Below, piece by piece: positions 1 through 46,702 of a stretch of DNA of 46,702 nt. Position 1 is the first letter of the stretch, and each line of letters begins with the position of its first letter. The notes under the pieces are model-generated. The model saw only the letters and a list, made by a program, of their open reading frames with translations. It made no database searches and was not told the DNA's origin. Origin of the DNA: Planctomycetota bacterium (lineage in GTDB: Bacteria > Planctomycetota > MHYJ01 > JACPRB01); assembly GCA_035574235.1 (NCBI GenBank), contig DATLZA010000051.1, forward strand, positions 1-46,702, given 5' to 3'. Made by a program: the position numbers and the translations under genes.

Positions 1-1291
1 CGGGCGATTCGAGGATGGCCGCCAGGCGCGGCGCCGCCCGGCGTTCGCCCCGGCGGGCCAGCGCGCGGGCGGCCGCCGGATCGGGCAGGAGACGGAGCAA
101 ATCTTCGAGGGATCGATCCAGAGGCAGCGTCGCCGAGGGCGCCGGCCGTCCGCCCGGCGGAGGGCCCGTCCAGCGCACCCGGTAGAGGCCGCCGCGGGCG
201 GCCGTGTCGCGGATGCTCCCCGTCGGGCAGTGGTGGACATACCAGCTTCCCGTGTCCACGACGAGGAGACTTCCGTCGGGGGCCTCCAGGACGTCCGAGG
301 GGTGAAAGTCCGGATCCTCGGTGGTTACGAAGTCCGATTCGCTGGAGCGATAGGTCGAACCCTCGCGGCGGAGGGCGTGGGCCACGACCTTTCGAGCGTT
401 GTGTTGGGCGGAGAAGAGCCGACCGCGGAATTCTTCGGGAAAGGCGGCGCCCTCGTAGCGGGCGAGTCCGCTCAGGGCCACCGCGGGAAAAAGGGCCAGC
501 GCGGGAAGGGGATCTCCCGTCACGGGGTACGGGGTTCCGGTGTCCGGAGCGTAGGGGTAAAGGCCCCCTTCCACGATGTGGACGAGCGCGTCGCGCATGC
601 CCCCGGCGGGTTCCTGAAACCAGTTGAGGGTGCCCACGACATCTCCGCCGGGAAGGAAGACGACTTCAATGAGGTTGACGAAGCCGCGGGCCACGACTTC
701 GGGGTCCGATCCGTCGGGGCGGCAGCGGAAGAGAATGCCGCTCGTGCCGGTCAGCGTCGTTCCGTCCCGGCGGCGCAGCGCGTAGCCGTCGGGGGTGCCC
801 ATCGTTCCGTAAAGCCGGCCGTCCGGTCCGAAGACGAGTCCGTGGAGGCTTCCGTTGTCCTTGTGGCCGAATCCGGTTTGAAGGACGGTGCGGCGGTCGG
901 CCCGGCCGTCGCCGTCGGTGTCCTCGAGCGCGACCAGATCCGGCGGGTCGGCGGCGTAGAGTCTTCCGTCCCGCCAGGCCAGACCCATCGAAGGGCTCAG
1001 CCCCTCCGCGAAGAGACGGGACGTTTCGTAGCGCCCGTCGCCGTCCCGGTCTTCGAGCACCCGGATGCGGCAGCGGCGCCGGAGTTCCTGGAGCTCGCGG
1101 TAGAGATCCTCGCCCGACGACTCGGTGACGTAGAGGCGCCCGCGGTCGTCGAAGCAGGCGAACATAGGAAAGGTCACGTCCGGAGGCGAGACCTTTTCGA
1201 TCGAAAAACCCGGCGGGACCCGGGGCGGTTCCTGGGGAGACGCCCCGGCCAGGACCAGAGCCAGGAGAGCCGGAGGGACGCGCCGGATCAT
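1..1291 (-). CDS. PVC-type membrane-bound dehydrogenase domain protein (partial, C-terminus off window)
   Basis: The gene runs off the left edge, so only the N-terminal 430 codons are present. The start at 1291 gives a short signal peptide (MIRRVPPALLALVLAGA) and then a beta-propeller of the PQQ sugar-dehydrogenase/gluconolactonase type. Seen here are repeated DGDG-type turns (RDGDGRYE, DTDGDGRAD), a propeller segment around LHGLVFGPDGRLYG, and a later DVLEAPDGSLLVVD. This pattern matches the large secreted 'putative membrane-bound dehydrogenase' proteins that planctomycetes carry in many copies. Those usually continue into HEAT repeats and a cytochrome c domain. The last visible residues (PAAARALARRGERRAAPRLAAILE) look like the start of HEAT repeats. 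Substrate unknown. It diverges from the DUF3500 gene. A TATAAG box only 6 bases before the ATG suggests a leaderless transcript. Confidence 0.75.
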   Translation of the reverse strand, partial: MIRRVPPALLALVLAGASPQEPPRVPPGFSIEKVSPPDVTFPMFACFDDRGRLYVTESSGEDLYRELQELRRRCRIRVLEDRDGDGRYETSRLFAEGLSPSMGLAWRDGRLYAADPPDLVALEDTDGDGRADRRTVLQTGFGHKDNGSLHGLVFGPDGRLYGTMGTPDGYALRRRDGTTLTGTSGILFRCRPDGSDPEVVARGFVNLIEVVFLPGGDVVGTLNWFQEPAGGMRDALVHIVEGGLYPYAPDTGTPYPVTGDPLPALALFPAVALSGLARYEGAAFPEEFRGRLFSAQHNARKVVAHALRREGSTYRSSESDFVTTEDPDFHPSDVLEAPDGSLLVVDTGSWYVHHCPTGSIRDTAARGGLYRVRWTGPPPGGRPAPSATLPLDRSLEDLLRLLPDPAAARALARRGERRAAPRLAAILESP

Positions 1292-1297
1292 CGACTT

Positions 1298-1317
1298 CTT
1301 ATACGGTTCCGAAACGT
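1298..1317. promoter_or_regulatory. Divergent promoter region with TATAAG box and imperfect palindrome
   Basis: On the minus strand a TATAAG hexamer (1298-1303) ends 6 bases before the ATG of the dehydrogenase gene. It overlaps an imperfect 15-base palindrome, ACGGTTCCGAAACGT (1303-1317), that could be an operator shared with the DUF3500 gene. A TAGAAT box (1317-1322) could serve the plus strand. No good -35 hexamer is visible for either direction, so this is tentative. Confidence 0.35.
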
Positions 1318-1365
1318 AGAATAGATACACGACGATTGCTCGGTCGAGAGACCAGGAGGAAGGAG

Positions 1366-2343
1366 ATGGGTCCGAAGCCCCGCATCTGCCCGGACTGCGG
1401 ACCGACGGTGACGCGGAGGGACTTTCTCCGGACCGCCGCCGGGGCGGCCGCGGCGGTGGCCGTTCCCGTGCCGCGCCCGGCGCCGTCGGACGCGTCGCCC
1501 GAGGAGCTCGTCAAGCGGCTCTATCAGAGCCTTTCGGCCAAGCAGCGCGAGGCGGTCTGCCTGCCCTGGGACCATCCGAACCGCACGCGCGTCGGCAACA
1601 ACTGGGCGGTCGTGAAGCCCTCGATCGGCGGTTTCTTCACCGCCGAGCAGCAGCAGATTCTGCGGGATCTTTTCCGCGGGCTCGTGACCGAGGACGGATA
1701 CGAGCGCTTCCGGAAACAGATGCAGGACGACTACGGCGGCTTCGAGAGCTACCACGTCGCGATCTTCGGCGATCCGACGTCCGGCCGCTTCAACTGGGTC
1801 ATGACGGGGCGGCACCTGACGATCCGGTGCGACGGAAATTCCACGGAGGGGGCCGGCTTCGGCGGTCCGATCTTCTACGGCCACGCGGTCGAGTTCAACG
1901 AACGGCCGGACCATCCGGGCAACGTCTTCTGGCATCAGGCCCGGCTGGCCAACAAGGTGTTCGAGTCGTTCGACGGCCGCCAGAGGGAAAAGGCGCTCGT
2001 CCAGAAGTCGCCGCCGGACGACGCCAAGAGCATCGCGCTTCGCCCGCCGGGCCCGGAGGACGGAATCTGCGCGGCGGAGCTTTCGCGCGATCAAAAGGAC
2101 CTGGTCGAGAAGGTCCTCAAGGAGCTTCTGGCGCCGTATCGTCCCTCGGACGTCGAGGAGGCGCTGGGCATCATCCGCGACGCCGGAGGCGTGGACAAGC
2201 TCCACCTGGCCTTCTACCGGGAGGGCAACCTCGGGGACGACGAGATCTGGGACCGCTGGATGCTCCGGGGACCCTCGATGGCCTGGTATTTCCGCGGCTC
2301 GCCCCACGTGCACACGTGGGTGAACATCGCGCGGACGGCCTGA
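1366..2343 (+). CDS. Tat-exported DUF3500 family protein
   Basis: A 325-residue protein. The ATG at 1366 is chosen over an upstream TTG because AGGAGGAAGG lies directly before it. The N-terminus has a CPDC pair and then a twin-arginine signal (TRRDFLRTAAG plus an Ala-rich stretch), so it is probably exported folded. The body matches the DUF3500 family, with the conserved core FESYHVAIFGDP ... TGRHLTIRCDG ... GPIFYGHAVEF near the middle, and a C-terminal HVHTWVNIARTA. The function of DUF3500 proteins is not established, and they are often secreted in planctomycetes and related bacteria. The gene faces the sugar operon convergently, with only 7 bases between the stops. No partner gene is evident. 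Confidence 0.8.
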   Translation: MGPKPRICPDCGPTVTRRDFLRTAAGAAAAVAVPVPRPAPSDASPEELVKRLYQSLSAKQREAVCLPWDHPNRTRVGNNWAVVKPSIGGFFTAEQQQILRDLFRGLVTEDGYERFRKQMQDDYGGFESYHVAIFGDPTSGRFNWVMTGRHLTIRCDGNSTEGAGFGGPIFYGHAVEFNERPDHPGNVFWHQARLANKVFESFDGRQREKALVQKSPPDDAKSIALRPPGPEDGICAAELSRDQKDLVEKVLKELLAPYRPSDVEEALGIIRDAGGVDKLHLAFYREGNLGDDEIWDRWMLRGPSMAWYFRGSPHVHTWVNIARTA

Positions 2344-2350
2344 GGGGCGG

Positions 2351-3301
2351 TCAGGTTCGGAACGCGAACGCGCGCGCGGGGTTGTCCACGAAGGCCTTTT
2401 GGAGGTGCTCTTCGGACGCCCCGAGCCTCCGCGCGCGCTCCCGGAATTCCCCGAGGAGATAGTCCAGCCCCGGCCGGCCGCCGTAGCTTCGCCAATAGGC
2501 CGGCCGGGCGGCGTCGGTGCCCAGAAGGATCCGGTCCGGGAATTCGCGGGCCATCGCGACGAACAGCCCGAGCGTGGGGTTCGTGTCATCGAGGGGACCG
2601 CGGAACACCCGATCGTATTCGAGGAAGACGCCCCGGCGAAGAAGACACCGGTGATACTCCGGGTCCGGATGCCGGTCGGTATGGGACAGAATGACGTGCG
2701 AGGGGTCCACGCCCCGCGATTCGAGGAAGTCGATCTGTTCCGGGCCGCGGCCGGCTTCGCAGTGGGTGAGGACGGGGACGCCGGTCCGCCGATGCGCCGC
2801 CGCGCCGGCTTCGAAGGCCGCGCGTTCCGCGTCCGAGAGCTCCGGCCCGTCGGAGGCGAGCTTCACGAGGCCCGCCCGATGAGAGGCGCGCCGCGGCGCG
2901 GGGCCGCCCGCGTCCAGGGCGTCGATTCCCTGTTCGATCTCCGCGACGAAGGTTTCCGCCAGCTCCTCGACCGTGAGGCGGTAGCGCCAGTGGCCCTCGG
3001 GGTAGTAGCGGGTGCGGTGGAGCCCCGTGGCGGCGACGACGTGAAGGCCGCTTCGCCGGGAGATCTCGGCGAGCTTGAGAACGTTGCGGCCGGCGTCGCA
3101 GGGCATGCAATCCACGACCGCACGGCCGCCGGCGGCCTTCACCCCGGCCAGTTCCCGAACGGCGTTCTCGACCGAGGGGAGCCGCAGGTCCGGCGAGAGC
3201 TGGGTCACATAGCTCGGATCGATGATGAGGTGCTCGTGGGAAAGGCACGCCCCGAGAGCCTCCGGGGGGATGTCCCCGAGGACGGTCCGGATGAAGCTCA
3301 T
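2351..3301 (-). CDS. Phosphotriesterase-family hydrolase, probable sugar lactonase
   Basis: A 316-residue amidohydrolase-superfamily enzyme of the phosphotriesterase family. The complete binuclear metal site is visible: H22-E-H24 at the first strand, the carboxylatable K147 (AGLVKLAS), H180 (VLTH), H207 (ILSH) and D263 (GTD). Family members acting in sugar pathways hydrolyse lactones, including phosphorylated sugar lactones. Here that fits better than organophosphate hydrolysis because the gene is last in a carbohydrate operon with two NAD(P)-type dehydrogenases and a sugar kinase. Its ATG overlaps the stop of the ROK kinase gene (ATGA), so translation is probably coupled. There is no signal peptide, so it is cytoplasmic. 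The substrate is inferred from context only. Confidence 0.85.
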   Translation of the reverse strand: MSFIRTVLGDIPPEALGACLSHEHLIIDPSYVTQLSPDLRLPSVENAVRELAGVKAAGGRAVVDCMPCDAGRNVLKLAEISRRSGLHVVAATGLHRTRYYPEGHWRYRLTVEELAETFVAEIEQGIDALDAGGPAPRRASHRAGLVKLASDGPELSDAERAAFEAGAAAHRRTGVPVLTHCEAGRGPEQIDFLESRGVDPSHVILSHTDRHPDPEYHRCLLRRGVFLEYDRVFRGPLDDTNPTLGLFVAMAREFPDRILLGTDAARPAYWRSYGGRPGLDYLLGEFRERARRLGASEEHLQKAFVDNPARAFAFRT

Positions 3302-4266
3302 GGCGCGACCTCCCAGGCCAGGGCGGCCGCGCCGAGGACGCCCGCGTGGTCGGGGAGGCGGGAGACGCGGAGGGGGACGGGTTCCCCGGGCGGCCAGCGG
3401 TAGACATGGCGGCGCAGGTGGGCCCGGAGGGGACCCAGGAAGGCGCGCGCCCCGCGGGCGGCGCCGCCGCCGAGGATGACGATTTCCGGCGCGTACACGT
3501 GAATCGCCGAGACGAGGAACCATCCGAGGTTGGCCGTCCAGACGGCCAGCTCGTCCCGGCAGAGCGGGTCTCCCTGCGCGGCGGCGCGGAGGACCGCCTC
3601 GAAATCCACCGCGTGCGGATCGCGGCGGTAGAGCTCGGAGAGCTTCGAGGGAATCCCGCGGGCCAGGCCGTCGCGCACCTGCTGGGCGAGCGCGGTGGCG
3701 GAGCAGAGCATCTCGGCGGTGCCGCGGGAGCCGGTCAGGCAGCGGCGGCCGCCGGCGGCCTGGATCGTGATGTGGGACATCTGGGTGCCGAACTGGAGGT
3801 GCGGGTCCCGCAGGATCCGGCCGTCGAGGAGGACGCCGCTTCCCACTCCGGTGCCGATCGTGACCGTGAGCGCCCAGCGGCGGCCGCGCGCCCATCCGTA
3901 CTTCCATTCGGCGATCATGGCCGAGCGGGCGTCGTTGTCGGCGACGACGGGAACGTCCCCCGCGGCCCGCCGGAGCCGCGGGACGAGCGGGAAGCCCTCC
4001 AGATCCCGCAGGCGTCCCGGAAGAAGAACGACGCCCCGGTCCGGCCGGACGGCGCCCGGCAGAGCCAGGCCCACGGCGCGCGGGGGGGTTCCGAGGCGGC
4101 GGTGGAACGCGCGGACTTCGGCGGCCAGGCGCGCCAGCAGGAACCGCGGTCCGCGGTGGGCTTCGGAGGGGGCCACCCGGCGGGCCAGCCAGCGGCCGGA
4201 GCGGGAGACGGCGCCGGCCTTGAGCCGGGTTCCCCCGACGTCGAATCCGACGACGTAGTCGGTCAT
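3298..4266 (-). CDS. ROK family sugar kinase with altered zinc motif
   Basis: A 322-residue ROK protein without the DNA-binding domain of ROK repressors, so a kinase is expected. The ATP-binding DVGGT loop (residues 9-13), the catalytic Asp region ADNDA (109-113) and GTGVGSG (138-144) are intact. The usual CxCGxxGCxE zinc motif is eroded to CLTGSRGTAE (176-185), keeping only the first Cys and the Glu. The sugar-binding E-x-G-H before it reads Q-M-S-H (162-165). These changes suggest a structural site without zinc and an unusual substrate. The start overlaps the oxidoreductase stop, and the stop overlaps the lactonase start, both as ATGA. It probably phosphorylates the sugar processed by this operon. 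Confidence 0.85.
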   Translation of the reverse strand: MTDYVVGFDVGGTRLKAGAVSRSGRWLARRVAPSEAHRGPRFLLARLAAEVRAFHRRLGTPPRAVGLALPGAVRPDRGVVLLPGRLRDLEGFPLVPRLRRAAGDVPVVADNDARSAMIAEWKYGWARGRRWALTVTIGTGVGSGVLLDGRILRDPHLQFGTQMSHITIQAAGGRRCLTGSRGTAEMLCSATALAQQVRDGLARGIPSKLSELYRRDPHAVDFEAVLRAAAQGDPLCRDELAVWTANLGWFLVSAIHVYAPEIVILGGGAARGARAFLGPLRAHLRRHVYRWPPGEPVPLRVSRLPDHAGVLGAAALAWEVAP

Positions 4267-5582
4267 GGCGGTGTCTCCAGGACGGCGCCGAGGTCGCGCA
4301 ATCGGTCGCGCAGGAGCGGGAAGGGCACGTCGCGCACGGCGCCACCGCGCGGGACGGCCAGGGCCGCGGCGGTTCCGGCCGCCTGGCCCATGGCCATGCA
4401 CTGCGCCATGGACCGGACGCTCGCGTGCGCGTCGTGCGTGGCGGAGAAACAGCGGCCGGCGACGAGGAGGTTTTCGACGCTCCGGGGCAGAAGCGTGCGG
4501 AAGGGAATGCCCACGCAGCGGCCTTCGGGGAGGTACTGCCAGCGCGTGTCGGCCCCGCCGTGATGGTCCTCGATCGGGGCTCCGCAGAGGCCGATCTGGT
4601 CTTCGAAGGCGCGGGCGGAAAGAACGTCCTCCCGGGTGAGGCGGTATTCTCCGTACACGCGGCGGGTTTCGCGCACGCCGATCTGGACGCTCAGGGAGGC
4701 CAGGTGGGCGCGCTCGTAGCCGGGGACGCAGTCGCGCAGGAACCGGACGTATTCGAGGGCCTGCCGGCGCCCCTCGATTTCCGCGGCCGTGAGAAATTCG
4801 GGATCCGTGGCGTTGACGACGCGGTCGCCGCGGCGCTCGAAGGACTGCACGCGGGTCATGACGGTGGCGGTCATGCCGGGGACCGGCGTGGGATGGTCGC
4901 TTCCCTCGCGGCGGGGCAGATCGTAGCGGCCTCCGGCGGCGGCCTCGGCCATGAGGCGGTGGAATTCGGCCTTGGAAACCGTCTTGCGCCGTTCGAGGTC
5001 CACGTTGGCCATCTTGAAGGTGGTCGTGAGCGTCTGGGCGGGTTCGAACTCGCCGGCGGTTTCGAACGGCGCGCCCGCGAAGGCGCAGACGTCGGCGTCT
5101 CCGGAGGCGTCGACGACGACGCGCGCGGAGACGCGGACGAGCCCTTTTTTTGTGGCGACCAGGACTCCGGTCAGCCGGCCGCCGGAGGTTTCGACATCCT
5201 GGACCCACGCGTGAAGGAGGGGGCGCGCGCCGGCGCGGCGGGCCAGGGTTTCCCAGACGACTTTGAGGTATTCGGGATGGTAGGTGACGCCGGTTCCGGC
5301 TCCGTAGGTGTTGGGGCGCTCGAAGCAGGCGCCGAGGCGGCGGAGTTCGGAGACGACCTCGTCGGGGATGCCGCCGACGACTTTCTTGGCGCGGGCGCCG
5401 GGGGTGTAGAAGCCGTAGAACGTTTCCAGGACGGCGGTGCTCGTCCCTCCGAGGAAGCCGTAGCGTTCGAGGAGGAGCGTTCGAGCTCCGGCGCGGGCGG
5501 CGGCGATGGCGGCCGTGGCGCCCGCGGAGCCGGCGCCCACGACGAGGACGTCCGTTTCGGCGAGCGTTTCCAGCGGTCTCAT
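4263..5582 (-). CDS. FAD-dependent oxidoreductase
   Basis: A 439-residue flavoprotein. The N-terminal Rossmann motif GAGSAG (16-21) is followed by a Glu at the strand end (LLLER, about residue 39). Further FAD contacts are VVVDASGDADV (middle) and VENLLVAGRCFSATHDAH near the C-terminus, then the MAMGQAAGTAAALA helix. This is the architecture of the 'FAD-dependent oxidoreductase' (FAD_oxidored) family common in planctomycete and verrucomicrobial sugar clusters. The precise reaction is unknown, and oxidation of a sugar or polyol hydroxyl is the natural inference here. Both ends overlap neighbours by four bases. No signal peptide. Confidence 0.85.
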   Translation of the reverse strand: MRPLETLAETDVLVVGAGSAGATAAIAAARAGARTLLLERYGFLGGTSTAVLETFYGFYTPGARAKKVVGGIPDEVVSELRRLGACFERPNTYGAGTGVTYHPEYLKVVWETLARRAGARPLLHAWVQDVETSGGRLTGVLVATKKGLVRVSARVVVDASGDADVCAFAGAPFETAGEFEPAQTLTTTFKMANVDLERRKTVSKAEFHRLMAEAAAGGRYDLPRREGSDHPTPVPGMTATVMTRVQSFERRGDRVVNATDPEFLTAAEIEGRRQALEYVRFLRDCVPGYERAHLASLSVQIGVRETRRVYGEYRLTREDVLSARAFEDQIGLCGAPIEDHHGGADTRWQYLPEGRCVGIPFRTLLPRSVENLLVAGRCFSATHDAHASVRSMAQCMAMGQAAGTAAALAVPRGGAVRDVPFPLLRDRLRDLGAVLETPP

Positions 5583-6367
5583 CCGCTCACCCCCCAGCCG
5601 CCGTCGACGACGAGCGTGTCTCCGGTGACCGCGCGGGCGTCGGGTCCGAGGAGGAAGATCGCGGCGCGGGCGACGTCCGCGGCTTCGAGGAGGTCTTCGG
5701 AGAGCGGCTGTTTGGTCTTCATGAGGGCGAGGATCTGGGGGTCGGCCTGGGCGCGGGCGCTCATGGGGGTGCGCACGAGGCCGGGGGCGACGGCGTTGAC
5801 GCGGATCTTGTGGGGCGCGTAGGTGGCGGCCATGGCGCGGGAGAGGGCGAGGATGGCGCCCTTGGAGGCGGCGTAGGCGTGGGTGGCGAAGTGGCGGCCC
5901 TGGGGGGAGAAGGCCAGGACGCTGGCCATGTTGAGGATGGATCCGCGCAGTCCGTCGGGCCCCGGGTCCTGAAGGAGCATCCGGCGCACGGCGGCGCGGC
6001 ACATGAGAAAGACGCTTCGGGCGTTGGCCTGGAGGGTGGCGTCCCATCCCTCGTCGGTGCATTCGTGGACGGGGCCGTCGCCCCACGGGCGGCCGCTGAC
6101 GCCGGCGACGTTGAAGAGGGCGTCCAGCCGTCCCCAGCGGGCGACGCACGCGTCGACGGCCCGCTCGGCGGAGTCGGCCCGGGTGAGGTCGGCGGCGAGG
6201 AAGGCCCCTCCGATCCGGCGGGCGAGGGACTCGGCGTGCTCGGGGGTGCGGCTGACGACGAAGACCCGTGCGCCTTCGGCGGCGGCGAGCTCCGCGGCGG
6301 CCGCGGCGATGCCGGTGGAGCCGGTGACGAGGAGGACCCGGTCTTTCAGTAGGTCACGCGAACCCAT
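5579..6367 (-). CDS. SDR family NAD(P)-dependent dehydrogenase
   Basis: A 262-residue classical short-chain dehydrogenase. Visible are the cofactor loop near residue 15 (VTGSTGIA), NVAG, the catalytic Ser in NMASV, the YAASK motif (Tyr and Lys), the PG turn after the active site (VAPGLVRTPM) and the C-terminal DGGWG. The glycine loop is one residue shorter than the usual TGxxxGxG and its last Gly is Ala. Such variants exist, but they make the cofactor less certain. The ATG at 6367 lies 22 bases inside the preceding Gfo/Idh gene, with GAGGA upstream. The protein likely oxidises a hydroxyl of the operon's carbohydrate substrate. Confidence 0.88.
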   Translation of the reverse strand: MGSRDLLKDRVLLVTGSTGIAAAAAELAAAEGARVFVVSRTPEHAESLARRIGGAFLAADLTRADSAERAVDACVARWGRLDALFNVAGVSGRPWGDGPVHECTDEGWDATLQANARSVFLMCRAAVRRMLLQDPGPDGLRGSILNMASVLAFSPQGRHFATHAYAASKGAILALSRAMAATYAPHKIRVNAVAPGLVRTPMSARAQADPQILALMKTKQPLSEDLLEAADVARAAIFLLGPDARAVTGDTLVVDGGWGVSG

Positions 6368-7386
6368 TTCTTCGTCCTCATCGAGCGGTATCCGGCGTCC
6401 AGGACGCAGTTGACGATATAGCCGTCCTCGTAGGTTTCGCGCGGGGTGCGGCCTTCGCGGACGCATTCGACGAAGTGCTTCATTTCGGCCTGATACCCGT
6501 AGGCGAAGGCTTCCTCGGGGAGGGGGCGGGTCCAGCCGAAGTCGATTTCCGCCTTTTCGATGACGTAGCCGGCGGGGCGGGAGGTGAAGGCGACGATCGG
6601 GGTGGAGCGGGTGACGTCGGTGAAGATGGAGCCTTCGGATCCGTGGATCTCGTTGCGCAGGTCGAGGCCGCCTTGGGTGGTCCAGGAAAGCTCGCAGTGG
6701 CCGATGCCGCCGGAGGAGAATTTGAGGACGAGGAGGGCGTTGTCCTCGCCACGGGTTTTGCCGTGATGGACGAGGCGGTCGCCCCAGGCCAGGACTTCGA
6801 CGATCCGGTCTTCTTTCCCGAAGGCGTAGCGGGCCAGCTCGATGCAGTGGCAGGCCAGGTCGTTCATGGCGCCGCCGCCGGTGCGGGAAACGTCCCAGAA
6901 GTGGGGGCTGTGGGGGCCGCCGTGGGATTCGCGGGAGCGCACCCAGAGGACGCGCCCGATGCCGCCGGACTCGATGATCCGGCGGGCCTTGACGACGGCG
7001 GGGGAGAAGACTTCCGTTTCGGCGTAGCCGTGGAGGGCGCCGGAGGCGCGGGCGGCGCGGAACATGTCGCGGGCCTCCCGCGCGTTGCGGGCGAGGGGCT
7101 TGGTGCAGACCTGGTGGCGGCGGGCGCGGGAGAGCCGCAGGGAGACGGGCCGGTGGGCCTCGTTGGGGAGCGCGATGATGAAGAGATCGACGTCCTTCCG
7201 GGCGATCGCGGCGTCGAGATCGGTGGTGGAGGCGGGGATCTTCCACTTTTCGGCGAAGGCGCGGGCGCGCCGGGGGGAGCGGGAGTAGTTGAGGACGACG
7301 TCCTGGCCGTTCACGTCGGCCAGTCCCTGCATGTAGAAGTCGGCCACGAACCCGGAGCCGAGCATGCCGATGCGGACGGTTTTCAT
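6346..7386 (-). CDS. Gfo/Idh/MocA family oxidoreductase
   Basis: A 346-residue NAD(P)-dependent sugar dehydrogenase of the Gfo/Idh/MocA family. The Rossmann motif GSGFVA sits at residues 10-15. The conserved EKP motif appears as CTKPLA (94-99) with the catalytic Lys kept. The second-domain active-site pair is in GGAMNDLACHCIEL (D176, H180). The length fits the family. Members act on inositols, glucosides, sugar acids or UDP-sugars, and the sequence alone does not choose among them. The gene is third in the operon, 13 bases after the SIS gene. Confidence 0.88.
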   Translation of the reverse strand: MKTVRIGMLGSGFVADFYMQGLADVNGQDVVLNYSRSPRRARAFAEKWKIPASTTDLDAAIARKDVDLFIIALPNEAHRPVSLRLSRARRHQVCTKPLARNAREARDMFRAARASGALHGYAETEVFSPAVVKARRIIESGGIGRVLWVRSRESHGGPHSPHFWDVSRTGGGAMNDLACHCIELARYAFGKEDRIVEVLAWGDRLVHHGKTRGEDNALLVLKFSSGGIGHCELSWTTQGGLDLRNEIHGSEGSIFTDVTRSTPIVAFTSRPAGYVIEKAEIDFGWTRPLPEEAFAYGYQAEMKHFVECVREGRTPRETYEDGYIVNCVLDAGYRSMRTKKWVRVTY

Positions 7387-7399
7387 GGATCCCTCTCCT

Positions 7400-8173
7400 T
7401 CACGTGTACAGGTGCGCGAGGCTTCGGCGGTAGGCTTCGTAAAAGCGTTCGAGCTGTTCGGCGGCGCGGGCGTTGCCGGGGGTCTGGTGGCTGGGGAGAA
7501 GCACGGGGGGCTGTCCGCGTTCGACGAGGAGTTCGGCGACCCGGCAGCGGATCATGTTCATGATGACGGCGCCGGCGACGGTCGAGGCGGGGCCGGTTTT
7601 CCATTCGAGGCCCGGCAGGGCGAGCACGCAGTCGCCGGGGGGGCAGTGGTTGTCGATGACGACGTCGGCGAGATCGGCGAGCTTTTTTCCGGAGGAGTGG
7701 GCGGCGGGGGTCTGAGCCGAGTGGGCGGCGGAGAGGACCGCGATGACGGGGAGTCCGCGGCGGCGGGCGCCGAAGGCCGCCTCGACGACGACGGGGCGGA
7801 TGCCGCTGGTGGAGACGATGATGAAGGCGTCGTCGGGTCCGAAGCGGAAGCTCTTGAGGATTTCCTCGGCGTAGCCTTCGACTTTTTCCAGGAAGAGGGG
7901 GCCGCGCAGGCCGTTGGCGCCGACGACGGCGGCGTGGTGGGAGAGGGCGAGTTCCACGAGGGCGACGAACCCGGGGAAGGCGCCCTGCCGGGGCATCATT
8001 TCCTCGCACATCATGCGCGAGTGGCCGGCGCCGAAGAGGAAGACGAGGCCGCCGCGGGCGATCCGGTCGGCGCAGATGCGGGCGGCCTTTTCGACGTGGG
8101 GCATTTCGGAGCGGCGGATGTCCTGAAGCAGGGCGAGGGTCGTCTCGAAGTAGGCGGAAGCGGCGTCGGTCAC
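7400..8173 (-). CDS. SIS-domain sugar isomerase-type protein (UPF0309/YckH-like)
   Basis: A 257-residue protein starting at a GTG whose first bases overlap the GntR stop (GTGA). It has one SIS (sugar isomerase) fold, with phosphosugar-binding loops FGAGHS (47-52) and STSG (121-124) and a helix with MNMIRCRVAELL near the C-terminus. It resembles the 'sugar isomerase domain-containing protein' group (UPF0309) often found next to ROK kinases and GntR regulators. It should bind a sugar phosphate, probably an aldose/ketose or amino-sugar phosphate. Whether it is an isomerase, a deaminase or an etherase-like lyase cannot be decided from sequence. Confidence 0.8.
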   Translation of the reverse strand: MTDAASAYFETTLALLQDIRRSEMPHVEKAARICADRIARGGLVFLFGAGHSRMMCEEMMPRQGAFPGFVALVELALSHHAAVVGANGLRGPLFLEKVEGYAEEILKSFRFGPDDAFIIVSTSGIRPVVVEAAFGARRRGLPVIAVLSAAHSAQTPAAHSSGKKLADLADVVIDNHCPPGDCVLALPGLEWKTGPASTVAGAVIMNMIRCRVAELLVERGQPPVLLPSHQTPGNARAAEQLERFYEAYRRSLAHLYT

Positions 8174-8901
8174 GGGGTCCTCCGGATGTCCACGCGGTAG
8201 CGGTATCGGTCGGCGGGGGCGATCATTTCGGCGGCCTCCAGGGGCCGCCCGTCGCGAAGGAACGTATGGCGGCGGACGACCAGGACGATGGGCACGCGGC
8301 CGCCGAGGGCGCGGGCCTCGTCGGGGGAAGGGCGCCGGGCCTCGACTTCCTCGTCGGCGCGGGAGGGAACCAGCCCGTAGCGGCGGCGAAGCCACGCGTA
8401 GAGCGATTCCTCGGGGAGTCCGGTGCGGGGCAGGTCCGGGACGAGGGCCAGGGGAAGCTCGTTGCGCATGAGGCAGAGGGGCTCGCCGTCGAGGGTCCGA
8501 AGGCGCTCCAGGAGCACGGTCCGCTCGCGGGCGCGCAATCCGAGGAGGCGGGCCACGTCGGGGGGAGGGACGCGCAGGGAGGTCCGGGCCCAGGCGGTGC
8601 GGGGCTGGCGGCCCAGTCCGGTCATGGTGTCGGTCCAGCTGGCCACGCCGCGGCGGTCGTCCTCGACGGGCGGGCGGACGACGACGGTTCCGCGTCCGCG
8701 GGTGGAGCGGAGGAATCCCCGGCGGGCGATTTCGGAGAGGGCGCGCTTGACGGTGATGAGGCTGGTGCCGAACTCCCGGGCGAGCTCCTGCTGGGTCGGC
8801 AGGAGCTGGCCGGGGCGGTAGTCGCGCCGGATCCGCTCCAGGAGCTCCCGCTCGATCTGGGCGTACAGGGGGCCCGCCTCCGGCCGGCTCGACAGGGTCA
8901 T
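8170..8901 (-). CDS. GntR/HutC family transcriptional regulator (UTRA domain)
   Basis: A 243-residue regulator and the first gene of the seven-gene sugar operon. The N-terminal winged helix (about residues 10-75: YAQIERELLERI ... FGTSLITVKRALSEI ... GFLRSTRGRGTVV) is followed by a UTRA effector domain (about 95-240) that in HutC-type regulators binds a small metabolite, often a sugar phosphate. The ATG at 8901 is preferred over the ATG at 8919, because the latter lies inside the promoter, between the -35 and -10 boxes. The gene likely represses its own operon. Confidence 0.9.
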   Translation of the reverse strand: MTLSSRPEAGPLYAQIERELLERIRRDYRPGQLLPTQQELAREFGTSLITVKRALSEIARRGFLRSTRGRGTVVVRPPVEDDRRGVASWTDTMTGLGRQPRTAWARTSLRVPPPDVARLLGLRARERTVLLERLRTLDGEPLCLMRNELPLALVPDLPRTGLPEESLYAWLRRRYGLVPSRADEEVEARRPSPDEARALGGRVPIVLVVRRHTFLRDGRPLEAAEMIAPADRYRYRVDIRRTP

Positions 8902-8909
8902 GCAGAAAA

Positions 8910-8938
8910 AGTATATCATTATGTCTTTTCCGAGTCAA
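8910..8938 (-). promoter_or_regulatory. Sigma-70 promoter of the GntR sugar operon (leaderless)
   Basis: On the minus strand TTGACT (8933-8938), a 17-base spacer and TATACT (8910-8915) form a near-consensus promoter. Only 8 bases separate the -10 box from the ATG at 8901. Transcription should therefore start within about 1-3 bases of the start codon, giving a leaderless mRNA. AAAAG and CTTTT arms flank the -10 region, but no clean GntR operator can be read. Confidence 0.8.
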
Positions 8939-9028
8939 GGGCGGCCGGCTCGATTTTTGGTCCGAAACGTCCGGGATCGGCATAGGGAGGGAGGAGGAGC
9001 GACGATCGGCGGGTGCCGGGAGGTGGAG

Positions 9029-9600
9029 ATGAGAGCGTCGGGAGCGGGAGCCGTCGGAGCGGTTCTGGCGGTCTGGGCGGGCGCGGCCTGGGCTCAGGAA
9101 AAGGGCGTTCCTCCGGGCGTGGACGAGGAGCGGGTGGATCGGGCGATCCGCCGCGGAATCTCCTACCTGGAAGGGGCCGGTTCCCCGGGGACGGCGAGCG
9201 CGGCGAACCGTACGGCTCCATGACGGCGGGCGCCGTCGGAAGCCTCATCCTTTACGACTCCATGCTCGACCGGGACTGGAAGCGCAATCCCGCCGTCAAG
9301 GCCGGTATGAACTGGCTGACCGCCCACTTCTCGGTGACCCGGAATCCCGGTCGGGGCGGCACCTGGCACTACTCCTACCTTTATGCCCTCGAGCGGGCCG
9401 GAATCCTCTACGGTACGGACACGTTTGGGCCTCACGAGTGGTACCGCCAGGGCGCGCTCTATCTCCTCAAGGAGCGGAAGGACAACGGCCCGTGGGGCGG
9501 AGGCGAGTGGGACACGTGCTTTGCGATCCTGTTCCTCAAGAAGGCCACGCGCCCGCTGGTGGCGTCCGAGCCGGGACGCAGGAAGGGATCCGCCGGCCGG
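9029..9600 (+). pseudogene. Remnant of a secreted prenyltransferase/squalene-oxidase-repeat-like gene
   Basis: A strong ribosome site (GGAGGTGGAG) precedes ATG 9029, then a clean signal peptide (ending AWA-QE) and a segment DEERVDRAIRRGISYLEGAG. That frame stops at 9223. The next frame continues with family-like sequence (PYGSMTAGAVGSLILYDS, WHYSYLYALERAGILYG, PHEWYRQGALYLL, WDTCFAILFLKKATRPL) and then runs without a proper end into the antisense of the kinase gene. This looks like the planctomycete terpene-cyclase/prenyltransferase-repeat proteins, with a large internal deletion, a frameshift and a lost stop. A sequencing error could explain the frameshift but not the missing repeats. End position is approximate. 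Confidence 0.65.
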
Positions 9601-9601
9601 C

Positions 9602-11734
9602 TCACGGCTCGGCGGATTCCATTTCGATCCAGAAGCGGCTTCCCCGTCCGACCTCGGATTCCACGCCCACCCGGCCGCCCATCCGTTCGATCCCCCGGCG
9701 GACGATCGCCAGCCCGATGCCCGTGCCCGGGTAGTCTTCCGGCCGGTGGAGCCTCTCGAAGACGCGGAAGATCCGCTCCCGGTGCTCCGGCGGGATGCCG
9801 ATGCCGTTATCCTCGACCCAGAGCCGGACCCGCCCGGCGCCGACGTCCGCCCTCAGGACCACCCGCGGATGCACTCCGGGGGCGACGAATTTGACCGCGT
9901 TGGAGAGAAGGTTGCGCACGACCTGGCTGAGAAGGACGGGGTCGGCCCGGACGCGGGGAAACGGCCCTTCCAGCCGGACATCCGCCCGGGCTTCCCCCAG
10001 TTCCGGCGCCATCTGCGCCAGCAGTCCCGAGAGAAACGTCCCGAGGGGGAGGTCCTGGAGACGGAGGTGCGCCCGGCCCATCCGCGTATATTCCAGCAGG
10101 TCCTGGATGAGGGCGTCGAGCTGGGCGGAGCCTTCGGTGATGCGGGCGAGGTAGTCGCGCCCCTCGGGGTCGAGCCGCTCCGCGTACTCTTCCCGAAGCA
10201 CCTGTCCGAACCCGTGCATGGCGCGGAGCGGCGCCCGCAGATCATGGGCGACGCTGTAGGCGAAGGCCTCGAGCTCCGCCAGAGCCGTGCGCAGCTCGCC
10301 CGTCCGCTCCTCGACCTTCTTTTCGAGCTCGGCGTTCAGGCGCAGGAGGCGGTCTTCCGCCTCCCGCAGCCGCCGCGCCTCCTCGCGGGCCTCCCGGATG
10401 AGGGCCGCGTTCTCGAGGGCCAGAGCGATCCGGTAGGCGAGATCTTCCGCGAAGCGCACGTCGTCCGCGTCGTAGGCGGATTCGGCAGCCAGCAGCGCCA
10501 CGACGCCCAGCACCCGGTCCTGAACGCGCAGCGGCGTCGCCAGGAGCGATCGGGGACGGAATTCCCGGAGGGCCTCCCGGTCGGCCGGAGAAACGCCGGC
10601 TTCCGCCGGAGTCCTTTCATCCGTGAAGAGCAGAAAAAGGCTTTGTCGGGTTCGGACGATCCGCTCGGGGAGGTCGCCCCGGAGCAGCCGTTCCGCCGCC
10701 GCCCGGCGGGAGACGTCCCGGCATCCCACCGCCGCGCGCTCCAGCGCCCCCGCGGCGTTCCGGACGTCGATCAGGCAGACTTCGGCCGCGTGCTCGGCGA
10801 TCAGTCCGGCGACGTCTCCGAGGATCGAGCGCACGTCCGGGGACCGGGAAAGAATGAGGCTGGCTTTGGCCAGGAGGAGCGCGTGCTTCTCGCGTTCGGC
10901 GCGGCGGGCCGCCTCTTCCTCGAGAGCTCGACGCAGGCGCTTCTCCTCGTCCTTTTCCCCCGTGACGTCCTGGCAGATTCCGATCAGGCGCCGCAGGGCG
11001 TTCCCTTCCGAAAGAAGCTGACCTTTGCAGCGGACCCGCAGAACCGTTCCGTCGGGCCGCACGATCCGATGATAGAAATCGAACGCCCTCCCTTCCCGGA
11101 GGGCCCCCTCGATGGTCCGGCGGACCCGCAGCCGATCGTCGGGGTGAATGCGGGCGAGGTACGCCTCGTACGTCGCCTCGAACGTTCCGGGGCGCTCCCC
11201 GAAGATCTCGTACAGCGTCTCGGACCAGAACACCGCATCGTGCTCCACGTCCCATTCCCAGCTTCCCAGCCGGGCGACCTTTTCCGCCCGCACGAGGAGG
11301 TCAAGGCTCCGCCGGAGGCGGCTTTCGGTGCTTCGGATGGGAGTCACGTCCTGCGAGACGGCGCAGAGCCCCACCGGCCGGCCGGTTTCGTCGCGCACGG
11401 TGGACAGGAGGAGGGCCACCTCCAGGGCCTTTCCGTCCTTTCCGCGGAGAGTCCCCTCGAGGTAGGGGAGAGGCTCGCCCCGATGATAGCGGCTCAGGAT
11501 CTCCTCCGGGTCGATGCCGAGGGAGGGCGAAAGCAGGCCGAAGGCCGGCTTCCCGACCGCTTCTTCTTTCGAGAAGCCGAAAAGGCGCTCGGCCGCCGAA
11601 TTCCAAAGGGAGATGCGTCCGTCCGGGGCGATCCCGAAGATCGCCAGCGCGCAGGATTCGAGGACCGCTTCGGGACGCCAGGGCTCCGCCGGCCGCTCCT
11701 CTCCGGGGAACGGGGCTTTTCGGACGTCTTCCAC
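9602..11734 (-). CDS. Hybrid-free sensor histidine kinase, PAS-PAS-GAF-HisKA-HATPase
   Basis: A 710-residue soluble sensor kinase with no membrane segment. In order: PAS (about 25-135), PAS with a PAC motif (150-265), coiled coil (265-295), GAF (300-445), coiled coil (445-490), HisKA with phosphoacceptor H497 in SVAHDLRAPL, and an ATPase domain with N box NLLSNAVKF (608-616), G1 DNGIGIP (642-648) and G2 GTGIGLAI (670-677). The dimerisation region resembles bacteriophytochrome-type kinases, but the chromophore domain is absent. The start is a GTG at 11734 behind AGGGGG. No response regulator is adjacent, so it is an orphan kinase. Signal unknown. Confidence 0.9.
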   Translation of the reverse strand: MEDVRKAPFPGEERPAEPWRPEAVLESCALAIFGIAPDGRISLWNSAAERLFGFSKEEAVGKPAFGLLSPSLGIDPEEILSRYHRGEPLPYLEGTLRGKDGKALEVALLLSTVRDETGRPVGLCAVSQDVTPIRSTESRLRRSLDLLVRAEKVARLGSWEWDVEHDAVFWSETLYEIFGERPGTFEATYEAYLARIHPDDRLRVRRTIEGALREGRAFDFYHRIVRPDGTVLRVRCKGQLLSEGNALRRLIGICQDVTGEKDEEKRLRRALEEEAARRAEREKHALLLAKASLILSRSPDVRSILGDVAGLIAEHAAEVCLIDVRNAAGALERAAVGCRDVSRRAAAERLLRGDLPERIVRTRQSLFLLFTDERTPAEAGVSPADREALREFRPRSLLATPLRVQDRVLGVVALLAAESAYDADDVRFAEDLAYRIALALENAALIREAREEARRLREAEDRLLRLNAELEKKVEERTGELRTALAELEAFAYSVAHDLRAPLRAMHGFGQVLREEYAERLDPEGRDYLARITEGSAQLDALIQDLLEYTRMGRAHLRLQDLPLGTFLSGLLAQMAPELGEARADVRLEGPFPRVRADPVLLSQVVRNLLSNAVKFVAPGVHPRVVLRADVGAGRVRLWVEDNGIGIPPEHRERIFRVFERLHRPEDYPGTGIGLAIVRRGIERMGGRVGVESEVGRGSRFWIEMESAEP

Positions 11735-11836
11735 GGATCCCCCTGTCCCCCGCCCCCCGCCGGCGGGATCTTCAAGACGGAACGTCCCCCTCCCGCGGCC
11801 GATCCCATCCCGTAGATCCGACGCGCCGGGGTTTCG

Positions 11837-13144
11837 TTATGCCGGGGAGGCCCACACGCGCCCGCCGGGGAACTCGTGGGCGTCGAGCGACTCGGACTTC
11901 ATTTCGATCGAATATCCCGGCCGGAGCGGCGCCCGGTAGCGGCCCCGCTCCACGACGACGGGATCGACGAAGTGCTCGTGGAGGTGGTCCACGTACTCGA
12001 GGATCCGTCCCTCGAGGGATCCGGAGACGCAGATGTAGTCGATGAGGGCGAGGTGCTGGACGTACTCGCACAGTCCCACGCCGCCCGCGTGGGGGCAGAC
12101 CGGCACTCCGAACTTGGCGGCCATGAGCAGGACCGCGAGGATCTCGTTGACTCCCCCGAGGCGGCAGCTGTCCACCTGGCAGAAGCGGATCGCGCCGGCC
12201 TGCAGAAGCTGCTTGAAGATCACGCGGTTCTGGCAGGCTTCGCCGGTGGCCACTCCGATGGGAGCGATCGCGCGGGCGATCGCCGCGTGGCCCAGGACGT
12301 CGTCGGGGCTCGTGGGCTCCTCGATCCAGAGCGGCTCGAAGCGCGCCAGCTCCTTCATCCACGCGATCGCCTCGGGGACGTCCCACTTCTGGTTGGCGTC
12401 CACCATGATCCGGCACTCCGGGCCCAGGACCTCCCGCGCGCGGGAGAGGCGGCGGACGTCGTCGGCCAGATGGGCGCCGACCTTGAATTTGAAATGGGTC
12501 CAGCCGGCCGCGCGACCTTCGCGGCAGAGCCGGACGACCTTCTCGTCGGAATATCCCAGCCAGCCCGCGGAGGTCGTGTAGGCCGGGTAGCCCTCGCGGA
12601 GCATCTGCGCCTCGCGCGCGGCGCGCGAAGGCGCCCGGCGGCGGAGGATCTCGAGCGCTTCCTCCGGCGTGAGCGCGTCCGTGATGTAGCGGAAGTCGAT
12701 GAGCGAGACGATCTTCTCGGGGGGCAGGTCCGCCACGAGCTTCCAGACGGGCTTTCCTTCGACGCGCGCCCAGAGGTCCCAGAGCGCGTTGACGACGGCG
12801 GCCAGGGCCAGGTGCGCCACGCCCTTTTCGGGTCCCAGCCATCGAAGCTGGCTGTCCTGCGCCAGGCGGCGCCAGAACCCCGCGAAGTCGTTCGTGGCCT
12901 CTTCGAGCGTGCGTCCCACGACGAGCGGCTCGAGCGCCCGGACCATCGCCACGACCACTTCCGTGCCCCGACCGCAGGTGAAGGTCAGGCCGTGGCCCTG
13001 AAGTCCGCGCGGATGGTCCGTCCGCAGGACGACGTAGGCGCACGAGTAGTCGGGATCGACGTTGACCGCGTCGGAGCCGTCGAGGGTGCGGGACGTGGGA
13101 AAGCGGATGTCCCGCACGCGGAGTCCGGTGAGGCGCGTCGGCAT
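11837..13144 (-). CDS. L-fuconate dehydratase (enolase superfamily)
   Basis: A 435-residue enolase-superfamily enzyme. L-fuconate dehydratase removes water from L-fuconate to give 2-keto-3-deoxy-L-fuconate in non-phosphorylated fucose catabolism. Metal ligands D249 (VDANQ), E275 (WIEEP) and E302 (GEACQN), the Lys pair K219/K221 (FKFKVG) and the D325-H352 dyad (QVDSC, CPHAGG) are all present. The stretches TTSAGWLGYSDEK and CQNRVIFKQLLQAG match this subgroup rather than mandelate racemases, and the length is typical. The start at 13144 has GGAGGTG upstream. It lies 8 bases after the Nramp-like transporter and is probably cotranscribed with it. Other fucose-pathway genes are not in the window. 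Confidence 0.85.
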   Translation of the reverse strand: MPTRLTGLRVRDIRFPTSRTLDGSDAVNVDPDYSCAYVVLRTDHPRGLQGHGLTFTCGRGTEVVVAMVRALEPLVVGRTLEEATNDFAGFWRRLAQDSQLRWLGPEKGVAHLALAAVVNALWDLWARVEGKPVWKLVADLPPEKIVSLIDFRYITDALTPEEALEILRRRAPSRAAREAQMLREGYPAYTTSAGWLGYSDEKVVRLCREGRAAGWTHFKFKVGAHLADDVRRLSRAREVLGPECRIMVDANQKWDVPEAIAWMKELARFEPLWIEEPTSPDDVLGHAAIARAIAPIGVATGEACQNRVIFKQLLQAGAIRFCQVDSCRLGGVNEILAVLLMAAKFGVPVCPHAGGVGLCEYVQHLALIDYICVSGSLEGRILEYVDHLHEHFVDPVVVERGRYRAPLRPGYSIEMKSESLDAHEFPGGRVWASPA

Positions 13145-13152
13145 GGTCGGGT

Positions 13153-14517
13153 TCACCTCCAGAAGGAAAGGGTCTTCCCGGCCTGGTAGACGCCCACCGC
13201 CGTCATGGCCAGGAAGGAGATCCACAGGAAAAGCGTCCACGTCCGGCCCGGGCGCAGCGCGGCCGGGATGAAGCGGTGACGGAAATACACCGCGGCCAGT
13301 CCGAGAAACGGCAGCATGATTCCCTGCGCCACGGCCCCCACGGTGACCAGGGAGACCGGGAGCCCCCCGCGCGCCTGCCCATAGAGGTAAAGGCCGAGGG
13401 CGATCAGCAGCACCGCCACGATCGCCCCGCGGATCGCCCGTCGCCTTCCGCGCTCGGCGTCCGGCGCGAGAAGTCCCAGGATCGCCAGGAGGTCCGCGAA
13501 AAGGCGGCCGTCGGAGGCCGTCGAGACGAAGAGGGTCGAATAAAGGACCATGAACGCCCCCGCCAGGAAGATCCACGGTCCCGCGCCTCCGAAGGCGCTT
13601 TCGTAGAGCCGCGAGAGCGTGGGGATCATCTGCTCGTCGGAGACGCGCAGGCCGTCCCGGTGGAGGACCGCCGCTCCGAGGAGGTAGAAGGCGGCGGTCG
13701 CCACGGTGTAGATCGCCATCGACGCCCACGCATCGACGGTCATGACCCGGATCCAGCCGCGCGCGCGGGCCTCCCAGGCGGGGGTTCCGTCGGGCGGCCC
13801 GGCGGCGCGGGCGTATCCCTTCTCGAGGAGCCAGATGGGGTAGAAGACGAGCTCCGCCGCTCCCACGCCCGTGATGGCGAACGCCCCGAAAGCGGTCAGG
13901 AAGTCGTCGCCGAACCGGAACGCGAATCCCGACGCCAGTTCCCCGGGCCGCACCGCCCAGCGCGTTCCCTGGATGAGCGCCAGCGCCAGGACGGTGGAAA
14001 GCGTGAAGCCGGCGACCATGAGGGTCGAAGCCCGCTCCACCAGACGGTAGCGTCCGAGAAGCAGGAGTCCCGCCACCGAGGCGGCGACGAGGAAGGCGCA
14101 CGCGCGGTGCGCCCAGGGGCGCCCGTCCGGGGCCATGAGGCTTCCGAGCGCCGTCAGCATGCCCGAGAGCTGGAAGAACGTGCCCAGGTACATGCCGAAC
14201 CAGAGCCAGACCGCCCACGAGACCCGCAGGCGCGGCCCCGGCAGATCGTTCAGGGCCTGGAGGCTCGAGCGGCCCGTCAGGATCGTGGTGCGTCCCCATT
14301 CGATCTGGACGAACACCTTGATGAAGCATCCGAGGAGGATGAACCAGAGGAGCGTGAAGCCCGCCTGGGCGCCCAGGCGCGTCGTCATGATGAGCTCGCC
14401 CGTGCCCACGATGTTGGCGGTGATGATGAGCCCGGGGCCGATCGAGCGGAGGATGGCCCCGAGCGTCCGGGGGGGATCGCGCGGCGCGCTCGTTTCCACG
14501 GACGCCCATGACACCAC
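13153..14517 (-). CDS. Nramp-family-like membrane transporter with non-canonical metal site
   Basis: A protein of about 454 residues with some 11-12 hydrophobic segments and the Nramp/APC fold. The first helix reads GPGLIITANIVGTGELIMTTRLGAQAGF (split here as GPGLIITANIVGTG then ELIMTTRLGAQ). Classical Nramp metal transporters have DPGN there, and that motif is missing. The sixth-helix MPH is also absent, with AITGVGAAELVFYPIW in the corresponding place. Similar Nramp relatives occur in planctomycetes and Bacteroidetes, and their substrate is unclear. The gene precedes L-fuconate dehydratase by 8 bases, so a sugar-acid related substrate is possible but unproven. The start is GTG 14517, or GTG 14499 if the weak TTGTGC/TGTCAT promoter is real. 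Confidence 0.75.
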   Translation of the reverse strand: MVSWASVETSAPRDPPRTLGAILRSIGPGLIITANIVGTGELIMTTRLGAQAGFTLLWFILLGCFIKVFVQIEWGRTTILTGRSSLQALNDLPGPRLRVSWAVWLWFGMYLGTFFQLSGMLTALGSLMAPDGRPWAHRACAFLVAASVAGLLLLGRYRLVERASTLMVAGFTLSTVLALALIQGTRWAVRPGELASGFAFRFGDDFLTAFGAFAITGVGAAELVFYPIWLLEKGYARAAGPPDGTPAWEARARGWIRVMTVDAWASMAIYTVATAAFYLLGAAVLHRDGLRVSDEQMIPTLSRLYESAFGGAGPWIFLAGAFMVLYSTLFVSTASDGRLFADLLAILGLLAPDAERGRRRAIRGAIVAVLLIALGLYLYGQARGGLPVSLVTVGAVAQGIMLPFLGLAAVYFRHRFIPAALRPGRTWTLFLWISFLAMTAVGVYQAGKTLSFWR

Positions 14518-14570
14518 AAAGAGCCGGCCGGCACAAGGGAACCGCGCCGGGGTCCGAGGGCGCGCCCTTC

Positions 14571-14598
14571 TTGCGCCGAACGGAGGGCGGGGTATGAT
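14571..14598 (+). promoter_or_regulatory. Promoter of the cupredoxin-cyclase-porin operon (leaderless)
   Basis: TTGCGC (14571-14576), a 16-base spacer and TATGAT (14593-14598) precede the ATG at 14607 by 8 bases. There is no room for a Shine-Dalgarno leader, so the transcript probably starts at or next to the start codon. Confidence 0.65.
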
Positions 14599-14606
14599 GA
14601 TCGGTC

Positions 14607-15302
14607 ATGCGGTTCCTGCCGGTCGTGCTCTTTCTTCTTCCGTGGAAGGCGCCGCAGGAAGGCGTCACGATCTCGGGCAAGATCGAAGCCGTCGAAGGGG
14701 AGACCCAGAGGAAACTCCGCGCCGACGTGCGGTACGTCGGTCCCGGCATCGAGAAGCGCAAGGATCCCGATCCTTCTCCCGCGGTGGTGTACCTCCTCAA
14801 GGCTCCGGGACCCGCCCCGGCTCCCGTGACGGTGGACCTGCGTCAGGACGGGCTGGAGTTCCGGCCGCGCGTCCTGGCGGTACCCGCGGGGAGCACCGTC
14901 CGGTTTCCGAACGAGGACGATCTTTTCCACAACGTTTTTTCCTATTCGCGGGCCAAGCGGTTCGATCTCGGCCGCTACCCGCGGGGACAGAGCCGCGAGG
15001 TGGTGTTCGACCAGAAGGGGCTGGTCGAAGTCCGCTGCGACATCCACAAGCACATGCGCGCCTACGTGCACGTCTTCGACCATCCGCATTTCGCGGTGGT
15101 CCGCCCGGACGGCTCGTACGAGCTTCGCGGCGTGCCGCCGGGGGCGTACACGCTGGCGGTCTGGAAGGAATTCTTCGAGCCGGTGCGGCGGGAGATCCGG
15201 GTGGGCCCCGAGGGGGCGCGGGTGGACGTGACCCTGGCGGCCCGCGCGCGGTCCGGGGATGAGGCGGGCCCGGGAGCCTCCTGCGGCGGCGGGGCGCGAT
15301 GA
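14607..15302 (+). CDS. Periplasmic cupredoxin with C-terminal carboxypeptidase-regulatory-like domain
   Basis: A 231-residue exported protein with a short signal peptide (MRFLPVVLFLLPW). Residues about 75-160 form a plastocyanin-like cupredoxin. The type-1 copper ligands are H108 (LFHNVF), C144, H147 and M150 (CDIHKHM). Other family members usually have CDIHPWM, so the extra His149 is unusual. Residues about 160-215 (VRPDGSYELRGVPPGAYTLAVW) resemble the beta-sandwich carboxypeptidase-regulatory domain. Its stop overlaps the cyclase start (ATGA), so the two are made together. It may carry electrons or bind copper in the periplasm, and in this setting it could be the sensing partner of the cyclase. 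Confidence 0.85.
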   Translation: MRFLPVVLFLLPWKAPQEGVTISGKIEAVEGETQRKLRADVRYVGPGIEKRKDPDPSPAVVYLLKAPGPAPAPVTVDLRQDGLEFRPRVLAVPAGSTVRFPNEDDLFHNVFSYSRAKRFDLGRYPRGQSREVVFDQKGLVEVRCDIHKHMRAYVHVFDHPHFAVVRPDGSYELRGVPPGAYTLAVWKEFFEPVRREIRVGPEGARVDVTLAARARSGDEAGPGASCGGGAR

Positions 15303-16900
15303 GATTCCGGACGAAGATTTTTTTCTCCGTGCTCGCTCCGGCCGGTCTTCTCGTGAGCGCGGCGGCGGCCGCGGCCCTGGCGGCGCTCGCGCGCTCCTCG
15401 GAAGAGGCGGCCGGGCGCGCCCTCCGGCGCACGCGGAACGCGTTCGAGGGCGTCCTCCGGGAGCAGCTCGACCAGCTCAAGCGCCTGAGCGCCCCCTTCT
15501 CCGGAGCGCGGTTCGACGCGGCTCTCTCCGAAGCGGTCCTTTCCGGAGACCTCGACATCGTCCGCCAGCTCGTGGAGGACGATCTCGCGCTCCTTCAGTC
15601 GTCGGCCGCGGTGGACTTCCTGGAACTGCGTTCCCGCAAGGGAGACCTTCTTCTGCGCCGGTCGCTTCTCCCCGGGGCGGGGGAGGTCGGCGAGCTTCCC
15701 TTCCAGGCCTGGATCGCCCGCCGCGAGGAAGCGCTCACGGAGTTCCAGGGGGAACCCTTTCTGGCCGTGCGCATCGAACATGAGCGGGGGTATTTCGTAT
15801 TCGGCCGGCACTTCCGGCCGGCGCTCGACCGGCTGGTGGCCGATTTCGGCGTCCAGGTCGTTCTGTTCCGGGAAGGGCGCGCCGTCTACGCCTCCCTGGC
15901 GGGAGCGGTTTCCCCCGAGGTCGCGGAAGGGTCCCTCTGGGTGGGAGGACGGCGCTACCTGGCTTCCGCGGGGCGGCCGCCCTCTTCGGAGCTTGAGCCC
16001 ATGGTGCTGCTCTACTCCATGGAGGGGGTGGATCGGGAGAAGCGCGCCGTGATCCGGGCGGGAGCGGCCGGGCTGGCGGCGGCGCTGGCGCTCGCCGCGA
16101 TGATCGCCGCCCGGCTTTCGCGCCGCGTGTCGGGTCCCGTCGAGACGCTCGTCGAGGCCGCCCGCCGGGTGGGCGCGGGGGACTACGAGGTCCGGGTGGA
16201 CATCCGCGGCCGCGACGAGATGTCCCGCCTCGGCGGGGCTTTCAACGAAATGACCGAAGGGCTCCGCAAGCGGCGCGAAATCATGGACAAGACGCTTTCC
16301 CCCGACGTCGCCGAGGAGCTGATGCGGGATCTTTCCCCCGGCGGAGAGCGCCGCGAAGCCACGGTGCTTTTTCTCGACGTGCGCGGGTTCACGAGCGCGA
16401 CCGAGGGGGTCGATCCCGCCCGGGTGGTCGCCGTTCTCAACGACATGATGGATTTTTTGGCGGAGGCGGTGGCCCGGCACGGCGGGAACGTGAACAAGTT
16501 TCTGGGGGACGGTCTGATGGCCATGTTCGGAGCGCCGCGCGACCTTCCGGACCATCCGCGCCGGGCGGTGGAGGCGGCGCGCGAGATGATGCGCGGGATG
16601 CGCGCCTGGAACGCGCGGCGGGCGGAGTCGGGCGGGGCGCCGTTTCAGATCGGAATCGGCATCAACACGGGCGTCGTCCTCGGCGGCCGCGTCGGGTCGC
16701 GCCGACGGCTGGAGTACACGCTCATCGGGGAAGAGGTGAACCTGGCGTCCCGGGTCTGCGCGAAGGCCTCGCCCGGCCAGATCCTGGTCACCCGGGCGAC
16801 GTTCGAGCGCCTGGGAGGCGGCGTGCCCGCGCGGCCGCTGGAGCCCCTCGTGGTCAAGGGCCTGAGCTATCCGGTTCCCGTTTACGAGGTGGACGCGTGA
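15299..16900 (+). CDS. Membrane adenylate/guanylate cyclase with periplasmic sensor and HAMP
   Basis: A 533-residue class III nucleotide cyclase. A first membrane helix (about 8-31), a periplasmic sensor of about 220 residues (dCache/CHASE-like but not assignable), a second helix (about 252-272), HAMP (270-325) and a catalytic domain (350-530) are seen. Metal-binding Asp residues are D360 (LFLDVRGFTS) and D404 (KFLGDG). K400, N481 and R485 (VNLASR) occupy the base-binding and transition-state positions. The loop usually reading GDxVN is GEEVN, so base specificity is uncertain, although cAMP is likelier. The gene lies between a cupredoxin and a barrel protein with four-base overlaps on both sides, suggesting the sensor responds to something handled by them. 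Confidence 0.9.
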   Translation: MRFRTKIFFSVLAPAGLLVSAAAAAALAALARSSEEAAGRALRRTRNAFEGVLREQLDQLKRLSAPFSGARFDAALSEAVLSGDLDIVRQLVEDDLALLQSSAAVDFLELRSRKGDLLLRRSLLPGAGEVGELPFQAWIARREEALTEFQGEPFLAVRIEHERGYFVFGRHFRPALDRLVADFGVQVVLFREGRAVYASLAGAVSPEVAEGSLWVGGRRYLASAGRPPSSELEPMVLLYSMEGVDREKRAVIRAGAAGLAAALALAAMIAARLSRRVSGPVETLVEAARRVGAGDYEVRVDIRGRDEMSRLGGAFNEMTEGLRKRREIMDKTLSPDVAEELMRDLSPGGERREATVLFLDVRGFTSATEGVDPARVVAVLNDMMDFLAEAVARHGGNVNKFLGDGLMAMFGAPRDLPDHPRRAVEAAREMMRGMRAWNARRAESGGAPFQIGIGINTGVVLGGRVGSRRRLEYTLIGEEVNLASRVCAKASPGQILVTRATFERLGGGVPARPLEPLVVKGLSYPVPVYEVDA

Positions 16901-18144
16901 CGCTCTGGGTGATCGCCGTGCTTCTTCCGGGGGCGGTTCCGGCGCAGGACGAGGAGGACGAGCCGGCGGATCTCTTCGAATGGGCCCGGCGGCTGGAGGA
17001 GCTGGACCTCTCCTGGCGGTGGGGCGAATTCGCCTTCGAAGTCTCGGGCGAACTCGACCTGGAGGCGTACGTCTTCGGCGACGAATCTCCGGGGGCCACG
17101 GCGGAGGATCCCGCGGTCCGTTCGGGGGATTACCGGCGTTCGTCCCGGTCCGACAGTCCCGAGTTCGGAGGTCGCCTGCGGCTTTTCCTGGATGCGTCCT
17201 GGGGGGAGGCGCTCGAGGGGTCCGTGGAGCTGCGGGCCGACGGCACGACGGCGGCGGACGGCGAAGCCGGAGCCCGCTTCGAGCAGTACTGGCTGCGCGT
17301 CCGGGCGCTTTCCGGAGACGCGCCCGTTCGGGTGCAGGCCGGGAAATTCGCCGCTCCCGTCGGGAACTTCATTCCGCGCTCGTCGGCGCGCCGGAATCCG
17401 CTGGTGACCTGGCCGCTTCCGTACGACGCGCTGACCGCCTTGGCGAGCCTCGAGGATACCGTTCCGGTGGTCCTGGCCCGCCGGGACGTTCCGGATCGAA
17501 AGGACTGGTTCGTTCCGATCTGGCGCGAAGTCTACGGGACCGGCGTCGAGGGCGCGCTGGAGTGGGGCGACTGGAACGTGCGGGCGGCGCTTCTGAACTC
17601 GGCGCCCGCGACGCTTCCGGAGGACTGGGATCGGAAGGCGGGGGATCCCGGATTCTACAACGTCTACGGCCGGATCGTCTGGACGGCCCACGTGACGACG
17701 CGCCTGGGGGCGAGCGCCTCGCGGGGGGCCTACGCGAAGCGCGACGGGCGCGACGCGGAAGAGGAGCCGCAGACGCTCCTGGGCGTGGACGCCGAGTTTG
17801 CGCTGGGGCACCTGGAGATCTTCGCGGAGGCCTACTGGACCCGGTTCGAGGCGCCGCGGCTTCCGGATCTGGAGCTCTGGACGGCCTACGTGGAGGCGAA
17901 ATATACGTTCCTGCCGGGGCTCTTCGGGGCGGTGCGGCTGGCCCAGATCCGGTTCGACGAGATTCGGGACCCGTCGGGAGGGCGGGCGCACTGGGATCGG
18001 GGCGTGCGGCGGCTGGAGCTGGGAGGCGGGTACTTCTTCACGCCGAACTTCTTCGTCAAGACGACGCTCCAGCTCAACGATCACCAGGGAGGTCCCGAGC
18101 CGGACGATAACCTTCTGGCGCTCCAGGTGGGGCTGACCTTCTGA
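16897..18144 (+). CDS. Outer-membrane beta-barrel (porin-like) protein
   Basis: A 415-residue protein with a signal peptide (MTLWVIAVLLPGAVPA then QDEE). It is rich in alternating aromatic/hydrophobic strands such as FEQYWLRVRAL, VRVQAGKFAAPVG, LEIFAEAYWTRFEA and LELGGGYFFTPNFFVKTTLQL, and ends in Phe, the usual signal for barrel assembly. The KFAAPVGNFIPRSS segment resembles the loop region of phosphate-selective or general porins. It starts inside the cyclase stop (GTGA). The natural inference is that it admits or binds the ligand sensed by the trio. Exact family not recognised. Confidence 0.75.
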   Translation: MTLWVIAVLLPGAVPAQDEEDEPADLFEWARRLEELDLSWRWGEFAFEVSGELDLEAYVFGDESPGATAEDPAVRSGDYRRSSRSDSPEFGGRLRLFLDASWGEALEGSVELRADGTTAADGEAGARFEQYWLRVRALSGDAPVRVQAGKFAAPVGNFIPRSSARRNPLVTWPLPYDALTALASLEDTVPVVLARRDVPDRKDWFVPIWREVYGTGVEGALEWGDWNVRAALLNSAPATLPEDWDRKAGDPGFYNVYGRIVWTAHVTTRLGASASRGAYAKRDGRDAEEEPQTLLGVDAEFALGHLEIFAEAYWTRFEAPRLPDLELWTAYVEAKYTFLPGLFGAVRLAQIRFDEIRDPSGGRAHWDRGVRRLELGGGYFFTPNFFVKTTLQLNDHQGGPEPDDNLLALQVGLTF

Positions 18145-18156
18145 CCGGCCCCCCGC

Positions 18157-18185
18157 TTGCCGGAGTCGCTCCGATGGGCTACACT
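18157..18185 (+). promoter_or_regulatory. Promoter and ribosome site of the DHH phosphoesterase gene
   Basis: TTGCCG (18157-18162), a 17-base spacer and TACACT (18180-18185) lie 27 bases before the ATG. GGGAGGG (18200-18206) provides a ribosome site. This gene is therefore of the led class, in contrast to the leaderless ones. Confidence 0.6.
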
Positions 18186-18212
18186 TCCCGGGGCTGATCG
18201 GGAGGGACCTTC

Positions 18213-19235
18213 ATGCGGATTCTCACGCGCGGCGACCTCGACGGGCTGACGAGCTCGGTCCTTTTGACGCTGGCGGAAAAGATCACCGAGATCCGGTTCG
18301 CGCACCCCAAGGACGTACAGGACGGCAAGGTGCCCTGCGACGCCGAAGACATCGTGGTGAATCTTCCGTACGTCAAGGGATGCGGGATGTGGTTCGATCA
18401 CCACGTCTCGGAGGAAGCCAAGCTCGACGACATCGGTCCGTTCAAGGGGCGATTCGCCGTGGCGCCGAGCGCCGCGCGCGTGGTGTACGACTACTACCGC
18501 AAGCCCGAATTCGACCGCTTCAAGGAGCTCCTCGAGGCCACGGACCGGCTGGACAGCGCTCAGCTCACGCGGGACGACGTGGCGAACCCGAAGGGCTGGA
18601 TTCTTCTGGGCTATACGCTCGATCCGCGCACGGGGCTCGGTCCGGAGTTCCAGAAGTACTTCCGCTGGCTCGTCGAGTACGTCAAGGAAGTGCCGATCGA
18701 GAAGATTCTTCAGCATCCGGAGGTGAAGAAGCGCTGCGACCGGGTGCTCCGGGAGCAGGAGGAGTTCACGCAGCTTCTGCGGGCGAACTCCCGGCTGGAC
18801 GGGAACGTGGTGATCACGGATTTCCGCAACGTCCAGAATCCGCCGGTCGGCAATCGGTTCCTGATCTACACGCTTTATCCGCAGGCCAACGTCGAGGTGC
18901 GGATCTTCTGGGGGAAGGAGCGCAGGACCGTCAACGTCGCCGTGGGACACAGCATCTTCAACCGCACCTGTTCGGTGAGCTGCGGAGAGCTGTGCGCGCG
19001 GTACGGAGGGGGCGGCCACTTCGGAGCGGGCACGTGCCAGCTCGATCCCGCGCGGGCGGAGGCCCAGATCGCCGAGATCGTTTCGGTGCTGAAGGCGGGG
19101 GGCGCTCCCCCGGCGGACGCCGCGCCCGTTCGGACGAAAAAGGCGGCGCCGCGGAAGAAGGCCGCGTCGAAGAAGAAGGCCGGCGCCCGCAAGGCGCCGA
19201 AGGCGAAGGTCCGCCGGCGGGCCCGTCAGCGGTAG
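18213..19235 (+). CDS. DHH family phosphoesterase with basic histone-like tail
   Basis: A 340-residue DHH/DHHA1 protein. DHH enzymes hydrolyse phosphodiesters or pyrophosphates such as nanoRNA, cyclic-di-AMP products or polyphosphate, using two metal ions. The motifs are D8-x-D10 (RGDLDG), D62-H63-H64 (FDHHVS) and a DHHA1 glycine-rich loop YGGGGHFGAGTCQL. The last 40 residues are a low-complexity Lys/Ala/Arg tail (KKAAPRKKAASKKK and similar) like bacterial histone-H1-type tails, which could bind nucleic acid. The gene's last 10 bases overlap the convergent NamZ gene. Substrate not determined. Confidence 0.85.
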   Translation: MRILTRGDLDGLTSSVLLTLAEKITEIRFAHPKDVQDGKVPCDAEDIVVNLPYVKGCGMWFDHHVSEEAKLDDIGPFKGRFAVAPSAARVVYDYYRKPEFDRFKELLEATDRLDSAQLTRDDVANPKGWILLGYTLDPRTGLGPEFQKYFRWLVEYVKEVPIEKILQHPEVKKRCDRVLREQEEFTQLLRANSRLDGNVVITDFRNVQNPPVGNRFLIYTLYPQANVEVRIFWGKERRTVNVAVGHSIFNRTCSVSCGELCARYGGGGHFGAGTCQLDPARAEAQIAEIVSVLKAGGAPPADAAPVRTKKAAPRKKAASKKKAGARKAPKAKVRRRARQR

Positions 19236-20434
19236 AGAAGGAAGCGCCGCCGGATTTCGAGGAACCGCTGGAGCTCCTCCCGCCAGGAGCGCTCGATCTC
19301 GGCGGGGGCACGTCCGGCGCGGATCGCGTCCTCGATGTCCCGCCGCCCGATCATTTCGGCCGCCCGGCCGAAGGAGAACGCGCCCCGGTGGCGCCGGTGA
19401 AGCGCGTCGAGCGCGTGAAGCGCCGCCGTCACCGGCCGATAGGCCTTCCGGTCGGCGATCTCGACTTCGAAGCCGCGGCACTCTTCGTTCGTGTACGGGT
19501 AGCGCGGCAGGCCCGGCTGGGGCTCGGGCCGGAAGACGACCGGCTTGAAGCGCACCCCGGCGAGTCCGCGTCCGTTGAGCTCCTCGCAGAGTCCTCGTTC
19601 GTCGATCCACGGGGCTCCGTACCGCACGAAAGGGTTCGGGGTGCCGCGGCCGACGGAGAGGTTCGTTCCTTCCAGGGCGCCCAGGCCGGGATAGGAGAGG
19701 GCCGCCTCGAGCGAGCGCATGTTGGGCGAGGGGTTGACCCAGGGGAGGCCCGTTTCGTCGAAGAACATCGACCGCCGCCAGCCCTCCAGGGGGACGACGG
19801 TGAGGCGCGCGCCGATCTTGAATTCCTCGTTGTAGAGACGCGCCAGCTCCCCCACGGTCATGCCGTGCCGGGTGGGCAGGGGGAAGTATCCGATGAACCG
19901 GCCGCGGAGGGCTTCCTCGAGCACGGGTCCCTCCACGACGTCGCCCCCGATGGGATTGGGCCGGTCGAGGACGACGACGTCCTTGCCGTTCTCGCGGGCG
20001 GCCTCGAGGACGAGCGCAAGGGTGGTGATGTAGGTGTAGAAGCGCGCCCCGACGTCCTGCAGATCGAAGACGAGGACGTCGAGCTCCTGGAGCATGTCGG
20101 GAGTGGGCTTGCGGGTCTTGCCGTAAAGGCTGTGGATGGGGATTCCCGTGCGTTCGTCGCGGCCGCTTTCGATGGCCGGCTGGTCGAGGTTCGCGCGCAG
20201 CCCGTGCTCGGGGGCCAGGAGCGCGACGAGCCGGACTTCGGGCGCGGAGGCGATCAGGTCGATGGCCGACCGGCCGCGGGCGTCGATCCCGGTGGGGTTG
20301 GTGACGAGTCCCACGCGGCGGCCGCGCAGCGGGGCGAAGCCGTCGCGGACGAGCCCGTCGAGGCCGCTCCGGACGGGGGGGTCGGGCGCCTGGACGAGGG
20401 CGGCCAGGAGGATCGCGACCACGCCGGGCCTCAA
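19226..20434 (-). CDS. namZ: DUF1343 exo-beta-N-acetylmuramidase (NamZ-like)
   Basis: A 402-residue exported protein of the DUF1343 family, whose characterised member NamZ (YbbC) removes N-acetylmuramic acid from the non-reducing end of peptidoglycan fragments. Family landmarks: GLVTNPTGID, LAPEHGLRAN, GIPIHSLYGK, VFDLQDVGARFYTY, DRPNPIGG, FPLPTRHGMTVGELA and SPNMRS. The start TTG at 20434 overlaps the GNAT stop (TTGA) and gives a signal peptide (MRPGVVAILLAALVQA). A GTG at 20422 would shorten it. Role: recycling its own cell wall or feeding on that of others. It shares a transcript with the acetyltransferase upstream. Confidence 0.85.
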   Translation of the reverse strand: MRPGVVAILLAALVQAPDPPVRSGLDGLVRDGFAPLRGRRVGLVTNPTGIDARGRSAIDLIASAPEVRLVALLAPEHGLRANLDQPAIESGRDERTGIPIHSLYGKTRKPTPDMLQELDVLVFDLQDVGARFYTYITTLALVLEAARENGKDVVVLDRPNPIGGDVVEGPVLEEALRGRFIGYFPLPTRHGMTVGELARLYNEEFKIGARLTVVPLEGWRRSMFFDETGLPWVNPSPNMRSLEAALSYPGLGALEGTNLSVGRGTPNPFVRYGAPWIDERGLCEELNGRGLAGVRFKPVVFRPEPQPGLPRYPYTNEECRGFEVEIADRKAYRPVTAALHALDALHRRHRGAFSFGRAAEMIGRRDIEDAIRAGRAPAEIERSWREELQRFLEIRRRFLLYR

Positions 20435-21042
20435 TCCGCGCCGCCCGTGTCGGCGTCCTCGTCCACGGGGGCGACCTCGGCGGCCACCCGCTCGGGGGGC
20501 GTGACGGCGAGGCAATAGACGAGGACGTCGTGCACGCGGCCGGCGAAGTCGATCGCGTGCTGAGGGAGCGTGGCCACGCACTCGAAATCGAGATCCTCGA
20601 AGAGCGCGCGGGCGCCCTTCTGGACGTCGAGCACCTCGGCGTGCAGGAGCGCCACGCGCAGGGCGGGCGCCAGGTCGATGAATTCCCGGATGAGGGCCCG
20701 CGCCAGGCCCCGGCGGCGGAACTCGGGGTCCAGGGTGATGCGGATCTTGGCGACGTGGCGCGACCAGCCGCGGCGGTCGCGGTGAAGCGTGGCGTCGGCG
20801 ACCACGCGGCGGCCGTCGAAGGCGAGGAGGGGGAGGATGTTCTCGTAGTTGAGGTTGCGGATCCAGCCCTGGATGACGGCGGGCCGCGTCACGTCGTCCT
20901 TGAACAACCGGCGCTCGTCCACGGGAATGCGCCGGAAGAAGTCCACCAGCGCCGACTCGTCTTCGGGCCGCAGGGGGCGCACCGTGAGCCCGCCGGCCAG
21001 GGACTTCGGATAGCGCGAGAGGGCCGTCGTGGTTGTCGTCAT
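20431..21042 (-). CDS. GNAT family N-acetyltransferase
   Basis: A 203-residue acetyltransferase. The acetyl-CoA loop is in ITLDPEFRRRGLARALI (the R/Q-x-x-G-x-A type signature) followed by the helix to EFIDLAP. The N-terminal portion LTVRPLRPEDESALVDFF is typical of GNAT entry strands. Acceptor unknown. It is the first gene of a two-gene unit with NamZ, with coupled stop and start. The promoter lies directly before it (TTGAAC, 18 bases, TACAAT) and leaves only 7 bases to the ATG, so it is probably leaderless. Confidence 0.85.
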   Translation of the reverse strand: MTTTTTALSRYPKSLAGGLTVRPLRPEDESALVDFFRRIPVDERRLFKDDVTRPAVIQGWIRNLNYENILPLLAFDGRRVVADATLHRDRRGWSRHVAKIRITLDPEFRRRGLARALIREFIDLAPALRVALLHAEVLDVQKGARALFEDLDFECVATLPQHAIDFAGRVHDVLVYCLAVTPPERVAAEVAPVDEDADTGGAD

Positions 21043-21049
21043 GGTTCGG

Positions 21050-21079
21050 ATTGTACCTTCGGGAGCGTAGGCGGTTCAA
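21050..21079 (-). promoter_or_regulatory. Leaderless promoter of the GNAT-NamZ unit
   Basis: Minus-strand TTGAAC (21074-21079), 18-base spacer, TACAAT (21050-21055), then 7 bases to the ATG at 21042. It is back to back with the proB promoter. Confidence 0.7.
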
Positions 21080-21093
21080 CGGCGCCGTCGCGG

Positions 21094-21123
21094 TTGACTC
21101 CGGGAGGAAGACGCTGTTAAGAT
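21094..21123 (+). promoter_or_regulatory. Leaderless promoter of proB-proA
   Basis: TTGACT (21094-21099), 18-base spacer, TAAGAT (21118-21123), then 9 bases to the ATG at 21133. A GGGAGG stretch (21102-21107) lies inside the spacer, too far upstream to act as a ribosome site. Confidence 0.65.
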
Positions 21124-21132
21124 CCGCGCGGC

Positions 21133-22227
21133 ATGAACCGGGACGCGCTGGGAAAGGCACGGCGGCTGGTGGTCAAGGCCGGGACGCGGACGATTCTGGA
21201 CGAGGCGCAGCGGCCGGACCTGGGGACCCTGCGGCGGCTGCTCGGGGAAATGGTGGAGCTCAAGAAGTCCGGGCGCGGCGTAGTCTTCGTCTCCTCGGGA
21301 GCGATCGGGACGGGCCTGGGGCCGCTGGGGCTTTCGCGCCGTCCGGAATCGATCCCGGAGCTTCAGGCGGCGGCGGCGGTGGGGCAGTCGCTCCTCATGC
21401 AGGTCTATAATGGGATTCTGGAACCTCTGGGGTATTCGGTCGCGCAGATCCTGCTGACGCACGAGGACTTTCAGGACCGGCGGCGGTACCTGAACGTGCG
21501 GAACCTCCTGGCGGTGCTCGAGGGCAAGAGCGTGCTTCCGGTGATCAACGAGAACGACGCGGTGGGGGTGGAGGAGATCCGGTTCGGCGACAACGACATC
21601 CTGGCGGGGCTCGTGGCCAACGCGACGGACGCGGACGTGACGGTGCTTCTGTCGGACGTGGAGGGCTTCTACGTGGACGGAGCGCTTCAGGCGGAGGTGC
21701 GGGAGGTGACTCCGCAGATCGAGGCCGCGGCGGGGGGGACGTCGGGGCTCGGCAGCGGGGGGATGGCGTCCAAGGTCCGCTGCGCCAAGACGGTGACGGC
21801 GGCGGGGGGATGCCTGCTGCTGGTACACGGCAAGAAGGTGACGCTCCGGGAGGCGCTCGAGGGAAAGGCGGGGACGCTTTTTCTTCCGACGGGGACGCGT
21901 CTGGACCACCGCAAGCGGTGGATCGCGCACACGCTGAAGGCCGCGGGGGCGCTGACGGTGGACGAAGGGGGCGCGCGGGCGCTGGTGCGCCACGGCCGGA
22001 GTCTCCTGGCCGTGGGAATTACGGGATGCGAGGGGGATTTCGACGTGGGGGATTGCGTGATCGTGCGGGATCCGTCGGGAGCGGCGATCGCCAAGGGGCT
22101 GGTGAATTATCCGGCGGCGGACGTGCGCCGGATCCTGGGGCGGCGGACGGACGAGATCGAGCGGGTGCTCGGCTACCGGTCGTTCGACGAGATCATTCAT
22201 CGCGACAACCTGGCGCTTGTGTCGTAG
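21133..22227 (+). CDS. proB: Glutamate 5-kinase (ProB) with PUA domain
   Basis: A 364-residue enzyme for the first step of proline synthesis, phosphorylating glutamate at the gamma carboxylate. The amino-acid kinase domain covers about 1-260, with VVKAGT near the N-terminus, VSSGAIGTG, NENDAV, FGDNDILAGLVA, LLSDVEG and GSGGMASKV. The C-terminal PUA domain (about 275-360) includes GITGCEGDFDVGDCVIV. The length is typical for the PUA-containing form. It is followed 29 bases later by proA, the next enzyme. Feedback inhibition by proline acts in the kinase domain in this family. Confidence 0.96.
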   Translation: MNRDALGKARRLVVKAGTRTILDEAQRPDLGTLRRLLGEMVELKKSGRGVVFVSSGAIGTGLGPLGLSRRPESIPELQAAAAVGQSLLMQVYNGILEPLGYSVAQILLTHEDFQDRRRYLNVRNLLAVLEGKSVLPVINENDAVGVEEIRFGDNDILAGLVANATDADVTVLLSDVEGFYVDGALQAEVREVTPQIEAAAGGTSGLGSGGMASKVRCAKTVTAAGGCLLLVHGKKVTLREALEGKAGTLFLPTGTRLDHRKRWIAHTLKAAGALTVDEGGARALVRHGRSLLAVGITGCEGDFDVGDCVIVRDPSGAAIAKGLVNYPAADVRRILGRRTDEIERVLGYRSFDEIIHRDNLALVS

Positions 22228-22256
22228 GGGGCGTCGGGGTCGACGAGGAGGCGCGT

Positions 22257-23504
22257 ATGGGCAGCCTGTACGAAGACGTGGCCCGGCGGGCGAAGGAGGC
22301 GGCGGTGGAGCTTCGCCGCACGAGCGCGGCGCAGCGGACGGCGGCGATCCGGGCGATGGCGGCGCGGCTGCGGTCGCGCGCGGGGGAGGTTCTGGAAGCC
22401 AACCGGGCGGACGTTCAGGAGGCCAAACAGGCGGGGCTGGGGGAAGCCAAGCTGGATCGCCTGAAGCTGGACGAGAAGCGCCTCGAGGAGGTCGCGCGGG
22501 GTCTGGAGGCGGTGGCGGCGCTTCCGGACCCGGTGGGAAAGGTGGCGGACGAGCGGCGGGGGCCCACGGGGATCCGCGTCCAGCGGGTGCGGGCGCCGAT
22601 CGGGGTGATTCTGATGATCTTCGAGGCGCGGCCGAACGTGACGGCGGAGGCGGCGGCGCTGTGCGTGCGCTCGGGGAACGCGGTGCTCCTGCGGGGGGGA
22701 AGCGAGGCGGCGCGGACGAACCGGATGATCGGGGCCTGCCTGCAGGGGGCGCTGGCGCAAGAGGGGGTGCCGACGGCGGCGGTCCAGACGGTGGAAGGCG
22801 GGCACGAGGGAGTGGACGAACTTCTGAAGCTTGACCGGTTCATCGACCTGGTGATTCCGCGGGGCGGGGAGGGGCTGATCCGGTCGGTGGCCGAGAAGTC
22901 GCGGATTCCGGTGATCAAGCATTACAAGGGCAACTGCCACGTTTACGTGGACGCGGACGCGAACCAGGCGATGGCGGTGAACCTGGTGTACAACGCCAAG
23001 GTTCAGCGTCCGGCCACCTGCAACGCGGCCGAGAAGCTGCTCATTCACGAGAAGGTCGCCCCGGCGCTCCTGCCCCTGATCGCCCGCAAGCTCCAGGAAG
23101 CGCGGGTGGAGCTTCGGGGGGACCCGGCGGCGTGCCGCCTGGTGCCGGGGATGAAGCCGGCGTCGGAGCAGGACTGGACGGAGGAGTATCTGGACCTGGT
23201 CCTGGCCGTGAAGGTGGTGCCGGATCTCGAGGCGGCGATCCGGCACATCAACACGTACGGATCGGCCCACACGGACGCGATCGTCACGCAGAACGAGGCG
23301 GCCGCCCGGAAGTTCCTGGCGGAGGTGGATTCCTCCTCGGTCATGTGGAACTGCTCGACGCGGCTGGCCGACGGCGGCCAGTACGGCCTGGGGGCGGAGA
23401 TCGGCATTTCCACCGACAAGCTGCACGCCCGGGGGCCGATGGGGGCCGAGGAGCTGACCTGCCTCAAATGGGTGGTGACGGGGGAAGGCCAGATCCGGTC
23501 CTGA
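22257..23504 (+). CDS. proA: Gamma-glutamyl phosphate reductase (ProA)
   Basis: A 415-residue NADPH-dependent reductase converting glutamyl phosphate to glutamate semialdehyde, the second step of proline synthesis. It belongs to the aldehyde dehydrogenase superfamily. The catalytic Cys lies in RPATCNAAEKLLIH. Other matches are PIGVILMIFEARPNVT and GGSEAARTN in the cofactor domain, and the C-terminal NCSTRLADGGQYGLGAEIGIST. AGGAGG (22247-22252) precedes the ATG. Length and order next to proB are normal. Confidence 0.97.
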   Translation: MGSLYEDVARRAKEAAVELRRTSAAQRTAAIRAMAARLRSRAGEVLEANRADVQEAKQAGLGEAKLDRLKLDEKRLEEVARGLEAVAALPDPVGKVADERRGPTGIRVQRVRAPIGVILMIFEARPNVTAEAAALCVRSGNAVLLRGGSEAARTNRMIGACLQGALAQEGVPTAAVQTVEGGHEGVDELLKLDRFIDLVIPRGGEGLIRSVAEKSRIPVIKHYKGNCHVYVDADANQAMAVNLVYNAKVQRPATCNAAEKLLIHEKVAPALLPLIARKLQEARVELRGDPAACRLVPGMKPASEQDWTEEYLDLVLAVKVVPDLEAAIRHINTYGSAHTDAIVTQNEAAARKFLAEVDSSSVMWNCSTRLADGGQYGLGAEIGISTDKLHARGPMGAEELTCLKWVVTGEGQIRS

Positions 23505-23536
23505 CGGCGGTCCTGTTCGTTTTCTCGAAAATTTTC

Positions 23537-23564
23537 TTGACGGCCGGCGTATTATCTCTAGGAT
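23537..23564 (+). promoter_or_regulatory. Possible promoter upstream of the repeat cluster before hutI
   Basis: TTGACG (23537-23542), 16-base spacer, TAGGAT (23559-23564). Its predicted start falls inside the left arm of the adjacent inverted repeat, so the repeat would be an operator as much as a transcript element. Confidence 0.45.
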
Positions 23565-23618
23565 ACCCATAAGCTCACCCATGAGCACGTGCTTATGGGT
23601 GGACGGCCTCTTACCCAT
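23565..23618. repeat. Cluster of ACCCATRAGC repeats with a perfect 10-bp inverted pair
   Basis: ACCCATAAGC occurs at 23565-23574. ACCCATGAGC follows in direct orientation at 23577-23586, 12 bases further on. The inverse complement GCTTATGGGT is at 23591-23600, and a partial ACCCAT is at 23613-23618. The first and third copies can pair perfectly over 10 bp around a 16-base loop, and GCACGTGC (23585-23592) is itself palindromic. The 195-base gap between proA and hutI holds nothing else but promoters. This could be an operator cluster or a structured leader for hutI. Confidence 0.7.
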
Positions 23619-23684
23619 ATCGTCCGGGGCGGCCTCCTCACCCGCGGCCGCCCTTTCTTATTTTCCGGCCTCTTCCGCCCGGCG

Positions 23685-23690
23685 TATAAT
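23685..23690 (+). promoter_or_regulatory. Consensus TATAAT -10 box of hutI (leaderless)
   Basis: A perfect TATAAT ends 9 bases before the hutI ATG at 23700. No ribosome site is present, and the -35 area (TTTCCG, 23662-23667) is weak, which may mean an activator is needed, perhaps at the repeat cluster upstream. Confidence 0.6.
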
Positions 23691-23699
23691 CCTCCGCCG

Positions 23700-24944
23700 A
23701 TGAGGCGCGAGGAGGCGGATCTCCTGGTCGTCAACGCCGGGCGCCTTCTGACCCTGGCGGGTCCCGCCCGGCCGCGGCGCGGGGAGGAAATGTCCGATCT
23801 GGGGGTCCTGGAGCGGGGGGCCGTGGCGGTGCGCGGCGGGCGCATCCGGGCGGTCGGGCCCTCTTCGGAGCTTTCGCGCCGGTTCCGCGCGCGCCGGAGG
23901 ATCGACGCGCGGGGCGCGCTGGTCACCCCGGGACTCGTGGATCCGCACACGCATCTCGTCTTCGCGGGTTCGCGGGAAGGGGAGTTCGAGGCCCGCGCCG
24001 CGGGACGCTCCTATGAGGAGATCGCCCGGGCGGGCGGAGGAATTCACGCGACGGTCGCCGCCGTCCGGGCCGCCTCCCGGCAGGAGCTTCTGGCCGCGGC
24101 GCGCGTCCGCCGGGCCGAGATGCTGGCCCGGGGCACGACGACCGTCGAGGCCAAAAGCGGGTACGGGCTGAGCCTGGCCCACGAGCTCAAGCAGCTCGAA
24201 GTCGCCCGGGCTCTGGGGTGCGTGCCCACGTTTCTCGGCGCCCATGAGGTGCCGCGGGAACGGTCGCGCCGGGAGTACCTCCGGGAGATCGTCGAGGTCA
24301 TGATTCCGCGGGTGCGGACGGCGGCGCGCTTCTGCGACGTGTTCTGCGAGCCGGGGGTCTTTTCGGTGTCCGAGGCGCGGCGGGTGCTGGAGGCGGCGCG
24401 GAGGGCGGGGATGGGGCTCAAACTCCACGCGGAGGAGTTCCGGCGCTCGGGCGCGGCGGAGCTGGCGGCCGAGCTGGGCGCGGTGAGCGCGGACCATCTC
24501 GGGGCCGTGGGGCCGCGCGGCATCCGGGCGCTGGCGCGCGCGGGAACCGTGGCGGTGCTTCTCCCGGCGACGGCCTGTTTTCTGGGCCTTCCCGGCGGGG
24601 CGCCGGCGCGGCGCCTGATCGAAGAAGGGGTTCCGGTGGCGCTCGGCACGGATTTCAACCCCGGCACCTCGACGGCGCTGGGGCTTCCCCTCGTCATGAC
24701 CCTGGCGGTGGCGCACCTGCGGATGTCGCCGGCGGAGGCGTGGTGCGCCGTCACCGCCAATGCGGCCTGGGCCTGCGGGGAAGGGGATCGCGCCGGGACG
24801 CTGGAGCCGGGAAAGCGCGCGGATCTGGTGATCTGGAACGCGCGCGATCCGCGGGAAGTGCCCTACTGGTTCGGCGCGAATCTCGCGCGGACGGTGATTC
24901 TCGGCGGCCGCGTCGCCGCCGGAGATTCCGCCGACGAAGGGTAG
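23700..24944 (+). CDS. hutI: Imidazolonepropionase (HutI)
   Basis: A 414-residue metal-dependent amidohydrolase that opens imidazolone propionate to N-formimino-glutamate in histidine breakdown. Metal ligands are visible in DPHTHLVFAGSR (HxH), LKLHAEEF (His), VSADHLGAV and GTDFNPGTS (Asp). TTTVEAKSGYGL and LPATACFLG are specific to HutI. It stands alone, and hutH, hutU and a formiminoglutamate enzyme are not in the window. The ATG at 23700 fits the family N-terminus (LLVVNAGRLLTL). After the stop a GGCCGG-GT-CCGGCC hairpin (24953-24966) without a T run separates it from the convergent small gene. Confidence 0.93.
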   Translation: MRREEADLLVVNAGRLLTLAGPARPRRGEEMSDLGVLERGAVAVRGGRIRAVGPSSELSRRFRARRRIDARGALVTPGLVDPHTHLVFAGSREGEFEARAAGRSYEEIARAGGGIHATVAAVRAASRQELLAAARVRRAEMLARGTTTVEAKSGYGLSLAHELKQLEVARALGCVPTFLGAHEVPRERSRREYLREIVEVMIPRVRTAARFCDVFCEPGVFSVSEARRVLEAARRAGMGLKLHAEEFRRSGAAELAAELGAVSADHLGAVGPRGIRALARAGTVAVLLPATACFLGLPGGAPARRLIEEGVPVALGTDFNPGTSTALGLPLVMTLAVAHLRMSPAEAWCAVTANAAWACGEGDRAGTLEPGKRADLVIWNARDPREVPYWFGANLARTVILGGRVAAGDSADEG

Positions 24945-24975
24945 CCCCGAGGGGCCGGGTCCGGCCGCCGCCGTC

Positions 24976-25209
24976 CTACGCCGCCGGCGGAGGATCCCCG
25001 GGAGGTTTCCGGAGCCGCCGCATGTGCGCCAGGTGGGCCGCCAGGCCGGAGGACGATGTGAGAATCATGCCGACGACCATGGCGATGGCGCCGATCCAGG
25101 GGACGGGGTTCTTGGCGTCCTGGCCGAAGCCGCCGCTGAACACCAGAACGGCCGCTCCGGCGAGCGACACGATCCAGCCCGAGACGCGAAGCACGACGGG
25201 CGCGGACAT
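24976..25209 (-). CDS. Small two-helix membrane protein, unknown function
   Basis: A 77-residue protein with two predicted membrane helices (about 6-28 and 38-60) and a Pro-rich basic C-terminus. GGAGAAG lies 7 bases before the ATG. No family is recognised. It follows atpC on the same strand after 95 bases, so it may be the last gene of the ATP synthase transcript or stand alone. Confidence 0.6.
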   Translation of the reverse strand: MSAPVVLRVSGWIVSLAGAAVLVFSGGFGQDAKNPVPWIGAIAMVVGMILTSSSGLAAHLAHMRRLRKPPGDPPPAA

Positions 25210-25263
25210 GGCGGCTTCTCCGAAAAACGTCCGACGTCATGGACCGAATCGCGCGGCGCCGGC

Positions 25264-25305
25264 GGCGGGGTTTTCCCGCCCCCGTCGCGCGGGGTTCGAT
25301 CCCGC
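25264..25305 (-). terminator. Hairpins at the end of the atp operon (weak terminator candidate)
   Basis: Two short hairpins directly follow the atpC stop: GCGGG/CCCGC (25289-25305) and GGCGGG/CCCGCC (25264-25280). Neither has a T run on the minus strand, so termination here is uncertain. Confidence 0.3.
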
Positions 25306-25709
25306 TATTTTCTGGACGCGACGCGCAGCCGGTTCCGGGCGCGTTCCATCGCGGCCCGGGCCTCTTCGCGGGCGGTCTCGGTGCGGGCGGCCGCGAGCTC
25401 TTCACGGGCGCGCCGCAGCGCCGCCTCCGCGCGCGGGACGTCGATGGCGGAAGCTTCCTCCAGGCTGTCCACTAGAAGCGTCGCCTTGTTCCGGGCGACC
25501 TCGAGGAACCCGCCCCCCGTGGCGAAGAGGCGCTCCCCTCGGTCCGTTTTCAGGCGCACTTCCCCCGGCCGCAGCGTGCACAGAAGCGGAGCGTGACCCG
25601 CCAGGATCCCGAGGTAGCCCTTTTCGGCCGGGACCACGAGCGACTCGGCCTCTTCCGAAAGGACCACGCGCTCAGGCGTGACGATCTCGACCGCGAACTT
25701 TCTTGCCAT
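25305..25709 (-). CDS. atpC: ATP synthase F1 subunit epsilon
   Basis: A 134-residue central-stalk subunit. The N-terminal beta sandwich (FAVEIVTPERVVLSEEAESLVVPAEKGYLGILAGHAPLL) and the C-terminal two-helix region (AEAALRRAREELAAAR ... RNRLRVAS) are both present, so it can probably act as the usual regulatory brake on hydrolysis. It starts 38 bases inside the preceding small membrane protein gene, an unusual overlap that separates it from atpD. Confidence 0.93.
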   Translation of the reverse strand: MARKFAVEIVTPERVVLSEEAESLVVPAEKGYLGILAGHAPLLCTLRPGEVRLKTDRGERLFATGGGFLEVARNKATLLVDSLEEASAIDVPRAEAALRRAREELAAARTETAREEARAAMERARNRLRVASRK

Positions 25710-25866
25710 AAATCTTGATCGCTTCGGAAGCCACCGTGACCAGGAAGTACAGCACCGTCAGGCCGAGCAGGATCAGGGGGCCCCAGAAGCCCTTCCGGAG
25801 GATCAGGAGCATCGCGGCGACGAGCACGCCGGTCCCGATCAGAACGCTCAGAAGGGACTTCTTCAA
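25672..25866 (-). CDS. Small membrane protein inserted between atpD and atpC
   Basis: A 64-residue protein with two membrane helices (about 6-23 and 28-48) and a basic tail (KIYGKKVRGRDRHA). The start is a TTG at 25866 with GGAGG 6 bases upstream. It lies 15 bases after atpD and its end overlaps atpC by 38 bases. AtpD and atpC are usually adjacent, so this is an extra gene in the operon. It does not look like atpI, atpZ or an N-ATPase atpQ/atpR protein. It could be an assembly or lipid-contact factor, though no function is known. Confidence 0.7.
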   Translation of the reverse strand: MKKSLLSVLIGTGVLVAAMLLILRKGFWGPLILLGLTVLYFLVTVASEAIKIYGKKVRGRDRHA

Positions 25867-25881
25867 AGGGCCTCCGCCGCG

Positions 25882-27321
<1,440 letters not shown>

Positions 27322-28185
27322 CTACCCTTTGAGGGCCTCCGCCCCGCCGACGATGTCGAGGAGTTCCTTGGTGATTCCCGCCTGGCGGGCCTTGTTGTAG
27401 ACGAGGGTCAGCGAGCTGATGAGGTCGGTGGCGCTGTCGGTCGCGTTGCGCATGGCGTTCATCCGCGCCGCGTGCTCGCTCGACATGGACTCCAGGAGCA
27501 GCCGGTGGAACGAGACCTCGACGTAGCGCGGGAGCAGCCGGTCCAGGATCCGCGCGGGCTCCGGCTCGAACTCGTACTCGGGCGCCGGCCCCCCGCGGGC
27601 GGCGGGCTCGACCGGGAGGAATTTCACGTGCCCCGGCCGGAAGGTGAGGGCGTTGACGTAGCGGGTGAAGAGCAGGTAGACCTCGTCCACCTCGCCCGAC
27701 AGGAACGCCTCCCGGAGGTCGCGCGTCATCGCCTGAATCTGCGCGAAGGGCACCTCCGTGGGAAGGCCCGTGTGGGCCGCGCGCACCTCGAGCCCCATTT
27801 TCCGCAGCCCCTCGGCCGCCTTGCGGCCGATCGCCACGACGCGCGCCGGCTGGGGGTGCTCCTCCCGGAACCGCTGCACGTACCGCAGCATGTTCGAGTT
27901 GTAGCTTCCGCAGAGCCCCTTGTCGGCCATCATGACCACAAGCCCGATCGACCGCACCTGGGGCCGCGGCGTGAAGAGCGGATAGTCGAGGTCCCGGACC
28001 TGCGCCACCAGCCCTTCCAGAAGCTCGCGGATCTTGTCCGAGTAGGGCCGCAGTTCGAGAAGCCGCTCCTGAACCTTCTTGAGCTTGGCGGCCGAGACCA
28101 TCTGCATCGCCCGCGTGATCTTGCGGATGTTTCCGACCGCGCGGATCTTGCGCTTGATCGCCCGGGCCGACTGGACGGCAGGCAT
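27322..28185 (-). CDS. atpG: ATP synthase F1 subunit gamma
   Basis: A 287-residue rotor-shaft protein. The N-terminal helix (SARAIKRKIRAVGNIRKITRAMQMVSAAKL) and C-terminal helix (SEHAARMNAMRNATDSATDLISSLTLVYNKARQAGITKELLDIVGGAEAL, quoted here by its ends only) carry the strongly conserved contact residues. Both signatures, ITRAMQMVSAAK and NKARQAGITKELLDI, are clear. The length is typical and no chloroplast-type redox insert is seen. Confidence 0.97.
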   Translation of the reverse strand: MPAVQSARAIKRKIRAVGNIRKITRAMQMVSAAKLKKVQERLLELRPYSDKIRELLEGLVAQVRDLDYPLFTPRPQVRSIGLVVMMADKGLCGSYNSNMLRYVQRFREEHPQPARVVAIGRKAAEGLRKMGLEVRAAHTGLPTEVPFAQIQAMTRDLREAFLSGEVDEVYLLFTRYVNALTFRPGHVKFLPVEPAARGGPAPEYEFEPEPARILDRLLPRYVEVSFHRLLLESMSSEHAARMNAMRNATDSATDLISSLTLVYNKARQAGITKELLDIVGGAEALKG

Positions 28186-28191
28186 GCGCGG

Positions 28192-29715
<1,524 letters not shown>

Positions 29716-29721
29716 GGCGCG

Positions 29722-30270
29722 CTATCTCCTTTGCAGCTCCCTGAAGCGTTCGGCGACCTCCCGCAGGCGGAACGCCGCCGTTCCGTCGATCACGGTGTCG
29801 CCGATGTGAACGAGGAGACCTCCCCCGACCGAGGGGTCGGCCTCCGCCTGAATCTCGATCTTCTTGCCCGTGAGCGCCGCCAGACGCCCCGACAGGCGCG
29901 CCCGCTGGTCCTCGGAGAGAGGCTTCCAGCTGCGCACCCGGACGCGGACGATGCCCTTGGAGGCGTCGGCCAGGCGGTCGAAAACGTCGGCCACCTCCGG
30001 AAGGATCTCCAGGCGTCCCTTGTCCACGAGGAGGTCGAGGAACCGGACGAAGAACGCCGGAGCGCGCCCTTCGAACGCGCGGCGCAGGAGCGCCTTCTTG
30101 GTCTTCCGGGGGATGCGCGGCTGGGCGAGCACCGCCCGGAAGGCCTTGTCGCGCCGGTAGACGTCCTTCAGCGCCAGAAGGAGCGTCTCCGTCTCCTCGG
30201 TGGCTCCTTCGGCGTCGGAGACGCGAAGGAGCGCCGCCGCGTACCTTTTGGCGAGCGTCTTTTCCGTCAC
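29722..30270 (-). CDS. atpH: ATP synthase subunit delta
   Basis: A 182-residue peripheral-stalk cap. The N-terminal helical bundle (LAKRYAAALLRVSDAEG) and the C-terminal conserved strand (ADPSVGGGLLVHIGDTVIDGTAAFRL) are present. Its start overlaps the stop of atpF by four bases, indicating coupled translation. Confidence 0.93.
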   Translation of the reverse strand: MTEKTLAKRYAAALLRVSDAEGATEETETLLLALKDVYRRDKAFRAVLAQPRIPRKTKKALLRRAFEGRAPAFFVRFLDLLVDKGRLEILPEVADVFDRLADASKGIVRVRVRSWKPLSEDQRARLSGRLAALTGKKIEIQAEADPSVGGGLLVHIGDTVIDGTAAFRLREVAERFRELQRR

Positions 30271-30776
30271 GGCTTCCGGATCCCCTCGAGCCGGCTGAGG
30301 TACCGCTCCACGAGCCCCTCGTGGAGGGCGTCGTTCATCGAGGAGCGCACGAGGTGGTCCGCGGCCGCCAGAGTCAGGCGGGCCGCCTCCTCCCGCAGCT
30401 CCAGGATCGCCTTGTCGCGTTCGATGGCCGCCTCTCGACGGGCCCGCTCCAGGGCGGCCTGGACCTGCTCCCGGGCTTCGGCCAGGACGCGGTCGCGCGC
30501 CTGGCGCGCTTCCTCCAGGGCCCGTTCGAGGCGCCGGCGGGCTTCCTCGTCCACCCGGGCCAGCCGCTCGCGCGTCTCGGCCAGCTCGCGCGAGACGCGG
30601 GCGTTCTCTTCCTCCGCCTTCCGGAAGGTTTCCTCGAACGACCGGCTCCGCTCGCCCAGGAGGCGCGCCAGCACCGGCCGCACGAAAAGCCAGAGGATGA
30701 CCAGGAGGCCCGCGAAGGCCAGAAGCTGGACCACGAACATCTGCAGGGGGCCGGCGGCGGCGACGACAGCCGTCAC
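30267..30776 (-). CDS. atpF: ATP synthase F0 subunit b (second b-type gene)
   Basis: A 169-residue stator protein starting with GTG at 30776. A single N-terminal membrane helix (about 12-32, VQLLAFAGLLVILWLFVRPVL) is followed by a long charged right-handed coiled coil and the C-terminal region that meets delta. A second b-type gene lies directly upstream, so the peripheral stalk is probably a b/b' heterodimer. Confidence 0.9.
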   Translation of the reverse strand: MTAVVAAAGPLQMFVVQLLAFAGLLVILWLFVRPVLARLLGERSRSFEETFRKAEEENARVSRELAETRERLARVDEEARRRLERALEEARQARDRVLAEAREQVQAALERARREAAIERDKAILELREEAARLTLAAADHLVRSSMNDALHEGLVERYLSRLEGIRKP

Positions 30777-30777
30777 G

Positions 30778-31305
30778 TCACTTCTCCTCTCCGAGGAACG
30801 CCCGGACCCGCGGGCCGTGGACGGCCGGGTCGAGCGGCGCCTCGATCACCTTCTCGGCCAGCGCCAGGGAGAGCCGGACGGCCTCCTCCCGGATCTTCTC
30901 GAGGGCGCGGCGCTTTTCCGCGAGCACCTCGGCCCGGGCCTGGTCCACCTGGCGGCGCGCCTCCTCCTGAGCCTGGGCCACCGACGCCTGGGCCTGAAGG
31001 AGCGCTTCCTTGAGAAGCGCCTGGGTGCGGTCGTACCCTTCCTTGTCCGCGCGGGCGAGGCGCTCCTCGATCTCGGCGCGGCGCCGCGCCAGCTCGGCGC
31101 GGTCGCGCTCGAGGGCCTCCCGGGCGGCGCGGATTTCCTCCTCCCGGCGGGTCATCTGGTCGAGGACGCGGCGGAAGAGGATCCGGCTGAGCGCCAGGAA
31201 CGTGACGACGAAGATCACGACCTGGGTGCCCAGGACCTTGAGGTTGATCCCGAGGTCCTCCAGGAGCCCGCCGCCCTGGAGGGAGGCCAGCGCGACGTCG
31301 ATCAT
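30778..31305 (-). CDS. atpF: ATP synthase F0 subunit b' (first b-type gene)
   Basis: A 175-residue b-type subunit. The membrane helix at about residues 26-45 (GTQVVIFVVTFLALSRILF) is followed by a long Glu/Arg/Ala coiled coil (to about 160). The N-terminal extension LQGGGLLEDLGINLKVLG precedes the helix. It differs clearly in sequence from the second b gene one base downstream. Which of the two is b and which is b' cannot be fixed without alignment. Confidence 0.88.
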   Translation of the reverse strand: MIDVALASLQGGGLLEDLGINLKVLGTQVVIFVVTFLALSRILFRRVLDQMTRREEEIRAAREALERDRAELARRRAEIEERLARADKEGYDRTQALLKEALLQAQASVAQAQEEARRQVDQARAEVLAEKRRALEKIREEAVRLSLALAEKVIEAPLDPAVHGPRVRAFLGEEK

Positions 31306-31315
31306 CGCGGAACGG

Positions 31316-31654
31316 CTAGTGCGCGGCCGCGGGAATCTTGCCGCCCCACATGAAGCAGATGAGCAGCATGTAGATCACCAGCGTTTCGATGAGCGCCAGG
31401 CCGATGATCATCATGCCCTGGATGCGGCCGCCCGCTTCCGGCTGCCGGGCCACGGCCTCCACCGCCGCGGAAATCGCGCGGCTCTGCCCGAAAGCGCCGC
31501 CCACGGACGCCAGGGCCAGTCCGAACCCGAGCGCCAGGCCGAGGTAGGAGTTCGCCCCGGCGGAGGCCGACGCGGAACCCGTCTGTTCCAAAGCCAGGGC
31601 GGGCGCCGCCATGAAACCGACGATCGCCAGTGCCGCAAGACCCGTCTTGAGCAT
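31316..31654 (-). CDS. atpE: ATP synthase F0 subunit c, with N-terminal signal-type extension
   Basis: A 112-residue ring subunit, longer than the usual 70-90. The ATG at 31654 is chosen because GGAGG lies 8 bases before it, inside a longer frame starting at 31672. Residues 1-22 form a signal-peptide-like extension (MLKTGLAALAIVGFMAAPALA), followed by two membrane hairpin helices with the loop RQPE (70-73). The ion-binding Glu is E90 in LALIETLVIY. Q57 (FGQSRA), T91 and Y95 add polar ligands like those in Na+-binding c rings, so Na+ coupling is possible but not shown. Confidence 0.93.
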   Translation of the reverse strand: MLKTGLAALAIVGFMAAPALALEQTGSASASAGANSYLGLALGFGLALASVGGAFGQSRAISAAVEAVARQPEAGGRIQGMMIIGLALIETLVIYMLLICFMWGGKIPAAAH

Positions 31655-31672
31655 TCCGAATCCTCCGTTCAT

Positions 31673-32512
31673 CTATCCGTGAAACGCATCATGCGCATGG
31701 GAATCGACGCGGGAACCCTCGTGGTCCTCGTGGTGTCCTTCGTGCACGACTTTGGAGGCCACGTAGATGGTCGAAAGCGTCGTGAAGATGAAGGCCTGCA
31801 GAAAACTCGTGAAGATCGCGAAGGCCAGCATCGGCAGCTGGACGGGGATCCACCCGCCCAGGCTCATCAGCTGCTCGATGACGTTGTCCTCGCCGAAGAT
31901 GTTGCCGTAGAGCCGCAGGGAGAGCGACATCGGTTTGGCCAGCTCGCCGATGAACTCCACGACGAGCATGAGCGGGGCCAGCCAGAGGACGTCCCCCAGG
32001 AAGTGCTTGAGGTATCCGACCACGCCGGTGGCGCGGAGGGCGTAGGACTGGACCATGATGAAGGTGGTGATTCCGAGCGCCGCCGTGGTCGAAAGCGTCA
32101 TCGTGGGGGCGCGGAAGCCGGGGACGATCCCCAGGAGGTTCATGGTGAAAATGAAGACGAAGACCGTGCCGAGATAGGGCACGTAACGGTCTCCCTGCGG
32201 CGGGGGGATGAAGCCGTGGACGAGATTGCGCAAAAGCTGGACGGCCCATTCGAAGACGTTCTGAAGGCCCCGGGGCACGCGGGCGTACCGGCGCGTCGCC
32301 AGCGAGGCCAGCGTGATCAGGAGGATCGACGCCAGAAGGGAAAAACAGATCGCGTCGAACCAGAACATGCCCAGAAACTCGTGCCGGGCGGGATCGTAGC
32401 GGTCGAAGCCGTACCAGCGGCCGATCGAGGTGTCCTTGACGAGCCTCCAAAGCGGGGTGAAGAAGGTGTAGGGAGGCTCGTGGGCGGCCTGCGCGGCTTC
32501 AGGGGTGAGCAT
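31673..32512 (-). CDS. atpB: ATP synthase F0 subunit a
   Basis: A 279-residue membrane subunit forming the ion half-channels. The essential stator arginine is R200 in KPMSLSLRLYGNIFGED. Five or six membrane helices are visible, and FTMNLLGIVPGF is typical. The C-terminus has an unusual His/Asp/Glu-rich tail (HEGHHEDHEGSRVDSHAHD) that could bind metal. It abuts atpE and starts 1 base after the atpI stop. Confidence 0.95.
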   Translation of the reverse strand: MLTPEAAQAAHEPPYTFFTPLWRLVKDTSIGRWYGFDRYDPARHEFLGMFWFDAICFSLLASILLITLASLATRRYARVPRGLQNVFEWAVQLLRNLVHGFIPPPQGDRYVPYLGTVFVFIFTMNLLGIVPGFRAPTMTLSTTAALGITTFIMVQSYALRATGVVGYLKHFLGDVLWLAPLMLVVEFIGELAKPMSLSLRLYGNIFGEDNVIEQLMSLGGWIPVQLPMLAFAIFTSFLQAFIFTTLSTIYVASKVVHEGHHEDHEGSRVDSHAHDAFHG

Positions 32513-32513
32513 G

Positions 32514-32891
32514 TCAGGCGGCCTCCCGGGGCCGGACGGCGGACGCCCGGATCGAACCCACGCTGAAGACGGCCACGACGAGGGTGATTCCGGCCAGGAC
32601 GGCCGCCGGATGGACGAGGTTGCGCGTCACGAAGAGATAAAGCGATCCGGCGTAGAGAAGGAGCTTCCCCGCCAGGAGGGCCACCGCCAGGGCGCGGGCT
32701 CTGGCGCTGCGGAGTCCCCGGGAGAGGACCCATCCCCAGGAGAGGAAAGGCGCCGCCCCGAGGGCGAATCCCAACGCCAACCCTCCGGGGACCGCCCACG
32801 TTTTCCACAGCACCCCTGAGACGGCCGCCGCCGCCGCCAGGACGGCCGCCGCGACCGCCAGAAGCCGCCGCAGGAGGGCCCGATCGATCAT
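32514..32891 (-). CDS. atpI: ATP synthase subunit I-like membrane protein
   Basis: A 125-residue protein with four predicted membrane helices, placed where atpI (UncI) sits ahead of atpB. The family helps assemble the c ring and may pass Mg2+. The start ATG at 32891 overlaps the atpZ stop as ATGA. The sequence is divergent, so the call rests on size, topology and position. Confidence 0.75.
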   Translation of the reverse strand: MIDRALLRRLLAVAAAVLAAAAAVSGVLWKTWAVPGGLALGFALGAAPFLSWGWVLSRGLRSARARALAVALLAGKLLLYAGSLYLFVTRNLVHPAAVLAGITLVVAVFSVGSIRASAVRPREAA

Positions 32892-33100
32892 TTGAGGCTG
32901 CGCGACACGGTTCGAAAGAGTTCCAGGATTCCCGCCACCGTTCCGAGCAGAACGCCCGCCACGACGAGCCACGGGCCGGTGCCGAACTTCCGGTCGAGCC
33001 AGCTTCCGAGGAGGTAGCCGGTGACGACACAGGCGACGATGACGAGGCCGACGCCCCAGAGCTCGAGAAGCCCACGGTCGCCGCGCCGGTCTACCGCCAT
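32888..33100 (-). CDS. atpZ: AtpZ/AtpI family small membrane protein
   Basis: A 70-residue protein with two membrane helices (about 13-31 and 42-60) and the family-like segment GYLLGSWLDRKFGTGPWLVVAGVLLG. This matches the AtpZ/AtpI (PF09527) group that opens many atp operons. It is the first gene of the operon. A ribosome site in the leader (AAGGAGG, 33122-33129) is about 20 bases from the ATG and paired in a hairpin, so initiation may be regulated. Confidence 0.82.
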   Translation of the reverse strand: MAVDRRGDRGLLELWGVGLVIVACVVTGYLLGSWLDRKFGTGPWLVVAGVLLGTVAGILELFRTVSRSLK

Positions 33101-33123
33101 GGCGGGCCCGCCTCTGCCGAAAC

Positions 33124-33143
33124 CTCCTTCCGCGGGGAAGGAG
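33124..33143 (-). promoter_or_regulatory. 5' hairpin in the atp operon leader
   Basis: CTCCTTCC and GGAAGGAG form a perfect 8-bp stem with a 4-base loop at the very start of the predicted atp mRNA (start near 33144). The right arm contains the AAGGAGG sequence, so the stem could protect the 5' end and hide the ribosome site. Confidence 0.65.
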
Positions 33144-33150
33144 TGCCGGT

Positions 33151-33178
33151 ATTCTAGTGACCTCGGGGACGGTGTCAA
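33151..33178 (-). promoter_or_regulatory. Strong sigma-70 promoter of the atp operon
   Basis: On the minus strand a perfect TTGACA (33173-33178), 16-base spacer and TAGAAT (33151-33156). It is back to back with the start region of the sigma gene. Confidence 0.85.
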
Positions 33179-33208
33179 GCAAATGTGCCGCGCGGCGGCT
33201 CTTCGGGT

Positions 33209-33214
33209 TATACT
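33209..33214 (+). promoter_or_regulatory. TATACT -10 box of the ECF sigma gene
   Basis: TATACT lies 36 bases before the GTG start. No clear -35 hexamer is visible at 17-18 bases, so activation or another sigma factor may be involved. GGGAGGGC (33235-33242) is the ribosome site. Confidence 0.45.
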
Positions 33215-33250
33215 GGAGCCGTCGGGTCTTTTTCGGGAGGGCGGCGGCGC

Positions 33251-33862
33251 GTGGAGGACACGGCGCTCATTCGAAGGTGCCTGAACGGCGGCGCGGAGGC
33301 GTACGGCACGCTGGTGAACCGCTACAGCGCGCGGATCCTCAGCCTCGCCTTCGCGATGACGGGCGACCGCCACGAGGCCGAAGACATCGCCCAGGACACT
33401 TTCGTTCGCGCCTACAAGGGGCTGGCGCGTTTCCGCCACAAGGCGAAGTTTTCGAGCTGGCTGTATCAGATCGCGCTCAATCTTTGCCGCGACCGCCTGA
33501 AGTCCCGCGGGCGCCAGGCACGCCGGGTCGAGGACGATGAGCTGGCGGTTCTGAGTCCCGACCCCGCCCGGCCGGCCCCGCGGGTGCTCGTGGAGGAGGA
33601 ATTCTCCCGGCGCACGCAGGAGGCGATCGCGGCGCTTCCGGTCCTGTACCGGGAGGCCTTCGTGCTGCGCCACCTGGCGGGAAAGGACTATTCCGAGATC
33701 GCCCGGATCCTCGGCGTGCCGGCCCAGACGGCGCGGGTGCGGGCCTACCGGGCGCGGGAGATGCTGCGCGAGAGTCTGGCTCCGAACGTGGACACCTTCT
33801 GGCGCGAAAAGGCGGCCCGGGAGAAAGCCAAAGCCGGGACCGTCCGGGAGGCGACACCATGA
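33251..33862 (+). CDS. ECF-type RNA polymerase sigma factor
   Basis: A 203-residue sigma-70 family factor with region 2 (LSLAFAMTGDRHEAEDIAQDTFVRAYKGLARFRHKAKFSSWLYQIALN, recognised by DIAQDTFVRAY and FSSWLYQIALN) and region 4 (ALPVLYREAFVLRHLAGKDYSEIARILGVPAQTARVRAYRAREML, recognised by YSEIARILG and a helix-turn-helix). Region 3 is absent, as in ECF factors. The GTG start at 33251 fits the domain border and ribosome site. The stop overlaps the small downstream gene as ATGA. Confidence 0.93.
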   Translation: MEDTALIRRCLNGGAEAYGTLVNRYSARILSLAFAMTGDRHEAEDIAQDTFVRAYKGLARFRHKAKFSSWLYQIALNLCRDRLKSRGRQARRVEDDELAVLSPDPARPAPRVLVEEEFSRRTQEAIAALPVLYREAFVLRHLAGKDYSEIARILGVPAQTARVRAYRAREMLRESLAPNVDTFWREKAAREKAKAGTVREATP

Positions 33863-34092
33863 AGAAGGACGACAAGAGGCTCCTTCACCGGGCGCTCGAC
33901 GGCGAGGTCAGCCGTTCCGAGACCCGCCGGCTGCGCCGGGCGCTCCGCGAGGACGACCGGGCGCGGGTCGAGTTCGAACAGCTCCGCAAGGTCGTCAAGG
34001 ACACGGAACGGATCAAAATCCTGCCCCCGCAGGATTTCACCCGCCGGGTGCTCGAAGAGACCCGCAAGATCCGGTCGCCGCGCCCGCGGTAG
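33859..34092 (+). CDS. Small cytosolic anti-sigma-like protein
   Basis: A 77-residue, highly charged, helical protein coupled to the sigma gene by a four-base overlap. The N-terminal LLHRALDGEVSRSETRRLRRALRED resembles the start of anti-sigma factors (the 'aLDGELs...' helix), and PPQDFTRRVLEETRKI resembles the following linker. It lacks the zinc-binding HxxxCxxC motif and any membrane helix, so it is either a minimal soluble anti-sigma factor or a truncated one. Function inferred from position. Confidence 0.6.
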   Translation: MKKDDKRLLHRALDGEVSRSETRRLRRALREDDRARVEFEQLRKVVKDTERIKILPPQDFTRRVLEETRKIRSPRPR

Positions 34093-34243
34093 ACCCGGTC
34101 GCCGCGCGCTTCTTTTTCGCGAAACATTCGCCCGGGGGGATCGTCTAACCAGCAGAGTCGATTGAAAAACGGAATGCGGCGCGGCGGGAGGGCCGGGGCC
34201 CGAAAGTTTCCCAACCCATAAACCCCCAGTTCTCCCCAGACAG

Positions 34244-34285
34244 ATGCCCGGGATCGTCGCACGGCGAGCCCCGGGCATTTTTTTT
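34244..34285 (+). terminator. Rho-independent terminator after the sigma/anti-sigma operon
   Basis: ATGCCCGGG (34244-34252) pairs perfectly with CCCGGGCAT (34270-34278) and is followed by eight T (34278-34285). The 150 bases between the anti-sigma stop and this hairpin hold no ORF, but contain G-rich (about 34170-34200) and C-rich (about 34205-34237) tracts that could pair. Confidence 0.9.
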
Positions 34286-34296
34286 CGGCCGCCCGG

Positions 34297-36009
34297 CTAC
34301 ATCCGCTCCGGGGCCGAAAGGCCCAGAAGGCCGAATCCGTTTCGGAGCACCTGCTGGACCGCGGCGCTGGCGGCCAGGCGGGCCCGGCGCACCTCCTCGT
34401 CGTCGTGGAGCACCCGCCGGGAGGCGTCCCGGTTGCCGTACTCGTAGTAGCGCTGGAAGGCGCCCGAGAGTTCGCGCAGAAAGTCCGCGATCACCGCCGG
34501 ATCCAGATCCCGCGCCGCCAGCTCCACCCGGCGCCGGAAGGCGCGCGCCGTCTTGAGAAGCTCGATCTCGTCCGGCCCGATCCGCGCGGGGTCGAACCGC
34601 CCCGCCCACAGGCCGTCCCGGAGATCGGCCGGGTCCACTTTTCCTTCCTCGATCCCCTTCCGGTAGATCGAACCGATCCGCGCGTGGGCGTACTGGGCGT
34701 AGTAGACCGGGTTGTCCAGCGACTGCCGGCGGGCCACGTCGAGGTCGAAGTCGAGCGGGCTGGAGGCCTTGCGCATGACGAAGAAAAAGCGCGCCGCGTC
34801 CACCCCCACCTCGTCCAGGAGCTCCCGGAGCGTCACGTAGCTGGCCGCCCGCTTGGACATCTTGATTTCCCGGCCGCCCTCCAGGAGCCGGCAGTGCTGC
34901 ACGATCAGGACCTCGAACGCCACCGGCCGCGTCTCCGGCGTGTCCGAGGGCGAAGGGCGCACCTGGTCGGGCGCGACCAGGTTGAAGTTGAGCATCTTGA
35001 GCCCGGCGCGCATCGTGGCGATGTGCGCGTGGTGGTCCGGTCCCCAGAGATCCACCAGGATGTCGAACCCGCGCTGGAACTTGTCCCGGTGATAGGCCAT
35101 GTCCGGAAGCCGGTAGACGTAGGACCCGTCCGTCTTGACGATCGGGCGGTCCTCCGTGTCCCCGTACTCCGAGGTCTTCAGGTAGACGGCGCCGTCCTTG
35201 CGGTAGGTGAGGCCCCAGCTTTCGAAGAAGTTGAGCACCTCCTCGACCTTGCCGCTCTTGTGGAGGGCTTCCTCGCTCGTCCAGACGTCGTAGCGGACCC
35301 GGAAGGCTTCGAGGTCCCGGCGGATTTCCTCGAGCAGCCGATCCTTGCCGAAGCGTTTGGCCCGTTCGAGGTCGACGGGGCCTCCCTGGGCGGCGAGCTC
35401 CCGCGCGAGCGCCTTCACGTAATCGCCCCGGTAGCAGTTCGGATCGGGCGGCTCGGGCGCGTCCGTCAGGCGCCAGAGGAGGGAGCGTCCGAGCATCTCG
35501 ATCTGGTTGCCGGTGTCGTTGACGTAGAACTCGCGCGTGACGCGGAAGCCGGCGAAGTCGAGGATGTTGGCCAGGGAATCCCCGACCGCGGCCTGGCGTC
35601 CGTGGGCGATGTGGAGGGGCCCCGTGGGGTTGGCCGAGCAGTGCTCGACGAGCACGCGGCGCCCGCCGCCGAGGGCGGAGCGGCCGTAGCGGGGGCCTTC
35701 CTCGAGGATCCGCCGGAGCTCTCCGTGGTAAAACTCGGCGGACGCGGCAAGGTTGACGAAGCCGGCGCCGGCCGCCTCCACGCGGGCCAGGCCCGGCAGT
35801 CCGCGGCGGCGCAGCTCCGCCGCCAGCGCCTCCGCCAGCTCCCGCGGCGGGCGCTTGAGGGAACGCGCGAGGCGCAAGGGAACGCTCGTGGCCGCGTCCC
35901 CGAAGCGCGGGTCGGAAGGCGGCTCGAGGGCGGGACCGGGGATCTCCGCTCCCCACAGCGCCCGGGCGGCGTCGCGGACGGCGTCCGACCAGAGCTCTTC
36001 GACGTTCAC
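34297..36009 (-). CDS. argS: Arginyl-tRNA synthetase
   Basis: A 570-residue class I synthetase that charges tRNA-Arg. The HIGH motif is H133-IAHG (GPLHIAHGRQ), and an intact KMSKR lies in EIKMSKRAASY, which many ArgRS have lost. CSANPTGPLH is typical of ArgRS. The N-terminal Add1-type domain (about 1-110) and C-terminal anticodon domain (about 440-570) are present. The start is GTG 36009. It follows rsfS by 28 bases and is probably cotranscribed. Confidence 0.96.
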   Translation of the reverse strand: MNVEELWSDAVRDAARALWGAEIPGPALEPPSDPRFGDAATSVPLRLARSLKRPPRELAEALAAELRRRGLPGLARVEAAGAGFVNLAASAEFYHGELRRILEEGPRYGRSALGGGRRVLVEHCSANPTGPLHIAHGRQAAVGDSLANILDFAGFRVTREFYVNDTGNQIEMLGRSLLWRLTDAPEPPDPNCYRGDYVKALARELAAQGGPVDLERAKRFGKDRLLEEIRRDLEAFRVRYDVWTSEEALHKSGKVEEVLNFFESWGLTYRKDGAVYLKTSEYGDTEDRPIVKTDGSYVYRLPDMAYHRDKFQRGFDILVDLWGPDHHAHIATMRAGLKMLNFNLVAPDQVRPSPSDTPETRPVAFEVLIVQHCRLLEGGREIKMSKRAASYVTLRELLDEVGVDAARFFFVMRKASSPLDFDLDVARRQSLDNPVYYAQYAHARIGSIYRKGIEEGKVDPADLRDGLWAGRFDPARIGPDEIELLKTARAFRRRVELAARDLDPAVIADFLRELSGAFQRYYEYGNRDASRRVLHDDEEVRRARLAASAAVQQVLRNGFGLLGLSAPERM

Positions 36010-36037
36010 GGGCGGTCCTCCCCGCTTCGCGGGCCGC

Positions 36038-36400
36038 TCACGGGCGGGCCGCGGCGCGCTTCCATCGGACGCGCGGCGCGTCCGCCCACAACCCCTCGAG
36101 GTCGTAGAAGCCCCGGTGATCTTCGTGGAAGATGTGCACCACGAAATCCCCGAAGTCCTGGACGATCCACCGGGCGTCCCGGACCCCTTCGATCCCGCGC
36201 TCGCGCACCCCCTTCTCCTTCATGGTCGCACGGAGCTCTTCGGTCATCGCGCGGGCCTGCCGTTCGTTGGACGCGGAGCAGACGACGAAATAGTCCGCGA
36301 TGAAGGTGAGCTTGCGGAGGTCGAGGATCACGACGTCGGTGGCCTTCTTGTCCTCGCAGACCTTCGCGCAGGCGACGGCCAACTGCCGGGGCGTGGCGAT
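36038..36400 (-). CDS. rsfS: Ribosomal silencing factor RsfS, possibly started at AUC
   Basis: A protein of about 114-120 residues of the RsfS/YbeB family, which binds ribosomal protein L14 and blocks subunit joining when nutrients are low. Family core: DVVILDLRKLTFIADYFVVCSASNERQARAMTEEL ... GVRDARWIVQDFGDFVVHIFHEDHRGFYDLEGLW (recognised by IADYFVVCS and DFGDFVVHIF). No ATG or GTG exists in frame. TTG 36382 has no ribosome site, whereas GGAGGAAG (36403-36410) sits five bases from an in-frame ATC at 36400. The ATC start would restore the usual N-terminal helix (TPRQLAVACAKVCEDKK). TTG is the conservative alternative. Confidence 0.88.
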   Translation of the reverse strand: MATPRQLAVACAKVCEDKKATDVVILDLRKLTFIADYFVVCSASNERQARAMTEELRATMKEKGVRERGIEGVRDARWIVQDFGDFVVHIFHEDHRGFYDLEGLWADAPRVRWKRAAARP

Positions 36401-36430
36401 ATCTTCCTCCGAAAAGCGCGTCCGCGTTAT

Positions 36431-36459
36431 TGACTATCAAAACCGGGCGGGGGCGTCAA
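36431..36459 (-). promoter_or_regulatory. Promoter of rsfS-argS
   Basis: Minus-strand TTGACG (36454-36459), 17-base spacer, TAGTCA (36431-36436). The start is predicted near 36424, leaving a short leader with GGAGGAAG. Confidence 0.5.
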
Positions 36460-36469
36460 GGCGGGGCTC

Positions 36470-37819
36470 TCACGAGCGGAAGAAAAGCAGCGTCACGAGC
36501 CCGAAGAGGGGCAGGAGGATTCCGCAGGACCAGAGCATGTAGCCGAAGAAGCTGGGCATCCGGACCCCGTTTTCCTCGGCGATGGCCTTGACCATGAAGT
36601 TGGGGCCGTTCCCGATGTAGGTGTTGGCGCCCATGAAGACGGCCCCGCAGGAGACCGCCTTGAGAAAGGAGGCCCCCAGGGGATGGGCGGCCAGCGCGCC
36701 GAGGTTTTCCGCCGAGAGCGCGGCGCCCGTCAGCTTGTTGACGACGCCGGTGGCCAGCGTCGCAAAGGTGAGGTACGTGGGGGCGTTGTCGAGGAAGCTC
36801 GAAAGCGCCCCCGTCATCCAGAAGAACTGCCAGGGCCGGGTGAGCTGGATTTCGCCCGAAGCTCCCTTGGCCTCCAGGAACTTGAGGGCCGGCACCATCG
36901 TGATGAAGATGCCGATGAAGAGCGCGGCCACCTCGATGATCGGGTGCCAGCCGAAGCGGTTGGCCTCGCGGACCGGTCGGGGCGTAAGCGCCAGCGACAG
37001 CGCCGCCATGGCGAGCATGCCTCCCACCTGGACGGCCGCCTGAACGTCGTGGTGGGGGCTGATCGCGTGGCCGTACTTGCCCATGACGTAGATGACGCCG
37101 ATCACGCCCAGGAGCCACAGGAAGTTGAGCCCGCCTTCCACGCGCAGGGGTTCGCGAATCTCTCCTGCTGAGGAGTTCGGGATCCCCTCCTTGCTCCGCA
37201 GGACGCTGTCCAGGACGTAGAAAAGAGCCAGGAGGATCCCGTTGACGAGGAGCCAGGGGAGGAGAAGCTGAAGGGTCCAGAAGAAGGGAACCCCCCGCAG
37301 AAAGCCCAGGAAAAGCGGCGGGTCGCCGAGGGGGGTGAGCATTCCCGCCCCGTTGGACACGATGAAGATGAAAAAGATGACCAGGTGGACGCGCCGCGCG
37401 CGCTTTTCGTTGGCCCGAAGAAGCGGGCGGATCAGGAGCATCGAGGCGCCCGTCGTGCCGATGAAGCTGGCCAGGATCGCGCCGACGCCGAGGAGCGAGG
37501 TATTGACCGCGGGCGTGCCGGCCAGCGATCCCCGCAGGTACACTCCGCCGGAGATGATGAAAAGCGAGGCGAGCAGCGCGATGAAAGCCACGTATTCGCG
37601 AAGGCTGTGGTGAAGCCACTCGCCTCCGTGTTCGGCGCGGAAAAGGAGATATCCCAGGACCGGCAGGCTGGCCAGCACCGCCAGCAGCAGCTTGTTCCGG
37701 TTCTTCTCCCAGAAGTGGCCGAAGAAGAGGGGGGTGATCGCGATGACGAGCAGGAAGGCGGCAAAGGGGAAAACCGTCCAGGTCGGAGGCGCCTGCTCCG
37801 AGGCCAGAGCCGTGATCAT
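36470..37819 (-). CDS. Na+/H+ antiporter of the NhaD/CitMHS-like group
   Basis: A 449-residue membrane protein with some 12-13 helices. The signatures GTTGASMLLIRPLL, FIVSNGAGMLTPLGDPPLFLGFL, SSFLDNAPTYLTF and NTYIGNGPNFMVKAI are those of the sodium:proton antiporters in the CitMHS/IT superfamily. The ATG at 37819 is preferred over 37849 because GGGAGGAAC lies in front of it. It would exchange Na+ for H+ at the cytoplasmic membrane. It has its own promoter and is not in an operon. Confidence 0.88.
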   Translation of the reverse strand: MITALASEQAPPTWTVFPFAAFLLVIAITPLFFGHFWEKNRNKLLLAVLASLPVLGYLLFRAEHGGEWLHHSLREYVAFIALLASLFIISGGVYLRGSLAGTPAVNTSLLGVGAILASFIGTTGASMLLIRPLLRANEKRARRVHLVIFFIFIVSNGAGMLTPLGDPPLFLGFLRGVPFFWTLQLLLPWLLVNGILLALFYVLDSVLRSKEGIPNSSAGEIREPLRVEGGLNFLWLLGVIGVIYVMGKYGHAISPHHDVQAAVQVGGMLAMAALSLALTPRPVREANRFGWHPIIEVAALFIGIFITMVPALKFLEAKGASGEIQLTRPWQFFWMTGALSSFLDNAPTYLTFATLATGVVNKLTGAALSAENLGALAAHPLGASFLKAVSCGAVFMGANTYIGNGPNFMVKAIAEENGVRMPSFFGYMLWSCGILLPLFGLVTLLFFRS

Positions 37820-37847
37820 CGAAGTTCCTCCCGCTGCCCGGCGCCTC

Positions 37848-37875
37848 ATGATAGGTCGTCCGGAAGGGACGTCAA
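37848..37875 (-). promoter_or_regulatory. Promoter of the Na+/H+ antiporter gene
   Basis: Minus-strand TTGACG (37870-37875), 16-base spacer, TATCAT (37848-37853), followed by a leader with GGGAGGAAC (37824-37832). Confidence 0.7.
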
Positions 37876-37891
37876 CGCTTTCTTGGCGGCG

Positions 37892-39349
37892 TTACGGCTC
37901 GATCGCGTACTGGATCGCGTAGCGCGTGTTGGAGGGCCAGGGTTCCGCCGCGTCGGCCGGTTCCACGGAGACCACGTACGTTCCGTGGGCCGGAAGCGCC
38001 CAGGCGATTTCCTGGCGGCCTCGAACGGAGGCGGTCTGGAGGATCTCCTGGCGTGAGTCCCGCAGGCGGACCTTGAGGGTGAGCGGCGGCGCGGCGATGC
38101 CCTCGTTGAGGCGCAGGCGCAGTTTCGGAGGGGGCGGAGCGGGCGCTCGGCCTTCCCCGGCGGGCGCCTCGATCCGGTAATAGTCCGCGTCGAGCCCGGG
38201 GGGATCGAGCGTCGCCAGCGCGTATTCGCCCGGCCGCAGGGGAGTCGCCTGGATCCACGAGTCGTTGCACTCGTACGGATCCTTGCCGCCGGTCAGCCTG
38301 AGCTTGAGGGCGTTCAGAGGCGCTTCCGGATCCCCGGCGCGCCAGAGATATCCCTGGTTGAGGAGCCCGAATTCCCCCACGACCGCCTGAAGCTCCTTCA
38401 GGAGCGCGCGGTCCCGTTCGGGCGCCGGGCGTTCGCGCGCCTCACGGTCCAGATCCACCAGGTGCGGGAGCCGCGCGTAGAACGCCTCCCAATCCTTGTA
38501 GATGGGGGAAACGGGGAAGGGGTAGGGCTTCTCCTGCATCGCTCGCACATGGGCCGCCCCGCGGCGGAAGATCTCCTTGGCTTCATCCCAGCGCCCCCGT
38601 CGCCACGCGTAGATCCCCTGAAGGTAAAGGCAGTGGTTGATGAAGCCGTCCATCGTGTCCGGATAAAGCATCAGGCCGACGAAGGTCCGGTACTGCTTGT
38701 CGGGGCGGGCGAACAGCTCGTCCCGAGCCCGCTCCAGCCAGAGGATCGCCAGCTCGAAGGCGCTGCGCGGGCGCTCCGGGCGGCGCCGGTCGGGCGGCAG
38801 GTCGGCCTGAAGTTCCTCGTCGGTCTCGATCCGCCGCAGCAGATCGAGGTCGAGAAATCCGTCCCGCCAGGCCGGCTTGTGAAAGAGGATCCAGGCCTGT
38901 TCCAGCTTGAGGTGCGGATTGTCCGGAAGGCGGGCGTTGCCCTGCCGGATCCACTGTAGCCCGAACCGGATCCATTCCCACGCCTTCTCGCGGTCGGTGA
39001 ATCCGTTGGCGACGTTGTAGGCCGCGTCCCAGGCCAGGTACGACCACACTTCCGGGTTGCGGGGCTGGAAGTAGGAGATGAACGTGAAGATCTCCTTCTC
39101 CTCGTACCAGCGTCTTTCCTCCCGGACGGACTTGAGCCGGATCCAGAGCACGTCGATCGCCACGGCGCGGAAGGCGCCGAAGAAAAGCGACGCGACGTAC
39201 GTGGGCAGCATGTCCCCGGGCGGCACGTCGGCCAGGTTCCGGTACCGGTCCTCCTCGATCTTCTCGGGCTGCCGGTCCAGGCCCGCCGACTGCACCAGGA
39301 CCAGCGCGGCCAGAAGGGCCGCCAGGACCGCCCATCGGCGCGGAGTCAT
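37892..39349 (-). CDS. Exported or membrane-anchored TPR-like protein with C-terminal PPC-type domain
   Basis: A 485-residue protein. An N-terminal hydrophobic helix (about 5-20) serves as signal or anchor. Residues about 80-290 are helical with Trp/Tyr-rich TPR-like repeats (YFQPRNPEVWSYLAWDAAYNVA, IYAWRRGRWDEAKEIFRRGA). The C-terminus (about 370-485) looks like a bacterial pre-peptidase beta domain (DPYECNDSWIQATPL ... GLDADYYRIEAPAG). It is the third gene of an operon with an ABC permease and ATPase (3-base gap), so it probably works with that exporter at the periplasmic side. Function unknown. Confidence 0.65.
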   Translation of the reverse strand: MTPRRWAVLAALLAALVLVQSAGLDRQPEKIEEDRYRNLADVPPGDMLPTYVASLFFGAFRAVAIDVLWIRLKSVREERRWYEEKEIFTFISYFQPRNPEVWSYLAWDAAYNVANGFTDREKAWEWIRFGLQWIRQGNARLPDNPHLKLEQAWILFHKPAWRDGFLDLDLLRRIETDEELQADLPPDRRRPERPRSAFELAILWLERARDELFARPDKQYRTFVGLMLYPDTMDGFINHCLYLQGIYAWRRGRWDEAKEIFRRGAAHVRAMQEKPYPFPVSPIYKDWEAFYARLPHLVDLDREARERPAPERDRALLKELQAVVGEFGLLNQGYLWRAGDPEAPLNALKLRLTGGKDPYECNDSWIQATPLRPGEYALATLDPPGLDADYYRIEAPAGEGRAPAPPPPKLRLRLNEGIAAPPLTLKVRLRDSRQEILQTASVRGRQEIAWALPAHGTYVVSVEPADAAEPWPSNTRYAIQYAIEP

Positions 39350-39352
39350 GGT

Positions 39353-40645
39353 CTATCCGAAGTCCCGGAAATAAAGAAGCGCCGTTCCGAGGATCGCCAG
39401 AACGAGGACGGGCGGCGCGGCCCGCCCGGCCGCCTCCGCCAGCTCGCCGCCGGAAACGGCGTGGTCTTTGAGGAGCCACCGCGAAAAATCGAAATGGGAA
39501 AAATCGGGGACGAGCGCCAGCACCGTCCGCGAGATGCGGGTCGAAGCCTTGAGAACCCAGGGGGGCAGATCCTCGGCGGGTCGGACGCGCTCCTCGCGGC
39601 CCGGAGCCTCCCGAAGGGTGAACTCGACGTCCCTCGCGGCCTCCCGGATGAACCCGTGGGCCGATCCCACGAGATAGACGAGGATGCCGAGCAGGATGCT
39701 GACCGGAGCGGAGACCCACGTTGAAGCCGCCAGAGTCACCGAAAGGACGATCAGGGATTGCAGGAGCACGAGGGCCATCCCTCGCGCGAAGTTCAGCTCG
39801 AAGCTCGACGGCTTGCGGTAGAGAACGACCGACCGGGCGTCCCCGGCGATCATGCCGTCGGCGTCGGCGGACCGGAAGGTCAGCTCCAGCGTTCCCGCGG
39901 GCTCGACGAGATCCGCGGGCACTTCGAAGAGGCGTTCCTCGTTCGTGTTGGCCGGGATTCGAAGCTCCTCGGCCCGGCCCGACGCGGCCCGGGCGCGGAC
40001 GTGAAGGAGTCCCGCCGAGCGATACGGGTCCGTGGGCGAGCCGATCGTCAGGCGCGCTTCGACCCGGAGGCGTTCGGGGAAGTCGGCGCGGTTCAAGCCG
40101 CGGAAGGTCCAGACGAGGACGGCCTCGTCCGCCGCCGCGGCCGCCAGGCGGCCCGGTTCGTCGGGGTGGGGGACGCCCCGCGCGTGGGTGAAGGAGGCGG
40201 CCCGTTCCCGCGGGTAGGCCACCAGGGGCGGGAAGTCCTTCCCCGAGGTCCAGGACACGACCCGAAGGAAGAACACCGTGACGGCGCCCAACGTCGCCAC
40301 GAAGATCGCCAGGAGGAGCGCGAATCCCGCGAAGCGGCCGAGAAAGACGAGCCCTTTGGGGACGGGCTTGGTGACGACGAGAAAGATCCGCTTCTGTTCG
40401 AAGTCCCCGGGAAGCGAAAACCCCGCCAGAAAGAGGGCTACGATGGCGGTGAAGACCGCGGCCGCGCGGAGCGCCCAGATTTCCACGAGCCTCAAGCGCC
40501 CTTCCGGCGCCACGGAGGGGAAGAAGGCCACCGCGCTCAGGAGCGCCAAGGCGAAGAGGATGAGGACCGCGAACACCTTGCGGCGCCGCGCCTCCAGCAG
40601 GGTCATCGTCGCGATGGCCCAGAGCTGCGCCGCCCGGACGATCAT
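39353..40645 (-). CDS. ABC-2 type transporter permease with large periplasmic domain
   Basis: A 430-residue membrane protein. An N-terminal amphipathic helix (VRAAQLWAIATMTLLEARRRKVF) and a first membrane segment typical of ABC-2 permeases are followed by helices near residues 60-80 and 105-130. A soluble domain of about 130 residues follows, then three C-terminal helices (from about 290). It overlaps the ATPase gene by four bases. The large exposed domain suggests it exports or anchors something at the cell surface, as in gliding- or Nos-type systems. Substrate unknown. Confidence 0.8.
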   Translation of the reverse strand: MIVRAAQLWAIATMTLLEARRRKVFAVLILFALALLSAVAFFPSVAPEGRLRLVEIWALRAAAVFTAIVALFLAGFSLPGDFEQKRIFLVVTKPVPKGLVFLGRFAGFALLLAIFVATLGAVTVFFLRVVSWTSGKDFPPLVAYPRERAASFTHARGVPHPDEPGRLAAAAADEAVLVWTFRGLNRADFPERLRVEARLTIGSPTDPYRSAGLLHVRARAASGRAEELRIPANTNEERLFEVPADLVEPAGTLELTFRSADADGMIAGDARSVVLYRKPSSFELNFARGMALVLLQSLIVLSVTLAASTWVSAPVSILLGILVYLVGSAHGFIREAARDVEFTLREAPGREERVRPAEDLPPWVLKASTRISRTVLALVPDFSHFDFSRWLLKDHAVSGGELAEAAGRAAPPVLVLAILGTALLYFRDFG

Positions 40646-41553
40646 GGCCGCGTTCCTTCCGGCGCGCCTCCGGACGGCTCCGCCTCCGGCCGCCGGTAGA
40701 CCAGGCCGTCGCCGCTTTCCTGGACGGTGCGCAGGAAGACTTCCTCGAGGGTCTCCAGAAGCGGCTCGGCCCGGATCAGGGAGGCGCCTTCGGCGCGCGC
40801 GATCTCCTCGATCTTGCGCCGCGTCTCCTCCGACAGGTTCCGAAACGTCAGGCGCGTCAGGTCGCGCTGGACGAGGATGTCCCGGACCGCTCCGTAGACC
40901 TTGGTCTGTCCCTGATGGAGGATGGCGATGCGGTCGCAGATGTCCTGCACGTCGGCCAGGAGGTGGCTCGAAAGAAGCACGGTGGTGCCGCGCTTCTTGA
41001 GGTCCAGGATCAGGTCCTTCATCTGGCGGGACGAAATGGGGTCCAGGCCGCTGGTGGGCTCGTCCAGAATCACGACCTCCGGCTCGTTGATGAGGGCCTG
41101 GGCGAAGGACACGCGGCGGACCATGCCTTTGGAATACTCGCGCAGGGGCCGCCGGCGGGCGTGCTCGAGCCCGAACCGCCGGATGAGCTCGTCGGCGCGC
41201 CGGCGTCGCGTGGCGCGGTCCAGGTGAAAGAGCCGTCCGAAGAAATCCAGCGTCTCGTCCGCGTCGAGCCAGCGGTAGAGGTAGGATTCCTCGGGCAGGA
41301 ACCCGAGGCGCGCCTTGACGGAGACGTCGTGGGGAGGCTTGCCGAGGATCCGCGCGGAGCCGGAGGTGGGGAAAATGAGACCGAGCAGCAGCTTGAAGGT
41401 GGTGGTCTTGCCGGAACCGTTGGGGCCGATCAGGCCGAAGACCTCTCCGCGCTCGATCGAGATCGAGAGCGAGTCCAGGCCCTTGTGCTTGGGACGGCCC
41501 CAGAAATCCTTGTAGACCTTGGTGAGCCGGTCGGTCTCGATGACGGCGGTCAT
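40642..41553 (-). CDS. ABC transporter ATP-binding protein
   Basis: A 303-residue ATPase. Walker A GPNGSGKTT, Q loop region GFLPEESYLYRWL, signature YSKGMVRRVSFAQAL, Walker B VVILDEPTSGLDP and the switch His in LLSSHLLADV. The C-terminal extension of about 80 residues (TRLTFRNLSEETRRKIEE ...) is typical of ABC-2 exporter ATPases. It forms an operon with the permease and the TPR protein. Confidence 0.93.
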   Translation of the reverse strand: MTAVIETDRLTKVYKDFWGRPKHKGLDSLSISIERGEVFGLIGPNGSGKTTTFKLLLGLIFPTSGSARILGKPPHDVSVKARLGFLPEESYLYRWLDADETLDFFGRLFHLDRATRRRRADELIRRFGLEHARRRPLREYSKGMVRRVSFAQALINEPEVVILDEPTSGLDPISSRQMKDLILDLKKRGTTVLLSSHLLADVQDICDRIAILHQGQTKVYGAVRDILVQRDLTRLTFRNLSEETRRKIEEIARAEGASLIRAEPLLETLEEVFLRTVQESGDGLVYRRPEAEPSGGAPEGTRP

Positions 41554-41626
41554 GGCCCCCGTTCGCCCGACGAAAAAGGCCGCGAGGGGGGATTCCCCCG
41601 GCGGCCCGGCGCGCCGCGGCGCGACG

Positions 41627-41818
41627 TTAACGCAGGTTGGCTTCCTTCTGCAGCTTGCGCAGGAGCTGCCGCTCCTGGCGGCGGCGCTTCTCGCTGGGCT
41701 TCTCGTAGGAGGCCTTGCGCTTGATATCCCGGGTCAACCCTTCCTTCTCGCACGCCTTCTTGAAGCGTTTGAGGAGCTGGTCCAGGGACTCGTTCAACCG
41801 GGCCTTCACGCGGATCAA
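41627..41818 (-). CDS. rpsU: Ribosomal protein S21
   Basis: A 63-residue basic small-subunit protein with the family pattern VKARLNESLDQLLKRFKKACEKEG and the RKxSYEKPSEKRRRQ tail. The start is TTG 41818 behind GAGGTG. It lies in its own unit between glnE and the ABC operon, away from the dnaG/rpoD genes that often neighbour it in other bacteria. Confidence 0.94.
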   Translation of the reverse strand: MIRVKARLNESLDQLLKRFKKACEKEGLTRDIKRKASYEKPSEKRRRQERQLLRKLQKEANLR

Positions 41819-41853
41819 GTCTGCACCTCGCTTTTCAGGAACCGACCGGCGTC

Positions 41854-41883
41854 ATTATAGCGGCCTCCGAAGCGCGGGCGCAA
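41854..41883 (-). promoter_or_regulatory. Promoter of rpsU
   Basis: Minus-strand TTGCGC (41878-41883), 18-base spacer and a consensus TATAAT (41854-41859), followed by a leader of about 30 bases with GAGGTG. Confidence 0.8.
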
Positions 41884-41888
41884 CACTT

Positions 41889-44800
41889 TCACGACCGGAC
41901 CCGGTCCCAGAGATGCCGGGCGAAGGACATCCGCTGCCGGATCTCCGCTTCCAGCGACGCGGGCGACGCGTATCCCATCGCGCGCACGAGCGTCCGGAAC
42001 TCCCTTTCGGTGGCCGGGGGGATTCGGGCGTCCCCGGCATGGCCCCGGGCGGCCCGCAGGGCGTCGATCAGCCGGCGGAGGAAGAGATACGTTTCCGAAA
42101 GCCCGCGGGCTTCTTCCGCGCGCAGGTGTCCTCCCCGGGCCAGCCGCGCGATCGCCTCGAGCGTCCCGGGAACCCGCACGGAAGGATCGGCCGCGCCCGC
42201 CTCGATCTGGCGGGCCTGGACGAAGTACTCGACATCCACGAGCCCTCCGGGGCTGTACTTGGCGTCCGCGACCCCCGCGGGCACGAGCTCGGCCGCCTGC
42301 CGCCGCCGGAGGTGCAGGAGGTTGGCGTAGTCGAGCGGCCGGCCCGAGTAGACGAAGGCGTCGCGGGCTTCGACGAGCGCGCGGGTCAGGGCGGGAGGGC
42401 CGGTCACCGGGCGCAGCTTCACGAGCGCCAGGCGTTCGAACGGCCGGGCCGGGCCGTCCGGCGCGTAGTACGCCCGGAAGCCCGAAAGCGACGTCGCCCG
42501 CGAGCCCGCGTCTCCGTACGGCCGCAGGCGAAGATCGATCTGAAAGCTTCCTTCGCGCCGGGCGCGGATCGAAGCCACCAGCGTTCGGACGAGCTCCTGG
42601 AACCACGCGTCCGCCCCCTCCACGGAATCGTCGTAGACGAACACGAGATCGAGATCCGACGTCAGGCCGAGCTCGCGGCCGCCGAACTTTCCGAGCGCCG
42701 CCACGCTCCCGGCGGCCCCCCGCGGAGGGCGCATCCGCGCGCGCAGTTTCCTCGCCGCTTCCGCGAGCGCGCGCTCCACGACCGCGTCCGCGAGGTCGGA
42801 GAGCGACTCCATGAACTCCGGGAATCCGCACCGGCCGGTGATGTGGCGCACGTCCAGGCGGAACATCTCGCGGTCCTTGAAGTCGTTGAGACGCTCCAGC
42901 GCCTCGTCGGGGTCCCGGGCCCCGGCGAGCGCCCGGGCGAGGTCCCGCCTCAGGCGCGCGCGCGACGTCCTGCGCTCCAGCGCGGGGACGTTGCGCACCA
43001 CGGGGAAGAGATTCTCGTGCTGGACGAGGAGAAAGTCCTCCCAGAGAAACCGGCTCACGCCGAGGAGCGCGGCGATGGTGGAGAGGACCGACGGAGATTC
43101 GAGATCGCGGACCTCGCGGACCCAGTCCGGCCGGGCGAAGATCTGGTGGAGGAGCGCGGTGAACTGGCGCAGCGCCTGGGCGGGATCCGGCGAGCGCGGC
43201 AGGAGCTGCATGAACTGCTGGACGAGCGCGGCGGCCACGCCGAGCGCGTCCGACGCCCGAGGGCCTTCGATCCGCCGTCCCTCAAGGTCGGTGACCCAGA
43301 AGGTGTCGTAGACCTCGTCTTCGAGCGTGCGGATGACGGCGCGCTCGACGCGCAGGCGCAGGGCCGAAAGGGCCGTGGCGAACTCGAAGAGGAATCCGAG
43401 GGTATCGGGGGCGCGAAGCTGGAGTTCCGTCTCGCGCGCGGAGGGATCGTTTCGCAGCTCGATCCGCAGGCCGCCGGAGGGACGTTCGGGACCGGCCTGC
43501 GCGCGCGCCGTCTCGCCCACCCGGTCGATCACCCGGTCGAGGGCGCCCTGGGCGTCGCCCGCCAGGGCCTGGCCGACCCGCTCGGCCAGGTCGCGGCGGA
43601 ACGCGTCCCAGAAGTCGGGCGGCGCGTCGTCGGGAAGGGCGACCTCGAAGAGGGCCAGGGTTTTCCGGCCCACGTCGCGGGGCCGCCGGGTTTGCGGAGA
43701 GGTTTCCAGGCGGGCGAAGTCGCCGCTTTCGATGTTGGCCCGGCGGGCGGCCAGGAGGCCCGAGACGAGCGCGAGCAGTCCGGGCGGATCGGCGGCGGCC
43801 GCCGCCACCGTCCAGCGCCTCCCGGCTCCCTTCCAGGCGCGCACCTCCAGGTCTTCGGGGCGTTTCACGGCGGCCAGGGCGTCCGCCGCGCGGGCGAGCG
43901 TGGCGTCGTCGAGGCGTTCTCCGGCGGGACGCAGGCGGGACCGCAGATCTTCGACCGGCGCGGAAGGAGGGGCGCTCGAAAGGACTCCTCCGAGAAGGCG
44001 CTCGAAGAGCGCGCGCACGCGGCGCGCCCGCGCCTCGTAGGCGTCGAGCAGGCGCTGGGCCGCTCCGGGGCCGCGGAACCCGAGCGTGCGCGCCAGGCGC
44101 GCCAGATCCTCCTCCCGCTTGGGGAGCCGGTGAACCTGGCGGTTCTCCATGAGCTGCAGGCGGTGCTCGACGGTTCTCAGGAACACGTAGGCTTCCCGCA
44201 GCGCCTGGGCGTCCACCGGGGCCACGCGGCCGGCCGCCTCGAGACGCTCGAGGGCCTCGAGCGTATGGCCTCCCAGCACGTCCGGACGTTCGAGGCCGGC
44301 TTCGAGCTGGAGGGCCTGGACGATGAACTCGACGTCCCGGATGCCTCCCGGCGCCAGCTTCACGTGGCCTTCGGAGTGTCCGCGCTCGTCGAGCTGTTTT
44401 TCGATGCGCAGCTTCAGCCGCCGGACTTCCTGGCGCGCCGCGGGGCCGTCGCGCAGGAGGAGGGGCGCGATCCGCCGGAGGAACCGGCGGCCGGCGGCCG
44501 TGTCTCCGGCGACGGCGCGGGCCTTGAGCATCGCCTGGCGCTCGGCCGGCCGGGCCTTCGCGGCCAGATATTCCTCCGCCCGGGCCGCCGCGGGCGCCAG
44601 TTCCCCTTCGCTCCCGTACGGCCGCAGCCGGAGGTCCACGCGGTAGACGACCCCTTCGACGGTGCGCTCCCCGAGCGCGCGCACGAGCGCGCGGGCCGCC
44701 CGGGCGGCCGCGGGCGCGTCGGCGGCGCGGCGCGCCAGAAAAAGGAGATCGATGTCCGAGCTGTAATTGAGCTCGCGCCCGCCCCACTTGCCCAGAGCGA

Positions 44801-45422
44801 CGACCACGAGCCCCGCCGCGTCTTCCGAGGCCGCGGCGAGAGCCAGGCAGCGTGCGACGAAGGCGTCGGCCAGATCCGAGATCCCGCGCACGATCGCGGA
44901 AAAGTCCGCCAGGCCCAGGAGATCCGCCGCGCCGATGCGGAAGATCTCCCGCCGGTGGACGCGCCGCGCCGCCTCGAGCTTTTCCTCCACGGACTCGTAA
45001 AGCGCGCCCACGCGTTCGAATTCCGCCAGAAGTTCCGGGGCCGCGCGGAAGCGGACGAGCATTTCGGGATCGCTGAGGAAAGCCAGGTGGTCCGGCTGGC
45101 GCACGAGGATGTCGGCCAGGTAGCGGCTGGAGGCCACGACGTGGACGAATCGGTCCAGAAGCGCCGGGTGGTCCTGGAAGGAGCGGTAGAGCGGAAGACG
45201 CGCTCCGCGGGCCTCGACGAAGCGCGCCAAGTGAAAAAGCGCGGCGTCGGGATCCGGGCTTTCGGCCAGAGCGTCGCGCAGGATGCCCGAGAGGCGGGCG
45301 AGGGCGAGCATCTCGGCCGTGTCCGTGAAGAGCTCTTCCAGGCGCTTCCGCGCGGTCTGCGGGTCGCGGAATCCGGAGGAGGTCAGGAGTTCCTCCAGGT
45401 CGGGCGGCATGGGGACGCGCAT
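41889..45422 (-). CDS. glnE: Glutamine synthetase adenylyltransferase/deadenylylase GlnE with internal ACT domains
   Basis: A 1177-residue protein, some 230 longer than typical GlnE. It attaches AMP to glutamine synthetase and removes it. Nucleotidyltransferase domain 1 has GKWGGREL with S222-D223-x-D225 (about 160-470), and domain 2 has GKFGGREL with D923-x-D925 (about 860-1177). Between them, residues about 536-735 read as two ACT domains like those at the end of GlnD. The second is clear: LRAPDTLGFLFEFATALSAL ... VIRTLEDEVYDTFWVTDLEG. The ATG at 45422 is used because sequence upstream of it holds the promoter. The ACT region may let GlnE sense glutamine directly. GlnD and PII are not in the window. 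Confidence 0.93.
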   Translation of the reverse strand: MRVPMPPDLEELLTSSGFRDPQTARKRLEELFTDTAEMLALARLSGILRDALAESPDPDAALFHLARFVEARGARLPLYRSFQDHPALLDRFVHVVASSRYLADILVRQPDHLAFLSDPEMLVRFRAAPELLAEFERVGALYESVEEKLEAARRVHRREIFRIGAADLLGLADFSAIVRGISDLADAFVARCLALAAASEDAAGLVVVALGKWGGRELNYSSDIDLLFLARRAADAPAAARAARALVRALGERTVEGVVYRVDLRLRPYGSEGELAPAAARAEEYLAAKARPAERQAMLKARAVAGDTAAGRRFLRRIAPLLLRDGPAARQEVRRLKLRIEKQLDERGHSEGHVKLAPGGIRDVEFIVQALQLEAGLERPDVLGGHTLEALERLEAAGRVAPVDAQALREAYVFLRTVEHRLQLMENRQVHRLPKREEDLARLARTLGFRGPGAAQRLLDAYEARARRVRALFERLLGGVLSSAPPSAPVEDLRSRLRPAGERLDDATLARAADALAAVKRPEDLEVRAWKGAGRRWTVAAAAADPPGLLALVSGLLAARRANIESGDFARLETSPQTRRPRDVGRKTLALFEVALPDDAPPDFWDAFRRDLAERVGQALAGDAQGALDRVIDRVGETARAQAGPERPSGGLRIELRNDPSARETELQLRAPDTLGFLFEFATALSALRLRVERAVIRTLEDEVYDTFWVTDLEGRRIEGPRASDALGVAAALVQQFMQLLPRSPDPAQALRQFTALLHQIFARPDWVREVRDLESPSVLSTIAALLGVSRFLWEDFLLVQHENLFPVVRNVPALERRTSRARLRRDLARALAGARDPDEALERLNDFKDREMFRLDVRHITGRCGFPEFMESLSDLADAVVERALAEAARKLRARMRPPRGAAGSVAALGKFGGRELGLTSDLDLVFVYDDSVEGADAWFQELVRTLVASIRARREGSFQIDLRLRPYGDAGSRATSLSGFRAYYAPDGPARPFERLALVKLRPVTGPPALTRALVEARDAFVYSGRPLDYANLLHLRRRQAAELVPAGVADAKYSPGGLVDVEYFVQARQIEAGAADPSVRVPGTLEAIARLARGGHLRAEEARGLSETYLFLRRLIDALRAARGHAGDARIPPATEREFRTLVRAMGYASPASLEAEIRQRMSFARHLWDRVRS

Positions 45423-45433
45423 CGGGACCGGAC

Positions 45434-45461
45434 AGCATAACACAAGGCGGGATCTGGACAA
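45434..45461 (-). promoter_or_regulatory. Promoter of glnE, sharing its -35 with the divergent promoter
   Basis: Minus-strand TTGTCC (45456-45461), 16-base spacer, TATGCT (45434-45439), then 11 bases to the ATG with no ribosome site. The -35 overlaps the -35 of the plus-strand promoter. Confidence 0.6.
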
Positions 45462-45483
45462 ATGCGGGAGGCTGGGGTATAGT
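45455..45483 (+). promoter_or_regulatory. Promoter of the SPOR-like protein gene
   Basis: TGGACA (45455-45460), 17-base spacer, TATAGT (45478-45483). The hexamer TGGACA is read on the opposite strand as the glnE -35, so polymerase can occupy only one direction at a time. Confidence 0.6.
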
Positions 45484-45504
45484 CCCTTTGACGGAGAGAG
45501 GGAG

Positions 45505-45540
45505 ATGGACCTGCCCGCCGACGTTTTCTCCATCGCCTAA
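45505..45540 (+). CDS. Possible 11-residue leader peptide (MDLPADVFSIA)
   Basis: A tiny ORF preceded by GGAGAGAGGGAG, between the promoter and the next gene. The spacing and ribosome site are good, but the peptide has no regulatory codon run, so it may be chance or an untranslated leader. Confidence 0.3.
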   Translation: MDLPADVFSIA

Positions 45541-45575
45541 ACTCTCCGCGCGTTCGTTCCCGGGAGAGAGGGACC

Positions 45576-46433
45576 ATGAAGAGCAAGGGCAGCCCCAGTC
45601 TCTACGAAGTTCTCAAGTCCGCGTCCCGGCCCTCCGGCGAGGGTGCGCCCGCCGCCTCGGCCCCGGCGGGAGGCGCTCCCTCCCCGGGCGGAGGCGAGTC
45701 CGGGCCCACGCTTCAGGAGCGTCTGGCCGCCTACAAGGCGGCCAAGCTGGCGGAGGCGCAGGCCGCGGCGGTGGCCACGGAGGCTTCGCCGCCGCCGCCG
45801 ACTCCGGCGCCCGAGCCGGCGGCCGCGACGGTGGTCGTATCTCCGCCGGCTGTCCGTTCGGAGCCGGTTGCGCCGCCCGCGGCGCAGGTGGGAGCTTCCG
45901 AGGAGAAAACTTCGGAGCGGGGTCCGGCGCCCGAGGCCGGGCCCGGGCTGGGGGAGCGCGTCGTCACCTTGACCTATAACACTCTCGCGTTTGCGGCGCT
46001 CGTCGGGGTGGGGCTTCTCTTCGTGGCATATGCCCTGGGAGTGAAGGTCGGTCGCGCGCGCGCCGCGGAGGCCGCCGCGACGGAAACGGTTCGTCCCGCG
46101 CCGCCGCCGCGCCCGCCGGCGCCTCCCCCCGCGCCGCCCAAGCAGTACACGATTCGGCTGGCCGAATGGCGCTATGCGACTCCGCGCGACCGGGTCACCG
46201 CGGAGGCGGAGGCCGAGGATCTGCGCAAAGCCCTCGAGCGGGCCGGCTACCGGGGCGTGGAGAAGGTGAAAATCGAGCGGGCGGGAGAACCGCGGCTGGC
46301 GCTCTACATCGACCGCCTGACCGATTATGCGAGTCCCGCGGCCCGCGAGCGCCTGGCGGCGCTTCAGAAGTTCCGCCTGCGCAACGGGACGGCGCCCTTC
46401 GCGGCCGCCGCCTTCGAGGAGGTGCCGAAGTAG
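45576..46433 (+). CDS. Single-pass membrane protein with Pro/Ala-rich linker and SPOR-like C-terminal domain
   Basis: A 285-residue protein. The cytoplasmic N-terminus contains a short conserved-looking start (SPSLYEVLKSASRP) and an amphipathic helix (LQERLAAYKAAKLAEAQ). One membrane helix spans about 133-151 (LAFAALVGVGLLFVAYALG), followed by a Pro-rich linker and a C-terminal domain (about 188-285, YTIRLAEWRY ... AEAEAEDLRKALERAGY) that resembles SPOR/septal-ring modules. ATG 45576 lies 36 bases after the tiny ORF. Probably envelope-associated. It stands just upstream of the small basic protein gene. Confidence 0.7.
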   Translation: MKSKGSPSLYEVLKSASRPSGEGAPAASAPAGGAPSPGGGESGPTLQERLAAYKAAKLAEAQAAAVATEASPPPPTPAPEPAAATVVVSPPAVRSEPVAPPAAQVGASEEKTSERGPAPEAGPGLGERVVTLTYNTLAFAALVGVGLLFVAYALGVKVGRARAAEAAATETVRPAPPPRPPAPPPAPPKQYTIRLAEWRYATPRDRVTAEAEAEDLRKALERAGYRGVEKVKIERAGEPRLALYIDRLTDYASPAARERLAALQKFRLRNGTAPFAAAAFEEVPK

Positions 46434-46442
46434 CGTTTTTCC

Positions 46443-46471
46443 TTGATTCCGCCGGGGGGATCGCGTATCTT
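46443..46471 (+). promoter_or_regulatory. Leaderless promoter of the small basic protein gene
   Basis: TTGATT (46443-46448), 17-base spacer, TATCTT (46466-46471), then 11 bases to the ATG at 46483, with no ribosome site. Confidence 0.55.
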
Positions 46472-46482
46472 CCGCGCTCGCC

Positions 46483-46702
46483 ATGTCGATTCACAAAAGC
46501 CTGAGGACCGCCGGTAAGCTTCGCCGCCACCGCAACGTGCTGACGCGCGCTGAGCGTCTCGAACTCCTGAAGAAGGACGGGCGCTGGAAGGAAGAGCAGT
46601 CCATTTTCGGCCTTCCGAAGGTGCGCAACATCATGATGAAGGCCAAGAAGAAGAAGGAAGAGGCGGCCGAGGCGGCGGCGGCTCCGGCGGCGGCCGGGGC
46701 GG
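46483..46702 (+). CDS. PVC-group small basic protein (partial at right edge)
   Basis: The first 73 codons are present and the gene continues beyond the window. The start MSIHKSLRTAGKLRRHRNVL followed by LTRAERLELLKKDGRWKEEQSIFGLPKVRNIM matches the short basic protein (TIGR04137-type) found in planctomycetes, verrucomicrobia and chlamydiae. The function is unknown, and a ribosome or RNA role is often supposed. Known members are short (about 60-80), but here the sequence goes on with a Lys run and an Ala-rich tail (KKKKEEAAEAAAAPAAAG), a lineage-specific extension. This is the strongest taxonomic marker in the window. Confidence 0.82.
   Translation, partial: MSIHKSLRTAGKLRRHRNVLTRAERLELLKKDGRWKEEQSIFGLPKVRNIMMKAKKKKEEAAEAAAAPAAAGA

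Follow-up and report, generated by a model that had tools for sequence, protein, structure and literature searches.

YfiBNR of Pseudomonas aeruginosa is a diguanylate cyclase system in which an outer-membrane component, a soluble periplasmic regulator and an inner-membrane cyclase with a HAMP domain are encoded in one operon. In another described case, the soluble periplasmic protein LuxP binds the periplasmic domain of LuxQ, a kinase with a Cache-type sensor. Here we describe a three-gene locus in the window, that is, the whole stretch of 46,702 nucleotides analysed (contig DATLZA010000051.1 of the metagenome-assembled genome of an uncultured Planctomycetota bacterium; contig C51 of genome G000 in our sample). 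Its layout is like that of YfiBNR, but that system has a lipoprotein (YfiB) instead of a porin, its periplasmic regulator (YfiR) is not a copper protein, and its output is a GGDEF domain. In the window the cyclase is accompanied by a cupredoxin and a porin-like barrel, not by proteins of the YfiR and YfiB types, which sets the locus outside YfiBNR. We propose, with a probability of roughly 0.6, that the three genes act together as a single signalling unit that spans the envelope, in which the cupredoxin docks on a dCache sensor domain and the output of the cyclase is set. The sensing unit is apparently widespread and undescribed: in keeping with the sequence-only reading of this DNA, which knew of no described system of this kind, no cupredoxin-sensor-porin system was found in the literature searched, which excludes most subscription journals and preprints.

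Composition of the locus

The genes and their parts are as follows.

14607..15302, + strand: CUP, periplasmic cupredoxin with a C-terminal CarboxypepD_reg-like beta-sandwich (231 aa; Pfam)
14928, 15036, 15045 and 15054, + strand: codon starts of the predicted copper ligands H108, C144, H147 and M150 (sequence)
15299..15302, + strand: ATGA overlap of the cupredoxin and cyclase genes, 4 bp (sequence)
15299..16900, + strand: transmembrane dCache-HAMP-class III nucleotide cyclase (SIG; 533 aa; Pfam HAMP and Guanylate_cyc, two TM segments)
15374..16048, + strand: predicted periplasmic dCache-type sensor domain, aa 26-250 (AlphaFold2, Foldseek, module-sensor HMM)
16112..16267, + strand: HAMP domain, aa 272-323 (Pfam PF00672, 57.9 bits)
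16355..16858, + strand: class III cyclase catalytic domain, aa 353-520 (Pfam PF00211, 87.4 bits)
16897..16900, + strand: GTGA overlap of the cyclase and porin genes, 4 bp (sequence; 4-bp overlaps at the same junction in relatives)
16897..18144, + strand: POR, outer-membrane beta-barrel, predicted 16-stranded general-porin fold (415 aa; AlphaFold2, Foldseek)

The overlaps of four bases that the sequence-only reading had noted are therefore present at both junctions. The leaderless promoter that it placed ahead of the genes is not supported by the promoter scan, which found no sigma-70-like site upstream of the trio, despite a TATGAT at 14593-14598, 8 nt ahead of the cupredoxin ATG. Scanning the window for Rfam families and tRNAs gave no matches. 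An Nramp-family transporter-like gene (13153-14517, - strand) lies divergently, about 90 bp upstream of the trio.

The first gene, which had been taken for a copper-site protein, matches Pfam Copper-bind above its cut-off (22.8 against 21.2 bits), and its C-terminal part reaches 30.6 bits against CarboxypepD_reg, just below the cut-off of 32.3. Its predicted type-1 copper ligands form an H..C-x2-H-x2-M motif that is kept in 80/80 cupredoxin relatives, the Cys, the second His and the Met being absent from the search patterns that retrieved them. In known proteins, type-1 sites built from such ligands serve electron transfer. The window genome encodes five more cupredoxin paralogs on contigs C156, C79, C60 and C29, none of which adjoins a barrel or a cyclase.

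The second gene proved to be a membrane cyclase with a HAMP domain, as had been read from the letters, and its two TM helices span aa 7-25 and aa 251-269. The large periplasmic domain between them had been noted as well; it can now be assigned, since its AlphaFold2 model (pLDDT 88) is a two-lobed Cache fold, and the Foldseek matches include DctB, vpHK1S-Z8 and LuxQ (1zhh_B). On this model the sensor is a dCache domain. The window protein does not match Pfam dCache_3 up to an E value of 1, several proteins of other modules do, and an HMM built from module sensors other than that of the window recognises the window sensor at 32.5 bits (E 1.2e-8). It is divergent all the same, with 16-28% identity to other module sensors. 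A sensor search of viral contigs returned no relatives.

In the catalytic domain, the metal residues D360/D404, the substrate residues K400/T474 and the transition-state residues N481/R485 are all conserved, so the sequence gives no sign of an inactive cyclase. By the known substrate preferences of class III cyclases, the K400/T474 pair favours ATP, hence cAMP over cGMP, and the window protein is predicted to be an adenylyl cyclase with cAMP as its product. The window genome holds three cNMP_binding matches above the cut-off.

The third gene stays below the cut-off of Pfam Porin_O_P (17.2 against 20.9 bits). Its AlphaFold2 model (pLDDT 86) has 16 strands, Foldseek places it with OmpF-type porins (best E 3e-14), and the protein ends in ...LQVGLTF; judged by the model, the porin-like barrel of the sequence-only reading is a 16-stranded barrel of the general-porin fold. 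A plasmid search with the window porin gave no match.

The two modelled folds could also be read as a small-molecule receptor, in which a diffusible ligand is dealt with directly by the porin and the dCache domain, with no more than a modulating role left for the cupredoxin. Such a receptor would suit a barrel of the general-porin fold and dCache domains such as those of DctB and PctA, which bind small ligands, but it leaves a constant cupredoxin partner with invariant copper ligands unexplained, and the sensors, which diverge strongly from one another, show no evident conserved ligand motif. We regard it as improbable and prefer the unit in which the cupredoxin docks on the sensor.

Linkage of the three genes across phyla

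The same trio occurs in the Planctomycetota/Planctomycetales contigs JACQVX010000014, JACRIP010000182 and JAKEIC010000159. Among 392 sampled Planctomycetota genomes, eight had a strong barrel match and six the full trio in the same order (G000, G016, G023, G044, G297 and G359). In G006 the other two genes are not near the barrel; in G007 the cupredoxin adjoins the porin with no cyclase between, which indicates that the signalling gene is not always within the operon.

We then drew 80 loci from genome contigs by cupredoxin similarity alone, with five module members as the query. Same-strand neighbours up to 3 kb away include a barrel in 60/80 and a signalling protein in 67/80; because of the query, the figure of 60/80 describes this cupredoxin subfamily and not all cupredoxins. 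Some of the 20 loci without a recognised barrel lie at contig ends. Three gene orders are found across phyla (CUP-SIG-POR, CUP-POR-SIG and POR-CUP-SIG), and a 4-bp overlap at the SIG-POR junction is common in cyclase and kinase loci alike. Since the same order recurs across phyla, often with the same 4-bp overlap, the trio is not a chance arrangement, and the neighbourhood on which the sequence-only reading rested is indeed conserved. In three loci the cyclase and the barrel are fused in a single ORF, separated by a signal-peptide-like stretch (L111 5596-8628, L117 5542-8502 and L126 5499-8561); the barrel would there need to be cleaved off and exported.

The control loci lack this linkage. 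A barrel was present in 0/27 loci of paralogous cupredoxins, and their 1.5-kb flanks held no signalling output; at one of them (L058) a cyclase adjoins a second cupredoxin when the locus is read further (L066). None of the non-module cyclase loci had a barrel, and 22 weak barrel matches had no adjoining cupredoxin or cyclase. In L066 (G010), L067 (G014) and L068 (G009), a cupredoxin stands beside a longer HAMP cyclase without a barrel, and two of these three sensors give just a weak match to the module HMM.

Four contigs titled Klebsiella, Akkermansia or Proteobacteria (L171, L172, L143 and L157) carry cupredoxins and sensors that cluster with those of other Verrucomicrobia. They are probably mislabelled MAGs, including L171 with its 'Klebsiella pneumoniae' title, which calls for caution with claims about single taxa.

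These data bear on a further alternative, namely that functionally separate envelope genes share an operon and its regulation only. Overlaps of 4 bp are common in compact genomes, and G007 lacks a cyclase between cupredoxin and porin, both of which would fit. Against this stand the linkage across many phyla in three gene orders, the three fused cyclase-barrel ORFs, the control loci without linkage and the in-place output swaps described below, in which the cyclase-type sensor is kept. We consider this alternative very improbable beside a single signalling unit.

Exchange of the output domain

The outputs of the 67 loci comprise 26 cyclases, 33 HATPase kinases without another output, three Ser/Thr kinases, two LytS, two SpoIIE and one GGDEF protein; a HATPase protein is also near in one cyclase locus and one SpoIIE locus. 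L128 and L153, both encoding HisKA kinases, fall outside this tally. The outputs of representative loci were checked by Pfam. Histidine-kinase modules often include an NtrC regulator, and the GGDEF output among the 80 loci is GGDEF-HD. A Caballeronia (Burkholderiaceae) plasmid encodes, in a row, DUF3034, a truncated hemoglobin, a cupredoxin and a dCache_3-HAMP-GGDEF-EAL protein. Culturable carriers of the module include Paraliomyxa miuraensis and Caballeronia symbionts of insects. DUF3034 was considered as a barrel homologue and rejected, having no detectable relationship.

Cyclase-type and kinase-type periplasmic domains are homologous (hhalign probability 99.4%, E 4.8e-21). When the module-sensor HMM was run against 3545 proteins, all matches below 1e-7 were module proteins except one cyclase of G006, encoded by an ORF that reaches the edge of its contig. 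Mapped on the cupredoxin tree, the output label requires a minimum of 8 changes, whereas shuffled labels require 27.9 on average, which means that outputs are inherited, yet do change. Such changes are seen in Verrucomicrobial loci: the sensors of the kinases L128, L153 and L158 fall inside the Verrucomicrobial cyclase-type clade, and a single clade of all kinase sensors is rejected (p-AU 0.00015). Since these three kinases carry a cyclase-type sensor, the output has been exchanged in place; the CUP-SIG-POR order is retained in L128 and L158. Both trees were of the 'quick' kind, and the window and L107 sit on long branches in them.

The conserved parts are the cupredoxin, the dCache sensor and usually the porin, and the output domain is exchangeable. 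An inherently cyclic-nucleotide output is ruled out by the kinase, phosphatase and c-di-GMP outputs in relatives. The earlier proposal of cAMP or cGMP probably holds for the window, where the cyclase residues are intact, and does not extend to modules with other outputs.

Heme neighbours and the possible stimulus

Several modules adjoin c-type heme protein genes, encoding monoheme-barrel-like proteins (L137, L152 and L178), multiheme cytochromes (L141, L146 and L163) and small monoheme proteins (L109 and L175). Using the longest non-overlapping ORFs as stand-ins for genes, we counted 10 same-strand heme genes in modules or at most 1.5 kb from them, and 1 over a similar length further out, a difference that is suggestive rather than a formal test. 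In the window itself, the trio showed no adjoining heme gene. The genes at L137 3754-4941, L152 1188-2333 and L178 3574-4686 are a conserved gene just before the cupredoxin, with an N-terminal c-type heme motif followed by barrel-like sequence and no Pfam match. In the myxococcal SpoIIE-type modules L141 (3278-4795, 5555-6715) and L146, a multiheme cytochrome lies between cupredoxin and sensor; upstream in L141 is what may be another kind of barrel (weak SlpA_C match), and L146 has a counterpart 61% identical to it.

Because heme genes adjoin modules and the cupredoxin has a type-1 copper site, sensing of redox or electron-acceptor state is the likeliest stimulus, at a little under even odds. 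Copper supply ranks second, and we think it unlikely: the porin would admit copper, the cupredoxin would be a copper-loaded receptor, and the output would report copper availability or excess. All four type-1 ligands are invariant in the 80 relatives and the window has its Nramp-like metal-transporter gene divergently upstream, as a copper sensor might be expected to show; however, the role of such type-1 sites in known proteins is electron transfer, and in the few module flanks scanned no copper-handling gene was recognised next to modules, whereas heme proteins recur.

Proposed mechanism

A unit spanning outer membrane, periplasm and cytoplasm, as first suggested from the gene layout, is supported by these results and might work as follows. 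The porin would admit a small solute, metal or redox-active compound to the periplasm, or mark the point where an electron-transfer path reaches the outer membrane. In response to the stimulus, the type-1-copper cupredoxin would switch state, being oxidised or reduced, or copper-loaded or not, and would dock on the dCache domain that the transmembrane protein exposes to the periplasm. Cyclase activity would then be set through the dCache-HAMP unit, and the putative product cAMP may act via cNMP-binding proteins. Elsewhere among bacteria, this front end would drive kinases, a phosphatase or c-di-GMP enzymes. This scheme draws on the observed cross-phylum linkage, conservation of copper ligands and cyclase residues, sensor homology and output swapping, together with the modelled dCache and porin folds.

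More tentatively, and at somewhat less than an even chance, the modules could constitute an undescribed multi-phylum family of cupredoxin-coupled receptors, in which the state of periplasmic electron transfer is relayed by a blue-copper protein into cAMP, phosphorelay, Ser/Thr phosphorylation, phosphatase or c-di-GMP signals. If the unit works as proposed, many bacterial phyla would share one modular way to report envelope redox or copper state to the cell interior and would change the readout according to need. Cupredoxins that now go by 'methylamine utilization protein' or 'carboxypeptidase regulatory-like' would thereby gain a function, and there would be a clear way to approach what the dCache receptors of these modules sense.

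Comparison with known systems

LuxP-LuxQ resembles the proposed unit in having a soluble protein of the periplasm that acts on a sensor with a related fold, but LuxP is a sugar-binding-type protein and there is no porin; we know of no output swapping of the module's kind in that system. The window cupredoxin shares the H..C-x2-H-x2-M spacing with amicyanin among the amicyanin/plastocyanin-type cupredoxins, and 'methylamine utilization protein' is the annotation name of the module cupredoxin in Caballeronia. Unlike that type, the module cupredoxin is followed by a CarboxypepD_reg-like domain and, in the loci examined, sits beside sensors. The sensors of DctB, vpHK1S-Z8 and Pfam dCache_3 belong to the same fold class as the modelled window sensor, whereas the known ones (DctB, vpHK1S-Z8) work with partners other than cupredoxin and porin modules. 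Finally, class III adenylyl cyclases of the CyaB/CyaC type have the catalytic domain and its residues in common with the window cyclase, which differs from them in having a periplasmic front end linked to a cupredoxin and a porin.
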